Assembly (NCBI GenBank): GCA_025359785.1
Contig: JANYET010000068.1
Coordinates: 1 to 64,000, forward strand
DNA: 64,000 nucleotides
Direction: 5' to 3'
Origin: Alphaproteobacteria bacterium
GTDB taxonomy: Bacteria; Pseudomonadota; Alphaproteobacteria; Caulobacterales; Caulobacteraceae
Below are positions 1 to 64,000 of this stretch, one piece after another. Numbering within the stretch: position 1 is the first letter of the stretch; every line of letters starts with the position of its first letter. A program made the translations under genes and the position numbers. The notes below the pieces were generated by a model. The model was not told where the DNA came from. It saw nothing but the letters and a program-made list of their open reading frames with translations, and searched no databases.

Positions 1-154
1 GTCTCGGCAAAAATCCCACGCAAGTTCCAGCCCCGCGCAGCCGCCTACGCGACGATGCTTTGCGCAGAGTGGTCTTGAGGCGCTGGCGGCGGGCAAATTG
101 TTGCGCTGAAAATTGCGTCGTCCGAGTTTTTACACAGCCTCAGTCTGAAGCCCC

Positions 155-2821
<2,667 letters not shown>

Positions 2822-2834
2822 GGCTCTCTAAATA

Positions 2835-3013
2835 CCGCTCATCCCCGCGAACGCGCGGACCCAGGTTCTTTTCGTTCCGCTGTAGGCCAAACCACGGATT
2901 TCACGGATTTCACGGATTGCGGGAAGACTGGCTCGCGCCTCTTTCTTGGAATCCGTGAAATCCGTGAAATCCGTGGTTCAAAGCCTGGGTCCCGCCTTCG
3001 CGGGGATGAGCGG
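2835..3013. repeat. Inverted-repeat element between the two metH genes
   Basis: The outer arms start with CCGCTCATCCCCGCGAA at 2835 and end with its near-perfect reverse complement at 3013. The arms continue inward through a GGACCCAGG block to triplicated 9-bp units, ACGGATTTC at 2891-2918 and the complementary GAAATCCGT at 2950-2978. The whole element could fold into one long hairpin. A half-copy of the outer end recurs near 49241-49265 as a short GC stem with similar flanks, so this looks like a dispersed repeat family and not a metH-specific signal. Its position within the gene unit means it is probably transcribed. Confidence 0.85.
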
Positions 3014-3014
3014 A

Positions 3015-4091
3015 TTAAGCAAGCTCGAACGGCTCCAGCCCGGCCAGCCGCATGGCGGTGGGCCGTTCGGGCACAGGGCGCGGCGCCAAGCCCCGCACCG
3101 CGTCGGCCACGTGTCTGATGTGATCCGGCGTGGTCCCGCAACAGCCGCCCAGGATGTTGACGATCCCCTGTTCGGCCCAGTCGTGCAGCTGGTGGCCGGT
3201 CTGGTGCGGCTCCTCGTCGTACTCGCCCATGGCGTTGGGCAGGCCGGCGTTCGGATAGGCCGAGACCAGGGTGTCGGCGATGCGGCTGAGCTCGGCGATG
3301 TGCGGCCGCATCAGGTCGGCGCCCAGGGCGCAGTTCAGGCCGACCGCGAACGGCTTGGCGTGCCGCACCGAGTTCCAGAACGCCTCCACCGTCTGGCCGC
3401 TCAGCGTGCGGCCCGAGCGGTCGGTGATGGTGCCGCTGATCCAGATGGGCAGCGGCTCATAGCCCTCGTCGGCGATGTCGAGGATCGCCTTGATCGCGGC
3501 CTTGCAGTTCAGCGTGTCGGTGATGGTCTCGACCAGGAACAGATCGACGCCGCCGTCGTGCAGGGCGATCACCTGCTCGCGGTAGGCCTGATAGACCTGC
3601 TCGAAATTGACCTTGCGCGCGCCGGGGTCGTTCACGTCGGAGCTCATCGACAGCATGACCGGCAGCGGGCCGATGGAGCCGGCGACAAAGCGCGGCTTGT
3701 GCGGCTCCCTGGCGGTCCAGCGGTCGGCGACTTCGCGGGCGATCCGCGCGCCGGCCAGGTTCATGTCACGCACGGCGGCCTCTTGGGCGTATTCACCCTG
3801 GCCGATCGAGGTCGACGAGAAGGTGTTGGTCTCGCTGATGTCGGCGCCGGCCGCGTAGTAGGCGTCATGCAGCTCGCCGACGATGTCCGGCCGCGTCAGG
3901 CACAGGATGTCGTTGTTGCCCTTCATCTGGCCGTCGTGATGCTTGAACCGCTCGCCGCGATAGTCGTCTTCGGACAGCCCACGCTTCTGGAACATCACGC
4001 CCCAGGACCCGTCGAGGATCAGCACGCGCTCCTTCGAGGCGGCCTTCAGCGCCGCGATACGTTCGGCCCGGCTCATGGAAGGGGTGGTCAC
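3015..4091 (-). CDS. metH1: Methionine synthase, homocysteine-binding subunit
   Basis: This 358-residue protein is the zinc-dependent homocysteine S-methyltransferase module of methionine synthase. It contains the catalytic-site segments [17 protein letters not shown] and the C-terminal GGCCGT, which together supply the three zinc-binding cysteines. It must work with the cobalamin-carrying half encoded downstream at 155-2821. The GTG at 4091 is preferred because GGAGG lies 7 nt upstream and the start overlaps the metF stop as GTGA, implying translational coupling. An ATG five codons further in (4076) is the alternative start. The gene sits between metF and metH2 on the same strand. Confidence 0.93.
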
Positions 4092-5035
4092 GCCGCGGCC
4101 TCCGTGGCTTTCGGAGTTTCCGGTTCGCGCACACCCAGCACCCGGCAGATCGCATAGGTCAGGTCGGCGCGGTTGAGCGTGTAGAAGTGGAAGTCGGAAA
4201 AGCCCTCCTCCGCCAGCCGCGCGCACATCTCGGTCGCCACGGAACAGGCCAGCAGCCGGCGCGTCTCCGGATCCTTGTCCAGGCCGTCGAACAGGTTGCC
4301 CAGCCAGGCCGGCAACTGGATGCCGATCGGGCCGGCCATCTTCTTCAGGCCCTTGAAGTTGGTCACCGGCATGATGCCCAGCGAAACCGGTATCATGATA
4401 CCGGCCCCGCGCACCCGGTCCATGAACCGCAGGAAGCCTTCGATGTCGTAGAAGAACTGGGTGATCGCCCGCGTCGCGCCGGCGTCGACCTTGGCCTTGA
4501 GCACGTCGATGTCGTGGTCGATGCCCGGGCTCTCCGGATGGACGTGCGGATAGAGCCCGACGCTGACCTCGAAGTCGCCGATCGCGCGGATGCCGGCGGT
4601 CAGTTCGGTGGCGTTGGCGTAGCCGTCGGCGCGCGGCGAATAGGCCCCGCCGATCTGGCCGGGCGGGTCGCCGCGCAGGGCCACGATGTGGCGGATACCG
4701 GCGTCCCAGTAGTCCTGGATCACCTCGTCCACCTCGCCGCGGCTGGCCTCGACGCAGGTCAGGTGCGCGGCCGGCCGAAGCGTCGTCTCCTTCAGCATCC
4801 GCAGCACCGTGCGGTGCGTCCGGTCGCGGGTCGAGCCACCGGCGCCATAGGTCACCGACACGAAGGTCGGATCCAGCGGCTCCAGCCGGCGGATCGCCTC
4901 CCACAGGGTCTCCTCGGCCTCGGGCGTTTTCGGCGGCGAGAATTCGAAGGAGACGCCGGGCCGCAGGCTCGCGCCACCGGCGCGAGCGATGGGGCCCAGG
5001 ACGTTGTCGCCGAAGTCCGACTGACGGCGTCTCAT
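4088..5035 (-). CDS. metF: 5,10-methylenetetrahydrofolate reductase
   Basis: The 315-residue product is a flavoprotein of the MetF family. It reduces methylene-tetrahydrofolate to methyl-tetrahydrofolate, the methyl donor for the methionine synthase encoded next to it. Recognisable segments are VSFEFSPPKT near residue 27 with the catalytic glutamate, TYGAGGST for FAD binding, LTCVEASR, and ALRGDPP in the middle of the barrel. Length is normal for bacterial MetF. It follows the ArsR-methyltransferase regulator by 70 bp and overlaps metH1 by 4 bp. Its start codon and ribosome site lie within a strong hairpin at 5034-5068. Confidence 0.96.
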   Translation of the reverse strand: MRRRQSDFGDNVLGPIARAGGASLRPGVSFEFSPPKTPEAEETLWEAIRRLEPLDPTFVSVTYGAGGSTRDRTHRTVLRMLKETTLRPAAHLTCVEASRGEVDEVIQDYWDAGIRHIVALRGDPPGQIGGAYSPRADGYANATELTAGIRAIGDFEVSVGLYPHVHPESPGIDHDIDVLKAKVDAGATRAITQFFYDIEGFLRFMDRVRGAGIMIPVSLGIMPVTNFKGLKKMAGPIGIQLPAWLGNLFDGLDKDPETRRLLACSVATEMCARLAEEGFSDFHFYTLNRADLTYAICRVLGVREPETPKATEAAA

Positions 5036-5068
5036 CCTGCTTCGCTCCTGACAGGAGCTTCGCAGGAT
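5034..5068 (-). promoter_or_regulatory. Hairpin enclosing the metF ribosome binding site
   Basis: The outer arms ATCCTGC (5034-5040) and GCAGGAT (5062-5068) and the inner arms GCTCCTG (5044-5050) and CAGGAGC (5052-5058) are perfectly complementary, with a symmetrical 3-nt internal loop. On the transcript the GGAG ribosome site of metF lies in the inner stem and the metF ATG at the outer base. It could limit metF translation. The motif may equally be a dispersed genomic palindrome; regulation is inference. Confidence 0.5.
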
Positions 5069-5105
5069 TTCGCGATGAAGCCTTCGTAGCTTTGGCGAAG
5101 TAGGC

Positions 5106-6077
5106 TCATGCCGCGCTCCTCTGGCGTTCGCGGCCGCGTTCGGCGGTCCATATCTTGACGGTAAGTCCGGCCTTGTCGGCCGGCGGCAGGGTGGTGACCT
5201 GCAGGTTGTGCAGGCCGGCGTCGGCCAGCCAGCGGGCCATCTCCGGATCGGGGAAGCCCAGGCGCCGATGCTGATGCTGCTCGCGAAGGAACTCGAGCCG
5301 GTGCGGTGCGAAGTCAGCGATGATCAGCCGCCCGCCGCCCGCGACGATCCGCGCGGCTTCCTTCACCGCCGCGGCCGGGTCGGCCAGATAGTGCAGCACC
5401 TGATGGACGACCACCAGATCGGCGCTCTCGCCCGGCAGGCGCGTGGCGAAGATGTCGCCGTGGCGCAGCTCGCAGCGCTCAAGGCCCGCCTCGGTCACCC
5501 GATTGCGGGCGAGGTTCAGCATCTGTTGCGACAGGTCGAGACCCAGCGCCATTTCGGCCTGCGGAGCCAGCAGGGTCAGCATCCGGCCGGTGCCACTGCC
5601 CAGGTCCACCAGCCGCTTGAACGAACCCGGTCCGGCGGCGGCCAGGATCGCGGCCTCGACATCGGCGTCCGATACATAGAGCGAGCGGATCTCGTCCCAG
5701 CGCGCGGCGTTGCGCGCGAAATATTCCCCGGCGTCGGTCGCCCGCTCAGCCCAGACCGCCGAAAGCCGCTCGGCGTCGCGTTGCAGGATCGGATCGGCCG
5801 GATCGATGCGCGCCAGCACCTCGCCCACCAGTTCGCCGCCGCGGCCCGTTCCGGTCAGCCGATAGAACACCCAGGCGCCGTCCGGAAAACGCTCCACCAG
5901 GCCCGCGTCGGCCAGCAGCTTTAAGTGTCGGGAAACCCTTGGCTGGCTTTGATCCAGCACCCGGCAAAGTTCGAGGACCGCTAGCTCCTCGCGCGCCAAA
6001 AGGGCTAGGATGCGTAGCCGCGAGGGTTCCCCCGCCGCGCGCAGCACCTCCACCGCCTGATTTGCCGTAAGCGTCAT
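5106..6077 (-). CDS. ArsR-family regulator fused to SAM-dependent methyltransferase domain (SahR-like)
   Basis: The 323-residue protein has an ArsR-type winged helix in residues 5-75 (recognition helix around QSQPRVSRHLKLL). A class I methyltransferase domain follows, with SAM-binding motif VDLGSGTGRM near 157-166. ArsR regulators of the SahR type control methionine and S-adenosylhomocysteine recycling genes in Proteobacteria. Its position immediately before metF-metH supports that role here, and the methyltransferase fold may act as a SAM or SAH sensor; this last point is inference. The start at 6077 is preferred over an in-frame ATG at 6086, because the latter lies inside the 20-bp palindromic operator. 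The transcript would then be nearly leaderless. It ends 70 bp before metF. Confidence 0.85.
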   Translation of the reverse strand: MTLTANQAVEVLRAAGEPSRLRILALLAREELAVLELCRVLDQSQPRVSRHLKLLADAGLVERFPDGAWVFYRLTGTGRGGELVGEVLARIDPADPILQRDAERLSAVWAERATDAGEYFARNAARWDEIRSLYVSDADVEAAILAAAGPGSFKRLVDLGSGTGRMLTLLAPQAEMALGLDLSQQMLNLARNRVTEAGLERCELRHGDIFATRLPGESADLVVVHQVLHYLADPAAAVKEAARIVAGGGRLIIADFAPHRLEFLREQHQHRRLGFPDPEMARWLADAGLHNLQVTTLPPADKAGLTVKIWTAERGRERQRSAA

Positions 6078-6082
6078 CGACC

Positions 6083-6110
6083 ACATAAAGATATCTTTAT
6101 GTCTTTATGT
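6083..6110. promoter_or_regulatory. Palindromic operator at the head of the methionine gene unit
   Basis: Positions 6083-6102 are a perfect 20-bp palindrome, ACATAAAGATATCTTTATGT, in otherwise very GC-rich DNA. The half-site CTTTATGT is repeated once more at 6103-6110. It abuts the start codon of the ArsR-methyltransferase gene, so binding would block transcription initiation. The form fits an ArsR dimer site, and autoregulation plus control of metF-metH1-metH2 is the natural reading. Confidence 0.8.
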
Positions 6111-6124
6111 CAAGCCTCTGGCGA

Positions 6125-6502
6125 TCAGGTGGCCTGGGGCGGTTCCGGCGGCTGCCACAGCTCGATCTTCACGCCCGCCGGATCCATCAGCCAGCCGAAA
6201 CGGCCGTACTCGTCGTCGGTCGGCTCGCCCACCGGCTCGACACCCTCGGCTTTCGCCCGGGCGAGCACGCCCGCCAGGTCGTCGACGATGAAGTTGATCA
6301 TGAAGGGCGAGGTCGAGGGATCGAGGTATTCGCTGGAGGCGGGGAAAACGCTCCAATTGGTCATGCCCCCCGCCGGATGCCGCCACATCGCGCCGCCCCA
6401 ATCGCTGATATCGAAGCCCAGCACGCGGGCATACCAATCCTGCACCGCCTTGGGGTCCGCCGCCTTGAAGAACACCCCGCCGATCCCGAGCACCTTGGCC
6501 AT
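6125..6502 (-). CDS. VOC (glyoxalase/bleomycin-resistance) family protein
   Basis: This 125-residue protein has the single-domain vicinal-oxygen-chelate fold. It has an opening beta strand and helix (VFFKAADPKAVQDWYARVLGF), a central strand with INFIVDD, and the closing segment MDPAGVKIELWQPP with the C-terminal glutamate typical of the metal site. Substrate and reaction cannot be told from sequence, since the family includes lyases, dioxygenases and binding proteins. It lies 15 bp after the hydroxyacid dehydrogenase gene on the same strand and is probably cotranscribed with it. Its stop is 48 bp before the SahR-like gene, so the methionine promoter is squeezed into that gap. Confidence 0.85.
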   Translation of the reverse strand: MAKVLGIGGVFFKAADPKAVQDWYARVLGFDISDWGGAMWRHPAGGMTNWSVFPASSEYLDPSTSPFMINFIVDDLAGVLARAKAEGVEPVGEPTDDEYGRFGWLMDPAGVKIELWQPPEPPQAT

Positions 6503-6517
6503 GCGGCCCTCCTTGAG

Positions 6518-7447
6518 CTAGTTCGCCACTGGACTGGCCACGGGCTGACCCGCCAGGAAGCGTTGCACGTTGTCGATCGCCTGAGCCACCATCAAAGGCA
6601 CCGCTTCGTTGCTGGACCCGGCGGTGTGGGGCGTCAGCACCACGCCAGGCACATCCGCCCAGAGCCCGGCCGGGGTCGGCTCCTCGGCGAAGACATCGAG
6701 CGCCGCGCGCCATAGCCGTCCATCCTTCAGCGCCTGGCGCAAGGCGGGCTCGTCGATCAGCGAGCCTCGGCCGACATTGACGATCATGCCCTTCGCGCCC
6801 ACCGCCTCGATCACCTCGGCGGAGATCAGGCCACGGTTGGCCGCCTCGGCCCGCGCACAGACCACCAGGATGTCGCTGGCCTCCGCGAGCGCCAGCAGGC
6901 TCTCGGCCCGCGGCCAGGGTGCGGCCTTGGCGCTGGGCGACCACCACTGCACCGACAGCCGGAACGCCTCGGCGCGACGGGCGACCGCGGCGCCGATGTG
7001 GCCCAGGCCCACGACGCCCAGGGTCCGGCCACCGAGGCTGGGTTGCGAGCCAATCCGTTCCTCCTGCACCCAGCCACCCTCGCGCACCTTGCGGTCGAGG
7101 GTCGGGATGTTGCGCCACGCCGCCAGCATCAGGCCGATGGCGTGGTCGGCGACATCCTCGGCATTCAGGCCGCGCGCGTGCGTGACCTCGATGCCGTTCG
7201 CCCGGCACCAGCCCACGTCGATCCCGTCGTAGCCGACGCTGACGCAGGCGATGAGACCCAGCGCCGGGAGCGTCCCCAGGAACGCCGGTGTCAGCGCCAC
7301 TTCGCCGGCGTGGACGATGCTGCGAACCCGCCCGCGCTGTTCGTCGGTCAAGTCCCAGGCCCGCGCCGTGAACAGACCGCCGCCTTGAAAAGCGGGCTCC
7401 AGCACCGTCAGGAACGGGACGGCGATCAGGGCGAGCGGCTCGGACAT
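6518..7447 (-). CDS. D-isomer-specific 2-hydroxyacid dehydrogenase
   Basis: The 309-residue protein belongs to the NAD(P)-dependent D-2-hydroxyacid dehydrogenases, which interconvert 2-oxo acids and D-2-hydroxy acids. The cofactor loop VVGLGHIGAAVARR lies near residues 145-160. The catalytic arginine is in VNVGRGSLIDE, the glutamate in DVFAEEPTP and the histidine in LTPHTAGSS. Length and motifs fit the glyoxylate or hydroxypyruvate reductase branch, but the true substrate is unknown. It starts with ATG at 7447 and precedes the VOC protein gene by 15 bp in the same direction. Confidence 0.88.
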   Translation of the reverse strand: MSEPLALIAVPFLTVLEPAFQGGGLFTARAWDLTDEQRGRVRSIVHAGEVALTPAFLGTLPALGLIACVSVGYDGIDVGWCRANGIEVTHARGLNAEDVADHAIGLMLAAWRNIPTLDRKVREGGWVQEERIGSQPSLGGRTLGVVGLGHIGAAVARRAEAFRLSVQWWSPSAKAAPWPRAESLLALAEASDILVVCARAEAANRGLISAEVIEAVGAKGMIVNVGRGSLIDEPALRQALKDGRLWRAALDVFAEEPTPAGLWADVPGVVLTPHTAGSSNEAVPLMVAQAIDNVQRFLAGQPVASPVAN

Positions 7448-7657
7448 GGGCGACGGAATTCCTTGGGCGCCCCTCTCCTATAGCGAGCCTCGCGTCATCC
7501 GCCCAAGCTTGACTTGGCGGACGCCGCTGGCCACTAAAGCTGCCGGTGGGCGGCGCGGCGGCCAGAAAATACGCCCCACCAGTGCTCCGTCAGCCGCATC
7601 GCGGCCGACGGCCCAGCGGTCGCATGACCGCATCGCCAGCCGTTTTGCGAACTCATC

Positions 7658-8911
7658 ATGACCGCCAAAAGCCCGCCCCGGAGCACGCTCTGGGGCCAAA
7701 GCGATTTCCTCCGCCTCTGGGGCGCCCAGACGGTGTCCGACTTCGGCGCGCGGATCACCCGCGAGGGCTTGCCGATGATGGCCGTGATGGCGCTCGCCGC
7801 CACACCCGGGCAACTCGGTCTGCTTTACGCCATGACCAGCGGACCGGCGCTGGTCATCGGGTTGGCGTGCGGCGACTTCGTGGACCACGCCGCGCGCCGG
7901 CCGATCCTGATCGCCACCGATCTGGTCCGCGCGCTCATCCTGATCACCCTGCCGCTGGCCGCCTGGCTGGGCTTGCTCAGCATGCTGCAGGTCTACGTCG
8001 CTGCGGCCCTGGTCGCCTCCGCCAGTGTGCTCTTCGACATCGCCGACCACGCCTATCTGCCGGGTCTGGTGGGCAAGGACCTGGTCACCGACGCCAACGC
8101 CAAGCTCAGCATCACCGAGTCGGTCGCCGAGATGGGCGGACCGGCTCTGGCCGGCATCCTCTTCCAGTGGCTGACCGCGCCCATCGCCGTGGTGGTGAAC
8201 GCGGGCACCTACATCGTCTCGGCGATCCTGCTCGCGCGTATCAAGACACCCGAACCGCCGCGCGACACCGCGCGCAAGCGGCGCGGCTGGATCGATGGGG
8301 TGGTCACGGGCGCGCGGACCGCGTGGGAGGAGCCCCGCCTGCGGATCATGTTGATCCAGACCGGGATCGGCGGCCTGTTCGGCGGCTTCTTCGGTGCGCT
8401 CTACATCGCCTTCGTGCTGCGCGGCCTGGGCCTTAACCCAGCCCTGCTTGGCCTTGGCATCGCCACCGGCGGCGTGGGCGCCTTGGCGGGCTCGCTGCTC
8501 GCCCAACCCATGGCCCGCTGGCTGGGCGTAGGCCCCGCCATCTGCGTCTCGGGCGGCCTCTCGGCGCTTGGAACCATGATCGTGCTGCTGGCGCCGACCA
8601 GTCCGACCGGCGCCATGGCCTGCCTGGTGGTCTCACAGTTCCTCGGCGACGCCTTCGGGGTGGTCCCGCTGATCCTGGCCGGCAGCCTGCGCCAGATCAT
8701 CCTGCCGCAGACCCTGCTGGGACGCGTCGGGGCGACCTTCCGGGCGCTGGGCGGCGGCACAGCGGTGGTCGGCGCCCTGATCGGCGGCGCGCTGGGCGGC
8801 GCCTTCGGCATGCGCGCGACCCTGCTGGCCGCCATAGCCGGCCTGCTGATCGGCCCCGTGCTGGGGGCGTTCTCACCGCTCTGGAAGGTAAAGACGATGC
8901 CGGCCGATTAG
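7658..8911 (+). CDS. MFS transporter
   Basis: The 417-residue protein is hydrophobic throughout, with about 12 predicted membrane segments. It has the layout of the major facilitator superfamily, similar to DHA3-type exporters. A charged loop DFVDHAARRPILIATDLVRA lies in the position of the loop between segments 2 and 3. The central cytoplasmic loop (TPEPPRDTARKRRGW) divides two six-helix halves. It probably exports small molecules by proton exchange, but the substrate cannot be inferred. The gene stands alone on the plus strand between two minus-strand genes, with no clear regulator beside it. The ribosome site before the ATG at 7658 is weak. Confidence 0.85.
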   Translation: MTAKSPPRSTLWGQSDFLRLWGAQTVSDFGARITREGLPMMAVMALAATPGQLGLLYAMTSGPALVIGLACGDFVDHAARRPILIATDLVRALILITLPLAAWLGLLSMLQVYVAAALVASASVLFDIADHAYLPGLVGKDLVTDANAKLSITESVAEMGGPALAGILFQWLTAPIAVVVNAGTYIVSAILLARIKTPEPPRDTARKRRGWIDGVVTGARTAWEEPRLRIMLIQTGIGGLFGGFFGALYIAFVLRGLGLNPALLGLGIATGGVGALAGSLLAQPMARWLGVGPAICVSGGLSALGTMIVLLAPTSPTGAMACLVVSQFLGDAFGVVPLILAGSLRQIILPQTLLGRVGATFRALGGGTAVVGALIGGALGGAFGMRATLLAAIAGLLIGPVLGAFSPLWKVKTMPAD

Positions 8912-8943
8912 GGCGGAGACCCCTGTGCGAGCGCCGCCCCCGT

Positions 8944-10608
<1,665 letters not shown>

Positions 10609-10713
10609 GGGGCGTCCGCACCGCTCGATTGGAATGACTGGGATTTGAGGCCCCGCAGATAGCGGGCGAGACCCCTCTGCGCAACGGGGCGCGACAACCC
10701 GGCGACCTTTGGC

Positions 10714-10738
10714 GGAACCTTGAGCGCCGCTTTGCGTA
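10714..10738 (+). promoter_or_regulatory. Candidate EcfG-type general stress promoter of the CsbD gene
   Basis: GGAAC at 10714-10718 is followed after 16 nt by CGTA at 10735-10738. This closely resembles the GGAAC-N16/17-CGTT promoter used by alphaproteobacterial EcfG/SigT sigma factors. It would start transcription about 40 nt before the ATG at 10786. CsbD proteins are typical members of that stress regulon. The last base of the -10 element differs from consensus. Confidence 0.55.
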
Positions 10739-10785
10739 CTGCTGGCAACGGGTCATCCGGCCCACGACACGCAAAGGAGCAGCCC

Positions 10786-10968
10786 ATGCACAAGGATCAG
10801 GTCGAAGGCGCCGCGAAGGACATCTCGGGCTCCGTCAAGGAAGGTATCGGCAAGGCCACGGGCAATGACCGCCTGGCCGCCGAAGGTGCGGGTGAGCGCG
10901 TCGCCGGCAAGGTGCAGAAGGCCGTGGGTTCGGTGAAGGACGCCGCCCGCGAAGCCCTGAAGAAGTAG
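10786..10968 (+). CDS. CsbD-family stress protein
   Basis: The 60-residue protein matches the CsbD family over its full length. It has the sequence pattern of alternating Gly/Lys/Asp-rich helices (DQVEGAAKDISGSVKEG, then AGKVQKAVGSVKDAAREA). CsbD proteins are abundant, small, hydrophilic general stress proteins whose molecular role is not defined. AGGAG lies 9 nt before the ATG. A stress-type promoter is visible upstream and a strong terminator follows at 10993-11022, so this is a monocistronic unit. Confidence 0.9.
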   Translation: MHKDQVEGAAKDISGSVKEGIGKATGNDRLAAEGAGERVAGKVQKAVGSVKDAAREALKK

Positions 10969-10992
10969 CTTCAGCGTTCGATCCCACGAAGC

Positions 10993-11022
10993 CGAGGGCC
11001 GCGCCGCGAAGCGCGGCCCTCG
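10993..11022 (+). terminator. Intrinsic terminator after the CsbD gene
   Basis: A 12-bp perfect GC-rich stem, CGAGGGCCGCGC (10993-11004) with GCGCGGCCCTCG (11011-11022), has a 6-nt loop and is followed by TTCTATCT. It lies 24 bp after the CsbD stop. The convergent TonB receptor gene ends at 11058, so the stem may serve both strands. Confidence 0.85.
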
Positions 11023-11057
11023 TTCTATCTGCTCCGTTCCCGCCGGTGAGGATCAGG

Positions 11058-13589
11058 CTAGAACGTGAAGGTCAGGCGGCCGTAGTAGTAGCCGCCGTTG
11101 ATCCCGAACGGCGAGAAGGTCGGGTACTGGGTGACGTAGCCGTTGCTATTGGCCGCCAGGAAATCCTGACGCAGCGCCGGGTTCAGCTTGTCCGGGTAGT
11201 GGTTGAACAGGTTGTTGGCGCCAGCCGAGACCTTGACCTGATCCGTGACCTTGTAGGCCACCTCCAGGTCGGTGATCAGCGCCTGGCGGATCTTCACCGG
11301 GTAGCAGGTGGGCGAACCGGCCAGCGGACAGCCGGTGCGGCTGAGGAAGGCTGACGACTTGCCGTACATCGTCTCCTTCAGATTGACGCTGAGCTTATCC
11401 CAGGTCCACAGCGCGCCGCCCACGAAGCGGTAACGCGGCGAGGCCTTTTCCAGGAAGGAGATCGCCGTCTTGTCGAACAGCGAGCCGCCCGCCAGCTGGG
11501 CCGGCGGCGGGGCGATCCGGGTCACCTGGGTCCGGTTGTAGTTGGCCGTCCCTGACCAGGCGATGGAACCCCAGGCGCCCATGTCATGGGTGTAGGTGAT
11601 CACCGCTTCCGCGCCGGCGGTGCGGGTGTCCAGCCCGTTGGTGAAGATGCTGATCCCGGTCTGGGTGACGGTCGGATCGAGGATGTTGCCGTTGGCCAGG
11701 ATGGCGGCGCGCACCGCCGGGAAGTTGATCGCCCCGCCGGAGCCGAACAGCGTGCCGGAGCCCACGATGCGGTCCTTCACGATGATGTCGTAGGCGTCGA
11801 AGGTGGCGGTGACGCCGTGGCCCGGATGCAGCACGACGCCCAGGCTGTAGTTCTCTGACTTCTCGGGCTTCAGACCGTTGACGCCCACCAGCTTGGCGGC
11901 GGCCGAGTTGGGCGGCAGCTGCACGATGGCCGAAGTCGGCGAGACGTTGGTGGCCGAATAGTATTCCTCGAGCAGGGTCGGCGCCCGGAAGCCGGTCGAG
12001 GCGGTGCCACGCACCGCCACCACGTCGTTGAAGTCATAGCGCCCCGTGCCCTTGACCACGGTCGTGCCGCCGAAGTCGCTGAAGTCCTCATAGCGGACGG
12101 CGAAGTCGAGCTTCAGCTTTTCCCAGGGCTGCAGGGCGACGTCGGCATAGACCGCGGTGTCGTTGCGGCTGTGGCTTCCCGCGTCGGTGAGCGCGAAGCC
12201 GGGATAGGACTGCGAGCCTTCCTTGTAGCGTGAGGCCGGGTCGCCGGGCTTCAGTTCGAAGGTTTCGCGCCGGTACTCGATGCCGCCGGCCAGGGTCACT
12301 GGCTTGAACAGGCCGAGGTCGATGTCCTTCGTCAGGTCAAGCTGGGTGGTCCACTGACTGGCGATGAAGTCGCCGGCGTGGAAGTCGGTGGGCGAGGACC
12401 CCGGCGTCGTGGCCGTCGAGGTGTCGATATAGAGGGAACGGTTGATCGAATTCAGCGTGCTGACCGAGGCATGGTCGCGGCCGTAGGTGGTCGCTAGGTC
12501 CCAGCTGACGCCGCTGAACTCGCCCTTCAGGCCGAGCGTGTTGGCGAAGTCGTCCTCGGTGATGGATTCCTTCGGGCTGAAGCCGACCGGGCGCGGCAGG
12601 CTGCCATCCTTGCCGACCACCAGGTTGGGCACCCGGTAGTTCTCATAGGCCTGACCGAACTTGTGGCCGTAGGTGCCGAAATTGTAGAGTTCCAGGTTCT
12701 CACCGAACTTATAGCCGGCGTTGTAGGAGGCGATGTTTAGCCGGTACTCGGCGTCGCCCGCGATGCGGTTTAGGTACGGATAGCCGGGCGTGTTCACCAG
12801 GCTCGGATAGCGCGACAGGCTGGAGTTCGAGGCGCTATTGTAGGGAGTGTTCAGCACTCGCGGGTCGATGTCGCCGCGGAAGCTGAAGTCGTGATAGCGC
12901 GTCTCGTAGGTGAAGTTGACGTAGGCGTCGGGGATCGGCTTCAGGCCGATATTGAAAGTCGCATCGCCCGTCAGGCCGCCCTGATCCATGTAGTGGCCAC
13001 CCGACAAAACAACTTCGCCGCCCTCGTCCTTGGACTTCAGGATGATGTTGATGACTCCGGCGATGGCGTCGGTGCCGTACTGGGCCGCGGCGCCGTCCTG
13101 CAGCACCTCGATGTGGTCGACGGCGGCCAGCGGAATGTAGTTGAGGTCAGCCGTGGCGCCGCCCTGGAACGCGCCGGCCAGCACGGCCAGGTTGGCGGTG
13201 CCGTGGCGGCGCTTGCCGTTGACCAGCACCAGCGCGTGATTGGGGCTGAGGCCCCGCAGCTTGGCTGACAGGGTCAGGTTCGCGGTGTCGCCGCCAAACG
13301 CCTGGGCATTGAAGGATGGAATGTTCTGGGCGATCGCCTGGATCAGGTCGGACTGCGCCACGCGGCTGAGCGCCGAGGAGTCCAGAACCTGGATCGGCGC
13401 CGGGCTGTCGACCGCCCTGAGGCCGGTGACGCGCGTGCCCGTGACGATGAGCTGATCGACCTCGGAGGCCGCGGCCACGGTGGTGGCGGTCGAGGCCGGC
13501 CCGCCGGCGGCTTCAGCCCCATGGCAAGCCAGCGTCAGTACGAAGCCAGAGGCTCCGGCGGCCAGCAGCCGCTTCGAAGAATTCCGCAT
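11058..13589 (-). CDS. TonB-dependent outer membrane receptor
   Basis: The 843-residue protein begins with a signal peptide (RLLAAGASGFVLTLACHGAEA). It continues with a TonB-box-like segment (DQLIVTGTRV), a plug domain (DLIQAIAQNIPSFN, LVLVNGKRRH, GAAAQYGTDAIAGVINIILK) and a long beta-barrel ending in a terminal phenylalanine (YYYGRLTFTF). It should import a bulky ligand across the outer membrane using TonB energy. Ligand identity is not visible: no siderophore, sugar or B12 genes lie beside it. Caulobacteria carry many such receptors for plant- or debris-derived substrates. The upstream 301 bp contain a triplicated 18-bp repeat. Confidence 0.93.
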   Translation of the reverse strand: MRNSSKRLLAAGASGFVLTLACHGAEAAGGPASTATTVAAASEVDQLIVTGTRVTGLRAVDSPAPIQVLDSSALSRVAQSDLIQAIAQNIPSFNAQAFGGDTANLTLSAKLRGLSPNHALVLVNGKRRHGTANLAVLAGAFQGGATADLNYIPLAAVDHIEVLQDGAAAQYGTDAIAGVINIILKSKDEGGEVVLSGGHYMDQGGLTGDATFNIGLKPIPDAYVNFTYETRYHDFSFRGDIDPRVLNTPYNSASNSSLSRYPSLVNTPGYPYLNRIAGDAEYRLNIASYNAGYKFGENLELYNFGTYGHKFGQAYENYRVPNLVVGKDGSLPRPVGFSPKESITEDDFANTLGLKGEFSGVSWDLATTYGRDHASVSTLNSINRSLYIDTSTATTPGSSPTDFHAGDFIASQWTTQLDLTKDIDLGLFKPVTLAGGIEYRRETFELKPGDPASRYKEGSQSYPGFALTDAGSHSRNDTAVYADVALQPWEKLKLDFAVRYEDFSDFGGTTVVKGTGRYDFNDVVAVRGTASTGFRAPTLLEEYYSATNVSPTSAIVQLPPNSAAAKLVGVNGLKPEKSENYSLGVVLHPGHGVTATFDAYDIIVKDRIVGSGTLFGSGGAINFPAVRAAILANGNILDPTVTQTGISIFTNGLDTRTAGAEAVITYTHDMGAWGSIAWSGTANYNRTQVTRIAPPPAQLAGGSLFDKTAISFLEKASPRYRFVGGALWTWDKLSVNLKETMYGKSSAFLSRTGCPLAGSPTCYPVKIRQALITDLEVAYKVTDQVKVSAGANNLFNHYPDKLNPALRQDFLAANSNGYVTQYPTFSPFGINGGYYYGRLTFTF

Positions 13590-13890
13590 GATCTATCCCC
13601 GTCTCTATCGGTTGTTTTGCCTCCTCACTGAACGTTTTCCCCTGTGGTCTACCCGCACCGCAGCCTCCAGGCCGGCGTCTTCTTACGGTTGAGCTTGCGG
13701 AATTGACCGATGGGCGCAATGCGACAGATGTCGCACCCCGGAAACAGAGCGGACATAAAAAGCGCGGCGCCCAAAACCGCGTCAGATGGTCAGATCACGG
13801 TCGATCCGCGCGCGTTCGCTGGGCGCCATATCGTCCCCATAAGCCACATCGTCCCCGCAGGCCCCATCGTACCCATAAGACTGGGGCGGG
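13590..13890. other. Spacer upstream of the TonB receptor gene
   Basis: This 301-bp gap separates the 3' end of kdpE from the start of the TonB receptor gene, both on the minus strand. It should contain the receptor promoter. A GGGGAT ribosome site lies just before the receptor ATG. The only other structure seen is a set of three 18-bp repeats at 13828-13881. I found no convincing gene, tRNA or terminator. Confidence 0.6.
13828..13881. repeat. Three tandem imperfect 18-bp repeats
   Basis: The units are ATATCGTCCCCATAAGCC, ACATCGTCCCCGCAGGCC and CCATCGTACCCATAAGAC, directly adjoining one another. The spacing is 18 bp, less than two helical turns. They lie 10 bp after the kdpE stop and about 240-290 bp upstream of the TonB receptor start. 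They could be regulator-binding sites or simply a short minisatellite. Confidence 0.8.
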
Positions 13891-14598
13891 TCAGAAACGC
13901 GCCAGCCGATAGCCGACCCCAGGTTCGCTGATCAGCAGCGGCGCCCCGTCTGCCTCTCCGAGCTTCTGGCGAAGCTGGCCCACATAGACCCGCAGATACT
14001 GGATGTCGGCCCGATCGCTGCCCCAGACGGCGCGCAGCAGGTCGGCATGGCTGACCGGCCGCCCCAGGTTCACCGCCAGTTCGGCCAGCAGGTCGTATTC
14101 CTTGGGCGACAGCTTCAGCGCCTCGCCAGCCTTGGTCACGGTGCGCAGGCCGAAGTCGATCTCCAGGTCACCGGTCCGCACCACCGGCGCCGAGCCCCGC
14201 GCCTGGACGGCGTGGCGCAGGCCGGCGCGCAGTCGGGCGAGCAGTTCGTCGACGCCGAACGGCTTCTGCACATAGTCGTCGGCCCCCAGGTCCAGGGCCT
14301 GCACCTTCATCGCCTCGGCGTCGCGCGCCGACAGCACCACGATTGGCGTCTGGCCCCCCTCGTGTTGCTTACGGGCCCGGATCTCGGCGATCACCGACAG
14401 GCCGTCGCGGTCGGGCAGGCCCAGGTCGAGCAGCACCAGATCCGGCGAATAGTGGGCGAACCAGCGCATCCCCTCCGCCGCCGTGCGCGCCGTCACCGGC
14501 CGCAGGCCCGCGGCCTTCAGGGTGGTGGCGAGCGCGGCGTTCAGGCTGGCGTCGTCCTCGATCACCAGGATCGTGGCGGGGTCGGCCGCGCCCGTCAT
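13891..14598 (-). CDS. kdpE: KdpE-type response regulator
   Basis: The 235-residue protein is an OmpR-family regulator. Its receiver domain has the acidic pocket ED (14-15), phosphoacceptor Asp58 (LVLLDLGLPD) and the conserved lysine in VQKPFG. The C-terminal winged helix (LSPKEYDLLAELAVN through ADIQYLRVYVGQLRQKL) closely matches KdpE. It overlaps the upstream kinase gene by ATGA and is therefore translated with it. No kdpFABC genes occur in the window. The kup potassium transporter is divergent just beyond kdpD and is the likely target; that link is inference. Confidence 0.9.
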   Translation of the reverse strand: MTGAADPATILVIEDDASLNAALATTLKAAGLRPVTARTAAEGMRWFAHYSPDLVLLDLGLPDRDGLSVIAEIRARKQHEGGQTPIVVLSARDAEAMKVQALDLGADDYVQKPFGVDELLARLRAGLRHAVQARGSAPVVRTGDLEIDFGLRTVTKAGEALKLSPKEYDLLAELAVNLGRPVSHADLLRAVWGSDRADIQYLRVYVGQLRQKLGEADGAPLLISEPGVGYRLARF

Positions 14599-16160
14599 GC
14601 CGGCTGGATGGCCGGCCGCGCGACGTTCGGAGCCAGCGGCGCCGACAGCCGCACCCGCGCGCCCTGGCCGCCCGCCAGGTTTTCCGCCTCGACCGAGCCG
14701 CCCTGCGCCTCCAGGAAGCCGCGGGCGATAGAGAGGCCAAGGCCGGTCCCCGGCGGGCGGCCGTCGCCGGTCACGCCACGGGAGAACTTCTCGAACATCG
14801 GCTCGACGGCGCCGGGAAAGCCCGGCCCCTCATCGACCACCTCGATCCAGCCGGAGCCTTGGCCTGAACCGCTGCGCAGCCAGATCTTCGAGCCGGCCGG
14901 CGCATATTTGGCGGCGTTTTCCAGCACATTGGCGAGCGCCGTCTCGAACAGCGAGGCGTCGACCATCAGGGCCTGGGCGTCGGCCGGAACCTCGTTCAGC
15001 ACCTGGCGGCCCTCCAGCGCCAGCGAAGCGCTGCGCAGCGCTTCGGCGGCCAGCTCGGCGGGTTCGGTCGCCGCGGTCTTGACCACGACCGCCCCGGCGT
15101 CGAGCCGGTTCATGTCCAGCAGATTGGCCACCATCACCGACAGCCGCGCCGTCTCCTTCTCAGCCAGCGCCAACAGCTCGCCGCGCGCTTTGGCGTCATG
15201 GGTCGTGGCGAACTTCTGCAGGCTCTGCAGGGTAAAGAGCACGGTCGAGAGCGGCGTTTTCAGGTCGTGCGACACGGCGGCCAGCAGGTCCGCCTTCAAC
15301 CGCTCGCTGGCGGCGTCGACGCGGCTTTCCAGCGCCTGGGCGGCATAGGCCTCCCGGTCCAGCGCCACGGCCAGATAGCCGGAAACGATCTCCACCAGCC
15401 GCTCGGGGTTCTCCGGCCGCCCGGCCTCGCCCAGCGAGATCGAGACCCCGATCACCGCCTGCTGCCGCTGCGGTGTCACCACCGGCCAGAAATCATAGGC
15501 CGCGGCCTCCACCGGATAGGCCCCGCCGCGGGTCGGCGTGCGCGCGGCCAGCGCCCAGCCCGCCGCCTCGCGGTCGGCCACGCTCAGGTCACCGCCGCCA
15601 GCCTGTCCCGCGAGCGCAAGGTCGCTCTCGCCCTGCAGCAGCACCACGGCCGGCGCCTGGAAAAGTCGCGCCAGGGCCTGGGCGCTGGCTTCCGCCGAAC
15701 CCGCCCCGCCGGTCGCCGCCACCAGGCTGCGAGCCAGCGCCTGCAGGGCGGTCGCCTGGTCGGCGGACGTCCAGGCTTCCATCGCCCGGCGACGCGACTG
15801 GGCCGCCACGGCGCTGACGATGCCGGCGGTGATCAGCAGCAGGATCAGCGCCCAGAGGTTGGCCGGGTCGGCGACATGCAGGCTGTAACGGGGCGCGATC
15901 AGGAAGAAGTTGAACGCCAGCACCGCCGCCACGGCGGCCGCCAGCGACGGGCCCCAGCCGAAGCTCACCGCGGCGATCACCACCGGCAGGACGAAGATCA
16001 ACGACAGATTCGGGACCGCCTGCACCTCGTCGACCAGCACGGCGGCCAGGGTCGCCGCCGCCACCATCAGGAACGACAAGGCATAGGCCGCCGCCGGGTG
16101 CAGCCGCTCAAAGCGGTGGTCGGCGGCGACGGTCGCTGGAATCTCTGACGACAGGCTCAT
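14595..16160 (-). CDS. Shortened KdpD-type sensor histidine kinase
   Basis: The 521-residue protein matches the C-terminal half of KdpD: a compact four-helix membrane domain (DUF4118-like, residues ~20-120), a GAF-like region, a HisKA domain with phospho-histidine 298 (AVSHDLKTPLST) and a HATPase with the ENAAKYAPAGS and GTGLGLSIA motifs. The ~370-residue N-terminal KdpD and universal-stress domains of the classic ~890-residue sensor are absent. There is no open frame upstream for them, because the divergent kup region begins there. The ATG at 16160 has GGAGG 5 nt upstream. It probably senses potassium or osmotic state and controls kdpE and kup. Confidence 0.87.
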   Translation of the reverse strand: MSLSSEIPATVAADHRFERLHPAAAYALSFLMVAAATLAAVLVDEVQAVPNLSLIFVLPVVIAAVSFGWGPSLAAAVAAVLAFNFFLIAPRYSLHVADPANLWALILLLITAGIVSAVAAQSRRRAMEAWTSADQATALQALARSLVAATGGAGSAEASAQALARLFQAPAVVLLQGESDLALAGQAGGGDLSVADREAAGWALAARTPTRGGAYPVEAAAYDFWPVVTPQRQQAVIGVSISLGEAGRPENPERLVEIVSGYLAVALDREAYAAQALESRVDAASERLKADLLAAVSHDLKTPLSTVLFTLQSLQKFATTHDAKARGELLALAEKETARLSVMVANLLDMNRLDAGAVVVKTAATEPAELAAEALRSASLALEGRQVLNEVPADAQALMVDASLFETALANVLENAAKYAPAGSKIWLRSGSGQGSGWIEVVDEGPGFPGAVEPMFEKFSRGVTGDGRPPGTGLGLSIARGFLEAQGGSVEAENLAGGQGARVRLSAPLAPNVARPAIQPA

Positions 16161-16329
16161 GGGGGCCTCCCTGAAAGCGTCAAATGCCGCTTCGAACGAC
16201 GCAAAGAAGGGCGCGTCCTTCTCCGAACGCAAGACCGCAAGCCGGTTGCACCCCTACAACCACATGGGACGTTTATGTCAGACGGCGCGACAAGCCGGTC
16301 TCGCTAAGCTGCAGGAACCTGCGCCCCCA

Positions 16330-18270
16330 ATGTCCGCACCCGTGTCGCCATCCTTGTCCGTCGTCGATCCCGACCCTGGCGAGGCCGCCGCCAAGCCGGC
16401 GCCGAGACTGCGCACCTTCCTGGGCCTGGCCCTGGGCTCGGCGGGCGTCGTCTACGGCGACATCGGCACCAGCCCGCTCTACGCCTTCAAGGAATCCATC
16501 AAGCACCTGGCCCGCCATGGCGGACGCCTCGCCCAGGCCGACGTGGTGGGCGTGATCTCGCTGATGCTGTGGACGCTGATGGTCATCGTCACGCTCAAGT
16601 ACGTGCTGATCCTGATGCGCTTCGACAACCGCGGCGAGGGCGGCACGCTGTCGCTCATGGCGCTGGTCCAGAAGGCCGGCGGCCGCGCGGCCGGGCTGAT
16701 CCTGGTTATCGGCATGATCGGGGCGGGCATGTTCTTCGGCGACGCCATCCTGACGCCCGCCGTCTCGGTGCTTTCGGCGGTCGAAGGCCTGGAGATCGTC
16801 CAGAGCCTCAGCGGCCGTATCGACCCCTTCGTGCCGGCCATCGCGCTGGTGGTCCTGGTCGGCCTGTTCGCGGTGCAGCGGCGCGGGTCCGGTGGCGTGG
16901 GCCGCTGGTTCGGCCCGGTCTGCGTCGCCTGGTTCGCCACCATCGCGGTCCTCGGCCTGATGGCCTTGGTCCGCGCGCCGCAGGTGCTGATGGCGCTCAA
17001 TCCCTGGCCCGGCCTGATGCTGCTCATCCACCATCCGAAGATCGCGCCCGCCGTGCTCGGCTCGGTGTTCCTCACCGTCACCGGCGCCGAGGCGCTCTAT
17101 GCCGACATGGGCCACTTCGGCCGCAAGCCCATCCAGTGGACCTGGGTGGCGCTGGTTTTCCCCTGCCTGATCCTCAACTACCTCGGGCAAGGCGCGCTGG
17201 TGCTGACCGATCCCGGGGCCATCGAGAACCCCTTCTTCCACCTGGCCCCCGACTGGTTCCAGCTGCCGCTGGTGGTGCTGGCCACCGCCGCCACGGTGAT
17301 CGCCAGCCAGGCGGTGATCTCCGGCGCCTTCTCGATGACCCAGCAGGCGATCCAGCTCGGCCTGCTGCCCCGGATGACCCTGAAGATCACCTCGGAGTCG
17401 CACGCCGGCCAGATCTACGCGCCACAGATCAACTGGATGCTGATGCTGGGGGTCGCCGCCCTGGTGCTCGGCTTCCGCTCATCGGACGCGCTGGCCAATG
17501 CCTATGGGGTCTCGGTGATCGGCGCGATGATCACCTCGTCGGTCCTGGCCGTGGTCGCCTTCCACCGCCTGAAGGCCCGGCCGCTCTGGCTGTCACTGCT
17601 GGTCTTCTCGCCCTTCCTGACGGTCGAGAGCGCCTTCCTCGTCGCCAACCTCACCAAGGTCGCCCACGGCGGCTATGTGCCCCTGCTGATCGCCTCGGCC
17701 ATGATCCTCCTGATGTGGACCTGGATGCGCGGTGTCCGACGCGTCGCCAAGGCCGAGCAGAGCGACCTGAAGCTTACCGACGTCCTGCCCATGCTGATGC
17801 AGCGCCCGCCGCTGAAGGCCCGCGGCGCGGCGGTGTTCCTGACCTCCGACCCGACCGCCGTGCCGGCCGCCCTGATGCACAACCTCAAGCACAATCAGGT
17901 GCTGCACGAGGTCGTCGTCCTGCTGACCGTCAAGGTCGCGTCCCGGCCCCGCGTGCCCGACGCCGAGCGGGTGGAGGTTCACGATCTCGCGCCGGGCTTC
18001 AAGGCCATGACCCTGTCCTTCGGCTTCATGGAGACCCCCAACGTCGCCAAGGGCATGAGCCTGGCCCGCGCCAAGGGCCTGAAGTTCGACATCATGCGCA
18101 CCTCGTTCTTCCTCAGCCGCCGCACCTTGCTGCCGCGCCGCAGCGGCGGGATCGGCCACCTGCTCGACCTGTTCTTCGTCTTCCTGACCCGCAACGCCGT
18201 CCGCACCGCCGACTTCTTCCAGATTCCCCCCTCGCGGGTGGTGGAACTCGGCGCGCAGGTGGCGTTCTAG
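16330..18270 (+). CDS. kup: Kup-family low-affinity potassium transporter
   Basis: The 646-residue protein has the Kup signature near the N terminus (GVVYGDIGTSPLYAF), about 12 membrane segments through residue ~460 and a C-terminal cytoplasmic domain. Conserved blocks include GEGGTLSLMALVQ and GAGMFFGDAILTPAVSVLSAVEG. It should take up K+ with protons. The ATG at 16330 was chosen because the conserved part starts ~30 residues later; an in-frame start further upstream would overlap the kdpD control region. It is divergent from a kdpD/kdpE pair, with 169 bp between start codons, so the two units share a control region. Confidence 0.95.
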   Translation: MSAPVSPSLSVVDPDPGEAAAKPAPRLRTFLGLALGSAGVVYGDIGTSPLYAFKESIKHLARHGGRLAQADVVGVISLMLWTLMVIVTLKYVLILMRFDNRGEGGTLSLMALVQKAGGRAAGLILVIGMIGAGMFFGDAILTPAVSVLSAVEGLEIVQSLSGRIDPFVPAIALVVLVGLFAVQRRGSGGVGRWFGPVCVAWFATIAVLGLMALVRAPQVLMALNPWPGLMLLIHHPKIAPAVLGSVFLTVTGAEALYADMGHFGRKPIQWTWVALVFPCLILNYLGQGALVLTDPGAIENPFFHLAPDWFQLPLVVLATAATVIASQAVISGAFSMTQQAIQLGLLPRMTLKITSESHAGQIYAPQINWMLMLGVAALVLGFRSSDALANAYGVSVIGAMITSSVLAVVAFHRLKARPLWLSLLVFSPFLTVESAFLVANLTKVAHGGYVPLLIASAMILLMWTWMRGVRRVAKAEQSDLKLTDVLPMLMQRPPLKARGAAVFLTSDPTAVPAALMHNLKHNQVLHEVVVLLTVKVASRPRVPDAERVEVHDLAPGFKAMTLSFGFMETPNVAKGMSLARAKGLKFDIMRTSFFLSRRTLLPRRSGGIGHLLDLFFVFLTRNAVRTADFFQIPPSRVVELGAQVAF

Positions 18271-18338
18271 CCCTTCGGGACGGCTGGCGTTTTCCACCGG
18301 GCTCGGGTCCAATGCGACGGTCGGAGTCGGGGATTCTC

Positions 18339-19943
18339 ATGCTGAAGACCATCACCCTCGCCGTTGCGCTCGGCGCCCTCGCCACGGCTGCGGCCGCACA
18401 GGCGCCGTCGCCGGGCTTCAAGCCTTTCGCCTCGGGCGTCGAGCAGCAGGCGGCCATGCGCGCGGGAACCTTGACCTCCGAGGCGCTGGTCAAGGACTAT
18501 CTGGCCCGCATCGCCGCCCTCGACCGCGTGGGGCCCAAGCTCAACGCGGTGATCGCGCTCAACCCCCACGCCCTGGCTGACGCCCGCAAAGCCGACGCCG
18601 AGCGCAAGGCCGGCCATGTTCGCGGGCCCTTGCACGGCATCCCGGTGCTGCTGAAGGACAACATCGAGTCCGACGACGGCACGGCGACCACCGCCGGCTC
18701 GCTGGCGCTGAAGGACAACATCACCCACCGCGACGCGCCGCTGGTCAGGCGGCTGACCGATGCCGGCGCGATCATCCTGGGCAAGGCGAACCTGTCGGAA
18801 TGGGCCAACTTCCGCTCGACCCACTCGATCAGCGGCTGGACCGGCATCGCCGGCCTGGTCCGCAACCCCTACATGCTCGACCGCACCGCCTGCGGCTCCA
18901 GCGCCGGCTCCGGCGCGGCGGTCTCCGCGGGCCTGGTCACCCTGGCCGTGGGCACCGAGACCGACGGCTCGGTCACCTGCCCCGCCGCGATCAACGGGAT
19001 CGTCGGTCTGAAGCCGACCGTGGGGCTGATCTCGCGCACCTATGTCGTGCCGATCTCGCCGGAGCAAGACACGCCGGGGCCGATGACCCGCACAGTCGCC
19101 GACGCCGCCGCCCTGCTGAGCGCCATGGCCGGGACCGATCCCGCCGATCCGGCCACGGGGGACGCCGACCTGCACAAGAGCGACTACACCGCCGGCCTCA
19201 ACCCCGACGCCCTGCGCGGCGCCCGGATCGGCGTCCTGCGCATGACCCTGGGCCGCTCGCCGCAGACCGACGCGGTGTTCGAAGAGGCCTTGGCGGCGCT
19301 GAAAAAGGCCGGCGCGGTGCTGGTCGAGGTGAAAGGCCCGGACGATGCGGCGCTCAGCGCCATCTCGGCGGGCGAAGGCGCGGCGTTGCGGGTGGAGTTC
19401 AAGGCCTCGCTGAACGCCTACCTCGCTGGCCTGCCGCCCACGGTGAAGAGCCGCACGCTGGATGACCTGATCGCCTTCAACGCCCATGAGCCGCGGGAAA
19501 TGCCGCTGTTCGGGCAGGAGATCTTCGAAAACGCGGCCAAGGCGCCGCCCCTCACCGACGCCGGCTATCAGCAGGCCCGCGCCAACGCCCGCAAGCTCAG
19601 CCGCGAGGCGCTGGACAAGATGCTGCAGACGGCCAACGTCGAGGCCCTGGTCGGTCCGTCCACCGGCCCGGCCTCGATCGTCGATCCCATCGACGGCAGC
19701 CGCAGCCTGGGGTCGTACTCCACCCTCCCCGCGGTCTCCGGCTATCCGCACCTGACCTTGCCGATGGGCCTTGTCTCGGGTCTGCCGGTGAACATCTCAT
19801 TCCTCGGCGCACCGTGGTCGGAGGCGCGGCTGCTGGCGCTCGGCTACGCCTTTGAACAGGCGACCCACGCGCGCGCCAACCCCACCTTCCTGCCCAACGT
19901 CGCCGCCCGGCCGGAGTATGCGAAAGCCTACGATCCGCGTTGA
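18339..19943 (+). CDS. Exported amidase-signature hydrolase
   Basis: The 534-residue protein has a clear signal peptide (MLKTITLAVALGALATAAAAQ), so it acts outside the cytoplasm. The remainder is a complete amidase-signature domain. Its catalytic lysine is Lys106 (VLLKDNIE), the cis-serine region is CGSSAGSGAA (185-194) and the nucleophile is Ser211 (TETDGSVTCPA). The family hydrolyses amides such as peptide amides or aryl amides; the substrate is not evident. It follows kup by 68 bp on the same strand but shows no functional link to it. A start nine codons upstream (18312) is possible but would spoil the signal peptide. Confidence 0.9.
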   Translation: MLKTITLAVALGALATAAAAQAPSPGFKPFASGVEQQAAMRAGTLTSEALVKDYLARIAALDRVGPKLNAVIALNPHALADARKADAERKAGHVRGPLHGIPVLLKDNIESDDGTATTAGSLALKDNITHRDAPLVRRLTDAGAIILGKANLSEWANFRSTHSISGWTGIAGLVRNPYMLDRTACGSSAGSGAAVSAGLVTLAVGTETDGSVTCPAAINGIVGLKPTVGLISRTYVVPISPEQDTPGPMTRTVADAAALLSAMAGTDPADPATGDADLHKSDYTAGLNPDALRGARIGVLRMTLGRSPQTDAVFEEALAALKKAGAVLVEVKGPDDAALSAISAGEGAALRVEFKASLNAYLAGLPPTVKSRTLDDLIAFNAHEPREMPLFGQEIFENAAKAPPLTDAGYQQARANARKLSREALDKMLQTANVEALVGPSTGPASIVDPIDGSRSLGSYSTLPAVSGYPHLTLPMGLVSGLPVNISFLGAPWSEARLLALGYAFEQATHARANPTFLPNVAARPEYAKAYDPR

Positions 19944-20122
19944 GAGGGCTTGCCTCGTCATCATCGCGTCCCAATCTGAAGCGACAAGCTTGAGCGTTAA
20001 CGAGAAGGCGCGGCCCGCTGCCCAGACTCTGGAGAAAATCGGCAGGCCGAGGCGCAACGGCTAAGCTTGCCCGGGATCGAACGGCTTCGCCGTACGTTGC
20101 GCTGTCCGAGGGGGTCTCTTCC

Positions 20123-21370
20123 ATGGACTTCGACCACAGAAGGGTTGAACCGGTGTTCGACGTCTCAACGACCGAACGGGAAAGCCTTGCCGCACCGAAC
20201 GGCGACGCCACGCCGGCGCGCAGCGACGGAACCCGCGGCTTCCACCTGATCGATACGACGATGATGTATGCGCCGCGCTCCGGCGGGGTGAAGCGCTATC
20301 TGAGCGCCAAGCGCACCTGGCTGGAGCGGCGGCGTCCGGACATCGGCCACACCCTGGTCGTGCCAGGCCGCAAGACCGGGCTCCAGGAGCCCGGCCTCTA
20401 CACTGTCTCCGCCACCAAGCTGCCGTTCGGCGATGGCTACCGGATGCCAGCCAGCCCCAACAAGTGGGCGAGCGTGCTGCACTATCTGAACCCCGACATC
20501 ATCGAGGCCGGCGACGTCTTCGTGCCGGGCCACGCGGCGCAGGACGCAGGGCAAGACCTGGGCGTGCCGGTGGTCGGCGTCTGCCACACCGACGCGCCGA
20601 CGCTGGCCGCCCTGCACCTGGGCGACTGGGCCGAGCAGCCGACCTTCAACTTCTGGGCCCAGGCCTATCAGCGGTTCGACCATGTGGTGGCGCCCTCCAA
20701 ACACACCGCCGCGCGCCTGGCCGAGGCGGGCGTCGAGCGGGTCAGCGTCCATCCCCTGGGTGTCGATCTGGACCTCTTCCATCCGGCCCGTGGTAACCGC
20801 GAGGCCCTGTTGAAACGCCTGGATTTCCCGTCGGATTCGCGCCTGCTGGTGTTCGCCGGCCGCCCGGCGCGGGAAAAGAACATCGACGCCATGGTGGCCG
20901 CCGTGGAGTTGCTCGGCGATCCCTACCGCCTGGTGCTGATCGGGGCCGGCAAGGACACCAAATATCCGTCCCGCGTCGCCTGTATCGACTTCGAGCTCGA
21001 GCCGGAGAAGCTGGCCGGGGTGATCGCCAGCTGCGACGCCTTCATCCACGCCAACGAGAACGAGATCTTCGGCCTGGTGGTGATCGAGGCCATGGCCGCC
21101 GGCCTGCCCGTGGTCGGCCCCAACAAGGGCGGGGTCGGCGAACTGCTCGACGACGCCGTGGGCCAGCTCTCCGACGGCGTCGATCCCGCCAGCCTGGCCG
21201 CCGCCGTCGAGGCCCTGTTCGCCCGCGACCTCGACGCCCTGAAACTGGCCGCGCGCCGTCGCGCCGAGACCCGCCACAGCTGGGACCACACCTTCGAGGG
21301 CCTGACCCGGCTCTACACCCAGCTCCTGGCCCGCACGCCGCGCCGCAGCCCCTGGCGGCTCAGCGCCTAA
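20123..21370 (+). CDS. Family 4 glycosyltransferase
   Basis: The 415-residue protein has the GT-B fold of family 4 retaining glycosyltransferases. The N-terminal acceptor domain carries the glycine loop YAPRSGGVKRY near residue 50. The C-terminal donor domain has LLVFAGRPAREKN and the E-x7-E motif in NENEIFGLVVIEAMAAGLP near residues 312-330. It probably transfers a sugar from a nucleotide donor onto a lipid or surface polysaccharide. The sugar and acceptor are not determined. It stands alone on the plus strand, convergent with an acyl-CoA dehydrogenase gene that ends 12 bp away. Confidence 0.9.
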   Translation: MDFDHRRVEPVFDVSTTERESLAAPNGDATPARSDGTRGFHLIDTTMMYAPRSGGVKRYLSAKRTWLERRRPDIGHTLVVPGRKTGLQEPGLYTVSATKLPFGDGYRMPASPNKWASVLHYLNPDIIEAGDVFVPGHAAQDAGQDLGVPVVGVCHTDAPTLAALHLGDWAEQPTFNFWAQAYQRFDHVVAPSKHTAARLAEAGVERVSVHPLGVDLDLFHPARGNREALLKRLDFPSDSRLLVFAGRPAREKNIDAMVAAVELLGDPYRLVLIGAGKDTKYPSRVACIDFELEPEKLAGVIASCDAFIHANENEIFGLVVIEAMAAGLPVVGPNKGGVGELLDDAVGQLSDGVDPASLAAAVEALFARDLDALKLAARRRAETRHSWDHTFEGLTRLYTQLLARTPRRSPWRLSA

Positions 21371-21382
21371 CGGCTCAGCACA

Positions 21383-22624
21383 CTAGCGCCCGGTCGGCAT
21401 GTCCTTGAACGCCACGTCCTTGTCGACGCGGATGTCGCCCGGCAGGCCGAGGACCCGCTCGGCGATGATGTTCTTCAGGATCTCGTCGGTGCCGCCGGCG
21501 ATCCGCAGGCCCGGCGCGAACATCACCGAGCTGTGGAAGGCCGCCTGCAGGGGCGCCAGCGCCGGGTCGTCGATTATCCCGTACTGATCCAGCATCTCGA
21601 CGGCGCTGTTGCCTAGGTCCTGCATCATCAGCGCCGAGACGATCTTGCCGATCGAGCTCTCCGGCCCCGGCGTCTGGCCGCGTGACAGCGCGGTCATGGT
21701 GCGGTTGCGGGTGTGCTTCAGGCCCTCGGCCTGCACGTACCAGTCGGCCAGCTTTTCGCGCAGAGCGCTGTCCTTCAGCACCGGCCCGCCGTCGGCGCCG
21801 GGGATCGACCGCGCGGCCTCCATAAATTCGCGCCAGCCCGCGCCGGACGCGCCGCCCACCGCCAGCCGCTCGTTCATCAGGGTGACGAGGCTCACCTTCC
21901 AGCCGTCATCGATCGCCCCGATCCGCTGGCTGTCCTTCACCCGCACATCGGTGAAGAACACCTCGTTGAAGCCGGAGCCGCCGGACATCTGGTGGATCGG
22001 CTTCACCTCGACGCCCGGGTCATGCATGTCCAGCCAGAACATGGTCAGGCCCTTGTGCTTGGGCGCGTCCGCATTGGTCCGGCAGACCACAATGCCAAAA
22101 TCCGAGAACTGGGCGCCGGTCGTCCACACCTTTTGGCCCGAGATGATCCAGTCGCCGGAGCCGTCGGCTGCGCGCACCGCCTTGGTCCGGGCCGCCGCCA
22201 CGTCCGACCCGCCGGAGGGCTCGGAGAACAGCTGGCACCAGATCTCCTCGCCGCGCAGGGCCGGGCCCACGAATCGGTCCTTGGTCGCCTGGTCGGCGAA
22301 GGTGGCCACGGTCGGCACGCACATGCCCAGGCCGATCTGGAACGGGTTCGGCGGGATCGGGTGCCTGGCCTCTTCCTCGTTGAAGATCACCTGCTGGATC
22401 GGGTTGCCGCCCTGCCCGCCCCATTCCTTGGGCCAGGTGATCTGGGCGTAGCCGGCGGCCGCCTTCTTGGCCTGCCAGGCCTTGGACGCGGCCATCGAGC
22501 CACCACCCTCGCCCCCTTCGCCTTCATTGGCATCGGAGACGGCCTTCTTCGGCGCGTTGGCGTCGAGCCAGGTCTTAGCCTGGGCGCGATAGGCGGCTTC
22601 GTCGGGGGTGTCGTTGAAGTCCAT
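21383..22624 (-). CDS. Acyl-CoA dehydrogenase (larger of two adjacent)
   Basis: The 413-residue flavoprotein has the acyl-CoA dehydrogenase layout: N-terminal helices, a mid beta domain (CQLFSEPSGGSDVA, WIISGQKVWTTGAQ) and a C-terminal helical domain ending with GGTDEILKNIIAERVLGLP. It would oxidise the alpha-beta bond of an acyl-CoA thioester. It is 12 bp downstream of a second, shorter dehydrogenase gene on the same strand. Such pairs in actinobacterial steroid degradation form alpha2beta2 heterotetramers, so a joint enzyme for a bulky acyl-CoA is plausible. No other beta-oxidation genes are adjacent. Confidence 0.9.
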   Translation of the reverse strand: MDFNDTPDEAAYRAQAKTWLDANAPKKAVSDANEGEGGEGGGSMAASKAWQAKKAAAGYAQITWPKEWGGQGGNPIQQVIFNEEEARHPIPPNPFQIGLGMCVPTVATFADQATKDRFVGPALRGEEIWCQLFSEPSGGSDVAAARTKAVRAADGSGDWIISGQKVWTTGAQFSDFGIVVCRTNADAPKHKGLTMFWLDMHDPGVEVKPIHQMSGGSGFNEVFFTDVRVKDSQRIGAIDDGWKVSLVTLMNERLAVGGASGAGWREFMEAARSIPGADGGPVLKDSALREKLADWYVQAEGLKHTRNRTMTALSRGQTPGPESSIGKIVSALMMQDLGNSAVEMLDQYGIIDDPALAPLQAAFHSSVMFAPGLRIAGGTDEILKNIIAERVLGLPGDIRVDKDVAFKDMPTGR

Positions 22625-22636
22625 CTGTCTGTTCCC

Positions 22637-23752
22637 TCAGGCCGCGTTGCGACGTTCGAGTTGGCTGACCAGCCGTTCCTTCCAGACCCGGGGCGCGCCG
22701 GCCACGAGGGAAAGCTGCCGCGAACGCCGGTAGAACAGGTGGCAGTCCATCTCCCAGGTGAAGCCGATGCCGCCGTGGGTCTGGATGTTTTCCTTGGACG
22801 CGAACCAGAAGGCCTCGGACGCGGCGATCCGCGCAGCGCTGGCCGCCACCGGCAGCTCCGGCGCGTTCGTGTTGAGCGCCCAGGCGCCGTAATAGGCGTT
22901 GGATCGGGCGAGCTCGTTCTTGACGTACATGTCGGCCAGCTTGTGCTTGATCGCCTGATAGGAGGCGATGACCCGGCCGAAGGCGTAGCGCTCCAGGGCG
23001 TAGGCCTTGGCCATCTCCAGGCAGCGGTCGGCGCCGCCGCACTGCTCGAACGACAGCAGGATCGCAGCCCGGTCGTTGATCTGTTCCAGCAGGGCAAACC
23101 CTTCGCCGGTCGGGCCCAGCCGCTGGGCCGGGGCGGCGTCGAAGATCAGCCGCGCGGCGTCGCGCGTCGGGTCCAGGGTCTTCACCGCCTCGCGGGTGAC
23201 GCCTGCGCCGGTCAGGTCGACCAGATACAGGCCCGGCTGGCCGTTCTCCTTGGCGAGCACCAGGCAGAGGTCGGCGATGTCGCCGTCGGTCACCGGGATC
23301 TTCACGCCCGAGAGTTTACCCCCCGCGACGCTCGCCTTGAGCGTGGTGGGCCCGAGCGCGCCCGGTCCTTCCGAGGTCGCGATCGCCCCGATCAGCTCGC
23401 CCGCCGCGATCTTCGGCAGGATGTCGGCCTTCTGCGCGTCATCGCCGGCCAGCATCACCGCCTCGGCGAGGAAATAGACCGTCGAGGCGAAGGGGATCGG
23501 GGCCACCGCGCGGCCCAGCTCCTCGGCGATGACGCAGAGTTCCAGGTGACCCAGACCCAGACCGCCGTGCTCCTCCGGGATCGCCGCGCCCAGCCAGCCC
23601 TGCGCGACGACGCCCTTCCACAGCGCCGCGTCGTAGGCCTTGTCGGGCGCGTCGAGCACGCCGCGCACGCGGGCCGTCGGACAGTTGGCGTCGAGGAACT
23701 TCCGCGCCTCGGCCTTCAGGAATTTCTGGTCGTCGGAGAAATCGAAGTTCAT
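22637..23752 (-). CDS. Acyl-CoA dehydrogenase (smaller of two adjacent)
   Basis: The 371-residue protein is a second acyl-CoA dehydrogenase family member. It has recognisable N-terminal (MNFDFSDDQKFLKAEARKFL), mid (ELGRAVAPIPFASTVYFLAEA) and C-terminal (QTHGGIGFTWEMDCHLFYRRS) blocks. Its beta domain is shortened and the canonical substrate-loop motifs are weaker than in its neighbour. It may therefore be the non-catalytic or FAD-sharing half of a heteromeric enzyme with the product of 21383-22624; this is inference. The ATG at 23752 fits the family N terminus better than one at 23809. Confidence 0.88.
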   Translation of the reverse strand: MNFDFSDDQKFLKAEARKFLDANCPTARVRGVLDAPDKAYDAALWKGVVAQGWLGAAIPEEHGGLGLGHLELCVIAEELGRAVAPIPFASTVYFLAEAVMLAGDDAQKADILPKIAAGELIGAIATSEGPGALGPTTLKASVAGGKLSGVKIPVTDGDIADLCLVLAKENGQPGLYLVDLTGAGVTREAVKTLDPTRDAARLIFDAAPAQRLGPTGEGFALLEQINDRAAILLSFEQCGGADRCLEMAKAYALERYAFGRVIASYQAIKHKLADMYVKNELARSNAYYGAWALNTNAPELPVAASAARIAASEAFWFASKENIQTHGGIGFTWEMDCHLFYRRSRQLSLVAGAPRVWKERLVSQLERRNAA

Positions 23753-23968
23753 GGCGCTGCCGATCCAACCGGTTGATCCGGCTGGCCCGCCGGCGCGTGG
23801 CGTCAACATACGCCCCGCATCGGGCCTGAAAAGCGTGACCTTGCGTCAGGCCGCGAACGCTCTTCGGACGGGGGACGGCGGCGCGGTCGGCGTCGCGGCC
23901 CAAATGCGGCGCGGAACCGGCGAAACCCGCCCGCGCGCGCCTTGGCGCCGACACATCCAAGGGACTAG

Positions 23969-26599
23969 ATGCCGCCCATGCGCACAGACACGCCCCAGGC
24001 CATCCGCCTCGCCGACTATCGCCCGCCCGCCTTCCTGATCGACGCGGTCCACCTGACCTTCGACCTGCGGCCCGCCACCACGCGGGTGAAGGCGAAAATG
24101 CAGGTCCGCCGCAACGGCGCCCACACCGATCCGCTACAGTTCAACGGCGAGCGGCTGAAGGCCATCTCGGTGGCTATCGACGGCCGGGTCCTGGCCGAGG
24201 GCGAGCGCACCGTCGACGGCGAATTCCTGACCATTCCGGGCACGCCGGACGCCTTCACGCTCGAGACCGAGGTCGAGATCGATCCGCAGGCCAACAAGGC
24301 GCTGGACGGGCTCTACATGTCCGCCGGGCGCTTCTGCACCCAGTGCGAAGCCGAGGGCTTCCGCAAGATCACCTTCTGGCCGGACCGGCCCGACGTCCTG
24401 TCGCGCTTCACGGTTCGTATCGAGGGCGACAAGGCCTTCCATCGCCTGCTCTCCAACGGCAACCTGATGGAACAAGGTGACCTGCCCGACGGGCGCCACT
24501 ACGCCGTCTGGAACGACCCGTTCCCGAAGCCCTGCTACCTCTTCGCCCTTGTGGCCGGCGAACTGGACGTGCTGGAAGACAAGCTCATCACCATGAGCGG
24601 CCGCACGGTGGCCTTACGCATCTACGTCGACCCCGGCATGGCGGCCCGCGCGGCCTACGCCACGGACGCCCTCAAGCGTTCGATGAAATGGGACGAAGAG
24701 ACCTTTGGCCTCGAGTACGACCTCGACCTCTTCATGATCGTCGCGGTCCGCGACTTCAACTTCGGGGCGATGGAGAACAAGGGGCTGAACATCTTCAACT
24801 CCTCGCTCCTGCTGGCCGACCCGGCGACCGCCACCGACCTGGATTTCGAGCGCATCGAAAGCGTCGTGGCCCACGAATATTTCCACAACTGGACCGGCGA
24901 CCGGGTGACCTGCCGCGACTGGTTCCAGCTCTGCCTGAAGGAAGGCCTGACGGTCTTCCGCGACCAGAGCTTCTCGGCCGACCAGCGCGGCCACGCCGTG
25001 CAGCGGATCAAGGACGTGAAGGCCCTTCGCGCCCGCCAGTTCTCCGAGGACCAGGGGCCGCTGGCCCACCCCGTACGCCCGTCGAGCTACATGAAGATCG
25101 ACAACTTCTACACCGCGACCATCTACGAAAAGGGCGCGGAAGTGATCCGGATGCTGAAGACCCTGATCGGGCCGGACGCCTTCCGGAAAGGCATGGACCT
25201 CTATTTCGAACGCTGGGACGGCCACGCCACCACTGTCGAGGAATTCATCCGCTGCTTCGCCGATGTGTCGGGCCAGGACTTGAAGCCGTTCTTCGCCTGG
25301 TACGAACAGGCCGGCACCCCGGTGGTCACCCTGACCAGCACCTATGACGCGGCCCGAAGCGAACTGACCCTGGAGCTGGCGCAGGAGACCGCGCCGACGC
25401 CCGGCCAACCCATAAAGGGCGCCTTGCCGATCCCGGTGACCGTTGGCCTGCTCGACGGCGACGGCCGCACCCAGGCCTTCGTCCGCGACGGCCAGGCGGT
25501 GGACGAGACCGTCATCGTGCTGGACGGGGCGCGGACCAAGGTCACGCTGACCGGCGTCGGCGAACCCCCGGTGGTCTCGGCGCTCCGAGGCTTCTCCGCA
25601 CCGGTGAAGCTGACCAGCAACGCCGAGGCGCGCGACCGCTATGTCCTGTTGGCCGGCGATCCCGACCTCTTCAACCGCTGGGAGGCCGGCCAGGAGCTGG
25701 CCCGCGCCCTTATCCTGGCCCGCGCCGCCAACCGGCCGGACGAGGTGGGCGAGGAACGCTACGCCGAGGCGGTGGGCCGCGCGCTGGCCGACCAGGCCGC
25801 CGATCCCGCCTTCAAGGCTCTCCTGCTCAACCTGCCTTCCGAGGCGGACCTGGCGCTGGTCATGGCGCCCGCCGATCCGGCGGCGATCCATGAGGCCCGC
25901 GAGGCGTTGCGCCTGCGGCTCGCCTTGCATCTCGCCGATGCGCTGAAACGCCTGCATGCCGGACTGCAGGAGGCCGGCGAGTTCTCGCCGGACGCCGCCG
26001 GCGCCGGGCGCCGGGCGCTGCGCAACGCGGCCCTCGACCTGATGGCCGCCAACCCACGCGCCGAGGTCGGCCAGCTGGCCCATGGCCACTACACGGCCGC
26101 GGCCAACATGACCGACGCCATCGGCGGCCTGAACGCGCTGGCCCTGATCGGCGGCGAGCTCTACGAGCAGGCGCTGAAGGACTTCTACGACCGCTGGCAG
26201 GCCGAGCCCCTGGTCATCGACAAGTGGTTCGCCGCCCAGGCCCGCGATCCGGGCGAGGACGTGCTGGGCCGGGTCATGGGCCTGACCGCGCACCCGGCGT
26301 TCGACTCGAAGAACCCAAATCGCCTGCGCGCGCTGGTCTCCACCTTCGCGAGCTTCAACCCGGCGCGGTTCCACGACCCCAGCGGCGCCGGCTACCGCTT
26401 CCTCGCCGACCAGATCCTGGCGACGGACGGCTTCAACCCGATGACCGCGGCCCGCCTCGTCGAGCCGCTCGGTGGCTGGCGCCGCTACACCCCAGCGCTG
26501 GGCGCCGCGATGAAGGCCGAACTGATGCGCATCCTCGCCCACCCCGGCCTCTCCAAGAACGTCTTCGAACTGGTCAGCCGCTCGCTGGGCGACGACTGA
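23969..26599 (+). CDS. pepN: Aminopeptidase N (M1 metallopeptidase)
   Basis: The 876-residue protein is a full-length M1 aminopeptidase. It carries the exopeptidase motif GAMEN (FGAMENKGLNIF) and the zinc site HEYFH with first histidine at residue 302, followed 18 residues later by the zinc-binding glutamate in LKEGLT. The long C-terminal helical domain typical of E. coli PepN is present. It removes N-terminal residues from peptides in the cytoplasm and has no signal peptide. It is divergent from the acyl-CoA dehydrogenase pair (216-bp gap) and is followed by a short GC hairpin at 26617-26639. Confidence 0.97.
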   Translation: MPPMRTDTPQAIRLADYRPPAFLIDAVHLTFDLRPATTRVKAKMQVRRNGAHTDPLQFNGERLKAISVAIDGRVLAEGERTVDGEFLTIPGTPDAFTLETEVEIDPQANKALDGLYMSAGRFCTQCEAEGFRKITFWPDRPDVLSRFTVRIEGDKAFHRLLSNGNLMEQGDLPDGRHYAVWNDPFPKPCYLFALVAGELDVLEDKLITMSGRTVALRIYVDPGMAARAAYATDALKRSMKWDEETFGLEYDLDLFMIVAVRDFNFGAMENKGLNIFNSSLLLADPATATDLDFERIESVVAHEYFHNWTGDRVTCRDWFQLCLKEGLTVFRDQSFSADQRGHAVQRIKDVKALRARQFSEDQGPLAHPVRPSSYMKIDNFYTATIYEKGAEVIRMLKTLIGPDAFRKGMDLYFERWDGHATTVEEFIRCFADVSGQDLKPFFAWYEQAGTPVVTLTSTYDAARSELTLELAQETAPTPGQPIKGALPIPVTVGLLDGDGRTQAFVRDGQAVDETVIVLDGARTKVTLTGVGEPPVVSALRGFSAPVKLTSNAEARDRYVLLAGDPDLFNRWEAGQELARALILARAANRPDEVGEERYAEAVGRALADQAADPAFKALLLNLPSEADLALVMAPADPAAIHEAREALRLRLALHLADALKRLHAGLQEAGEFSPDAAGAGRRALRNAALDLMAANPRAEVGQLAHGHYTAAANMTDAIGGLNALALIGGELYEQALKDFYDRWQAEPLVIDKWFAAQARDPGEDVLGRVMGLTAHPAFDSKNPNRLRALVSTFASFNPARFHDPSGAGYRFLADQILATDGFNPMTAARLVEPLGGWRRYTPALGAAMKAELMRILAHPGLSKNVFELVSRSLGDD

Positions 26600-26616
26600 G
26601 ACGAAGACCAGAAAAT

Positions 26617-26639
26617 CCTCCTCCACTTGCGGGAGGAGG
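26617..26639 (+). terminator. Possible weak terminator hairpin after pepN
   Basis: The 8-bp perfect stem CCTCCTCC (26617-26624) / GGAGGAGG (26632-26639) has a 7-nt loop and lies 17 bp after the pepN stop. No T-run follows on the plus strand, so termination is uncertain. The sequence also resembles common dispersed intergenic palindromes. Confidence 0.35.
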
Positions 26640-26756
26640 GCGCGCGGGATCTGAATGTCGATTGGTCCCACTAGCCATCGCGGACGGGGAGAGCGAAACT
26701 ACGACCAACGCTCCGCAACGTGCAGCCAGAGAGCGAAAGCCCAGGAGGACGATGCG

Positions 26757-27785
26757 ATGACCAGAAGCCTGATATCCGCGGCCGCGATCCTGGCAGCGCT
26801 GCTCGCCGCCCCAGCCTTCGCCCAACCCCAGCCCCATGCCACCGCATCCACCGCCCTGGCGCGCAATTTCGACGGCGTCTGGACCAACGCCACCGTGACC
26901 CGGCTGGAGCGGCCGGCGATGTTCTCCCAGCTTGTCGTCGCGAAGGAACAGGCCGACGCGGTGGCGAAGGCGACGACCGCCCGTCTCGCCGTGGCGAACG
27001 GGACCTCGGACCTCAGCAAGGGCGCCTTCAAGGATGAGGACGCCACGGCCGGCTACAATTCCTACTGGATCGATTCCGGCGACGGGCTGATGCGCGTCCG
27101 CGGGCAAGCGCGGTCCTCTTTCATCACCAGCCCCGCCGATGGGAAGATGCCGTTCCGCGATCGCGCGAAAAGCCTCGCGCTGACCATCCGCGACGGCGCC
27201 GAGTATCAGTCCGGCAAAGGCGCCTACGTCGGGCCGGAGGATCTGCCGCTCCGTGAGCGTTGCCTGATCGCCCAGAGCGACGCCGGCGGGCCGGTCATGC
27301 TCAACGCGATCTACAACAACAACTACAGCTTCGTCGTGACGCCCGGCTATTTCGTGATCGACCTGGAGATGAACCACGACGTGCGCATCGCCCCGATCTT
27401 CGCGTCGGCGACAAAGGCCCGCGCGTCGCACCTGCCCGCCAGCATCCGGCCCTGGTTGGGCGACACGGTGGCCTGGTGGGACGGCGACACCCTGGTCACC
27501 GAGACGAAGAACGTGAACCCCATTCAGGAGGGGCGCACTCTGACGCCCGTTTCAGCCCAGGGCACGGTGACCGAACGGTTCACGCGGATCGCCAAAGGCG
27601 AGCTGCTCTATCAGTTCACGGTCAACGATCCGGCGCATTACACCCAGGCCTGGTCGGGCGAGTATGCCTTCAAGCCCGCCAAGGGCCAGATCTACGAATA
27701 CGCCTGCCACGAAGGCAACTACGCCATGGAAGGCATCCTCCGCGGCGCCCGCCTCAAGCAGGCGGCGGCAAAAAGCGGAGACTGA
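26757..27785 (+). CDS. Exported protein of unknown function
   Basis: I do not recognise a named family. The 342-residue protein begins with a clear signal peptide (SLISAAAILAALLAAPAFA) and should be periplasmic. Notable blocks are NFDGVWTN just after the signal, ADGKMPFRDRAK, the WWDGDTLVTETKN strand near the centre, and the C-terminal YEYACHEGNYAMEG. The many aromatic and Gly/Asp turns suggest a beta-rich, lipocalin- or propeller-like fold, but this is only a guess. A strong AGGAGG ribosome site lies 8 nt before the ATG. It is followed by a 7-bp hairpin at 27786-27806 and then by the MotA/MotB-like pair on the same strand. Confidence 0.75.
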   Translation: MTRSLISAAAILAALLAAPAFAQPQPHATASTALARNFDGVWTNATVTRLERPAMFSQLVVAKEQADAVAKATTARLAVANGTSDLSKGAFKDEDATAGYNSYWIDSGDGLMRVRGQARSSFITSPADGKMPFRDRAKSLALTIRDGAEYQSGKGAYVGPEDLPLRERCLIAQSDAGGPVMLNAIYNNNYSFVVTPGYFVIDLEMNHDVRIAPIFASATKARASHLPASIRPWLGDTVAWWDGDTLVTETKNVNPIQEGRTLTPVSAQGTVTERFTRIAKGELLYQFTVNDPAHYTQAWSGEYAFKPAKGQIYEYACHEGNYAMEGILRGARLKQAAAKSGD

Positions 27786-27806
27786 TCGGGCGCCGCCAAC
27801 GCCCGA
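27786..27806 (+). terminator. Hairpin after the unknown exported gene
   Basis: TCGGGCG (27786-27792) pairs perfectly with CGCCCGA (27800-27806) around a 7-nt loop, starting one base after the stop codon. No T-run follows, so it may attenuate or protect the transcript and not fully terminate it. Confidence 0.4.
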
Positions 27807-27940
27807 AGCGCGTCGGTCGGAGATATTGCGGCCACGCTACAAGTAGGACATTCGCGGCTCACTGGACGGTGCGTTGTAGCTGAACGCGGGCGGGCGGGGG
27901 TCCAGCCGAACATAGCTCGGCGCGATTGGGGGAAGCATTC

Positions 27941-28870
27941 GTGGATATAGCTAGATTATTTGCGTCCAGTTCATTTCTGTATATCTATTCTGGACTACTG
28001 GTTTTACTGACGGTCTCTGCAATTATTCGGAATCATATTTCGATAATCTCGGAAATCCAAGTCTCTCGCGACATCACCGGGCTTGTCGATGCCGCCCAGT
28101 TCCTTGAGTCTGACGGCAAGGTGGCACAGCTCCTTCTGCTGAATGAGTCCACGGGCGCTCGCATTCTCACGCATGAGGCGTGCCGCAGCGACGACCTTGG
28201 GGAACACAAGGTCTGGCGGAACCCTAAATCCGCAACCGCGAGGGCGACCGCCAGCTATCTGGGCGTGATGGCGGCCGTCCCTGCGGCGCGCCACAGTCTT
28301 GAAGGCCTGCGCCCCGCAAGGACGATGCTGGAGGACGAGTACCGTCGGCTTCACAAGGGCCTGAGCGGCTTTGGCGACTTCATTATCCGCGTGGCGCTGC
28401 TCGGCACATTCATGGGCCTCATCGCCGCGCTGACGATCGCCAGTGCGAACATCGGCGCCGCCCAGGGATCGGCCGAGGTCCAAAGCGCGCACATGCGGGA
28501 CTTCATCCAGGTCCTGCTGGCGACGGCCGCCAACAAGTTCTGGATTTCCGCCGTCGGCGTCGGTTGCGCCTTGATCGTGCAGATCTATCGGTCCAGCTCG
28601 GAGCGCGCTCAGCACATCGTGCGCCTTGGAGACGCCTTCGACCATGCGCTCACCGAGCCCACCACCGCCGCCGCCTGGTGCCCACCGGACCCCAGCCTGG
28701 CCGGCCAGGAGCACATCGACCTAAGGTTCATGAGGGAGGCCATCTTCGATCGGATATCGAAGCTGGATCTGGAGCCTCTCAACGCGGCGATCGCCGACAC
28801 GGCCGCGGCCATCAAGGCCAACGCGAAGGACTCCGTCATCTCGTTTGGACCGCGGCGGAGCGCGGAGTGA
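27941..28870 (+). CDS. MotA/TolQ/ExbB-like membrane channel protein (ZorA-like)
   Basis: The 309-residue protein has three membrane segments: residues 11-30, 147-169 and 188-216. A ~115-residue cytoplasmic stretch lies between the first and second, and a ~90-residue tail follows. The second and third segments carry the MotA/TolQ/ExbB pattern (VALLGTFMGLIAAL, then IQVLLATAANKFWISAVGVG), the part that forms the proton path. It lacks the long tail of Zorya ZorA and the flagellar MotA regulatory loop. The GTG at 27941 is preferred over a TTG at 27926 because GGGGGA lies 7 nt before it. The first ~110 bases are strikingly AT-rich compared with neighbours, suggesting transfer. The gene shares TGATG with its MotB-like partner. 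Confidence 0.72.
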   Translation: MDIARLFASSSFLYIYSGLLVLLTVSAIIRNHISIISEIQVSRDITGLVDAAQFLESDGKVAQLLLLNESTGARILTHEACRSDDLGEHKVWRNPKSATARATASYLGVMAAVPAARHSLEGLRPARTMLEDEYRRLHKGLSGFGDFIIRVALLGTFMGLIAALTIASANIGAAQGSAEVQSAHMRDFIQVLLATAANKFWISAVGVGCALIVQIYRSSSERAQHIVRLGDAFDHALTEPTTAAAWCPPDPSLAGQEHIDLRFMREAIFDRISKLDLEPLNAAIADTAAAIKANAKDSVISFGPRRSAE

Positions 28871-29541
28871 TGCCTGGACGGTTGCGGCGACGCGGCGGTT
28901 CCATGGAGCGGGCGGACGATGAAGGACCGTTCGTGTCGTTCACCGACCTGTTCATCGGGATCCTGTTTCTGTTCCTGATCCTGGTGGCCGCGCTCATGCT
29001 GATGCACCAGGAGGCCATCCAAAGGCAAAAGACTGAAGTTCAGGTCCTGTCGGAGCGGATTCAGCAGGTGGAGGCCCAGCGCGATGCGGCCCCGAAACGA
29101 CCGCCCGACCAGCCGGCGTTCCGCCTGGGCATCGTCTTCAATATCTACCAGCGCGCGGCTGTTTTTGACGGTGGCGGCTGGACCTATTCCCGCACGGTTC
29201 GCGTTTTCCGGTCGCCCGATGGGCTCTGCATCAACACCGTGTGGATGCGGAGCAACCTGACGACAGCCTGGAGGCCCCCGACACCTTCGGACGATATTCC
29301 CACCGACGCCCAGCCAGATCTCTTCCGGAAGTTCGAACCGTGCGGACTTTCCGCCGCAGGCGACCAATGGGACTCGCCCTCGGAGACAGGCAAACTCACG
29401 CGTATAACACCGATTATATACAGTGGTTTTGCAGTATTGCATAAGAAAGAAGGAGATGAGAAGCTTGAGATGCAATATAGAGTCCTAGGCGTGTATGATG
29501 ATTATTTTCTCTACCCCACGTCTTCAGCGCGGCCAGGATAG
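28870..29541 (+). CDS. MotB-like single-span partner protein without OmpA domain
   Basis: The 223-residue protein has a short cytoplasmic N terminus and one membrane span at residues 26-46. The span begins with an aspartate (VSFTDLFIGILFLFLIL), as in the proton-carrying Asp of MotB, ExbD and ZorB. A short coiled-coil-like segment (IQRQKTEVQVLSERIQQVEAQ) follows, then a ~150-residue extracytoplasmic domain I cannot assign. The peptidoglycan-binding OmpA domain of MotB and ZorB is absent. The start at 28870 overlaps the previous stop by one base, with GGAG 9 nt upstream; an ATG at 28903 is an alternative. The last ~130 bases are AT-rich. It most likely forms a stator-like complex with its neighbour. 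Confidence 0.7.
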   Translation: MPGRLRRRGGSMERADDEGPFVSFTDLFIGILFLFLILVAALMLMHQEAIQRQKTEVQVLSERIQQVEAQRDAAPKRPPDQPAFRLGIVFNIYQRAAVFDGGGWTYSRTVRVFRSPDGLCINTVWMRSNLTTAWRPPTPSDDIPTDAQPDLFRKFEPCGLSAAGDQWDSPSETGKLTRITPIIYSGFAVLHKKEGDEKLEMQYRVLGVYDDYFLYPTSSARPG

Positions 29542-29560
29542 CCATGGCGACGATGAAACT

Positions 29561-30784
29561 ATGAAACCCGCTCTCGCACTCTTGGTTTGCTGTGGCGCGA
29601 TCGCCCTGGCCTTCGCCGCCCTCGGCCAACCCGCGGCGCCGCAAAACGCCGGTGGCGCCCCCAAGGCCGCGGGGGTGGACTCAGCGACCGAGCGGGGCTT
29701 GGCCGCGGCGCGCGACTACCATCCGCCCCAGGGCATCGCCTTCAGGGCCGCTGACTTCATCAGCGAGAACGTGCGCCTGACGGCCCAGTGGTTCTATGCC
29801 CCAAAGAGCGAAGGGGAGAACGAGGGCCGCAAGCTGCCCACGGTCATCATCGCGAACGGCTGGGGCGGCACGGCCGCGAGCCTTCGCCAGGACGCCGTCG
29901 ACCTGGCGCGCGCCGGCTACTTGGTCATGCTGTTCGATTACCGCGGCTGGGGCGACAGCGACGGCCGGGTGATGCTCACGAGCCCGCAATCCAAGCCAGG
30001 GGGCCCCGCTGCGGGCGGGACGTTCACGGCGCAGCTCCGCGAGCTCCGCGGGTATGTCGATCCCTGGGAGCAGGTCGAGGACTGGTTCAACGCCATCAGC
30101 TACGCGGCAGCCGATCCCATGGTCGACGCCGGCCGCATCGGCGTGCTCGGCTACGACCTGTCCGGGGGCCACGTCATCGACCTCGCGGCGCACGAGCCGA
30201 GGGTCAAGGCGTTGGTCAGCCAGGTGACCCGGGCCGATACCCGCCCCGTCAAGCCCTACGAGCCGGACCCCGCCAGGGTGATCGCCGACGCCAACACCCA
30301 GGCTTCGCGCCTCGCAACCGGCGGCCAAGCCAGCGCCCGGATCGGCGCGCCTGTGGGCAATAAGGTCGTGCGCTGGGCGCCGGTGGAACAGGCGAACCAG
30401 GTAACCGCGCCAGCGTTGTTCGTCCTGGCGCAGAAGGAAGAGCTGTTCTCCAACACCTACAACGGCCAGTTGGCCTGCGAGCGGGTTACGGGGCCGCGTA
30501 AGATGGTGATGTTCCCCAACATCACCCACGACGGCGTCTACGGCGCCGAACGGCAGCGGGCGATCACCGCCGCCATCGACTGGTTCGACCGCTACCTGAA
30601 GCCCCCTGACCTGAAGTCCCCTGACCTGAAATCAGGCGGCCCGCCGACCCGGTCGCCCATCAACAGCAAGGAACCCGAGCGCGGCGAGTGCAACCCCCCG
30701 CCCTTGCCGCCGGCGGGTGAGGAGGAAAAGACCGGCAGCGGACAGGGACACAAGGCGCAGGCCACCTCCGGCCGCTTCAACTGA
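29561..30784 (+). CDS. Exported alpha/beta hydrolase with aspartate at the nucleophile elbow
   Basis: The 407-residue protein has a signal peptide (ALALLVCCGAIALAFAALGQ) and an alpha/beta hydrolase core: oxyanion-strand IIANGWGG near 96-103, LFDYRGWGDSDG (124-135) and the elbow GYDLSGGH (197-204). In related hydrolases the elbow reads G-x-S-Y-S-G-G-H, so Asp199 replaces the usual serine. Asp nucleophiles occur in dehalogenases and epoxide hydrolases, so activity may be altered rather than lost. The catalytic histidine is probably in FPNITHDGVYG. The last ~55 residues are Pro/Gly/Lys-rich, begin with a duplicated PDLKS and look like translated non-coding DNA. It follows the MotB-like gene by 19 bp. 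Confidence 0.78.
   Translation: MKPALALLVCCGAIALAFAALGQPAAPQNAGGAPKAAGVDSATERGLAAARDYHPPQGIAFRAADFISENVRLTAQWFYAPKSEGENEGRKLPTVIIANGWGGTAASLRQDAVDLARAGYLVMLFDYRGWGDSDGRVMLTSPQSKPGGPAAGGTFTAQLRELRGYVDPWEQVEDWFNAISYAAADPMVDAGRIGVLGYDLSGGHVIDLAAHEPRVKALVSQVTRADTRPVKPYEPDPARVIADANTQASRLATGGQASARIGAPVGNKVVRWAPVEQANQVTAPALFVLAQKEELFSNTYNGQLACERVTGPRKMVMFPNITHDGVYGAERQRAITAAIDWFDRYLKPPDLKSPDLKSGGPPTRSPINSKEPERGECNPPPLPPAGEEEKTGSGQGHKAQATSGRFN
30603..30632. repeat. Two-unit 15-bp tandem repeat at the hydrolase 3' end
   Basis: CCCCTGACCTGAAGT at 30603-30617 is followed directly by CCCCTGACCTGAAAT. The repeat encodes the PDLKS duplication that marks the start of the low-complexity tail of the alpha/beta hydrolase. 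It preserves the frame. Confidence 0.8.
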
Positions 30785-31044
30785 CGTGCAGCGGGGGAAT
30801 GAAGGGCGGCCTCGTGCGCATCTCGAGTTCCCAGGCACCCAATGGCTGGACAGGTAATCCTGTCCCCCAATTTCGCCAATTTCGAGCCTCCCCGCCCACG
30901 ACCCCGATCCACCATAAAATTTGGCGTGAGCGATATGGGCGAAGCGGCACAATTCGCCGCCGAATGGCGGTGACGCTGTTTACCCTTCCAGCTTAGAGTC
31001 CGCGGCGGTCGGGGTGATTTGCCCCGCAGTGGGAGCGGCGAGCC

Positions 31045-32919
31045 TTGGGGGCACGCAAGACCGATAGCCTCGGCGGCGATAGCGTGGGCGCGGCCAAGCC
31101 GCAGGATCGGTCCGCCGATCTTGCGGTCTCGAAACCGCCGACCCAGCGCTTCGTGCGCATCGCGATCCTGACGGCGCTGCTGCTGCTGGCGGTCTATACC
31201 GGTGTGGCGATCACGCGACTGACCCACGGTCCGCTGAGCGTCATCGAACAGATCATCTCCCTGGCGGTCCCGCTGATGGTGGCCTTCGCGCTGGGGGTCC
31301 TGCTGCTACTGGAATCGCGCCGCGTCGAGCGCGCGCACGCCGCCTACAGCGACAGCGAGCAGCGCTTCCGCCTGGCGGTCGAGGCGGCGCGCTGCGGCAT
31401 CTGGGAATGGGATCTCGGCGCCGACCGCATCTTCATGTCCGACGTCACCGCCGCACTGTTCGGCTGGCGCGGCGGGGTGGTCGATGGCCAGCAGGTGCTG
31501 GAGCGGGTCTCCGAGGGCCACCGCGACGGTCTGCGCGAGGCGCTGTCCACGGCGGCCGTCTACGGCGGCTTCGACGTCTCGTTCCGGGTGCCCAGCCTCA
31601 GCGGCGGCCGACCGGTGTGGATCGACGCCCGTGGCCAGGGCTTCGGCAAGAGCCCCGAGGGCGGCTATGCCCGGATTATAGGCGTGGCCCTGGACGTGAC
31701 CGAGGAGCGCCTGGCCCAGGCCCGCGCCCAGGCCGCCGAAAACCGGCTGCGCGACGCCATCGAGAGCGTGTCGGAAGCCTTCGTGCTCTGGGACAAGCAG
31801 GGTCGCCTGCTGATGTGCAACAAGAACTACCGCAGCTTCTTCCGTCTTGAGCCGCATGTCCTGAAGCCCGGGATCTCCCGCGAGGAACTGGAGCCGCAGG
31901 CCAAGCTCGCCATCCGCCAGGAGTTCCCGGCGTTGGGCGGCCGCAAGGGCGTGCGCGAGGCCGAGTTGGTCGATGGCCGCTGGGTGCAGATCTCGGAGCG
32001 CACCACCGCCGAGGGCGGCCTGGTGGTTACCGCCGCCGACATCACCGCGCTCAAGGCCCAGGAAGAAGCCCGTCGGGTCAACGAGGACGAACTGCGCCGC
32101 GCGGTCGTCAACCTGGAGCGCAGCCAGGAGCAGCTCTCGGAACTGGCTCGCAAGTACGAAAACGAGAAGGTCCGCGCCGAGGGCGCCAACCAGGCCAAAT
32201 CCGAGTTCCTGGCCAATATGAGCCACGAACTGCGCACCCCGCTGAACGCCATCAACGGGTTCTCGGAGATCATGGTGGCGGAGATGTACGGACCCGTAGG
32301 CGACCCGCGTTACAAGGGCTACGCCCGCGATATCCTGGTCTCCGGCCAGCACCTGCTGGCGCTGATCAACGACATACTCGACATGTCGAAGATCGAGGCT
32401 GGCAAGATGAACCTGCGCTTCGAGCCGGTGTCGCTCGACGACGTCGCCGAGGATGCGCTGCGGCTGGTGCGCAACCGCGCCGAGGCCGCGGGCCTGGCGC
32501 TGCGCCTGGACTTCGGCGACCTGCCGGAGGTCGAGGCCGACTATCGCGCGATCAAGCAGGTGCTGCTGAACCTGCTCTCCAACGCCATCAAGTTCACCCC
32601 GCGCGGCGGGGTGATCACCGTGCGGGCCGAGCGTCGGGAGGATCCGCTGGGCGAACGCGTGCGGATCATCGTGCAGGACACCGGCATCGGCATTCCGGCC
32701 GACGACCTCGCCCGCCTCGCCAAGCCCTTCGAGCAGATCGAGAGCCAGCACGCCAAGACCCAGCAGGGCACGGGCCTGGGCCTGGCGCTGACCAAGTCGC
32801 TGGTGGAGATGCACGGCGGCCTGCTCGATCTGCGCAGCGCGCCCGGCCAGGGCACCAGCGCCATCTTCTCCCTGCCGGTCCACCAGTCGACCGTCGCGTT
32901 GGCCGCCGCCGCACGATAG
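31045..32919 (+). CDS. PAS-domain sensor histidine kinase of the PleC/PdhS type
   Basis: The 624-residue protein has two membrane segments (about 38-58 and 72-92) with a short periplasmic loop. Two PAS domains follow (about 105-220 and 232-345), then a HisKA domain with phospho-histidine 394 (FLANMSHELRTPLNAINGFSEI) and a HATPase (NAIKFTPRGG, GTGLGLALTKS). The kinase core closely resembles PleC and related DivK/PleD-directed cell-cycle kinases of alphaproteobacteria, though PleC itself has a large periplasmic domain that is missing here. Its partner is therefore probably a single-domain receiver encoded elsewhere. The start is a TTG with GGGAG 9 nt upstream. It has no adjacent response regulator. 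Confidence 0.85.
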   Translation: MGARKTDSLGGDSVGAAKPQDRSADLAVSKPPTQRFVRIAILTALLLLAVYTGVAITRLTHGPLSVIEQIISLAVPLMVAFALGVLLLLESRRVERAHAAYSDSEQRFRLAVEAARCGIWEWDLGADRIFMSDVTAALFGWRGGVVDGQQVLERVSEGHRDGLREALSTAAVYGGFDVSFRVPSLSGGRPVWIDARGQGFGKSPEGGYARIIGVALDVTEERLAQARAQAAENRLRDAIESVSEAFVLWDKQGRLLMCNKNYRSFFRLEPHVLKPGISREELEPQAKLAIRQEFPALGGRKGVREAELVDGRWVQISERTTAEGGLVVTAADITALKAQEEARRVNEDELRRAVVNLERSQEQLSELARKYENEKVRAEGANQAKSEFLANMSHELRTPLNAINGFSEIMVAEMYGPVGDPRYKGYARDILVSGQHLLALINDILDMSKIEAGKMNLRFEPVSLDDVAEDALRLVRNRAEAAGLALRLDFGDLPEVEADYRAIKQVLLNLLSNAIKFTPRGGVITVRAERREDPLGERVRIIVQDTGIGIPADDLARLAKPFEQIESQHAKTQQGTGLGLALTKSLVEMHGGLLDLRSAPGQGTSAIFSLPVHQSTVALAAAAR

Positions 32920-32957
32920 GCTGCCCCCGCGGGCCGTAGAGCCCGACGGGAGGCCTC

Positions 32958-34094
32958 ATGTTTCAGAGATTCGAGCGCGCGCTCGACGACGCCGTCGCGA
33001 AAGGCAAGATCGCCGGAGCCGTGGCCCTGGTCTCCGACCGCGACGGCGTCGTCTTCGAGCACGCCGCGGGCCGGCGCACGGTGGGCGAGCCGGCCGCGAT
33101 GGATGCGGCCACCGTCTTCTGGATCGCCTCGATGACCAAGGCCGTGACCTCGGTCGCGGCCCTGCAGCTTGTGGAGCAGGGCAAGCTGACCCTGGACGGC
33201 GACCTCGCCGCCCTGATCCCGGAGCTGGCCAACCTGAAGGTGCTGACCGCCGAGGGCCTGCGTCCCGCCAAGGGCGCGGTGACCTTGCGCCAGCTGCTCA
33301 GCCACACCTGCGGCTTCGCCTATGGCTTTACCAGCCCGGAGCTCTCCGCCTATCAGCGGGCGACAGGCGCGACCCCTAACGACGGGAGCCGCGCGGCCCT
33401 GATCCAGCCGCTGCTGTTCGATCCCGGTGAAGGCTGGATCTACGGCACGGGCATCGACTGGGCCGGCGTGGCGGTCGAGGCGGCCGGCGGCCAGCGCCTC
33501 GACGCATGGTTCGCCGAGCACGTCTTCGGACCGCTCGACATGACCGACACCGGCTTCGTACAGACGCCCGAACACGACGCCCGTCGCGCCGGCGTGCATG
33601 TCCGCGGGCCCGACGGCGCGCTGGCGCCGATCCCCTTCGGCATGCCGCCCAATCCCGAGCTGCTGTCCGGCGGCGGCGGGCTCTACAGCACCGCGCGCGA
33701 CTACGGCCGCTTCCTGCGGATGCTGCTGAACGGTGGCGCGCTGGACGGCGCCCGCATCCTGTCCGCCGAGACGGTCCGCAGCCTTTCCGACAGCCAGACC
33801 GCCACACACCGCGCGGGCTACATCCGTACCGCCGCGGCCGACCTCAGCAACGACTTCGATCCCTATCCGCACCAGGCCGGACACGGGCTGGCGACCATGG
33901 TCACGCCGCAGCCGACCGGCGACGGGCGCAGCGCCGGGAGCCTCGCCTGGGGCGGCCTCGCCAACACCTACTACTGGGCCGACCCGGTGGCGGGGAAGGC
34001 TGGTTTGCTGCTGACCCAGCTCCTACCCTTCGGCGACACCGAGGTGCTGGCCCTGTTCAAGGCCCTGGAACGGGATGCCTACGCAGTCAGCTAG
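32958..34094 (+). CDS. Class C beta-lactamase-like serine hydrolase (esterase type)
   Basis: The 378-residue protein belongs to the beta-lactamase/penicillin-binding-protein-like hydrolases. The S-x-x-K motif is Ser58-Met-Thr-Lys61 (IASMTKAVTSV). A tyrosine-containing second motif lies in WIYGTGIDWAG, and the third-motif position reads LAWGGLANTYYW, as in EstB-type esterases and not KTG of true lactamases. There is no signal peptide, so a cytoplasmic esterase is more likely than antibiotic resistance. It follows the kinase gene by 38 bp. Its stop codon overlaps the convergent glnE stop in a shared CTAG. Confidence 0.88.
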   Translation: MFQRFERALDDAVAKGKIAGAVALVSDRDGVVFEHAAGRRTVGEPAAMDAATVFWIASMTKAVTSVAALQLVEQGKLTLDGDLAALIPELANLKVLTAEGLRPAKGAVTLRQLLSHTCGFAYGFTSPELSAYQRATGATPNDGSRAALIQPLLFDPGEGWIYGTGIDWAGVAVEAAGGQRLDAWFAEHVFGPLDMTDTGFVQTPEHDARRAGVHVRGPDGALAPIPFGMPPNPELLSGGGGLYSTARDYGRFLRMLLNGGALDGARILSAETVRSLSDSQTATHRAGYIRTAAADLSNDFDPYPHQAGHGLATMVTPQPTGDGRSAGSLAWGGLANTYYWADPVAGKAGLLLTQLLPFGDTEVLALFKALERDAYAVS

Positions 34095-37021
34095 GGCTGG
34101 ACGATCAGATCGTAGGCGGCGTGCGCCGCCTTGGCCGCGGCGTCGAGCCGGCTGCGAAGCTGGCGAAAGTCGCGCGCGCCGCCGGCCCGGGCCAGCAACG
34201 CCCGGAAGGCTGGTGGCTCGGCGGCGGGATCCGTATCGTCGGCCAGGGCCACCTTCAGAAGCTGGGTGAGATCCTGCTGCAGGCGCCAGGCCTGCGCCAA
34301 GTCGGCGAGCGGTCTTTCCGGCGCGAGCTTGGTCGCTGCGAAGGCCGCCAGGGCCGCGGCGGTATTGGGCTCCAGCGGTCCGCCCTCGCCGGCGTGGGCC
34401 AACTGCAGGAACTGGGCGGCGAACTCGATGTCCACCAGCCCGCCCGGCGTGAGCTTGAGATCCCACTCGCCCTTGGGCGGCCGTTCGCGGGCCATCAGCT
34501 CGCGCATCTCGCGGACGTCGGTGGCGACCGCGGCCCGGTCGCGGGGCCGGCGCAGCGCCGCATCGACCGCGCGCTGGGCGTCCCTGGCGAAGGCGTCGCT
34601 GGTGGACCAGACGATCCGAGCGCGGGTCAGCGCCAGCAGCTCCCAGGTCTCCGCCTCGGCCTCGTAATAGCCCTCGAACGCCGCGAAGCTCACGGCTACC
34701 GGCCCCTTGGTGCCGGAGGGGCGAAGCTGCATATCCACTTCGTAAAGCCCGCCCTGCGCCGTCTGGCTGGAGAGCGCCGCGATCAGCCGCTGGGTGAAAC
34801 GGCCGTAGAAGGTGACCGCGTCCCAGGCCTTCCCCACCGAAACGCCCGCTGGATCGGCCGCGCGGTAGAGCGTCATCAGGTCGAGGTCGGAGCCGGCGCT
34901 CATCTCCCGCGATCCGCACTTGCCCAGCGCGACAACCGCCACATCGCCCGCGAAGGCGCCGCCCAGGCGCTCCGTCTCGGCCAGCGCGGCGGCGGCCAAT
35001 GCGCTGACGCACAGATCGGCCAGGTCCGCGAAGGCCTTGCCGGCCGCCGCCGCGCTGGCCGACCCGCTCATCACCTGGACGCCGACCCGGAAGGCCTGTT
35101 CACGGTGGACGATCCGCACCGCGTCCATCGCGCCTTCGAAGCCGCCCTCGTCGGCAGAGGCGGCGCGCGCCACCACGCCCTGCATGAAGGCGCGGTCCTC
35201 GGCGATATCGATGGGCTCGAAAAACGCGCCGTCCAGCATGGCGTCGATGGCTGCGGGCCGTCGCGCCAGCGTGCTGGCCAGGCGCGGTGCAAAAGCCATC
35301 ACCTGTACGATCAGCGCGAACAGGTTCGGCTGGGCCAGGAACAGCGACTGGAGCTGCACGCCCGACGACAGCTTGGAGAAGAAGTCGCTGAACCGGGTGA
35401 AAGCCACGTCCGGCGCGCCGGTGGCCTGGGCGGCGTCCAGCAGGCGGGGCGCAAGCCGGGTGAAGAGCTCACGGCCCCGCTCGGTGGCGGTGGCCGGGAT
35501 ACGGCCGTGGTGCCAGCCGCGGATCGTCGCGGCCACATTCGCCGGGCTGGAGAAGCCCATCTTCTTGAGCGTCGCCAGCGTCGCCGGGTCGTCCTCGACG
35601 CCGGTGAACACCAGGCTGCCGAACCGCGACGACAGTGGCTCTTCCGACGGGAAGAGTTCGCCGTAGCGGGCGTTGACGCCCTTCAGCGTCCGGGTGATCG
35701 CCGCGTCGAAACTCCGCAGCTGGTCGTAGCCGGAAAGCGCGGCGACGCGCCGGCGCTCGGCGTCGGCCTCCGGGAGCTTGTGGGTCTGTTCGTCGGCCAG
35801 CATCTGGATACGGTGCTCGACGGCGCGCAGCCGGTGATAGGCCTCGCTCAGCTCCGCGCAGGTCTGCGGCGCCACGTGTCCGGCCTCGGTCAGCGCGGCC
35901 AGGGCGTCCAGCGTCCGGCGGCTCCTCAATGCTGGATTGCGGCCACCCAGGATCAGCTGCTGGGTCTGGACATAGAACTCGATCTCGCGAATGCCGCCTC
36001 GGCCGAGCTTCAGGTCGACGCCCTTGGCCGAGACCCGTTCGTCGACCTTGTGGGCGTGAATCTGGCGCTTGATCGCGTGGATGTCGGCGATGGCCGCGAA
36101 GTCGAGGTTCCGGCGCCAGATGAACGGCAGCAGCTCGTCCAGGAAGGCCTGCGCCGCCGGCAGGTCGCCGGCGCAGGGCCGCGCCTTGATGAAGGCCGCC
36201 CGCTCCCAGTTCTGGCCGACGCTCTCGTAGTAGTCCAGCGCCGCCGGGATCGGCACCGCGGCCTGGGTGGACGATGGGTCGGGCCGCAGACGCAGGTCCA
36301 TGCGGAAGACATAGCCGTCGACCGTGCGCAGCTGCATCAGGTCCGACAGCCGCTGGGTCAGGCGCACCGCAAAGGCCTCGCTCTCGACCCCGGGCGCCAG
36401 CGGCATCCGGTCGGGATCGAAGAACACCGAGACATCGATGTCCGAGGAATAGTTGAGCTCGAAGGCGCCCTGCTTGCCCATGGCGATGCAGAACCAGCCC
36501 GGGACCGGCCCCTCCGCGCCATCGCCCAGGCCGATCAACCGGCCGGCCGCGACCTCGACCCGCGCCACGACGGTCAAGGCCGAGGCGACCGCGACGTCGG
36601 CGAAGCGGGTCAGGGCGCCGGTCACCTGATCGAGGTCCCAGACGCCGCCCAGGTCGCAGAGCGCGGTCAGCAGGTGCAGTTCGGCCTTCAGCCGCCGCAG
36701 ACGCGACTGCGCCGCGTCCAGCTCCAGGCCGGACACCGCCGCCGTCCGGGCGAGGATGTCCTCCAACCGCGCCCGCGGATCGTCCGCCAGCAACGCATCC
36801 AGCCGCTTTGGATCGCGCCGCGCCAGGCTCGTCAAATACGGCGATGCTGCGAAGATCGGCGCCAGGGCCGGCCAGGCCTGCTCGAGGCCGCGCGTCCAAA
36901 TCGCCTGCGCCACCGTCTCGCGCAGCCGGGCCGCGGCTTTCCCGTCAACGACAGGCCCGCAGGATTGCAAGGTGTCGGCTAGCGCCATGGCCGATCCTTG
37001 CCCCGAGATTGATGTCATCAC
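34091..37021 (-). CDS. glnE: Bifunctional glutamine synthetase adenylyltransferase/adenylyl-removing enzyme
   Basis: The 976-residue protein is a full-length GlnE with two nucleotidyltransferase domains. The first, which removes AMP, has GKQGAFELNYSSDIDVSVFF. The second, which attaches AMP to glutamine synthetase, has GKCGSREMSAGSDLDLMTLY. Each is followed by a helical glutamine-synthetase-regulatory domain. It responds to PII signalling and sets glutamine synthetase activity by nitrogen status. It is the last gene of the run ccmIEFH-degP-regulator-kinase-glnE and starts 42 bp after the kinase stop. Starts at 37021 or 37018 are equivalent; 36988 is also possible. Confidence 0.96.
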   Translation of the reverse strand: MMTSISGQGSAMALADTLQSCGPVVDGKAAARLRETVAQAIWTRGLEQAWPALAPIFAASPYLTSLARRDPKRLDALLADDPRARLEDILARTAAVSGLELDAAQSRLRRLKAELHLLTALCDLGGVWDLDQVTGALTRFADVAVASALTVVARVEVAAGRLIGLGDGAEGPVPGWFCIAMGKQGAFELNYSSDIDVSVFFDPDRMPLAPGVESEAFAVRLTQRLSDLMQLRTVDGYVFRMDLRLRPDPSSTQAAVPIPAALDYYESVGQNWERAAFIKARPCAGDLPAAQAFLDELLPFIWRRNLDFAAIADIHAIKRQIHAHKVDERVSAKGVDLKLGRGGIREIEFYVQTQQLILGGRNPALRSRRTLDALAALTEAGHVAPQTCAELSEAYHRLRAVEHRIQMLADEQTHKLPEADAERRRVAALSGYDQLRSFDAAITRTLKGVNARYGELFPSEEPLSSRFGSLVFTGVEDDPATLATLKKMGFSSPANVAATIRGWHHGRIPATATERGRELFTRLAPRLLDAAQATGAPDVAFTRFSDFFSKLSSGVQLQSLFLAQPNLFALIVQVMAFAPRLASTLARRPAAIDAMLDGAFFEPIDIAEDRAFMQGVVARAASADEGGFEGAMDAVRIVHREQAFRVGVQVMSGSASAAAAGKAFADLADLCVSALAAAALAETERLGGAFAGDVAVVALGKCGSREMSAGSDLDLMTLYRAADPAGVSVGKAWDAVTFYGRFTQRLIAALSSQTAQGGLYEVDMQLRPSGTKGPVAVSFAAFEGYYEAEAETWELLALTRARIVWSTSDAFARDAQRAVDAALRRPRDRAAVATDVREMRELMARERPPKGEWDLKLTPGGLVDIEFAAQFLQLAHAGEGGPLEPNTAAALAAFAATKLAPERPLADLAQAWRLQQDLTQLLKVALADDTDPAAEPPAFRALLARAGGARDFRQLRSRLDAAAKAAHAAYDLIVQP

Positions 37022-37063
37022 CAGCCCTTCCGCCCTTGCGGAAGATAGGCGCGCCCTGGTCTT

Positions 37064-38467
37064 CTAGCCCAGCCGCGGCAATACCAGCGCCACCCGCAAC
37101 CCCGGTCCAAGCTCGCCGACTTTGCCAGGCCCCTCGGCCAGCTCCAGCCGCCCACCGTGCGCCTCGGCGACCGCGGCAACCAGCGACAGGCCCAGGCCCG
37201 CGCCCGGCTGGTTGCGGCTGTTTTCCAGGCGCACGAACCGCTCGACGACGCGCTCGCGGTCGCCGTCGGGGACGCCCGGGCCGGTGTCGGTCACCGAGAA
37301 TTCAATCTCGCCGGATGAGCGTCGACGCACCCGGAGCATGATCGCCCCGCCGGACGGCGTGTACTTGACCGCGTTGTCCAGGATGTTGGCGAGCGCCTGG
37401 GCCAGGAACTCGCGATTGCCGCGCGCCTGCAGGTCCTTGGCGAGTTCGGCGGCGAAATCCAGGCCCTTGTCCTCGCAGAGCGGCTCGTAGAGTTCGGCGA
37501 TATTGGCCGCCAGGTCCGAGGGATCGAACAGCACCGGATCCGGCGCGGCGCCGGCCGCCTGCAATCGTGCGATCGACAGCACCGCGGCGAAGGTCTTCAG
37601 CACCCCGTCGGTATCCTCCAGCGCCTGGGCCAGCGCCTGGGTGGGGTCGCCTTTTCCGGCCTCGACTTCGAGATAGGCCACCTCCAGCCGCGCGCGCAGC
37701 CGGGTCAGTGGCGAGCGCAGGTCGTGGGCGATCGCGTCGCCGGCGTGCCGGTGCCCGGCCATCGACCTCTCCAGCCGGTCGAGCATCTCGTTGACGCCGG
37801 CGGCCAGCTCGTCGAACTCGTCGCGGGCGCCGCGGACATGGGCGCGCGCACCCAGGTCGCCGTTGCGCACGGCGTCCACCACCTCACTCAGCCCGACCAT
37901 GGACCGGGTCACGTTGCGGCTGACCAGGACTCCCACCGCCAGGCCCAGCACGATCACCAGCGCGCCCGCGCCCTGCATCGCCGTGCTGATCTTGTTCACA
38001 TAGGCCTGGTCGGCCCCGATATCGGCGCCCACGAACAGGATCTCGCCGCCGCGCAACCGCTGTTGCAGGCCGCGCGCCGGATGTTTGAGCGTGTGGCCGG
38101 CCGCGTCGCGGTCGGTGACCGAGAAGCTGGTCCAGGTGGCCGGCCCCACGAACTTCTCCACCGGGCTCTCCTCGATGGAACCGGAGATCCGCATCTGGGC
38201 CTGGTTCATCAGCAGATAGAGAAACGGCCGCTCGCTGGCCGCGCGTTCGATCAGCGATTGGTTGACCGCATCGACCCCGGCCCGGTCGTAGGCCGCGACC
38301 AGCGAGTGCATCTCGCTGGTGATCTCCATCTCGGTGCGCCGCCGCGCCTCGCCCGCGGTCGCCACATAGATGTAGGCCAGGAAAGCGCTGGCGGCGCTGA
38401 GGAACAGCGCCAGGATCAGCAGTGTCAGCCGGAACGGCGTCGTCCGGAAGATGCGCGGCAGGCGCAC
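37064..38467 (-). CDS. Sensor histidine kinase downstream of degP (FeuQ-like position)
   Basis: The 467-residue kinase has an N-terminal membrane helix (FRLTLLILALFLSAASAFLAYIY), a ~130-residue periplasmic domain, a second helix and a HAMP domain (SRNVTRSMVGLSEVVDAV). A HisKA domain follows with phospho-histidine 248 (DAIAHDLRSPLTRLRARLEV), then a HATPase (NILDNAVKYTPSGG, GAGLGLSLV). It pairs with the response regulator at 38597-39268, and its place after cycHJKL-degP resembles feuP/feuQ of rhizobia. The start is a GTG. Its GGAGG ribosome site, 8 nt upstream, is contributed by the end of the palindromic element at 38470-38592. Confidence 0.9.
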   Translation of the reverse strand: MRLPRIFRTTPFRLTLLILALFLSAASAFLAYIYVATAGEARRRTEMEITSEMHSLVAAYDRAGVDAVNQSLIERAASERPFLYLLMNQAQMRISGSIEESPVEKFVGPATWTSFSVTDRDAAGHTLKHPARGLQQRLRGGEILFVGADIGADQAYVNKISTAMQGAGALVIVLGLAVGVLVSRNVTRSMVGLSEVVDAVRNGDLGARAHVRGARDEFDELAAGVNEMLDRLERSMAGHRHAGDAIAHDLRSPLTRLRARLEVAYLEVEAGKGDPTQALAQALEDTDGVLKTFAAVLSIARLQAAGAAPDPVLFDPSDLAANIAELYEPLCEDKGLDFAAELAKDLQARGNREFLAQALANILDNAVKYTPSGGAIMLRVRRRSSGEIEFSVTDTGPGVPDGDRERVVERFVRLENSRNQPGAGLGLSLVAAVAEAHGGRLELAEGPGKVGELGPGLRVALVLPRLG

Positions 38468-38469
38468 GG

Positions 38470-38592
38470 CTAGATCCTCCCCTCCAGGGGGAGGTGGCGC
38501 GCAGCGACGGAGGGGGTTTCAGCCGTTGATTCCGGAGGTGAACCCCCCTCAGACAGCCTTGCTGACAGCTCCCCCTGAAGGGGAGCATCTAG
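38470..38592. repeat. Large imperfect palindromic element between regulator and kinase genes
   Basis: Arms of about 52 bp face each other: CTAGATCCTCCCCTCCAGG on the left and, as reverse complement, CTAGATGCTCCCCTTCAGG on the right. The match continues inward through GGGGGAG to a GAGGGGGTTTC-like block. The centre is about 19 bp. It fills nearly all of the 129-bp gap between the two genes. It looks like a REP- or MITE-type dispersed element and is in an apparently transcribed position. No transposase is present. Confidence 0.85.
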
Positions 38593-38596
38593 AATC

Positions 38597-39268
38597 CTAG
38601 GCATCCAGCCGATAGCCCGCACCGCGCACGGTCTGCAGCATCGGCCGGTCGAAACCCTTGTCGATCTTTGAGCGCAGGCGCGAGATGTGCACGTCGATGA
38701 CGTTGGTCTGCGGGTCGAAGTGATATTCCCAGACCTTCTCCAGCAGCATGGTGCGGGTCACCGACTGGCCGGCGTGGCGCATCATGAATTCCAGCAGCTG
38801 GAACTCGCGCGGCTGCAGGTCGATCTCCCTGCCCTGGCGGCAGACCGACCGCCCGATCAGATCCATTTCCAGGTCGCCGACTTTCAGGAGAGTCTGCACA
38901 GAGCCGGTCTCGCGACGGCGGGCCAGGGCCTCCACCCGGGCGATCAGCTCGGCGAAGGCATAGGGCTTGACCAGATAATCGTCGCCGCCGGCCTGCAGGC
39001 CCGCGACCCGGTCGCCGACCTCGCCCAGCGCCGAGAGGAACAGCACCGGCGTCTGGTCGCCTTCGCGGCGCAGGGTCTCGATCAGCTGAACGCCATTCAT
39101 CTTCGGCATCATGCGATCGACGATCATCACGTCGAATTCGCCGGCCTGGGCCACGGCCAGCCCCTCTTCACCGTCGGCCGCCCGGGTGCAGACGTTCCCA
39201 GCCTCGGTCAGCCCGCGCTCCATGGCGTCGGCCGCCTCGCGGTCGTCTTCGACGATCAGGATCCGCAT
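38597..39268 (-). CDS. OmpR-family response regulator (FeuP-like position)
   Basis: The 223-residue protein has a receiver domain with acidic pocket EDD (7-9), phosphoacceptor Asp51 (VMIVDRMMPKMNG) and conserved lysine in LVKPYAF. An OmpR-type winged helix follows (LQPREFQLLEFMMRHAGQSVTRTMLLEKVW). It is a DNA-binding transcription regulator phosphorylated by the kinase at 37064-38467. It starts 25 bp after the degP stop, so envelope protease and regulators are likely cotranscribed and may act in envelope stress. It is separated from its kinase by a 123-bp palindromic element. Confidence 0.93.
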   Translation of the reverse strand: MRILIVEDDREAADAMERGLTEAGNVCTRAADGEEGLAVAQAGEFDVMIVDRMMPKMNGVQLIETLRREGDQTPVLFLSALGEVGDRVAGLQAGGDDYLVKPYAFAELIARVEALARRRETGSVQTLLKVGDLEMDLIGRSVCRQGREIDLQPREFQLLEFMMRHAGQSVTRTMLLEKVWEYHFDPQTNVIDVHISRLRSKIDKGFDRPMLQTVRGAGYRLDA

Positions 39269-39292
39269 ATGGTTCGCCCCCGCGAAAGCTCG

Positions 39293-40888
39293 CTAGCCCG
39301 CCACCTTCAGCGCCAGGAAGGTCGTGCGACCCTGGCGGAAGATACCGAACACCACGCCGGTGCGACCGGCCTTCTTGGCGCTGTCGACGGCGGCGACCAC
39401 ATCGGCGACCGAGGTCACCGGACGACCACCCGCCTGGACGATGATGTCGCCCCGGCGCAGGCCCTTCGTCCCGGCGTCGGACGTCGCGTCGAGCTTTTCG
39501 ATGACCACGCCCTTCAGTTCCGGCGGCGCGTTCAGGCCGCGGCGGGTCGGCTCGTCGAGCGCGCCCAGCGACATGCCCAGCACCGCGGGACGCGGCGCCG
39601 TCGGCGGCGCGGTCGGATTGCCGCCACCGCCTCCGTTTTTCGAATTGTCGTTGGAGGCGAGGTCCTTCTCCGAAGGGCGGATGCCCGAGCGGACCTCGAC
39701 CATGCGGTGCTTGCCTTCACGGATCACGTCGAGGCGCAGCGCATCGCCCGGCCTGGCCTTGGCGACTTCGCGGGTCAGCTCCGTCGAGGTCTTGATGGTG
39801 ACGCCGTTGACCGCGACGATCACGTCGCCCTGCGTCAGCCCGGCGCGTGACGAGGGACCGCCCGGCACCAGGTCGGAGACGATAGCGCCCTTCTGCGGGC
39901 CAAGGCCGGTAGCCTCGGCGAGTTCCGGCGTGAAGTTCTGGATCGTCGCCCCGATATAGCCGCGCTGGATTTTTCCGCCGGAAATCAGCTGCTTGGTGAC
40001 GTTGTCGGCGATCTCGGCGGGGATCGCGAAGCCGATGCCGACCGAGCCGCCCGAGGGCGAGAAGATCGCCGTGTTGACGCCGATCACCCGGCCGTAGATG
40101 TCGAAGGTCGGGCCGCCGGAGTTGCCGCGGTTGATCGGCGCGTCGATCTGGATGTAGTCGACGAAGGTCTCGCCGATGTCGCGTCCATAGGCCGAGATGA
40201 TCCCGGCCGTGGCGGTGCCGCCCAGGCCGAATGGATTGCCGACCGCGATCACCCAGTCGCCGACCCGGGGCTTGCCGGCGTTCTCGAAGTTCACGAACGG
40301 GAAGTTGGTGCGCCCGCCCTTGACCTTGATCACCGCCAGGTCCGAGCCCTCGTCGCGGCCCACGACCACGGCGTCCAGCTCGGTTTCATCCTTCAGGACG
40401 ACCTTGATGGTCTCGGCGTTCTCCACGACGTGGTTGTTGGTGACGATGTAGCCGTCGGCGGAGATGAAAAAGCCAGAACCGGCCGACTGCTGGGTGGGCA
40501 GCTTCGGCTGGCCCTTGTCGGTGCGGCCACCTTGCGGGGGGTTCGTGGGGCTGGCGTCGTCTTCGCCGTCGCCGCCGCCGCCACCGCCGCCGCGCGGGGT
40601 GAGCTCGGGCAGGTTCTCGAAGCCGGGGATCCGGCGCAGGACGTTGGAGTCCACCCGGCTGGTGACATTGATCGAGACCACCGCGGGGGAGACGCGATCG
40701 AAGATGTCGGCGAACGACATCGGCGCGCCGGGTGGCGGGGCGAAGATCGGCGCGGTCGACGCCTTGATCAGCCGCGCCTGTGCGCCATGACCGGCGGGCG
40801 CCTGGAACGCGGCGCCTGCGACCGCGGCGGCCAGGACGCCAGCGCCCGCGACGGCGCCAAGGAAATAGCCGGTCTTCTTGGTCGTCAT
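39293..40888 (-). CDS. degP: Do/DegP-family periplasmic serine protease
   Basis: The 531-residue protein begins with a membrane anchor or signal (YFLGAVAGAGVLAAAVAGAAF). A trypsin-like protease domain follows with His153 (TNNHVVENAE), Asp183 (EGSDLAVIKV) and Ser257 (NRGNSGGPTF). Two PDZ domains follow, the second closing the protein. A Gly/Asp-rich insert (about residues 95-130) lies in the position of the regulatory LA loop. It degrades or refolds damaged envelope proteins. The ATG at 40888 gives a proper signal, whereas one at 40957 would not. The order after ccmH and before a two-component pair is conserved in alphaproteobacteria. Confidence 0.95.
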   Translation of the reverse strand: MTTKKTGYFLGAVAGAGVLAAAVAGAAFQAPAGHGAQARLIKASTAPIFAPPPGAPMSFADIFDRVSPAVVSINVTSRVDSNVLRRIPGFENLPELTPRGGGGGGGDGEDDASPTNPPQGGRTDKGQPKLPTQQSAGSGFFISADGYIVTNNHVVENAETIKVVLKDETELDAVVVGRDEGSDLAVIKVKGGRTNFPFVNFENAGKPRVGDWVIAVGNPFGLGGTATAGIISAYGRDIGETFVDYIQIDAPINRGNSGGPTFDIYGRVIGVNTAIFSPSGGSVGIGFAIPAEIADNVTKQLISGGKIQRGYIGATIQNFTPELAEATGLGPQKGAIVSDLVPGGPSSRAGLTQGDVIVAVNGVTIKTSTELTREVAKARPGDALRLDVIREGKHRMVEVRSGIRPSEKDLASNDNSKNGGGGGNPTAPPTAPRPAVLGMSLGALDEPTRRGLNAPPELKGVVIEKLDATSDAGTKGLRRGDIIVQAGGRPVTSVADVVAAVDSAKKAGRTGVVFGIFRQGRTTFLALKVAG

Positions 40889-41034
40889 AGGACTTCTGTT
40901 TCCTTCTGCGGGCCGCTCAGCCATGGCCACGCCTCTCAAAACCTGGGTTCGATGCACGAGAGCGCGACGACGCTCAAGTTACCTTTAGGACAGTCTAGCG
41001 CTCGGTCTTCCGATGGTTGTAGGGCGCAATCATG

Positions 41035-41487
41035 TCAGGCGGGATCGCTTTCGGACAGGCGCTTTACGCGCTCAGTGTCCTCCGCGGAGAGTTCCACTTC
41101 GCCAGGACGGTTCCGGAGGCGGCCCAGCAGCAGACCTGCCCCCAGAACGACCACCAGAAAAGGTCCGCCCCAGAGCGCCAGATTGCCCAGCGAAAAGGCT
41201 GGTGTCATCAGCACGAACTCACCGTAACGGTCGGTGAGGAAGCGTTTGATCTCGGCGTCGCTGCGGCCAGCCTTGACCTGCTCGCGAACCACCTTGCGCA
41301 GATCCCCGGCCAGTTCGGCTTCCGAATCGTCGATGGACTCGTTCTGACAGACCAGGCAGCGGACATCGGCGAAGATCGCCCGGGCGCGGGCCTCCTGGGC
41401 GGGATCGGCCAGACGGTCGGCGGGATCGGCCGCCGCGGCGATGCACAGGACGCCGGCGAACATGGCGGCGAGGGTCCGGAGCCTCAT
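41035..41487 (-). CDS. ccmH: Cytochrome c maturation protein CcmH (CycL)
   Basis: The 150-residue protein has an N-terminal signal (LRTLAAMFAGVLCIAAAA) and the CcmH/CycL thiol-redox motif CLVC at residues 44-47. A three-helix domain and a C-terminal membrane span (LWGGPFLVVVLGAGLLLG) follow. It keeps apocytochrome c haem-binding cysteines reduced for haem ligation together with CcmF. Its ATG overlaps the ccmF stop as ATGA, so the two are translationally coupled. It ends 146 bp before degP. Confidence 0.95.
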   Translation of the reverse strand: MRLRTLAAMFAGVLCIAAAADPADRLADPAQEARARAIFADVRCLVCQNESIDDSEAELAGDLRKVVREQVKAGRSDAEIKRFLTDRYGEFVLMTPAFSLGNLALWGGPFLVVVLGAGLLLGRLRNRPGEVELSAEDTERVKRLSESDPA

Positions 41488-43493
41488 GCCGGCTGGTCCC
41501 CGCGCCGATCCTTGCGCGGACGGGCGACCCCTAGTCGCATCCTGCGGTCCGAGAGCGACGTCAGGCCGCCCAGCGCCATGATCACGGGCCCAAGGAAGAT
41601 CAGGCTGGCCCAAGGGTTCCAGTAGGCGCGGACCAGCCAGACGGGCGTCCCGCCCCGTCCTTGTGCGTCCGGCGTGGTCTCGCGCCGCTCCCCCAGGACG
41701 ACATAGAGGTGGCTTGCGCCGCGATAGCAGATGGCGATGCCGGACACCGTCTGGTTGCCGGCCGGATAGAAACGGCGGTTCGGCTCGGCGATGCAGACCG
41801 GCTGGCCCTCGCGGGTGATGCGGATGCTCGCCTGCTCGGCGTCGAAGTTCGGGCCGTCGACCGGGCCGACGGTCTCCAGCACCAGGTGGTAGCCGGCGAC
41901 GTTCACCGAGCCGCCCAGTGGCAGAGCCTCGGCCGCTTCGCCCTTCCAGCCCAGTTCGACGCAGGCGCCGAGCACAAAGACCCCCAGGCCGAGGTGCGCC
42001 AGTGTCATGCCCCAGGCGCCGCGCGGCAGGCCGGTGAGCCGGCGCCAGCTGTCCGCAGGCGAAACCCGGAATGCGCGGGTGCGCTCGATCACTTCGGCGA
42101 CCGCGCCCAGCACCAGCCAGGCGCCGATTGTCACGCCCAGCGCGCCCAAGGCCTTCTTCGGGCTGACGAAGGCGTAGGTCAGCAGGCCGCAGCCGAAGGC
42201 GGCGAGCGCCGCGACCCATAGCCGTTGGCCGACACCGCGCAGGTCGCCGCGCTTCCACGCCAGCAGCGGGCCGGCCGGCAACAGGATCGCCAAGGCCGCC
42301 ATCAGCGGCGCGAAGGTCAGGTTGAAGTAGGGCGGCCCGACCGAGATCGCCTCGCCGGTCGCCGCCTGGCGGATCAGTGGATAGAGCGTACCCAGGAGCA
42401 CCGTCGCGGTGGCTGCGGCCAGCAGGATGTTGTTCAGCACCAGTGCGCTCTCGCGGCTGATCGGCGCGAAGACGCCGCCGGGGCTGAGCTTTGGCGCGCG
42501 CCAGGCGAACAGGCTGAAGGCCGACCCCGCCGTCACGCCCAGGATGATCAACAGCAGGACGCCGCGCTTCGGATCGACCGCGAAGGCATGCACGCTGGTG
42601 AGCACGCCCGAGCGCACCAGGAAGGCGCCCAGCATCGAGAAGGTGAAGGCGCCAAGGGCTAGGAACAGGGTCCAGCCCGCCAGCGCGCCGCGCTTTTCCG
42701 TGACGATCGCCGAGTGCAGCAGGGCGGTGGCGATCAGCCACGGCATGAAGGACGCGTTCTCCACCGGGTCCCAGAACCACCAGCCGCCCCAGCCCAGTTC
42801 ATAGTAGGCCCAAAACGCGCCCAGCGTGATGCCGACGGTCAGGAAGCTCCAGGCAGCCAGCGCCCAGGGCCGGACCCAGCGCGCCCAGGCCGCATCGACG
42901 CGACCTTCGATCAGGGCCGCGACCGCCAGGGAGAACACCACCGACATGCCGACGTAGCCCGAATAGAGGAACGGCGGATGGATCGCCAGCGCCGGATCCT
43001 GCAGCAGCGGATTGAGCGAATGGCCCTCGACCGGCGGGCTGGCCAGCCGCAGCAGCGGGTTCGACGCGAAGACCGTGTAGGCCAGGAACACCGTCCCCAG
43101 CGCGCCTTGCACTGACACCATCAGCGCCTTCAGGCCCTGTGGCAGGCCCCGACCCAGCGTCGCGGCGGCCGCGCCATAGCCGGTCAGGATGAAGCACCAG
43201 AGCAGGATCGAGCCCTCGTGGCTGCCCCAGGCGCCGGCCACCTTGTAGAGCATCGGCTTTTCGGTGTGCGAGTTCTGGGCGACGTTGGCCACCGAGAAAT
43301 CGGACGTCACGAAGGCGTGGATCAGGCAGGCGAACGCAATCGCCACGCCCGCGAAGGATGCCAGCGCCGCGCCCTCGCCGGCCGCCGCCAGCACGCTGGA
43401 GCGTCGCGCCCGCGCAAACGCTGACAGGCCGGTCTGGGCCGCGGCGAACGCCAGCGCCAGGATCAGTGCGAAGGAGCCGAGCTCTGCGATCAT
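41484..43493 (-). CDS. ccmF: Haem lyase subunit CcmF (CycK)
   Basis: The 669-residue protein is a polytopic membrane protein with about 14 segments. It carries the tryptophan-rich haem-handling motif GWGGWWFWDPVENASFMPWL near residues 232-250 and conserved histidines in the flanking periplasmic loops. It accepts haem from CcmE and attaches it to apocytochrome c with CcmH and CcmI. Length is normal for CcmF. It lies 10 bp after ccmE and overlaps ccmH by 4 bp. Confidence 0.97.
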   Translation of the reverse strand: MIAELGSFALILALAFAAAQTGLSAFARARRSSVLAAAGEGAALASFAGVAIAFACLIHAFVTSDFSVANVAQNSHTEKPMLYKVAGAWGSHEGSILLWCFILTGYGAAAATLGRGLPQGLKALMVSVQGALGTVFLAYTVFASNPLLRLASPPVEGHSLNPLLQDPALAIHPPFLYSGYVGMSVVFSLAVAALIEGRVDAAWARWVRPWALAAWSFLTVGITLGAFWAYYELGWGGWWFWDPVENASFMPWLIATALLHSAIVTEKRGALAGWTLFLALGAFTFSMLGAFLVRSGVLTSVHAFAVDPKRGVLLLIILGVTAGSAFSLFAWRAPKLSPGGVFAPISRESALVLNNILLAAATATVLLGTLYPLIRQAATGEAISVGPPYFNLTFAPLMAALAILLPAGPLLAWKRGDLRGVGQRLWVAALAAFGCGLLTYAFVSPKKALGALGVTIGAWLVLGAVAEVIERTRAFRVSPADSWRRLTGLPRGAWGMTLAHLGLGVFVLGACVELGWKGEAAEALPLGGSVNVAGYHLVLETVGPVDGPNFDAEQASIRITREGQPVCIAEPNRRFYPAGNQTVSGIAICYRGASHLYVVLGERRETTPDAQGRGGTPVWLVRAYWNPWASLIFLGPVIMALGGLTSLSDRRMRLGVARPRKDRRGDQPA

Positions 43494-43503
43494 TTGGGGG
43501 CGA

Positions 43504-43995
43504 TCATGTGCTGGGCTTGGCCTTCGCGTAGTCGGGCGTCGAGCCGTCGCCGCGCCATTCGCCCTGGGCCTTCAGCGCCTTGGCGAGGTCCGGCGGCATG
43601 TATTTCTCGTCGTGCTTGGCTAGCACCTGCTTGGCCTCGAAGATCCCGTCGCCGCGGAAGGCCCCAACGGCCACGACGCCCTGGCCCTCGCGGAACAGGT
43701 CCGGCAGGTCGCCCTGGAAGACCACCTTGGAGGTGGCGGTGCGGTCGGCGACCACGAACTCGACGCGGCCGTCCGGATGCTTGGCGACGCTGCCCATGCG
43801 GACCATGCCGCCGAGCTGCACCGCGCGGCCGGCCGGCGGATGCGCCGCGACGGCCTGCGACGGAGTGTAGAAGAACGAGATCGAGTCCCGCAGGCCCCAG
43901 AGCGTCAGGCCCGCCGCCAGCGCCAGCACCGGAGCGATCGCCGCGATCAGCGTCAGGCGCCGCCGCGCCTTGGGGGACTTCGGCAGCCAGCTCAT
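43504..43995 (-). CDS. ccmE: Haem chaperone CcmE (CycJ)
   Basis: The 163-residue protein has one N-terminal membrane anchor (LTLIAAIAPVLALAAGLTLWGL) and the OB-fold of CcmE. The haem-binding motif H-x-x-x-Y is His128 and Tyr132 (LAKHDEKYMPP). The histidine is the residue that carries haem covalently in the periplasm before transfer to CcmF. It overlaps ccmI by 4 bp (ATGA) and precedes ccmF by 10 bp. Confidence 0.97.
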   Translation of the reverse strand: MSWLPKSPKARRRLTLIAAIAPVLALAAGLTLWGLRDSISFFYTPSQAVAAHPPAGRAVQLGGMVRMGSVAKHPDGRVEFVVADRTATSKVVFQGDLPDLFREGQGVVAVGAFRGDGIFEAKQVLAKHDEKYMPPDLAKALKAQGEWRGDGSTPDYAKAKPST

Positions 43996-45095
43996 TTCAT
44001 GGGCTCCGTGGCCGCCGCCTGGGTGAGCGAGTCGAGCACGGCAGGCTTTCCGGCATAGCGCGCCCGCGCGGTCTTCAGCGCGGCGTCACGCCTGGCCGCG
44101 TCGCCCAACACCGCGTAGGCTTTCACCAGCTGCACCCAGCCGGTCGGATCGTCGGGGTTCGCGGCCAGACGCTGGGCCAGGCCCGCAACCATGCCTCGCA
44201 CGGCCGTCAGCTGATCGCTGGACAGGCCCTGAGGCGCAGCCGGCGCAACGGCCGCGGCTGGCGCGGGACCGCCTTCGATCTCCGCGATCGCCGACTGGAC
44301 GTTGGCGCGGCGCGGGTCGCTGGCCGGCATGTCCGCCAGCAAGGTCCGCCACTCGGCGAGCCCGCCGGCGCGGTCGCCGTTGCGGATCTTGGCGGCGGCC
44401 AGCTGGAAGCGCGCCGCGGCGCTGGTCGGGTCCAGGCTGACAACATGCCGGAACGCGTCGAGAGCGGCGGCGGTCTGTTCGCCATTGGCGCGGTAGAGCT
44501 CGGCGTCGCCCAGCATTTCCCAGAGGTCGGCCCGGTTGGGCGCCACACGGACCCCGCGACGCAGCGCCTGGATCGCGCCCAGCAGGTCGCCCGTGCCGCC
44601 TCGCGACAGAGCCAGGTACTTGTAGCCGTCGGCGTCACCCGGATGGTCCTTGACCTTCGCGGCCACGACCGCGGCGATCTCGGCTGGCTGCAGCGCCTGG
44701 GGCGGCGTCTCCAGCCACTTTGCCAGTCGGGTCTTGAACCCCTGGTCGGCCAAGCCGGGCGAACCCAGCATCAGGTAGAGCCCCAGCGCCAAGGCCGGGG
44801 CGGCCAGGGCCACGATGAGGACCGGAACCCGGCTAGGGCTGGTGGACCAGACTTCGACCGGCGCGTCCGCCGCGCTCAGCATCCGGCGGCCCGCCTCGGC
44901 CTCGGCGGTCTTGCGCTCGTCCGCGCCCAAAAGACCGCGGTCGGCCAGGTCGCCGATCTCGGCGAGCTGGCGCCGATAGAAGACGGATGTGGTGTCCACA
45001 GGCGCCGTGCGGGCGGCGGCCTGGGCGGCGCGAAGCAAAATCAGGATGGCCGCGGCGGCGGAAATCAGGCCCGCCGCGACCCAGAAGGCGATCAT
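43992..45095 (-). CDS. ccmI: Apocytochrome c chaperone CcmI (CycH)
   Basis: The 367-residue protein has an N-terminal membrane span (FWVAAGLISAAAAILILLRA), the conserved cytoplasmic segment VFYRRQLAEIGDLADRGLL, a second span (VPVLIVALAAPALALGLYLML) and a periplasmic tetratricopeptide-repeat domain. It binds the C-terminal helix of apocytochrome c and delivers it to CcmFH. It is the first gene of ccmI-ccmE-ccmF-ccmH, and all junctions are overlapping or nearly so. The gap to the upstream unknown gene is 79 bp and should hold the promoter. Confidence 0.93.
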   Translation of the reverse strand: MIAFWVAAGLISAAAAILILLRAAQAAARTAPVDTTSVFYRRQLAEIGDLADRGLLGADERKTAEAEAGRRMLSAADAPVEVWSTSPSRVPVLIVALAAPALALGLYLMLGSPGLADQGFKTRLAKWLETPPQALQPAEIAAVVAAKVKDHPGDADGYKYLALSRGGTGDLLGAIQALRRGVRVAPNRADLWEMLGDAELYRANGEQTAAALDAFRHVVSLDPTSAAARFQLAAAKIRNGDRAGGLAEWRTLLADMPASDPRRANVQSAIAEIEGGPAPAAAVAPAAPQGLSSDQLTAVRGMVAGLAQRLAANPDDPTGWVQLVKAYAVLGDAARRDAALKTARARYAGKPAVLDSLTQAAATEPMK

Positions 45096-45174
45096 CTGGC
45101 GCGTTTAGCCGAAAGCGGCCCGGAGCGCGAGTGGGTGATCGGGGTTTAGATAGGGCTCGCGCCCCGACGCACCG

Positions 45175-46572
45175 TCAGGCGTCCAGGACAATCGTATTGT
45201 CGGTCGGCGTACAGGCGACGACAGCGCGGCGGCGCACCAGCTCGGCGGCCGCTTCGTCGCGCACCAGCGCGGCGACGTCGGCGGCGGCCAGCAGGTAGGC
45301 GTGCGCGATGGCGACATCCGTCACGTCGCCCGTCCGAAGGTGGTCCAGCACGTCTGCCACATAGCCGTTGACCGCGCTCCACAGCGCCTCGCCGACCTTG
45401 GTGTGCGCGGCGGAAAAGCCGCCGTAGTTGGCGCAAAGCCGTATCTCGTGGAACAAGGTGAGCGCGGTCATCGCCCGGCCCACGGCCTTGGGGTCCGGCG
45501 CCTCATCAAGCTTTGGACCGCTCTTGCGGGGCCGCCGCATGCCCGAGGACTCCATCGGCAGGGCCTCGCCCAACAGCTTCTCGGTCTCGCGCAGCCGCGC
45601 CTCCACCAGATTGGCGAGCGCCTTCTTCTGGCCGACGATCCGCTTGCCCCAGCCACTTTCGCGGGTGAGCTCGATGCAGACTTCGAGTTCGAAGGTCTGT
45701 TGGGTGATCAGTTCCACCAGCCGCCCGGCCGCGCGGCCCGCCGCGGGCCCACCATCGAGATCGAGCTGTCCGATCGCCTTCAGGGCCGCGTCAATCTCCG
45801 CCATCACCCGCTCCGGAAAGCCGCCAAGCTCGGATTCCGCGAGATAGCGCTCGGTGGGCTTGTCCATGATCGAGGAGATGATCCGCAGAACCATCCAGGG
45901 CGGCGCGAGCTGGCCGGCAAGCATTTCGAAGAAGCGGGGACCGGCGTCCTCGGCGACCGCCACGGCGTCCTTGTAGGCGAGCCGCGCGGCGGCTCCGGTC
46001 TCCTCGCCCGGACGGGCCACCCAATCCTCCAGCCGCGGCAGGGTGCGGCGTACGATGTGGCCGACATCGAGGCAGGCGGCCAGGGCCTCGCCGCCGCCCG
46101 GCCGGGCGGCGTCACAGATCTCGACGGCGGTGCGGAATTCGCGCCGGTCGCTGCCGCGCAAGGCGCCGGCGGCGGCCAGAAGCAGGGCGTCGAAGGCCCG
46201 GCTGGGATCGGGCAGCCGCTGTTCATTGGCGATGGCGGCGGCGATCGCGGCCGACGCCTTGGCCGCCGCGGCGACCTCGTCCGGCGCGAGCGCCTTGAGA
46301 CCGCGCCAGAGCAGGGCGAGGGTTCGGGCCGGAAACACCAGCCGGTGCGGGTCGGATCCGTCACCCGCGAACAGCGAGGCGGCCGGCTGGAACACCGCGT
46401 TGCGGAGCGTCCGGTCCGCAGCTTCGGCTTCGACCAGTTGGCGCACCTTGGCGAGGATTGTGTCGCCGCCGGTTTCCGCGAGCGCCCTTTGCAGTCCGTC
46501 CACGATCTTGTCGGGCGCGGTTTCCACCAACGTCCTGACGATTTCGATCTTGCGGTCGGAAATGTCGACCAT
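45175..46572 (-). CDS. Conserved protein of unknown function
   Basis: I do not recognise this 465-residue protein. It is soluble, almost wholly helical in character and rich in Ala, Leu, Glu and Arg. It has no signal peptide, membrane span or clear catalytic motif. Distinct blocks are the N-terminal VDISDRKIEIVRTLVETAP, WVARPGEETGAAARLAYKDAV in the middle and FHEIRLCANYGGFSAAHTKVGEALW near the C terminus. Codon use matches the surrounding genes, so it is native. It lies between the ccm operon and a two-component operon, all on the minus strand, with independent spacing of about 70-80 bp on each side. Confidence 0.8.
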   Translation of the reverse strand: MVDISDRKIEIVRTLVETAPDKIVDGLQRALAETGGDTILAKVRQLVEAEAADRTLRNAVFQPAASLFAGDGSDPHRLVFPARTLALLWRGLKALAPDEVAAAAKASAAIAAAIANEQRLPDPSRAFDALLLAAAGALRGSDRREFRTAVEICDAARPGGGEALAACLDVGHIVRRTLPRLEDWVARPGEETGAAARLAYKDAVAVAEDAGPRFFEMLAGQLAPPWMVLRIISSIMDKPTERYLAESELGGFPERVMAEIDAALKAIGQLDLDGGPAAGRAAGRLVELITQQTFELEVCIELTRESGWGKRIVGQKKALANLVEARLRETEKLLGEALPMESSGMRRPRKSGPKLDEAPDPKAVGRAMTALTLFHEIRLCANYGGFSAAHTKVGEALWSAVNGYVADVLDHLRTGDVTDVAIAHAYLLAAADVAALVRDEAAAELVRRRAVVACTPTDNTIVLDA

Positions 46573-46640
46573 GGGAGAGCTCCGGACGGACGATCCGACC
46601 CTAGGCGCGGCGGGTTAAGGTTGTCCGAAGGTAAGCCTAT

Positions 46641-48035
46641 TCAAGTCGCTGCGCGGGGCAGGTCGGCCTCCAGCCTGAGACCGCCCAGCGGCGAATCCGC
46701 GAGCCTCAGCGCCCCGCCATAGGCCCTAGCCAGTTCGTCGAGGATGGACAGCCCGAGGCCGGATCCAGGCGCGCTCTCGTCGAGCCGCGCGCCACGCTGC
46801 AGCACCTCCTCGCGCCGGTCGGGCGGCAGGCCCGGACCGTCGTCATCGACGCTCAGCAGGAAGCGGTCGGGGCCCGCGGCCTCGGCCTTCACCCGAACCC
46901 GCGCGCGACCGAACTTGCAGGCGTTCTCCACCGCGTTGCCGGCGATTTCCAAGAGGTCCTGCCGCTCGCCCAGAAAATAGAGATCCTCGTCGGCGTCCCA
47001 GTCGATCGAGACACCCTTGTCCCGGAATATCCGTCCCAGGGTGCGCGTCAGTTCGTCCAGCACCTCGGCCACGGAAGTGCGTTCGCCCTGCCCCTGGGTG
47101 CGGGCTGCGGCCCGGGCGCGGCGCAGATGGTGATCGACCTGGTTCTGCATGGCCTGCGCCTGGCGGGTCACCACATCGGCCAGCGGGCCGGGGCGCTGGC
47201 CCGACTCCGCCATCATCACCGAGAGCGGGGTCTTCAGCGCATGCGCCAGATTGCCCACGTGGGTCCGCTGGCGCTCCACGACCTCCTGGTTATGCGTCAC
47301 CAGGGCGTTCAGCTCCTGGGCCAGCGGCATCAGCTCGCTGGGATAGGTCGCGGCCAGCCGATGGGCCTTGCCACGGCGCACCGCGGCGACATCGCTGCGC
47401 AGGTCGAAGAGCGGCCGCAGGCCCACGCGCACCTGGATCACGATCGCCAGCACCAGCCCCGCCCCCAGCACCACGAAGACCGCGGCGGTGGCGGCGACGA
47501 AGTTCGAGACCTCGTGGTCGACGGAACTGCGGTCCTCCGCCGCCAGGAAGATCACCGGCGTGACGCGGCCCGGCAGCAGGTTCTGCTGCGCCCGCACCCG
47601 CATCGGCTCGTCCTGCGGACCGCGCGCGTCATAGGCGATGCGCTTGCCGGGATTGGCTTTCAGCCGCGCGGCGAGATCGGCGGGCGTCGGGATGACGGTG
47701 TCGAACAGCGAGGGCGACAGGTTGCGGTTGGTCGGGACGACGGCGCCGGCGGCGGTGGGCTCGGCGATCTCCCAGTAGCGGCCGGAATAGGTGCGCAGCG
47801 CGCGCTCGTCGGTGAACGGCGGCGCGAAGACCTGGCCGTCCGCCACCGTCGAATAGGTCGCCAGATTGGCGTTCAGGTCGTTCAGCGTCTCGTCGAGGCG
47901 CCCGACCGCGGCCTGCCGAAACAGGAACGCCAGCAGCAGCGCCGTGATCGCCAGCGCCCCGAAGCTCCAGAACACCGCCAGCAGCACCAGCCGCCGCGCC
48001 AGGGATGAGCCGCCAAGGCCCGTTGGCATCCTCAC
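46641..48035 (-). CDS. PhoQ-like sensor histidine kinase
   Basis: The 464-residue kinase has an N-terminal membrane helix (LVLLAVFWSFGALAITALLLAFLF), a ~140-residue periplasmic sensor, a second helix and HAMP region. A HisKA domain follows with phospho-histidine 265 in NLAHALKTPLSVM, typical of PhoQ-type kinases, and a HATPase with NAVENACKFG and GSGLGLSI. The start is GTG at 48035, and an ATG two codons in is equally possible. It is the third gene of a PepSY protein / response regulator / kinase operon, 49 bp after the regulator. The periplasmic PepSY protein may modulate it. Confidence 0.92.
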   Translation of the reverse strand: MRMPTGLGGSSLARRLVLLAVFWSFGALAITALLLAFLFRQAAVGRLDETLNDLNANLATYSTVADGQVFAPPFTDERALRTYSGRYWEIAEPTAAGAVVPTNRNLSPSLFDTVIPTPADLAARLKANPGKRIAYDARGPQDEPMRVRAQQNLLPGRVTPVIFLAAEDRSSVDHEVSNFVAATAAVFVVLGAGLVLAIVIQVRVGLRPLFDLRSDVAAVRRGKAHRLAATYPSELMPLAQELNALVTHNQEVVERQRTHVGNLAHALKTPLSVMMAESGQRPGPLADVVTRQAQAMQNQVDHHLRRARAAARTQGQGERTSVAEVLDELTRTLGRIFRDKGVSIDWDADEDLYFLGERQDLLEIAGNAVENACKFGRARVRVKAEAAGPDRFLLSVDDDGPGLPPDRREEVLQRGARLDESAPGSGLGLSILDELARAYGGALRLADSPLGGLRLEADLPRAAT

Positions 48036-48084
48036 AACCCGCGCTCCGCCCGCGTCAACGGACCGGCGTCACGAGGCCCCTCCT

Positions 48085-48777
48085 TCACGAAGCCTGCGCC
48101 GCGTCGCTCAGTTCTTCCGGCGGGCAGGTCAGGCGATAGCCAAGACCGCGCGCGGTCTCGATCCGATCGGAGCCGATCTTCTTGCGCACCCGGCCGATGA
48201 ACACCTCGATGGTGTTGGAGTCGCGGTCGAAGTCCTGATCGTAGAGATGTTCGACCAGCTCCGTGCGGCTGATCACCCGGCCCTGGTGCATCATCATGTA
48301 GTGCAGCAGACGGTACTCCAGCGAGGTGAGCCGCAGGGGCTCGCCGTTGACGCTCGCCCGGGCCGCCCTCGGATCCAGCCGAAGTCCGCCGACCGACAGG
48401 CTGGGCGCCGAATGCCCCGCCGAGCGGCGCAGCAGGGCCCGCAGCCGGGCCAGCAGCTCCTCGGTGTGGAAGGGCTTGGTCAGGTAGTCGTCAGCGCCGG
48501 CGTCGAAGCCCGCCACCTTCTCGCTCCAGGCGCCGCGGGCCGTCAGGATCAGCACCGGTGTCGCCATCTTCTCGCGCCGCCACCGCTCCAGCACCGAGAC
48601 GCCGTCCACTTTTGGCAGCCCAAGATCGAGGATGACGGCATCGTAGGGTTCGGTCTCGCCCAGAAACTGGGCTTCCTCGCCGTCCGGGGCATGATCAACC
48701 GCATAGCCGGCGTCGGCCAGCGCCAGCTTCAGCTGGCGGCTCAGGTCCGGATCGTCTTCCACGAGCAGGATGCGCAT
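48085..48777 (-). CDS. OmpR/PhoP-like response regulator
   Basis: The 230-residue protein has a receiver domain with acidic pocket EDD (7-9), phosphoacceptor Asp51 (AVILDLGLPKVDG) and conserved lysine in LTKPFHTEE. A winged-helix domain follows (LTSLEYRLLHYMMMHQGRVISRTELVEHLYDQ). It resembles PhoP-type regulators and pairs with the adjacent kinase at 46641-48035. The ATG at 48777 begins the standard MRILLVEDD sequence. It lies 46 bp after the PepSY gene. Confidence 0.94.
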   Translation of the reverse strand: MRILLVEDDPDLSRQLKLALADAGYAVDHAPDGEEAQFLGETEPYDAVILDLGLPKVDGVSVLERWRREKMATPVLILTARGAWSEKVAGFDAGADDYLTKPFHTEELLARLRALLRRSAGHSAPSLSVGGLRLDPRAARASVNGEPLRLTSLEYRLLHYMMMHQGRVISRTELVEHLYDQDFDRDSNTIEVFIGRVRKKIGSDRIETARGLGYRLTCPPEELSDAAQAS

Positions 48778-48823
48778 GACCTGCGTCCCTTTCCTTATTG
48801 CCGACGGCGCCGTAGCCGCCCTG

Positions 48824-49114
48824 TTAGCCCAACACCTGGCCGGTCTGGGCATCGACGGTGAGGACGACGATCCGGCCGTTGGAGAGCTGCCATTGCACCA
48901 GATAGACCGGCCGGCCGCCGGACTGCCCCATGGTCGTGTTGAGCTGTTTGCCCGGATAGCGTTGGGCGATATCCTTCAGAACGCGCGACAGCGGGACTTG
49001 GCCCCCGGCCGGCGCCTCGCGCCCCGGCTCCTGCGCCGCGACCGAGGACGCCGGAAGGGCTACGAGCGGCGCGGCGGCCAGCAGCAGGGCGGCGATGAGG
49101 CGGCGTCGAAACAT
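48824..49114 (-). CDS. PepSY-domain periplasmic protein
   Basis: The 96-residue protein has a signal peptide (RRRLIAALLLAAAPLVALPASSVAAQ) followed by one PepSY domain (LSRVLKDIAQRYPGKQLNTTM through IVVLTVDAQTGQVLG). PepSY proteins bind or inhibit peptidases and often sit with two-component systems that sense envelope or cation conditions. It is the first gene of a three-gene operon with the response regulator and kinase downstream, which suggests a role in their signal input or as their target. Confidence 0.9.
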   Translation of the reverse strand: MFRRRLIAALLLAAAPLVALPASSVAAQEPGREAPAGGQVPLSRVLKDIAQRYPGKQLNTTMGQSGGRPVYLVQWQLSNGRIVVLTVDAQTGQVLG

Positions 49115-49228
49115 GGCGTCCGGTCTAGGCGCCCGGGACTGAACCGGGCCTGAACGCCCAGCTTATGCGGCGGCCACGCCGGCGTGTCACGTCCCCGCCG
49201 GCGGGCGGAGACGATCAGCGCGGCGCCG

Positions 49229-49257
49229 AAAAAAAGCCTGAGTCCCCGATTGCGGGG
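49229..49257 (-). terminator. Probable intrinsic terminator of the 49268-49861 gene
   Basis: On the minus strand a CCCCG/CGGGG stem (49244-49248 with 49253-49257) with a 4-nt loop is followed, after eight bases, by seven T residues (49229-49235). It lies about 10 bp beyond the gene's stop. The stem flanks match the outer ends of the repeat element at 2835-3013, so a repeat fragment seems to serve as terminator. Confidence 0.55.
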
Positions 49258-49267
49258 ATGAGCGGAC

Positions 49268-49861
49268 CTAAGAGGAATCGTGACCGTTGACGCTGGCCGA
49301 GGCCGCCGCGAGCCCCACCGGGAGGGCCGGCGCGGACATTTGGAATTTCGGTGGCGTCACGCCCAGCTCCTTGCAGAGCTGGACGACGAGGTCGTTAGGA
49401 TCGAGGGCCAGGAAGCCGTCGGGGTCGGCCATGAGGTCGGCCAGGCGCTCGTGAAGGTCTTCCAGCAACGAGTCGCCCGTGAACTCGCCAGCCTCCTCGT
49501 CGCGCTCGTATTCGTTCCAGACGCAGCGTTCGACCCCACGCGTCAGCCAGTCGCGCCGGCGGCGGAGGGCGAGCGTCTTCGGGTCCGGCGGGACGGGCGG
49601 CTCGGACGCCTTGGCGGGCGGCGGCGCCTCAACCGGCTCGGCGGCGTGGCGGCGCGCGTCGCGCGCCAGCTTGGCCTGCAACGCCAGCGTCTGGCGCAAC
49701 CCCCGACCGAGACGATGGACGGCGCCGGCGGCGCGCACCGTCTGGTCCAGATCGTCGGCGGCCATGGCCTCGCGCTGGATATGCAGCGCAAGCTTCAACA
49801 CCGCATCGGCAAAAATGCCGAGCGCCTGCTCCTGTGCCTCCGCCATGATCGCCGCGTCCAT
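49268..49861 (-). CDS. Small helical protein of unknown function
   Basis: I do not recognise this protein of about 197 residues. It is helical, with a central proline-rich linker (AEPVEAPPPAKASEPPVPPDP) separating an N-terminal bundle (AEAQEQALGIFADAVLKLALHIQ) from an acidic C-terminal part (WNEYERDEEAGEFTGDSLLEDLHERLADLMADPDG). No signal or membrane span is seen. The ATG at 49861 was chosen because sequence before it is AT-rich and unlike coding DNA; neither start has a clear ribosome site. Codon use is native. It lies at the edge of the low-GC toxin-antitoxin patch. Confidence 0.65.
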   Translation of the reverse strand: MDAAIMAEAQEQALGIFADAVLKLALHIQREAMAADDLDQTVRAAGAVHRLGRGLRQTLALQAKLARDARRHAAEPVEAPPPAKASEPPVPPDPKTLALRRRRDWLTRGVERCVWNEYERDEEAGEFTGDSLLEDLHERLADLMADPDGFLALDPNDLVVQLCKELGVTPPKFQMSAPALPVGLAAASASVNGHDSS

Positions 49862-49966
49862 GCACAAAACAAGAACATGAGAGTGGGCCGAAGTCAAGTT
49901 TTTGGTGGGCCGCTGCGCGATTCCGAGGGGCCGGCACTCTGGCCTGGTCGTCAGGGGAAGGGTCTT

Positions 49967-50242
49967 CTACCCGAATAGCTCGCTGTGTGAGCCAATCCGC
50001 AGCAACTCAATTGCCGTCTTCGTCTTACGATAAATCAGCACGAGATCGGGCTTGAGGTGGCAGTCTCGGCAGCCTTTCCAGTCACCCTTTAGGGGGTGAT
50101 CCTTGTTCGAGATTGGCAGGGTCCCCTTATTCACGAGCAGGTCCGTCGCCGCTTTGAAGACAGCGTCTAGGTCTGCGTGCTGTCCCGCCTTTTCGCGCTT
50201 GTAGTCACGTTTGAATTGGCCGGTGATTTTGAGGGTCAGCAT
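49967..50242 (-). CDS. YafQ-family type II toxin (mRNA interferase)
   Basis: The 91-residue protein matches YafQ over its full length. All four catalytic residues are present at nearly identical positions: His49 (DHPLKGDW), His62 and Asp66 (CHLKPDLVLIYR) and His86 (IGSHSELFG). YafQ cleaves mRNA on the ribosome when released from its antitoxin DinJ. The usual upstream overlapping dinJ is missing. Instead the ATG overlaps the stop of an unrelated 217-residue gene (TAATG), implying coupled translation. A DinJ-like antitoxin lies 1.06 kb away on the opposite strand. Confidence 0.92.
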   Translation of the reverse strand: MLTLKITGQFKRDYKREKAGQHADLDAVFKAATDLLVNKGTLPISNKDHPLKGDWKGCRDCHLKPDLVLIYRKTKTAIELLRIGSHSELFG

Positions 50243-50895
50243 TAGCCACCCTCGGTTTCAGAGGTTGGGGGCGCAGGAGACACGGCAGGGAAACCGAAGA
50301 CATCGACTGCAGTCATCGGCGGAGGCGGTGAAACGAGCGGGGGCAGTGGAGGAGCAGGGGGCGGCGGAGCCGGAGGGGCGGGGAACATATCCATCGCCCC
50401 CACGTCCAGTGCCCGCTCGATCAAGGCTGAGTAGCTAGCTTCAGTCAGGCCCGGTGTCTTCTCGGCGTAGTGCCATTGCATGATGAGGTGCGGGTTGTGA
50501 ATCAGGGCGTAGGTTACCGGTCCAGACTTCCCAGCCTTGAGGTCGATGAACTGAAGCTCTTGGAGCTTCTTTATGCGGCCGACCCATGTGTGCTCGCCAC
50601 GCTGACCGCCAAAGCCCGACGCGTAGGCCATCTCGTCAGGCTTGATGTGCTGAACGAAGCCGTTGTCCCACGTCGAACACCACAGCGTCAGATAGGTAGA
50701 CGAGACCGGTGCTCCTTTCGTCATTTCATCCATGATCCGCAGGATGAGGGGCATCGTCTTCGGGATTGTCGCGAAGCCCTTATTGGCCAAGCGATGCCAG
50801 AGGTTCGGCCCCATGCCGGGCCACAACTGCTCCCTGAGAGCTAGCTGCTTTTTGGCGATCACCCCGCCTTCCCGAACTGAGACCATCGTCTTCAT
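50242..50895 (-). CDS. Unknown protein coupled to the YafQ toxin (possible winged-helix plus proline-rich tail)
   Basis: I do not recognise this 217-residue protein. Residues ~40-150 have the helix-helix-strand pattern of a winged-helix DNA-binding domain, as seen in some plasmid or phage replication and control proteins (LILRIMDEMTKGAPVSSTYL, WVGRIKKLQELQFIDLKAG, TYALIHNPHLI). The last ~50 residues are extremely proline-rich (FPAPPAPPPPAPPLPPL). A strong ribosome site GGAGGTGA lies just before the ATG. Its stop overlaps the toxin start (TAATG), so it occupies the position where the antitoxin gene normally sits. It may be a third component, a repressor of the locus or a replication remnant; none is proved. 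Confidence 0.6.
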   Translation of the reverse strand: MKTMVSVREGGVIAKKQLALREQLWPGMGPNLWHRLANKGFATIPKTMPLILRIMDEMTKGAPVSSTYLTLWCSTWDNGFVQHIKPDEMAYASGFGGQRGEHTWVGRIKKLQELQFIDLKAGKSGPVTYALIHNPHLIMQWHYAEKTPGLTEASYSALIERALDVGAMDMFPAPPAPPPPAPPLPPLVSPPPPMTAVDVFGFPAVSPAPPTSETEGG

Positions 50896-51149
50896 TCCTT
50901 CACCTCCCGGCCGGATTGCGTCGTTAAGACTGCAACAAATCCCGCGCGAACTCGGAAAGTGGATTATTTATAAAATCGTATAAATACAAGTACTTAGATA
51001 CTTACTAAGGCCGAGTGAGTTGCGTGGGTGTGCACATTCGGCAGTGTGAGTCATCATGATATGATGCAACTTAACAACTAGGTTGCAACAGATGATTCAC
51101 TCTGGTTTTGTATCTAATTGAATTAGATGAAGGTTTTTCGGCGGTTCCT

Positions 51150-51202
51150 GTGCTGCGTGTGCTGATGTGCTGCGGGTACTGGCCGTACTGCCCGTGCTGC
51201 CG
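51150..51202. repeat. Six tandem 9-bp-type repeats (GTGCTGCnn)
   Basis: The units are GTGCTGCGT, GTGCTGAT (one base short), GTGCTGCGG, GTACTGGCC, GTACTGCCC and GTGCTGCCG. They lie about 50 bp before the double palindrome upstream of the antitoxin gene. They might be iterons or protein-binding repeats, or a minisatellite. Confidence 0.75.
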
Positions 51203-51249
51203 GATGGTCTGGAAGGGTAGAGGGGGGCGAGGTTGACCTCTCCCTCAAC

Positions 51250-51268
51250 GTAGCTACATCGTAGCTAC
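51250..51268. promoter_or_regulatory. Double-palindrome operator before the DinJ-like antitoxin
   Basis: Two copies of the 8-bp palindrome GTAGCTAC (51250-51257 and 51261-51268) are separated by three bases. They lie 35 bp before the chosen antitoxin start. Paired short palindromes of this kind are typical binding sites for ribbon-helix-helix antitoxins, which repress their own promoter. The assignment to DinJ is inference. Confidence 0.65.
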
Positions 51269-51303
51269 GGGCGACGCGCGACCCAATGAAGGACACTGAA
51301 GTT

Positions 51304-51561
51304 ATGGCTGCCTTGGATACGGTTAGAGCGCGGATCGACGCAGACCTCAAACGGGACGCGACGGCGGCTCTGGCTGAAATGGGGCTCACGATCTCCGAAG
51401 CTATTCGCCTCTTGCTGGTCAGGGTGGCTGCTGAAAAGGCACTCCCCTTCGATGTGCGCACGCCCAATGCCAAGACGCGCGCTGCTATCTTGGCGGCCGA
51501 TCGTGGCGAGCTTACGCCGTTTGATAGCGTCGATGACCTGATCGCTGACCTCAACGACTAA
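51304..51561 (+). CDS. RelB/DinJ-family antitoxin
   Basis: The 85-residue protein matches DinJ/RelB antitoxins. It has an N-terminal ribbon-helix-helix (DTVRARIDADLKRDATAALAEMGLTISEAIRLLLVRVA) and a C-terminal toxin-binding part (FDVRTPNAKTRAAILAADRG, DSVDDLIADL). It should neutralise a YafQ/RelE-type toxin and repress its own promoter. The ATG at 51304 has GAAGGA 10 nt upstream and gives the usual antitoxin N terminus; an ATG at 51286 is the alternative. The only toxin gene in the window is yafQ at 49967-50242, divergent and over 1 kb away. Confidence 0.9.
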   Translation: MAALDTVRARIDADLKRDATAALAEMGLTISEAIRLLLVRVAAEKALPFDVRTPNAKTRAAILAADRGELTPFDSVDDLIADLND

Positions 51562-51752
51562 CTACGGTTACGCCCGTCTTCGCGCATAGGCTCTTCGGGC
51601 CACAGAGATGCGCTCTCCGGCTAGGTCCCAAGCACCGCTGCTGGCGGCATGACGGCCTCGGATTCTTCAACGAAGACGGCGCGCCGTGGATCGAAGGCAG
51701 ACATTAGCCTCGAGACAAGCGCCTATCTGGCACGGTGCAAAGGTAACCCGCC

Positions 51753-52691
51753 CTACCCCTTGCGCTTCGGCGAATAGGGCCGCTCGCGCTTCCAGGTTTC
51801 GGCGAAGGTCTCCAGGGCCGCGTCGGGCGTCTCCGGCAGGGTCACCACCAGGCGCGCGAACAGGTCGCCGCGGAGGCCCTTGGCGTCGGAGAGGCCCCGG
51901 CCCTTCAGCCGCATCCGGGTACCGGTGTTGGCGCCCTTGGGAATGGTCAGGGTGACCGGCCCGTCCGGCGTCGGCGCCTCGGCCTTGCCGCCCAGCACCG
52001 CGTCATAGACCGTCACGGCCACGTCCATGATCAGGTCGGCGCCCTCGCGGCGGAAGATCTTGTGCGGGGCTATGGTGAGTTCGATCAGGGCATCGCCCGC
52101 GCCGGCGCGGCCGGGCGAGCCCTGGCCCTTTAGCCGCAGGGTCTGGCCTTCCTGGGCGCCCTTGGGGATGGTCACGTCGATGGTGCGGCCGTCGGAGAAC
52201 GAGACGCGTTTCTTGGCGCCCTTGATGGAGTCTTCCAGGTCGATTTCCATGCGGGCGCGCAAATCGCCGCCGCGCTGGGAATAGCCGCCGAAACCCCCGC
52301 CCTGGCCGCCGCCGCCTCTCGGACCCCCACGGGCGCCGCCAAACATCTCGCCCAGGATGTCGCCCAGATCGACGCCCTCGAAGCCCGCGCCGTGCCCGCC
52401 GCCCGGGGGCGGACCCCACGGGCCACCCCCGCCGCCCTGCCCTCGGCCGAAACCACCGAAGGTCTCGCGCCCGTCGTTGTCGATCTCGCCGGCGTCGAAC
52501 TTCTTCTTCTTGGCCGCGTCGCCCAGGATGTCGAAGGCGCCGGAGACCTGTTTGAAGCGCTCCTCGGCGGGCTTGTTGTTGGGATTGGTGTCGGGGTGGT
52601 TGGCCTTGGCGAGCTTACGGAACGCCTTGCGGATCTCGTCCGCGCTCGCCGTGCGCGGGACGCCCAGGACCTGATAGGGGTCGCTCGCCAA
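51753..52691 (-). CDS. DnaJ/CbpA-like co-chaperone
   Basis: The 312-residue protein has an N-terminal J domain with the HPD motif at residues 32-34 (KANHPDTNPNN). A Gly/Phe-rich linker follows (about 75-140, with runs such as GGARGGPRGGGGQGGGFGG), then two DnaJ C-terminal beta domains (RVSFSDGRTIDVTIPKGAQ, PDGPVTLTIPKG). The cysteine-rich zinc domain of true DnaJ is missing, placing it with CbpA/DjlA-type class B proteins. It stimulates DnaK ATPase and delivers unfolded clients. It stands alone on the minus strand. Confidence 0.93.
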   Translation of the reverse strand: MASDPYQVLGVPRTASADEIRKAFRKLAKANHPDTNPNNKPAEERFKQVSGAFDILGDAAKKKKFDAGEIDNDGRETFGGFGRGQGGGGGPWGPPPGGGHGAGFEGVDLGDILGEMFGGARGGPRGGGGQGGGFGGYSQRGGDLRARMEIDLEDSIKGAKKRVSFSDGRTIDVTIPKGAQEGQTLRLKGQGSPGRAGAGDALIELTIAPHKIFRREGADLIMDVAVTVYDAVLGGKAEAPTPDGPVTLTIPKGANTGTRMRLKGRGLSDAKGLRGDLFARLVVTLPETPDAALETFAETWKRERPYSPKRKG

Positions 52692-52790
52692 GTCGTTTCG
52701 ATCCTTCGGAAGGGTTGGGGCTCTCTCAGAGCCTAAATTGGTCGGTTCGGTTCCCGGCGCAAGGGTTTGTGTGGCGAAAATATCACAACC

Positions 52791-53255
52791 CTAGCCGCGT
52801 CCGCGTTCTGCGATCAGGTCTGGAGCCGCGAAGTCGAGCGCATCCTCGGCCTCGGACAGCACACTCTCGTTGATCGTCTGGCCGCGCACCGAGACGCCGG
52901 CGCGGTGGACACTGTCCGGATCGCCGCTGATCAGCGGGTGCCAGTCGGCGAGGTCGCGGCCCTCGTGCAGGCGGCGATAGGCGCAGGAGTGCGGCATCCA
53001 GGCGAGCTTTTCGATGTTGTGCGGCGTCAGCTTGACGCAGTCGGGCACCGTCGCCTGGCGGTTCGCATAGTCGGTGCAGGCGCAGACGTGTGCGTCGAAC
53101 AGCTGGCAGTGCACCCGCGTCGGGATCACCTCGCCGGTGTCCTCCTCCTCGAAGCGCACCAGGCAGCAGAGGCCGCAGCCGTCGCAGAGGCTTTCCCACT
53201 CGGCGACGGTCATTTGCGCCAACGTCTTGCGCCGCCAGAAGGGTTCGGAAGCCAT
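52791..53255 (-). CDS. YcgN-family cysteine-cluster protein
   Basis: The 154-residue protein belongs to the YcgN (UPF0260) family, with YkgJ-type zinc/iron-chelating cysteines. CDGCGLCC at residues 24-31 is followed by Cys50, Cys58, Cys60 and two more (PDCVKLTP, HSCAYRR). The conserved W-H-P motif follows in LADWHPLISGD. The family probably binds metal, but its function is unknown. The ATG at 53255 matches the usual MASEPFWRRKTL start; another ATG lies three codons upstream. It is divergent from uup with 79 bp between starts. Confidence 0.9.
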   Translation of the reverse strand: MASEPFWRRKTLAQMTVAEWESLCDGCGLCCLVRFEEEDTGEVIPTRVHCQLFDAHVCACTDYANRQATVPDCVKLTPHNIEKLAWMPHSCAYRRLHEGRDLADWHPLISGDPDSVHRAGVSVRGQTINESVLSEAEDALDFAAPDLIAERGRG

Positions 53256-53334
53256 GGCGCGCATCTACGCCGTTCCCACGGCAATCCCAAGCCGGCTTGC
53301 GCCCAGCGCCAGGGCCGCTATCTGAGGCCGCCAC

Positions 53335-55158
53335 ATGAGAGCCCCCATCCTTGCCTTGAAGGACGTCCGCCTGGCGGATGGTCCGCTGATGCTGTTCGAC
53401 GGCGTCGATCTCGCCCTCGACGCGCGGGTCCGCGCCTGCCTGGTCGGGCGCAATGGCGCGGGCAAGTCGACACTGCTGCGCATCCTGGCCGGCCAGATCG
53501 AGCCGGACGGCGGCGAGCGCAACCTGACCACCGGGACCCGCATTGCCTTCGTGCCGCAGGAGCCGGAGATCGTCGGCGCCACCCTGCTCGACTACGCCAC
53601 CGCCGGCGGCGCGCAGGACTATCAGGCCCAGGCGACGCTCACCGACTTCGGCCTCGACCCGGAAAAGCCCGCCGTCGGCCTCTCGGGCGGCGAGATTCGC
53701 CGCGCCGCCTTGGCCCGCGCCTTCGCCGAGGAGGCCGACGTCATCCTGCTCGACGAGCCCACCAATCACCTGGACATCCTGGCCATCGAGACACTGGAGG
53801 AGGAACTGGCCGCCTCCAAGGCCGCGGCCCTGATCGTCAGCCACGACCGGGCCTTCCTGGAGCGGGTGACCAAGCGCTGCTTCTGGCTGGAGTACCGGCA
53901 GGTGAAGCGCCTGGACGAGGGCTTCGCGGGTTTCGAGGACTGGGCCGAGAAGATCACCGCCCAGGAGGCCGAGGAGGCCCGGCGCCTCGACCGCTTCATC
54001 CAGCGCGAGGCCCACTGGATGGCCCGTGGCGTCACGGCGCGTAGAGCCCGCAACGAAGGCCGCAAGCGCCGCCTGGAGAGCCTGCGCCAGGACCGCCGCG
54101 ACCGGCTGAAGGACACCCGCAGCGAACTCAACATGGGGCTGGCCTCGTCCGGCGTCTCCGGCAAGCGGGTGGTCGAGGCCAAGGGCGTCTGCAAGGCGTT
54201 CGGCGACCGCGTGCTGCTGAAGAACTTTTCGACCCGCATCCTGCGCGGCGACCGCGTGGCGGTGGTCGGGCCGAACGGCGCGGGCAAGACCACCCTGGTC
54301 AAGGTGTTACTGGGCGAGATCCCCGCCGACGCCGGCGAGGTGAAGCTCGGGACCAACCTGCAGATCAGCTACATCGACCAGGCGCGCACCAAGCTCGCGC
54401 CGGAGATGACCCTGCGCGACGTGCTGCTGCCCAAGGGCGGCGACCAGATCCTGGTGCGCGGCGAGCCCCGCCACATCGTCTCCTACGCCAAGGACTTCCT
54501 GTTCAGCGAGGCCCAGCTGCGCCAGCCGGTGCGCAGCCTGTCCGGCGGCGAGCGCAACCGCCTGCTGCTGGCCAAGGCGCTGGCCAACCCGGCCAACGTC
54601 CTGGTGCTGGACGAGCCCACCAACGACCTCGACATGGACACGCTCGATCTGCTCGAGGACCTGCTGGCCGACTATGAGGGCACGCTGATTCTGGTCAGCC
54701 ACGACCGCGACTTCATCGACCGGCTGGCGACCTCGACCATCGGCCTTGACGGCAAGGGGCGCGCTATCGAGACGCCGGGCGGCTGGCAGGACTTCATCTC
54801 GCAGAACCCCGGCTTCTTCGCCCGCCTGCCGGTGGCGGCCTTCGCGCCGGCCAAGAGCAGCGCGCCCAGACCCGTCACGCCCGCGCCGCCGCCCAAACCG
54901 GTGGCGGCGGGCAAGCTCACCTACAAGGACCAGCGCCGGCTGGAGGAGCTCGACGCGCTGATCGCCGGGGCCCCGGCGAAGATCGCCGCCCTGGAAGCCA
55001 CCCTGGCTGATCCCGGCCTCTACCGCCGCGATCCCACAACCTTCCAACGCCTGACCAAGAGCCTGGAATTCGTCCGCGCCCAGCTCGCGTCCGGTGAAGA
55101 GGAGTGGCTGGGCCTGGAGGAGCGCCGCGAGGCTCTGGAGACCGGCCGGCCGGGTTGA
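53335..55158 (+). CDS. uup: ABC-F ATPase Uup
   Basis: The 607-residue protein has two ABC ATPase domains and no membrane segments. Walker A motifs are GRNGAGKST (38-46) and GPNGAGKTT in the second half. Each domain has LSGGE and LDEPTN motifs. The C-terminal ~90 residues form an antiparallel coiled coil (KLTYKDQRRLEELDALI through EEEWLGLEERREALE), which distinguishes Uup from EttA. Uup acts at the ribosome and also affects DNA repair intermediates and transposon excision in E. coli. It is followed by a 503-bp spacer containing the structured-RNA candidate. Confidence 0.94.
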   Translation: MRAPILALKDVRLADGPLMLFDGVDLALDARVRACLVGRNGAGKSTLLRILAGQIEPDGGERNLTTGTRIAFVPQEPEIVGATLLDYATAGGAQDYQAQATLTDFGLDPEKPAVGLSGGEIRRAALARAFAEEADVILLDEPTNHLDILAIETLEEELAASKAAALIVSHDRAFLERVTKRCFWLEYRQVKRLDEGFAGFEDWAEKITAQEAEEARRLDRFIQREAHWMARGVTARRARNEGRKRRLESLRQDRRDRLKDTRSELNMGLASSGVSGKRVVEAKGVCKAFGDRVLLKNFSTRILRGDRVAVVGPNGAGKTTLVKVLLGEIPADAGEVKLGTNLQISYIDQARTKLAPEMTLRDVLLPKGGDQILVRGEPRHIVSYAKDFLFSEAQLRQPVRSLSGGERNRLLLAKALANPANVLVLDEPTNDLDMDTLDLLEDLLADYEGTLILVSHDRDFIDRLATSTIGLDGKGRAIETPGGWQDFISQNPGFFARLPVAAFAPAKSSAPRPVTPAPPPKPVAAGKLTYKDQRRLEELDALIAGAPAKIAALEATLADPGLYRRDPTTFQRLTKSLEFVRAQLASGEEEWLGLEERREALETGRPG

Positions 55159-55661
55159 CCCGTTTCCTGTGGACGAATTCAAGCCTCTAAAACGCTTGAA
55201 GAATTCGGATCGAGTCGCAGCTTATGCACCGCTTCTCCACCGGTTTTTGACGCCGGAGTCACAATCCTGGCGCAGGCGCCGCTTGCCGGATTTGGGGTTC
55301 GGGAGCACCGTTCACTTGCCGAGAGGGACTGCGGCGCGGGCAGACGGAGAGGCCGGAAACGGCGGACCCAGACGTCAGACGAGCAGGAGGTTTCGAGAGG
55401 CTAAGGACCGGGGCGACCCGGGACGGACCTGCCGAGACACCAGACGCGACGGAAAACCAGTGAGCTTGCTCACGAACCGAAGTCGCAGACGACCTTGAAG
55501 GTACAGATCCCCCAACGGATCTGGATGAGAGGGCGACGCCTCGGGCAACCGAAGCGCCGCCCTCTTGCTATGTGGCCTACACCGAACCGAAGAGTTCGGA
55601 GGGCGCGTCTTCCAACCGAGGCCGTGGCGCCCTACCTCAGGACATCCATTCGAGGGGACCC
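55159..55661. other. Long spacer between uup and the ABC transporter operon
   Basis: The 503-bp gap shows no convincing gene; open frames through it lack family resemblance and a ribosome site. The first part has a broken inverted repeat (CGAATTCAAGC at 55174 against GCTTGAAGAATTCG ending at 55207). The middle (55352-55565) is a chain of strong hairpins described as a candidate RNA. The last 80 bases contain two more hairpins: CCGAAC/GTTCGG (55582-55599) and GGGCGC/GCGCCC (55601-55632). The latter lies just before the ribosome site of the solute-binding protein gene. Confidence 0.6.
55352..55565 (+). ncRNA. Candidate structured RNA with three GNRA-capped hairpins
   Basis: The plus strand has in order: GCCG-GAAA-CGGC (55352-55363); GCAGG/CCTGC (55383-55387 with 55428-55432) enclosing CCGGG-GCGA-CCCGG (55408-55421); GTGAG-CTTG-CTCAC (55460-55473); CAGATCC/GGATCTG (55504-55523); and a long final hairpin (55528-55565). 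In that hairpin AGAGGGCG pairs CGCCCTCT, CGC pairs GCG and TCGG-GCAA-CCGA caps the top. GNRA loops arise only when this strand is read, so orientation is plus. It does not match RNase P, tmRNA, SRP, TPP, FMN or cobalamin consensus as I know them. It could be a free small RNA or the leader of the transporter operon. Confidence 0.45.
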
Positions 55662-56672
55662 ATGAAAGCCACGCGTTTCATCATCATCGCGCTCGCAGCG
55701 ATCCTGGCCGCCTGCTCGCCGGCCAAGCATGGGGCCGCGCCCGCCTCCGGCCTCACGGCCATCCGCTTCGCCACCGACTGGCGGGCCGAGGCCGAGCACG
55801 GCGGCTTCTACGAGGCGCTGGCCAACGGCGAATACAAGAAGCGCGGGCTCGACGTAAAGATCGTCCAGGGCGGGCCAGGCGTGAACGTGCCCCAACTGCT
55901 GGCCGCCGGCTCGGTCGATCTGGGCATCGGTTCCAACGGCTTCATCGTCCTGAACCTCGCCCAGGAAGGCGTTCCCGTGAAGGCTGTCGCCGCGATCTTC
56001 CAGAAGGATCCGCAGGTGCTGATCGCTCACCCGGACGCCGGCGTGAACAGCCTGGCAGACCTGAAGGGCCACCCGATCCTGCTCGGCGACGCCTCGGTGA
56101 CCACCTTCTGGGTGTGGCTCAAGGCCAAGTACGGCTTCACCGACGATCAGGTGCGCAAATACACCTTCAACAACGGGCCGTTCCTGGCCGACAAGCGCGC
56201 GGCCCAGCAGGGCTATCTCACCAGTGAGCCCTACACGATCGAGAAACAGGCCGGCCTGAAGCCCAAGGTCTTCCTGCTCGCCGACAACGGCTACCCCGGC
56301 TACGCGACCATGATCATGGCGCCCGACACCCTGATCGCCAAGAACCCGGCCGCCGTGAAGGCCTTCGTCGAGGCCACCGCCAAGGGCTGGCAAGACTATC
56401 TGAACGGCGACCCCAGACCCGCCGACGCGATGATCCTGAAGGACAATCCGGAGATGACCCAGGACGTCCTCGACCAGGCCCGGGCCAAGCTGAAGGCCAA
56501 CGCCATCGTCGACGGCGGCGACGCTCAGATTGACGCAAAGGGGGCCTCGGGCATCGGCGCGATGACCGACGCCCGCTGGCGGACCTTCTTCGACATGGCC
56601 TCCAGCAACGGCGTCTATCCGCGGACGCTGGATTTCAAGAAGGGCTACACGCTGCAGTTCTTGGCGAAGTGA
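55662..56672 (+). CDS. ABC transporter substrate-binding lipoprotein (NMT1/THI5-like)
   Basis: The 336-residue protein has a lipoprotein signal with lipobox LAAC (FIIIALAAILAACSP), so it is anchored at the outer face of the inner membrane. The rest is a two-lobe binding protein of the NMT1/THI5/SsuA superfamily (IRFATDWRAEAEHGGFYEAL, SVDLGIGSNGFIV, YLTSEPYTIEKQAG). Close relatives bind pyrimidine, riboflavin-type, taurine or aromatic compounds; the ligand here is unknown. A GAGGGG ribosome site precedes the ATG. It is the first gene of a three-gene transporter operon and lies directly after the structured-RNA region. Confidence 0.9.
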   Translation: MKATRFIIIALAAILAACSPAKHGAAPASGLTAIRFATDWRAEAEHGGFYEALANGEYKKRGLDVKIVQGGPGVNVPQLLAAGSVDLGIGSNGFIVLNLAQEGVPVKAVAAIFQKDPQVLIAHPDAGVNSLADLKGHPILLGDASVTTFWVWLKAKYGFTDDQVRKYTFNNGPFLADKRAAQQGYLTSEPYTIEKQAGLKPKVFLLADNGYPGYATMIMAPDTLIAKNPAAVKAFVEATAKGWQDYLNGDPRPADAMILKDNPEMTQDVLDQARAKLKANAIVDGGDAQIDAKGASGIGAMTDARWRTFFDMASSNGVYPRTLDFKKGYTLQFLAK

Positions 56673-56707
56673 CACGCGTGCCACCCCCGGTTACGTGGGA
56701 GGCAGGA

Positions 56708-57445
56708 ATGACCGTCGCCGCCCTGAACACCGTCGAAGTCGACTACCCGCGCGGCCGGGCGCTGGGGCCGTTCAGCCTGGCGATCGCGGCCGGCGAAATC
56801 GTCGCCCTGGTCGGGCCCTCCGGCTGCGGCAAGTCCACGGCCATGAGGCTGCTGGCCGGGCTTGAAACCCCGACCCGCGGTGAGGTCGCCCGCACACCGG
56901 GGCGCGGCGAGACGGCCGTGGTCTTCCAGGCCCCGACGCTGGCGCCCTGGCTCTCGGCCCGCGCCAACGCCGCCCTGCCACTGGAGTTGGCGGGGGTTGC
57001 CCGCACTGAAGCGTCCACACGCGCCGACGCCGCGCTGGCGCGGGTAGGCCTCGCCGGCGCCGAGGCCGCGCGGCCCGCGCAGCTCTCCGGGGGCATGGCC
57101 ATGCGGGTGTCGCTGGCCCGCGCGCTGGTCACCGAACCCAAGCTGCTGCTGCTCGACGAGCCCTTCGCGGCGCTGGACGAGATCACCCGCCGGGCGCTCG
57201 CTGACGACGTGCTCGCGCTGTGGGCGCAGACCCGGCCCGCCATCGTCTTCGTGACCCACAATGTGGAGGAAGCCGTCTACATGGCTTCCCGCGTGGTGGT
57301 GATGACCCAGGGACCGGGCCGGATCGCCGGCGAAGTGGCCGGGGTTGGCCCGCTTCCGAGAACACCCGGCTTCCGCACCACCGAGGCCTTCCGCGCCCAG
57401 GTGGAAGCCGTCTCCGGCCTGTTGGCGCGAGGCATGGCCGCATGA
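56708..57445 (+). CDS. ABC transporter ATP-binding protein (NitT/TauT type)
   Basis: The 245-residue protein is an ABC ATPase with Walker A GPSGCGKS at 36-43, signature QLSGGMAMRVSLARAL, Walker B LLLLDEPFAALD and the switch histidine in VTHNVEEAV. It powers the importer formed with its neighbours. The ATG at 56708 is preferred because GGGAGG lies 5 nt upstream; a GTG at 56669 overlapping the previous stop is also in frame. Its stop overlaps the permease start as ATGA. Confidence 0.93.
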   Translation: MTVAALNTVEVDYPRGRALGPFSLAIAAGEIVALVGPSGCGKSTAMRLLAGLETPTRGEVARTPGRGETAVVFQAPTLAPWLSARANAALPLELAGVARTEASTRADAALARVGLAGAEAARPAQLSGGMAMRVSLARALVTEPKLLLLDEPFAALDEITRRALADDVLALWAQTRPAIVFVTHNVEEAVYMASRVVVMTQGPGRIAGEVAGVGPLPRTPGFRTTEAFRAQVEAVSGLLARGMAA

Positions 57446-58209
57446 GCCGGATCGTCCAGAGCCTCGCACCCTTCGCGCTGATCGCCCTGCTGCTGGTCGC
57501 GTGGGAGATCGCGTGCCGGGCGATGCACGTCCCGGTCTATTTCCTGCCGCCGCCGTCGCAGGTCGCGGTGGCGCTCGCCGCCGACTGGGCTACCCTGCTA
57601 CGCTCGGCCTGGAACACCCTGTCCATGGCCTTGATCGCGCTGTTGGTCGCCAGTGTGCTGGCCCAGGCGCTGGCGCTGTTCGTGGGTCTGAGCCCGATCC
57701 TCGAGCGCGCGGTCAGGCCGCTCGCGGTGGTGTTGCAGGTGACGCCGGTGGTGGCCATCGCGCCCCTGGTGCTGATCTGGGCCGGCCTCGACCATGCCGG
57801 GCGCGCCATCGTGGGCTTGGCCGCCGTGGTCGCCTTCTTCCCGATCTTTTCCGGCGCGGTGACGGGCCTGAAGGCGGCCGACCCGGACCTCGAACGGCTG
57901 TTCGATCTCTATGGCGCGGGCCGCCTGCAAAGACTCACCCGCCTGCGCCTGCCCTCGGCCATCCCCTACCTGCTGGAGGGCCACAAGGTGGCCGCGGGCC
58001 TGGCGGTGATCGGCGCCGTGGTCGCTGAGTTCGTCGCCGGCTCCGGCGGCGCGCAGGGGCTCGCCTGGCGCATCCTCGAGGCCGGCAACCGGCTGCAGAC
58101 GGCGCGGATGTTCGCCGCCCTGGTGGTGCTGGGACTGTTGGGCGCGGTGCTGCACGCCGCCCTGGAGGCCGGCGAGCGCGCGGGCCTTCGCTGGTGGCGG
58201 GGGCGTTAG
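57442..58209 (+). CDS. ABC transporter permease (NitT/TauT type)
   Basis: The 255-residue membrane protein has about six spans and the BPD_transp_1 coupling segment. The EAA-like loop reads LYGAGRLQRLTRLRLPSAIPYLLEGHKVA, and conserved residues lie in GAVVAEFVAGSGGAQGLAWRI. It forms the channel of the importer with the preceding ATPase and binding protein. The gene is translationally coupled (ATGA overlap) and ends the operon, converging with the gene at 58211-58885. Confidence 0.93.
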   Translation: MSRIVQSLAPFALIALLLVAWEIACRAMHVPVYFLPPPSQVAVALAADWATLLRSAWNTLSMALIALLVASVLAQALALFVGLSPILERAVRPLAVVLQVTPVVAIAPLVLIWAGLDHAGRAIVGLAAVVAFFPIFSGAVTGLKAADPDLERLFDLYGAGRLQRLTRLRLPSAIPYLLEGHKVAAGLAVIGAVVAEFVAGSGGAQGLAWRILEAGNRLQTARMFAALVVLGLLGAVLHAALEAGERAGLRWWRGR

Positions 58210-58210
58210 A

Positions 58211-58885
58211 TCAGGGTTTGGCGGCCGGCGGCGGGACGGCGGCCAGCTGATAGTGGATCGGCAGCTTGATCGTCGCCCCGATGGTCGGCGAGCCGTCCGC
58301 GCTCCAGGGTGTCACCTTGAACTTCGAGGCCAGCTCCATGGCCCCGGCGCCATAGCCCTGCCCTGGCGGGGTTTCCTGGGCGATCGAGCAGGCCCCGAGC
58401 GCGCCGTCGGGCTGGATCGTGCAGCCCAGCACCACGCGGACGTCGTTCACGCCGTTCTCGGTCTTGGGAAAGGTCGCCTGGAAGTCCTGGATCGCCGGCT
58501 TTTCAGCCCAGACCGGCTGGGTCACGGTCGCCGATCCGCTCAACAGCGCGGCATCGAAATTCACCGGGATGAAAACGTTGCGCCCGGCGATATCCGGGGT
58601 GTCGACCACCATCAACTCAGCGAGCTTCCGGGCCGCCGCGCCGAAGCCGAAGTTGCCGCCGGGCTCCTTCAGCGCGGCACAGTCCTTGGGATGTTTGTCG
58701 CGGCCGATCTCGCAAGTCAGCAGCACCTTGCCGCCGACTCCGGCGGCCTTGGCGCGGGCCGGCCAGGCGGCGACCATCTGGGCGACGCTGGGCGCCTGCT
58801 CGAAGTTGGGGGTGAAGTCCGCCGCGGCGGACGAGCCGATGGCGGCGGCGCCGACGGCCACGAGGACCCCGATCTTCAGAGACAT
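58211..58885 (-). CDS. Exported protein with two TonB-C-like repeats
   Basis: The 224-residue protein has a signal peptide (LKIGVLVAVGAAAIGSSAAA) and two copies of a TonB C-terminal-like unit. The first spans residues ~35-110 (GGKVLLTCEIGRDKHPKDCAAL then FGFGAAARKLAEL) and the second ~145-205 (VVLGCTIQPDGALGACSI then GYGAGAMELASKF). Each has a cysteine pair that could form a disulphide. It lacks the membrane anchor and proline-rich span of a true TonB, so it is not an energy transducer by itself. Role unknown. The ATG at 58885 has GGGAG 9 nt upstream; a GTG at 58891 is in frame. Confidence 0.75.
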   Translation of the reverse strand: MSLKIGVLVAVGAAAIGSSAAADFTPNFEQAPSVAQMVAAWPARAKAAGVGGKVLLTCEIGRDKHPKDCAALKEPGGNFGFGAAARKLAELMVVDTPDIAGRNVFIPVNFDAALLSGSATVTQPVWAEKPAIQDFQATFPKTENGVNDVRVVLGCTIQPDGALGACSIAQETPPGQGYGAGAMELASKFKVTPWSADGSPTIGATIKLPIHYQLAAVPPPAAKP

Positions 58886-58946
58886 GATCACGCTCTCCCT
58901 GGCTTCGGGTAGAGCTTGGCATGGCCCCCCGGTACTTGAGAAGGGG

Positions 58947-60353
58947 CTAGACGGCGGTCCGCTTGGGCGCCGGGCCGGTCCGCAGCCGCTCCAGCGCTTC
59001 GGTGGCCATCACCGACAGCGACCGCAGGCCCTGTTCGCCGAACACGTCGAGGGCCGCGTCGAGGGCCAACACCGCGGCGGCCCGTTCGCCACGGTCCTTG
59101 CCGGTGATCTCAACCCGCGCTTCGTAGAGCCGCGCCAGATGAAGCTGGACCAGCGCCCAGCCGACGGGATCGCGGGCCGGCTGCAGGCCGGCAAGCTCGA
59201 TCTTCAAGGCGGTCTCGGCGCTGTCGAGGACGCCCAGGTCGCCGGTCAGTTCGGCCGAGCGCGCCAGGCACATGGCCCGCTCGCCGGCCGCGAGACCGCG
59301 AAGCGGCGTCGCCGGCGCGTCCCGCAGCACCAGGTTGGCGCGGTCGTAGCAGGTGACCGCCTGCTCATAGGCGCGTTCGTCGGCGCTGGCCTCGCCCAGA
59401 GACTGCAGCGCATGCGCCAGCGCGATCTGGGTCCTCGCCCAGTCCAGCGGGCTGTGATCGCGCGTCAGATGGTCCAGGGCCCCGGCCAGCGTCGTGGCGC
59501 CGGCGGCGACCGCGTCGACGTCGCCGGAGGCTTCGCCCCAGAGCGCCAGGGCCTGGCCGCGCAGGATCTCCGCGCGGGCCCAGGTCAGGGGCTCATAGGC
59601 CAGGTCCAGCTTGTCGGCCGCGGCGGCGGCGTCATCGATGGCGGCCCGCAGCAGAGCCTCGTCCTTCAGACGCGCGCCCCAGCCGCAGAGCAGGTCGGCG
59701 CGGATCAGGCGGGCCTCGGCGGCCAGCGGCCGGGCGGCTGGCGAGCGGCGGGTCAGCGCGTCGAGCGCGGCGATCGGCGCATTGAACCGGGCGGCTGCGG
59801 CGCGCGCCGCGGCGGCGTCGCCGTGGGCCAGTTCGGCGCGCGCCTCGACCAGCGCGATGCCAAGATCGGCCAGCGGGGCGGCGATACCGCCCCGGGCGAC
59901 CGCGCGAGCTTCACGGAACGTTGTAGCGGCCGCGGCGTCGAGGCCGGGATCGCCGAACAGCTCGGCGCCCAGCAGCCCAGAGAACCCCTGCTCGCAGCGG
60001 GCGCGAGCCCAGGCGTCGGGGCGGCGGTTGGGATCGAAGGCGGCGCAGGCGGTTTCGGCGGCGGCGGCGGCTTTGCGCAGCGCCACGGCGTCGCCCGAGC
60101 GGCGGGCGACCTCGCGCCACACCACCGCGGCGTCCAGGCGGCGTTGGGGCTTGTCCTGCGCGCTGATCCGCCCGGCGGCCACATCGGCGGCCTTGGCTTC
60201 CTGTTGCAGCAGATTGAGGTCGAGCAGTTCGAGAAGCGTCGGATCGCCGCCGGTCAGGCCATCGACGAACGGCCGAGCCCCATGCCGGGCCCCAGGCCGA
60301 GCGAAGGCCTCGCCGGAAAACAGCCGCATGAACTCACGACCCAACTCAAACAT
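58947..60353 (-). CDS. Helical-repeat (TPR-like) protein of unknown function
   Basis: The 468-residue protein begins with FELGREFMRLFSGEAFARPG and then consists almost wholly of alanine-rich helical pairs. Recurrent W-A-R-x-E/x-Q-I patterns (LTWARAEILRGQALALWGEASGD, LDWARTQIALAHALQSLGE, VGWALVQLHLARLYEARVE) indicate tetratricopeptide-like repeats of about 50 residues. Such proteins are scaffolds. There is no signal peptide or enzymatic domain. GGGAG lies 8 nt before the ATG at 60353. Upstream DNA holds an ATGGTTAA site resembling a CtrA half-site, but control by CtrA is speculative. Confidence 0.78.
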   Translation of the reverse strand: MFELGREFMRLFSGEAFARPGARHGARPFVDGLTGGDPTLLELLDLNLLQQEAKAADVAAGRISAQDKPQRRLDAAVVWREVARRSGDAVALRKAAAAAETACAAFDPNRRPDAWARARCEQGFSGLLGAELFGDPGLDAAAATTFREARAVARGGIAAPLADLGIALVEARAELAHGDAAAARAAAARFNAPIAALDALTRRSPAARPLAAEARLIRADLLCGWGARLKDEALLRAAIDDAAAAADKLDLAYEPLTWARAEILRGQALALWGEASGDVDAVAAGATTLAGALDHLTRDHSPLDWARTQIALAHALQSLGEASADERAYEQAVTCYDRANLVLRDAPATPLRGLAAGERAMCLARSAELTGDLGVLDSAETALKIELAGLQPARDPVGWALVQLHLARLYEARVEITGKDRGERAAAVLALDAALDVFGEQGLRSLSVMATEALERLRTGPAPKRTAV

Positions 60354-60464
60354 ACCGCCGCTCCCGTCTGGCCTACGTCCCGGTATGAGACGCAGGCCTC
60401 GCGCTCTGACGGATAAGAGCAAAGCCGGAGCCGGGTTCGTAAACAAGTGGTTAATTTGCCAACT

Positions 60465-60472
60465 ATGGTTAA
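60465..60472. promoter_or_regulatory. Possible CtrA half-site
   Basis: ATGGTTAA at 60465-60472 is the reverse complement of TTAACCAT, a half-site for the caulobacterial cell-cycle regulator CtrA. A second TTAA occurs at 60451-60454. The 14-bp spacing does not fit the full TTAA-N7-TTAA site. It lies 112 bp upstream of the helical-repeat protein gene. Confidence 0.25.
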
Positions 60473-60563
60473 CCGTGTCTTACGATCCACAGTAAAGCGC
60501 GGCGGATTCCTCCGGTTCCCAAGAGAACGGCTAACGCCGAAGGTCCGCTTCCTTGACTGGCGG

Positions 60564-61322
60564 TCAGGCGAAGATCGCGGCCTGCTCTTGCGGCGTCAGG
60601 ATGCGCCAGGCGCCCGGCTCCAGGTCGGCCGGCAACGCCAGGCCGCCGATCCGGTCCCGGTGCAGGCTCACCACGTGATTGCCGACGGCGGCGAACATCC
60701 GCCGGACCTGGTGGTAGCGGCCTTCGGTGATGGTCAGCGCGGCCTCGGCCGGGCCGCAGGGCTCCAGCAGCGCGGACGCCAGCGGATCGGTCTCGCCGTC
60801 CAGCATCAAGGTTCCCGCGCCGAAAACTTCGGCCTCGTCCCCTCTCAGGGGCCGGTCGAGGGTCGCGACATAGCGTTTGGCGACGTGGCTCTTCGGCGAA
60901 ATCACCCGATGCAGGAACGGCCCGTCGTCGGTGATCAGCAGCAGGCCCGTGGTGTCCTTGTCCAGCCGTCCGATGCTCGACAGCGCCGGGATCCGCGCCC
61001 GCCAGCGGTGCGGCAACAGTTCATAGACGCTGCGGCCCGGCTCGCGATGCGAGCAGACCACGTCCATCGGCTTGTGCATCAGCAGCGTCAGCGGGGCAGG
61101 CGGATCGAGCGGCTGGCCGGACACCGTCAGCCGGGTCGGCAGGTCGGCGGCGATGGCCACCTTCGCGCCGGAATCCTTCACCACCACGCCGTCCAGCATC
61201 ACCTGTTTGCGCGCCACCAGATCGGTGACCTCTCGCCGCGACCCGTAGCCCAGATTGGCCAGCAGTCGGTCGAGCCGGGCCATGGGCGCTTTGGGGGGAG
61301 CCTTGGCGTCAGGCTTGCTCAC
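60564..61322 (-). CDS. rsuA: RsuA-type small-subunit rRNA pseudouridine synthase
   Basis: The 252-residue protein has an N-terminal S4 RNA-binding domain (RLDRLLANLGYGSRREVTDLVARKQVMLDG). A RsuA/RluB-type catalytic domain follows, with active-site aspartate Asp121 (SSIGRLDKDTTGLLLIT) and the C-terminal EGRYHQVRRMFAAVGNHVVSLHR motif. It isomerises a uridine in 16S rRNA, probably U516. The start is GTG, overlapping the stop of the methyltransferase gene as GTGA. It is the last of three translation-related genes on the minus strand (prfC, rsmC, rsuA). Confidence 0.88.
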   Translation of the reverse strand: MSKPDAKAPPKAPMARLDRLLANLGYGSRREVTDLVARKQVMLDGVVVKDSGAKVAIAADLPTRLTVSGQPLDPPAPLTLLMHKPMDVVCSHREPGRSVYELLPHRWRARIPALSSIGRLDKDTTGLLLITDDGPFLHRVISPKSHVAKRYVATLDRPLRGDEAEVFGAGTLMLDGETDPLASALLEPCGPAEAALTITEGRYHQVRRMFAAVGNHVVSLHRDRIGGLALPADLEPGAWRILTPQEQAAIFA

Positions 61323-62224
61323 TTGCGCGCCTCGAAAATCTTATAGCCGCCGGCGTCGCCGTGCACGGTCACGGTCGCAAAGGCGCTGGCCAGCGCCGCC
61401 TCATAGGGCAGGTGTCGGTTGGCGACCAGCCAGCAGACCCCGCGCTTCCCGAGCATGCGCGACGCGGCGCCGATGAACGCCACGCCCAGGGCCTTGTCCT
61501 CTGTGCCGCCGTCGTGGAACGGCGGGTTCATCACCACGAAGTCGAGGTCGGCCAGGCCCTCCAGCGGCCGCCGCAGATCGGCCCAGACCAGCGTCACCCG
61601 CGGATCGTCGAGATTGTGCTCGGCGCAGGCGATGGCGCGCCCGTCGAGGTCGGCGCAGGTGAGCGCCGTCACCTTCGGCGAGGCCAGCACGCCGCGCGCC
61701 AGCAGACCGATCCCACAGCCCAGATCCGCGCCCGCGCCATGGAGCGCAGGCAGCGCCTCCAGCAGCCGCGCGCTCCCCGGATCGGGCCGATCCCAGCTGA
61801 ACACGCCCGGCTGAGACCAGAGCCCTAGCGCAGGCGCGATCCGCGGGGCCCCGGCCGCGATCGCCTCGGCCAGGCCCCGCGGCTCGGCGGGCCGCACCGT
61901 ATGGCAGAAGCGGTGGTGCTTGCGGGCGTCCGCGGTGACCTGGCAGCCGAAGGCCTCCAGTGTCTTCTTCAGCCGCGCTCCGCCTTTATCCTTGGGCGCG
62001 AAGGCCGTCAGCGGCGCGCCCGGCTTGAGAGCCCTGAGTGCATGGGCCAGTACGAAGTCCCGCTCCAGCGTGCCGGGCGGCGCCAGCACCACGGCGTTCT
62101 CCGCCGCGCCGTCGCCCAAGGCCGCGATGTCCGTCGAGCCTGGGATCAGCGGCGACAGCTGCACGGCCCCATGCGGCGGCGCGATCAGGTCCGGCGCGGG
62201 CGCCCCATAGAGCAGCGCGCCCAA
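61319..62224 (-). CDS. RsmC-like class I rRNA guanine-N2 methyltransferase
   Basis: The 301-residue protein has the RsmC architecture: a degenerate N-terminal methyltransferase-like domain and a catalytic C-terminal domain. The latter carries the SAM loop DLGCGIGLLARG (168-179) and the base-methylation motif NPPF at 233-236. RsmC methylates G1207 of 16S rRNA. The likely start is TTG at 62224, five bases after the prfC stop, because no ATG or stronger start lies near; this start is uncertain and no ribosome site is clear. It overlaps rsuA by GTGA, so the pair is coupled. Confidence 0.82.
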   Translation of the reverse strand: MGALLYGAPAPDLIAPPHGAVQLSPLIPGSTDIAALGDGAAENAVVLAPPGTLERDFVLAHALRALKPGAPLTAFAPKDKGGARLKKTLEAFGCQVTADARKHHRFCHTVRPAEPRGLAEAIAAGAPRIAPALGLWSQPGVFSWDRPDPGSARLLEALPALHGAGADLGCGIGLLARGVLASPKVTALTCADLDGRAIACAEHNLDDPRVTLVWADLRRPLEGLADLDFVVMNPPFHDGGTEDKALGVAFIGAASRMLGKRGVCWLVANRHLPYEAALASAFATVTVHGDAGGYKIFEARK

Positions 62225-62229
62225 CGGGC

Positions 62230-63870
62230 TCAGGCCCGTTCCTTTGACCGCTCGAAGCGGACCTTGGGATAGCGTTCGGAGACATAGCCGGTCTCCCAGG
62301 CGGTCTTGGCCAGGAACACGGGCTGTTCGTCGATGTCGGTGGCCATCTGCATGCGGTGCTTGCCCTGGAAGTCCTCCAGGTCGGCCTTGTCGCCACAGGT
62401 CCAGCGCGCCTCGGCGTAGGGGCTGGCCTCGAAGATCACCTCAAGCTGGTATTCGTTGGCCAGCCGGTCGGCCATCACCTCGAACTGCAGCTGGCCCACC
62501 GCGCCAACGATGAAGTCCGCGCCCATGGTCGGCCGGAACAGCTGCGTCACGCCCTCCTCGGCCAGGCCTTCCAGCGCCTTCTTCAGGTGCTTGGCCTTCA
62601 GGGGATCCTTCACCCGCACCCGCTGCAGGATCTCCGGCGCGAAGTTGGGCAGGCCGGCAAAACGAAGGCTCCCGCTTTCGGAAAGGCTGTCGCCCACCCG
62701 CAGCACGCCGTGATTGGGGATGCCGATCACGTCGCCCGCGAAGGCCTCTTCCGCCAGCTCCCGGTCAGACGCGAAGAACATGATCGGCGCGTTTACCGAC
62801 AACTGCTTGCCGGTGTTCTGCACCTTCAGCTTCATGCCGCGCTCGAACTCGCCGGACGTCAGCCGCAGGAAGGCGATCCGGTCGCGATGGTTCGGGTCCA
62901 TGTTCGCCTGGACCTTGAAGACGAAGCCCGAGACCTCCTTGTCGCCTGGCAGGACCTCAGCGGCGGCCCCGCTCCTGGCCGCCACCACGCCCTTCGGCGG
63001 CGGACAGTAGGCGCCGATCCCCTCAAGCAGCTGGTCCACCCCGAAGTGGCGCAGGGCCGAGCCGAAGAACACCGGCGTCATGTGGCCTTCGAGGAAGGAT
63101 TGGACGTCGAACGGCTTCGATGCGCCCTGCACCAGTTCGGCGTTGTCGGTGAGCTCGGACAGCTCGTCCGGATCAAGATAGCTCGAGATCGAATTACTCT
63201 TGAACGCCAGGGCGTCCGGATGACCATCTTCCTGCCCCGCTGGCCCGCCGCCCTTCTTGGCGAACGGGATGAAGCTGTCGCGGGCGAAGTCGAGCATGCC
63301 TTTGAAGCGGCCGCCCGATCCGGCCGGCCAGTAGAGCGGCGCCGGGTCGAGCGCCAGTTTTCCGGCGATCTCGTCCAGGATCGCGAACGGGTCCTGCGCC
63401 TCGCGGTCCATCTTGTTGATGAAGGTGATGATCGGAATGTCGCGCAGGCGGCAGACCTCGAACAGCTTCAACGTCTGCGGCTCGATGCCCTTGGCCGCGT
63501 CCAGCACCATGATCGCGGCGTCCGCGGCGGTAAGCGTCCGGTAGGTGTCTTCCGAGAAATCCTCGTGGCCCGGCGTGTCCAGCAGGTTGAACATCAGGCC
63601 CGCGTGATCGAAGGTCATGACGCTGGCGGAGACGGAAATCCCCCGCTCGCGCTCGATCTTCATCCAGTCCGACCGGGTGCGCCGATTCTCACCGCGCGCG
63701 CGCACCTGGCCCGCCGCCCGGATGGCCCCGCCGGCCAGCAGCAGGTTCTCGGTCAGTGTCGTCTTGCCGGCGTCAGGATGCGAGATGATCGCGAAGGTCC
63801 GCCGCCGCGCCGCCTGGGCGGCGATTCCTACGCGAGAATTGGCGGCCTCGGCGGCGGGGGAAGTCGTCAT
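62230..63870 (-). CDS. prfC: Peptide chain release factor 3
   Basis: The 546-residue protein is a translational GTPase. It has G1 SHPDAGKTT (30-38), the switch segment RGISVSASVM, G3 DTPGHEDFSEDT and G4 NKMD. The RF3-specific C-terminal domains (FRPTMGADFIVGAVGQLQFEVMADRL) are full length. It recycles RF1 and RF2 from ribosomes after termination. The ATG at 63870 is preferred; an in-frame start at 63906 would add a non-conserved stretch. It leads the prfC-rsmC-rsuA run. Confidence 0.96.
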   Translation of the reverse strand: MTTSPAAEAANSRVGIAAQAARRRTFAIISHPDAGKTTLTENLLLAGGAIRAAGQVRARGENRRTRSDWMKIERERGISVSASVMTFDHAGLMFNLLDTPGHEDFSEDTYRTLTAADAAIMVLDAAKGIEPQTLKLFEVCRLRDIPIITFINKMDREAQDPFAILDEIAGKLALDPAPLYWPAGSGGRFKGMLDFARDSFIPFAKKGGGPAGQEDGHPDALAFKSNSISSYLDPDELSELTDNAELVQGASKPFDVQSFLEGHMTPVFFGSALRHFGVDQLLEGIGAYCPPPKGVVAARSGAAAEVLPGDKEVSGFVFKVQANMDPNHRDRIAFLRLTSGEFERGMKLKVQNTGKQLSVNAPIMFFASDRELAEEAFAGDVIGIPNHGVLRVGDSLSESGSLRFAGLPNFAPEILQRVRVKDPLKAKHLKKALEGLAEEGVTQLFRPTMGADFIVGAVGQLQFEVMADRLANEYQLEVIFEASPYAEARWTCGDKADLEDFQGKHRMQMATDIDEQPVFLAKTAWETGYVSERYPKVRFERSKERA

Positions 63871-63911
63871 GGCCGGGCAGGTAGCGCGCCCGCTCCAATT
63901 TCGCAAACCGG

Positions 63912-64000
63912 CTAGGCTGCCAGCCGCCGCCAGATCTTGCGGTCGGCGCTCACCGCATCGAGCGCGCCGGCCTGCTGCAGGTTATGCAGCTCGGCCATGA
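63912..64000 (-). CDS. 3' end of a gene continuing beyond the window
   Basis: On the minus strand an open frame enters at 64000 and ends with TAG at 63912-63914. Its last residues are MAELHNLQQAGALDAVSADRKIWRRLAA. The visible ATG at 63998 is probably internal. Twenty-eight residues are too few to assign a family. It lies 41 bp upstream of prfC on the same strand. Confidence 0.5.
   Translation of the reverse strand, partial: MAELHNLQQAGALDAVSADRKIWRRLAA

Follow-up and report, generated by a model that had tools for sequence, protein, structure and literature searches.

Interpretation of the 64,000-nucleotide stretch of DNA analyzed here (the window) revealed a compact cassette of three genes, in which a pair encoding a putative ion-driven stator (A and B) is followed by a gene encoding an alpha/beta-hydrolase-fold protein (H). 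Stator homology of A–B is well supported by sequence comparison. Moreover, the reading that A–B represents a 5:2-type ion-driven motor, with a domain acting on H substituted for the wall anchor, is given a probability just short of even. The initial annotation of this region had described a two-gene device and had missed the third gene, H (29561 to 30784, forward strand), which follows the pair in all nine carriers identified.

The A–B Pair Resembles Ion-Driven Stators

Gene A (27941 to 28870, forward strand) was classified as encoding a ZorA/MotA-like pore subunit based on its match to the PADLOC model ZorA1 (3.5e-10, residues 143–242), its profile alignment to genomic ZorA and its conservation in nine loci. 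In a profile-profile comparison with 10 genomic ZorA sequences of the same order, residues 146–258 were aligned (96.4%, E 1.1e-9). Scores for the NCBIfam models stayed far below the curated cut-off in the case of ZorA_1 (1.9e-5, 23.1 of the 190 bits needed) and below it for ZorA_2 (14.5 of the 100 bits needed), and the search against solved-structure sequences returned two chains only, both at chance level. An alternative start codon, TTG, is located upstream at 27926, with the stop end at 28870 for either start. Since GTG 27941 has a counterpart in nine of nine loci and the TTG position in four of nine, the former is the likelier start.

Within the alignment of nine sequences, residues 158–169 of A (LLGTFMGLIAAL) and most of residues 197–216 are invariant. 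Thr161 and Ser208, likewise invariant, align with Thr and Ser of genomic ZorA and may form the polar ring of the pore. Regarding the three membrane spans previously described for A, two were recovered by the hydropathy scan, whereas the third remained below the cut-off used and was placed by alignment to ZorA. The protein stops at residue 314, approximately 90 residues past its last span, and is devoid of a long tail; for comparison, full-length ZorA proteins in three relatives comprise 562–650 residues.

Gene B (28870 to 29541, forward strand) encodes a putative ZorB/MotB-like subunit, as deduced from its match to PADLOC ZorB1 (1.7e-8, residues 13–62) and from a profile-profile alignment to 11 genomic ZorB sequences of the same order, which covers residues 12–48 only. 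The score for the NCBIfam model ZorB1 was far below the curated cut-off (0.0052, 16.3 of the 400 bits needed). B is composed of a single membrane helix, a helical linker and an outer domain at approximately residues 83–213, which features two invariant cysteines. In agreement with the earlier description, the hydropathy scan detected one span in B, and Asp26 within this helix is invariant in nine sequences and aligns with the Asp of genomic ZorB. The outer domain, for which no assignment had been given, matched none of the families tested and did not align to OmpA-type ZorB; a predicted model of low confidence (pLDDT 48.7) suggests that it is mostly beta. Comparison of B with solved structures yielded 8vvn (0.055), 8qyd (0.095; titled Membrane protein), which is presumably a Zorya structure, and one unrelated chain (0.49). 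The first of these entries represents the Zorya I complex (PMC11890865).

For A and B, no matches to the MotA_ExbB, ExbD, MotB or OmpA families were obtained (Pfam, E up to 10; nine members of each, E up to 1), and a PF01618 profile search of the genome returned four other matches, A not among them. Of the families suggested for a profile check of the pair, ZorA and ZorB match and are the closest in the libraries searched, as the noted likeness to ZorA/ZorB had implied, whereas the MotA_ExbB, ExbD and MotB families do not match. These alignments show that the pore (A) and the Asp-bearing helix (B), unlike the outer domain that B carries, are common to ZorAB.

The two reading frames were found as described before, overlapping as TGATG in the window, and all nine loci retain an A/B overlap (1 or 4 nt), which agrees with the earlier view that the two genes are translated together. 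A survey of neighboring genes showed A and B to be adjacent in each of these loci, in line with the expectation that such pairs are kept together. Both genes are under purifying selection, with pN/pS values of 0.28 (A) and 0.34 (B). An A-type pore subunit and a single-span B with a membrane Asp are encoded together, which is the combination by which stators are recognized.

The GC content of the first 120 nt of A amounts to 38%, compared to 65% for the rest of the gene, and that of the last 130 nt of B to 42%, compared to 63% for its remainder. These AT-rich ends had been taken as a sign of import. The ends are AT-rich as reported, but both dips recur in all nine loci (33–58% at the start of A, 35–62% at the end of B) and are therefore part of the genes and not alone a sign of import; as proof of import, they were rejected.

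Upstream of A, a conserved leader element (27822 to 27875, forward strand) was aligned in five of the nine loci, with a weaker match in a sixth (G383). In relatives, it contains an imperfect palindrome (TAGGACA...TGTCCTA). The element is present in one copy in the genome at up to three mismatches (27844–27870). It possibly represents a regulatory site.

Gene H Encodes a Hydrolase-Fold Protein That Is Probably Exported

Gene H is located directly 3' of B in nine of nine loci, and its product exceeded the Pfam cut-offs for S15 (5.1e-9), DLH (2.3e-8), Hydrolase_4, Abhydrolase_1 and AXE1. The match to the NCBIfam model UilS (9.7e-24) reached 84.6 of the 400 bits needed and is thus far below the cut-off. 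Among solved structures, 14 chains of hydrolase type and others were matched, from 4.8e-13 down, including one titled putative epoxide hydrolase (8.2e-4). The N-terminus of H resembles a signal peptide, as read by eye and from a hydropathy scan, and is ambiguous in G808; H is probably exported.

The nucleophile position of H (Asp199 in the window) is occupied by Asp in all nine stator-linked copies and by Ser in all 18 unlinked relatives, the latter being defined as copies with no A match on the same contig in the order-sample and genus searches for A. In the H tree, which comprises 28 rows with one unlinked copy (G795, contig 229) present twice and thus 18 distinct unlinked sequences, the stator-linked copies form one clade (100/99). 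Glu293, Glu294 and His323 are invariant among the linked copies. Asp199, Glu293/294 and His323 line up as a putative Asp-nucleophile set; the family matches of H are to serine-hydrolase families. H could be either an Asp-nucleophile enzyme or a pseudoenzyme. Furthermore, the linked copies have a common C-terminal tail with SGRFN or SGRYN at its end, which is confined to the linked clade. Tail and core are constrained to the same degree (pN/pS 0.44 and 0.43, respectively), and H, like A and B, is under purifying selection. A His preceding Gly-Trp, in a segment which we take to be probably the oxyanion loop, is missing in eight of the nine linked copies and kept by the nearest unlinked relatives. 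In carrier G795, a further unlinked H relative (L092, 3134–4236; 66%) was observed, comprising two overlapping frames and featuring Ser at the nucleophile position.

The replacement of Ser in all linked copies, the loss of this His in most of them and a B protein without a recognized anchor of its own would also fit a dead hydrolase. Such a protein could act as a binding or anchoring piece replacing the peptidoglycan-binding domain, or as the opener of a non-rotating A–B ion channel. This explanation appears quite improbable, since the linked copies have retained Glu293, Glu294 and His323 without exception; moreover, for related pairs whose structures have been solved, a motor function is described (PMC11890865). 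The motor acting on H through the outer domain of B is kept as the preferred reading.

Distribution and Linkage of the Three Genes

Within the genus, A was detected in nine of 101 genomes (E up to 1e-5). In all nine carriers, at different sites, H is located directly downstream of B on the same strand, with a spacing of -4 to 121 nt and a 4-nt B/H overlap in one locus. Of this set of 101 genomes, 15 contain relatives of H (E up to 1e-20); linked copies with at least 70% identity are present in exactly the nine carriers, and the six other genomes reach at most 51%.

In the order sample, 23 of 398 genomes featured an A match (E up to 0.001), of which 20 were partial and three near full length, the latter belonging to this genome and two others of its genus. 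H was detected in 13 of these 398 genomes, including two 60% relatives in another family. The class sample yielded one A match at 1e-6 among 385 genomes, namely this genome. In the phylum sample, the B profile matched 20 of 299 genomes; in 19 of these, the match did not reach past profile position 82. No match for A was found among 72,556 plasmid records or among 50,697 phage records, and no relatives of B were confirmed in viral contigs. Furthermore, no H relative was detected at 51 loci encoding more distant stators, showing that the partnership of A–B with H is not general.

Insertion Site and Horizontal Transfer

The nine loci were compared pairwise with flanks of up to 6 kb (the right flank being limited by the contig end to 463 bases in G781, 420 in G808 and 230 in G335), which delimited a shared DNA block. 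It begins at most approximately 290 bases before A and ends at most 36 bases past H, or in one pair 60 bases before the end of H. Outside this block, three matches of 27–33 bases were obtained, in addition to a gene designated fam1 in the window and G798. The gene lists of the nine loci have no other family in common, and their visible flanks differ.

In the window, an inserted segment at approximately 26600 to 30943 (no strand assigned) holds fam1, A, B and H relative to an empty junction between pepN and a histidine kinase gene in relatives. The GlnE regions of ten relatives were compared, and the junction was visible in five (G383, G843, G808, G822 and G335); pepN adjoins the histidine kinase gene in all five, four of which carry the cassette elsewhere. 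The edges of the insert were derived from the junctions of G843, G808 and G383. No mobility genes were recognized in the segment, its repeats are few, short and imperfect, and promoter- and terminator-like sites occur at shuffled levels.

The product of the fam1 gene (26757–27785) begins like a signal peptide and has no Pfam or NCBIfam match. The position of fam1, before A in the window and after H in G798, resembles a circular permutation. As a fourth member of the cassette it was rejected, since its family is large (18 matches in the genome; 54 of 101 genus genomes at 1e-30, some in tandem rows), with close relatives (82–85%) off the cassette contigs in G335, G808, G383 and G843. It arrived with the inserted segment of the window and is not counted as part of the device.

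Two further observations concern other genes of the window and of a related locus. At 49967–50895, a YafQ-type toxin gene (Pfam 2.9e-30) overlaps the end of an upstream ORF of 217 residues, which has no Pfam match and is possibly an unusual antitoxin partner. In G799, an ordinary glycine riboswitch (L072, 12491–12599) precedes glycine-cleavage genes downstream of the cassette.

A GlnE tree was calculated for 28 of 30 genomes (G820 and G797 had no match, and the second GlnE piece of G819 was excluded), with 21 non-carriers chosen by hand. Seven of the nine carriers belong to one clade of nine genomes. G335 and G781 are placed outside, apart from the other seven carriers (100/100), and three changes of the carrier label are needed on this tree. 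In the A–B tree, G335 instead groups with G799 and G808 (100/99), and this conflict indicates transfer between lineages. Vertical descent alone, with which the clade of seven carriers fits in part, was rejected in view of the position of G335 and G781. Moreover, the H tree joins G781 with G808 (95/86) and G383 with G335 (94/92) and thus disagrees in part with the A–B tree, suggesting that H was swapped between cassettes while the architecture was kept. The claim that the pair had been imported is hence sustained by the empty site in relatives and by the tree conflict, and the comparisons imply that the A–B–H cassette as a whole spread horizontally.

The partial disagreement of the H and A–B trees, the variable B-to-H spacing and the existence of H relatives without stators raise the question of whether A–B and H merely travel together and have separate jobs. 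In that case, a small stator would be accompanied by an exported Asp-nucleophile hydrolase, resembling a dehalogenase or epoxide hydrolase, with its own substrate. This alternative is regarded as unlikely: order, strand and closeness of the genes are the same in all nine loci at different sites, and the change to Asp and the shared C-terminal tail are restricted to the linked clade. A functional connection between the motor and H is preferred.

Proposed Function of the Cassette

For the preferred reading, the following mechanism is proposed. A and B would assemble as a 5:2 motor in the inner membrane, akin to ZorAB and MotAB, with ions moving past Asp26 of B opposite polar residues in A. The periplasmic domain of B with its two conserved cysteines, present in place of the peptidoglycan-binding domain of ZorB/MotB, would engage H and is the natural candidate to hold this protein in the periplasm. 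The putatively exported H may have become dedicated to the motor, its nucleophile having changed from Ser to Asp. The motor would drive or gate a periplasmic protein that is enzyme-like or binds a ligand, with a role in an accessory envelope function and not in phage defense.

We infer the coupling of A–B to H from their constant linkage in nine loci of one genus. It is favored by the constancy of the A–B–H arrangement at different sites, where DNA similarity is essentially limited to the leader and A–B–H, and by the strict division of Asp and Ser between linked and unlinked copies of H. Against it stand the small number of loci, all from a single genus, the partial tree disagreement and the lack of H at the 51 distant stator loci. 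A contact between the two proteins draws no support from the predicted models of B and H (pLDDT 38.2 for H), whose quality is too low. A more specific version, namely a mobile motor of three genes in which the ion gradient is used to power a dedicated Asp-nucleophile hydrolase-fold enzyme, so that envelope chemistry beyond the inner membrane would be stator-driven or gated, is put forward tentatively and appears rather doubtful.

Roles named for 5:2 motors are motility, phage defense, type I secretion, membrane stabilization and nutrient import (PMC12204202). If the proposal is true, a motor with a replaced wall anchor and a hydrolase-fold partner would constitute a new kind of output for these machines. 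The Ser-to-Asp difference, present only in motor-linked copies, could sharply separate the interpretation of H as an enzyme from that as a coupling piece, and the compact three-gene unit could be transferred to a laboratory strain. Among the literature matches listed, no stator-plus-hydrolase cassette is described, which is weak evidence of absence with subscription papers and preprints outside the search; likewise, Zorya and dienelactone hydrolase were not found named together in the literature searched.

Genomic Context and Relation to Phage Defense

A link to defense had been suggested for the pair, and the closest library matches to ZorA and ZorB as well as the patchy, mobile distribution would be compatible with a divergent Zorya-type phage defense, H serving as the sensor or effector where Zorya has ZorC/D/E or ZorF/G. 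In order to evaluate the genomic context, 50 flank proteins from nine loci, chosen by hand and excluding short or doubtful ORFs, were scanned with PADLOC. The scan returned nine families with one protein each, and single rescans of 30 of the 50 proteins assigned eight of the nine families to five proteins. SduA (L070, 531–2510) and LmuB (L070, 5367–8477) were matched by proteins which are of signaling type by our reading, and the Csa3 and CasR models by what we read as a small regulator (L068, 8154–8486). C3a186 was matched at L070, 13895–15343. A partial mad2 match (2.8e-16) covers residues 297–457 of the protein encoded at L068, 4507–5934, and a type IIG restriction-methyltransferase model (4.6e-36) was matched by one protein among the 20 outside the single rescans. 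The latter two could be counted in favor of defense, whereas flank genes with Pfam names are mostly metabolic or signaling (first 25 of 100 families). The nine loci surveyed did not establish a defense context, the protein with the type IIG match being possibly a defense neighbor in one locus.

None of zorC/D, zorE or zorF/G was recognized among the 50 flank proteins of the nine loci, the flanks being cut by contig ends in three, and the previously noted absence of a long ZorA tail, of a recognizable OmpA domain and of an adjacent helicase or nuclease gene was borne out. Both the peptidoglycan-binding domain of ZorB and the cytoplasmic extension of ZorA are reported to be required for Zorya defense (PMC11890865), and ZorAB alone is reported to be insufficient (PMC8565338). 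With these two features absent, the suggested link to defense is left unsupported; H, moreover, appears to be exported and is not a nuclease. A defense role is thus considered very unlikely. Since A–B have neither the ZorA tail nor a wall-binding domain, the notion that the pair works like a 5:2 motor was kept and its designation as a Zorya system was dropped; from its sequence, A–B–H is unlikely to represent such a system.

Comparison with Known Systems

The cassette shares with ZorA/ZorB of Zorya types I–III the pore segment of A, the Asp helix of B and the order of the overlapping genes with A before B. It differs in the missing ZorA tail and OmpA-type outer domain, in the absence of adjacent ZorC/D/E/F/G and in the exported-looking hydrolase-fold protein encoded beside A–B. 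Short ZorAB-like pairs of the same order (L029, L030, L031, L032, L033, L036 and L038) are similar in having a short A of 233–282 residues and no zorC/D in the neighboring genes read. Their B, however, retains the OmpA-type outer domain, and no H relative was found at those loci. Three of these pairs, each combining a short ZorA-like with an OmpA-type ZorB-like protein, originate from genomes of the same family (L029, 9058–10706; L033, 8724–10378; L036, 8904–10537). Their flanks are alike, with an aminotransferase gene on one side, a transporter gene on the other and no zorC/D beside them, and they represent a stable, probably non-defense stator pair.

By analogy, the multi-span A and the single-span, Asp-bearing B also resemble MotAB, TolQR and ExbBD, but without a Pfam match to MotA_ExbB, ExbD or MotB. 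Generic ion transporters are non-flagellar stators with varied appended domains of unknown function (PMC12505986); the extra domains on such stators recall the cassette, whereas a hydrolase is nowhere mentioned (0 occurrences) in the available text of that source. The flagellar stator protein MotB2 acts with the periplasmic partner proteins MotK and MotE (PMC10954123) and thereby offers a parallel for the idea of dedicated periplasmic stator partners, the difference being its flagellar function.

Regarding H, likeness to UilS, dienelactone hydrolase and S15 concerns the fold family and the positions of the acid and His residues. In contrast to these proteins, H features Asp at the nucleophile position, a signal-peptide-like start and an extra C-terminal tail. 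For UilS from Serratia, acyl-homoserine lactonase activity, an alpha/beta fold and a cytoplasmic location are described (PMC11633161), whereas H appears to be an exported protein.
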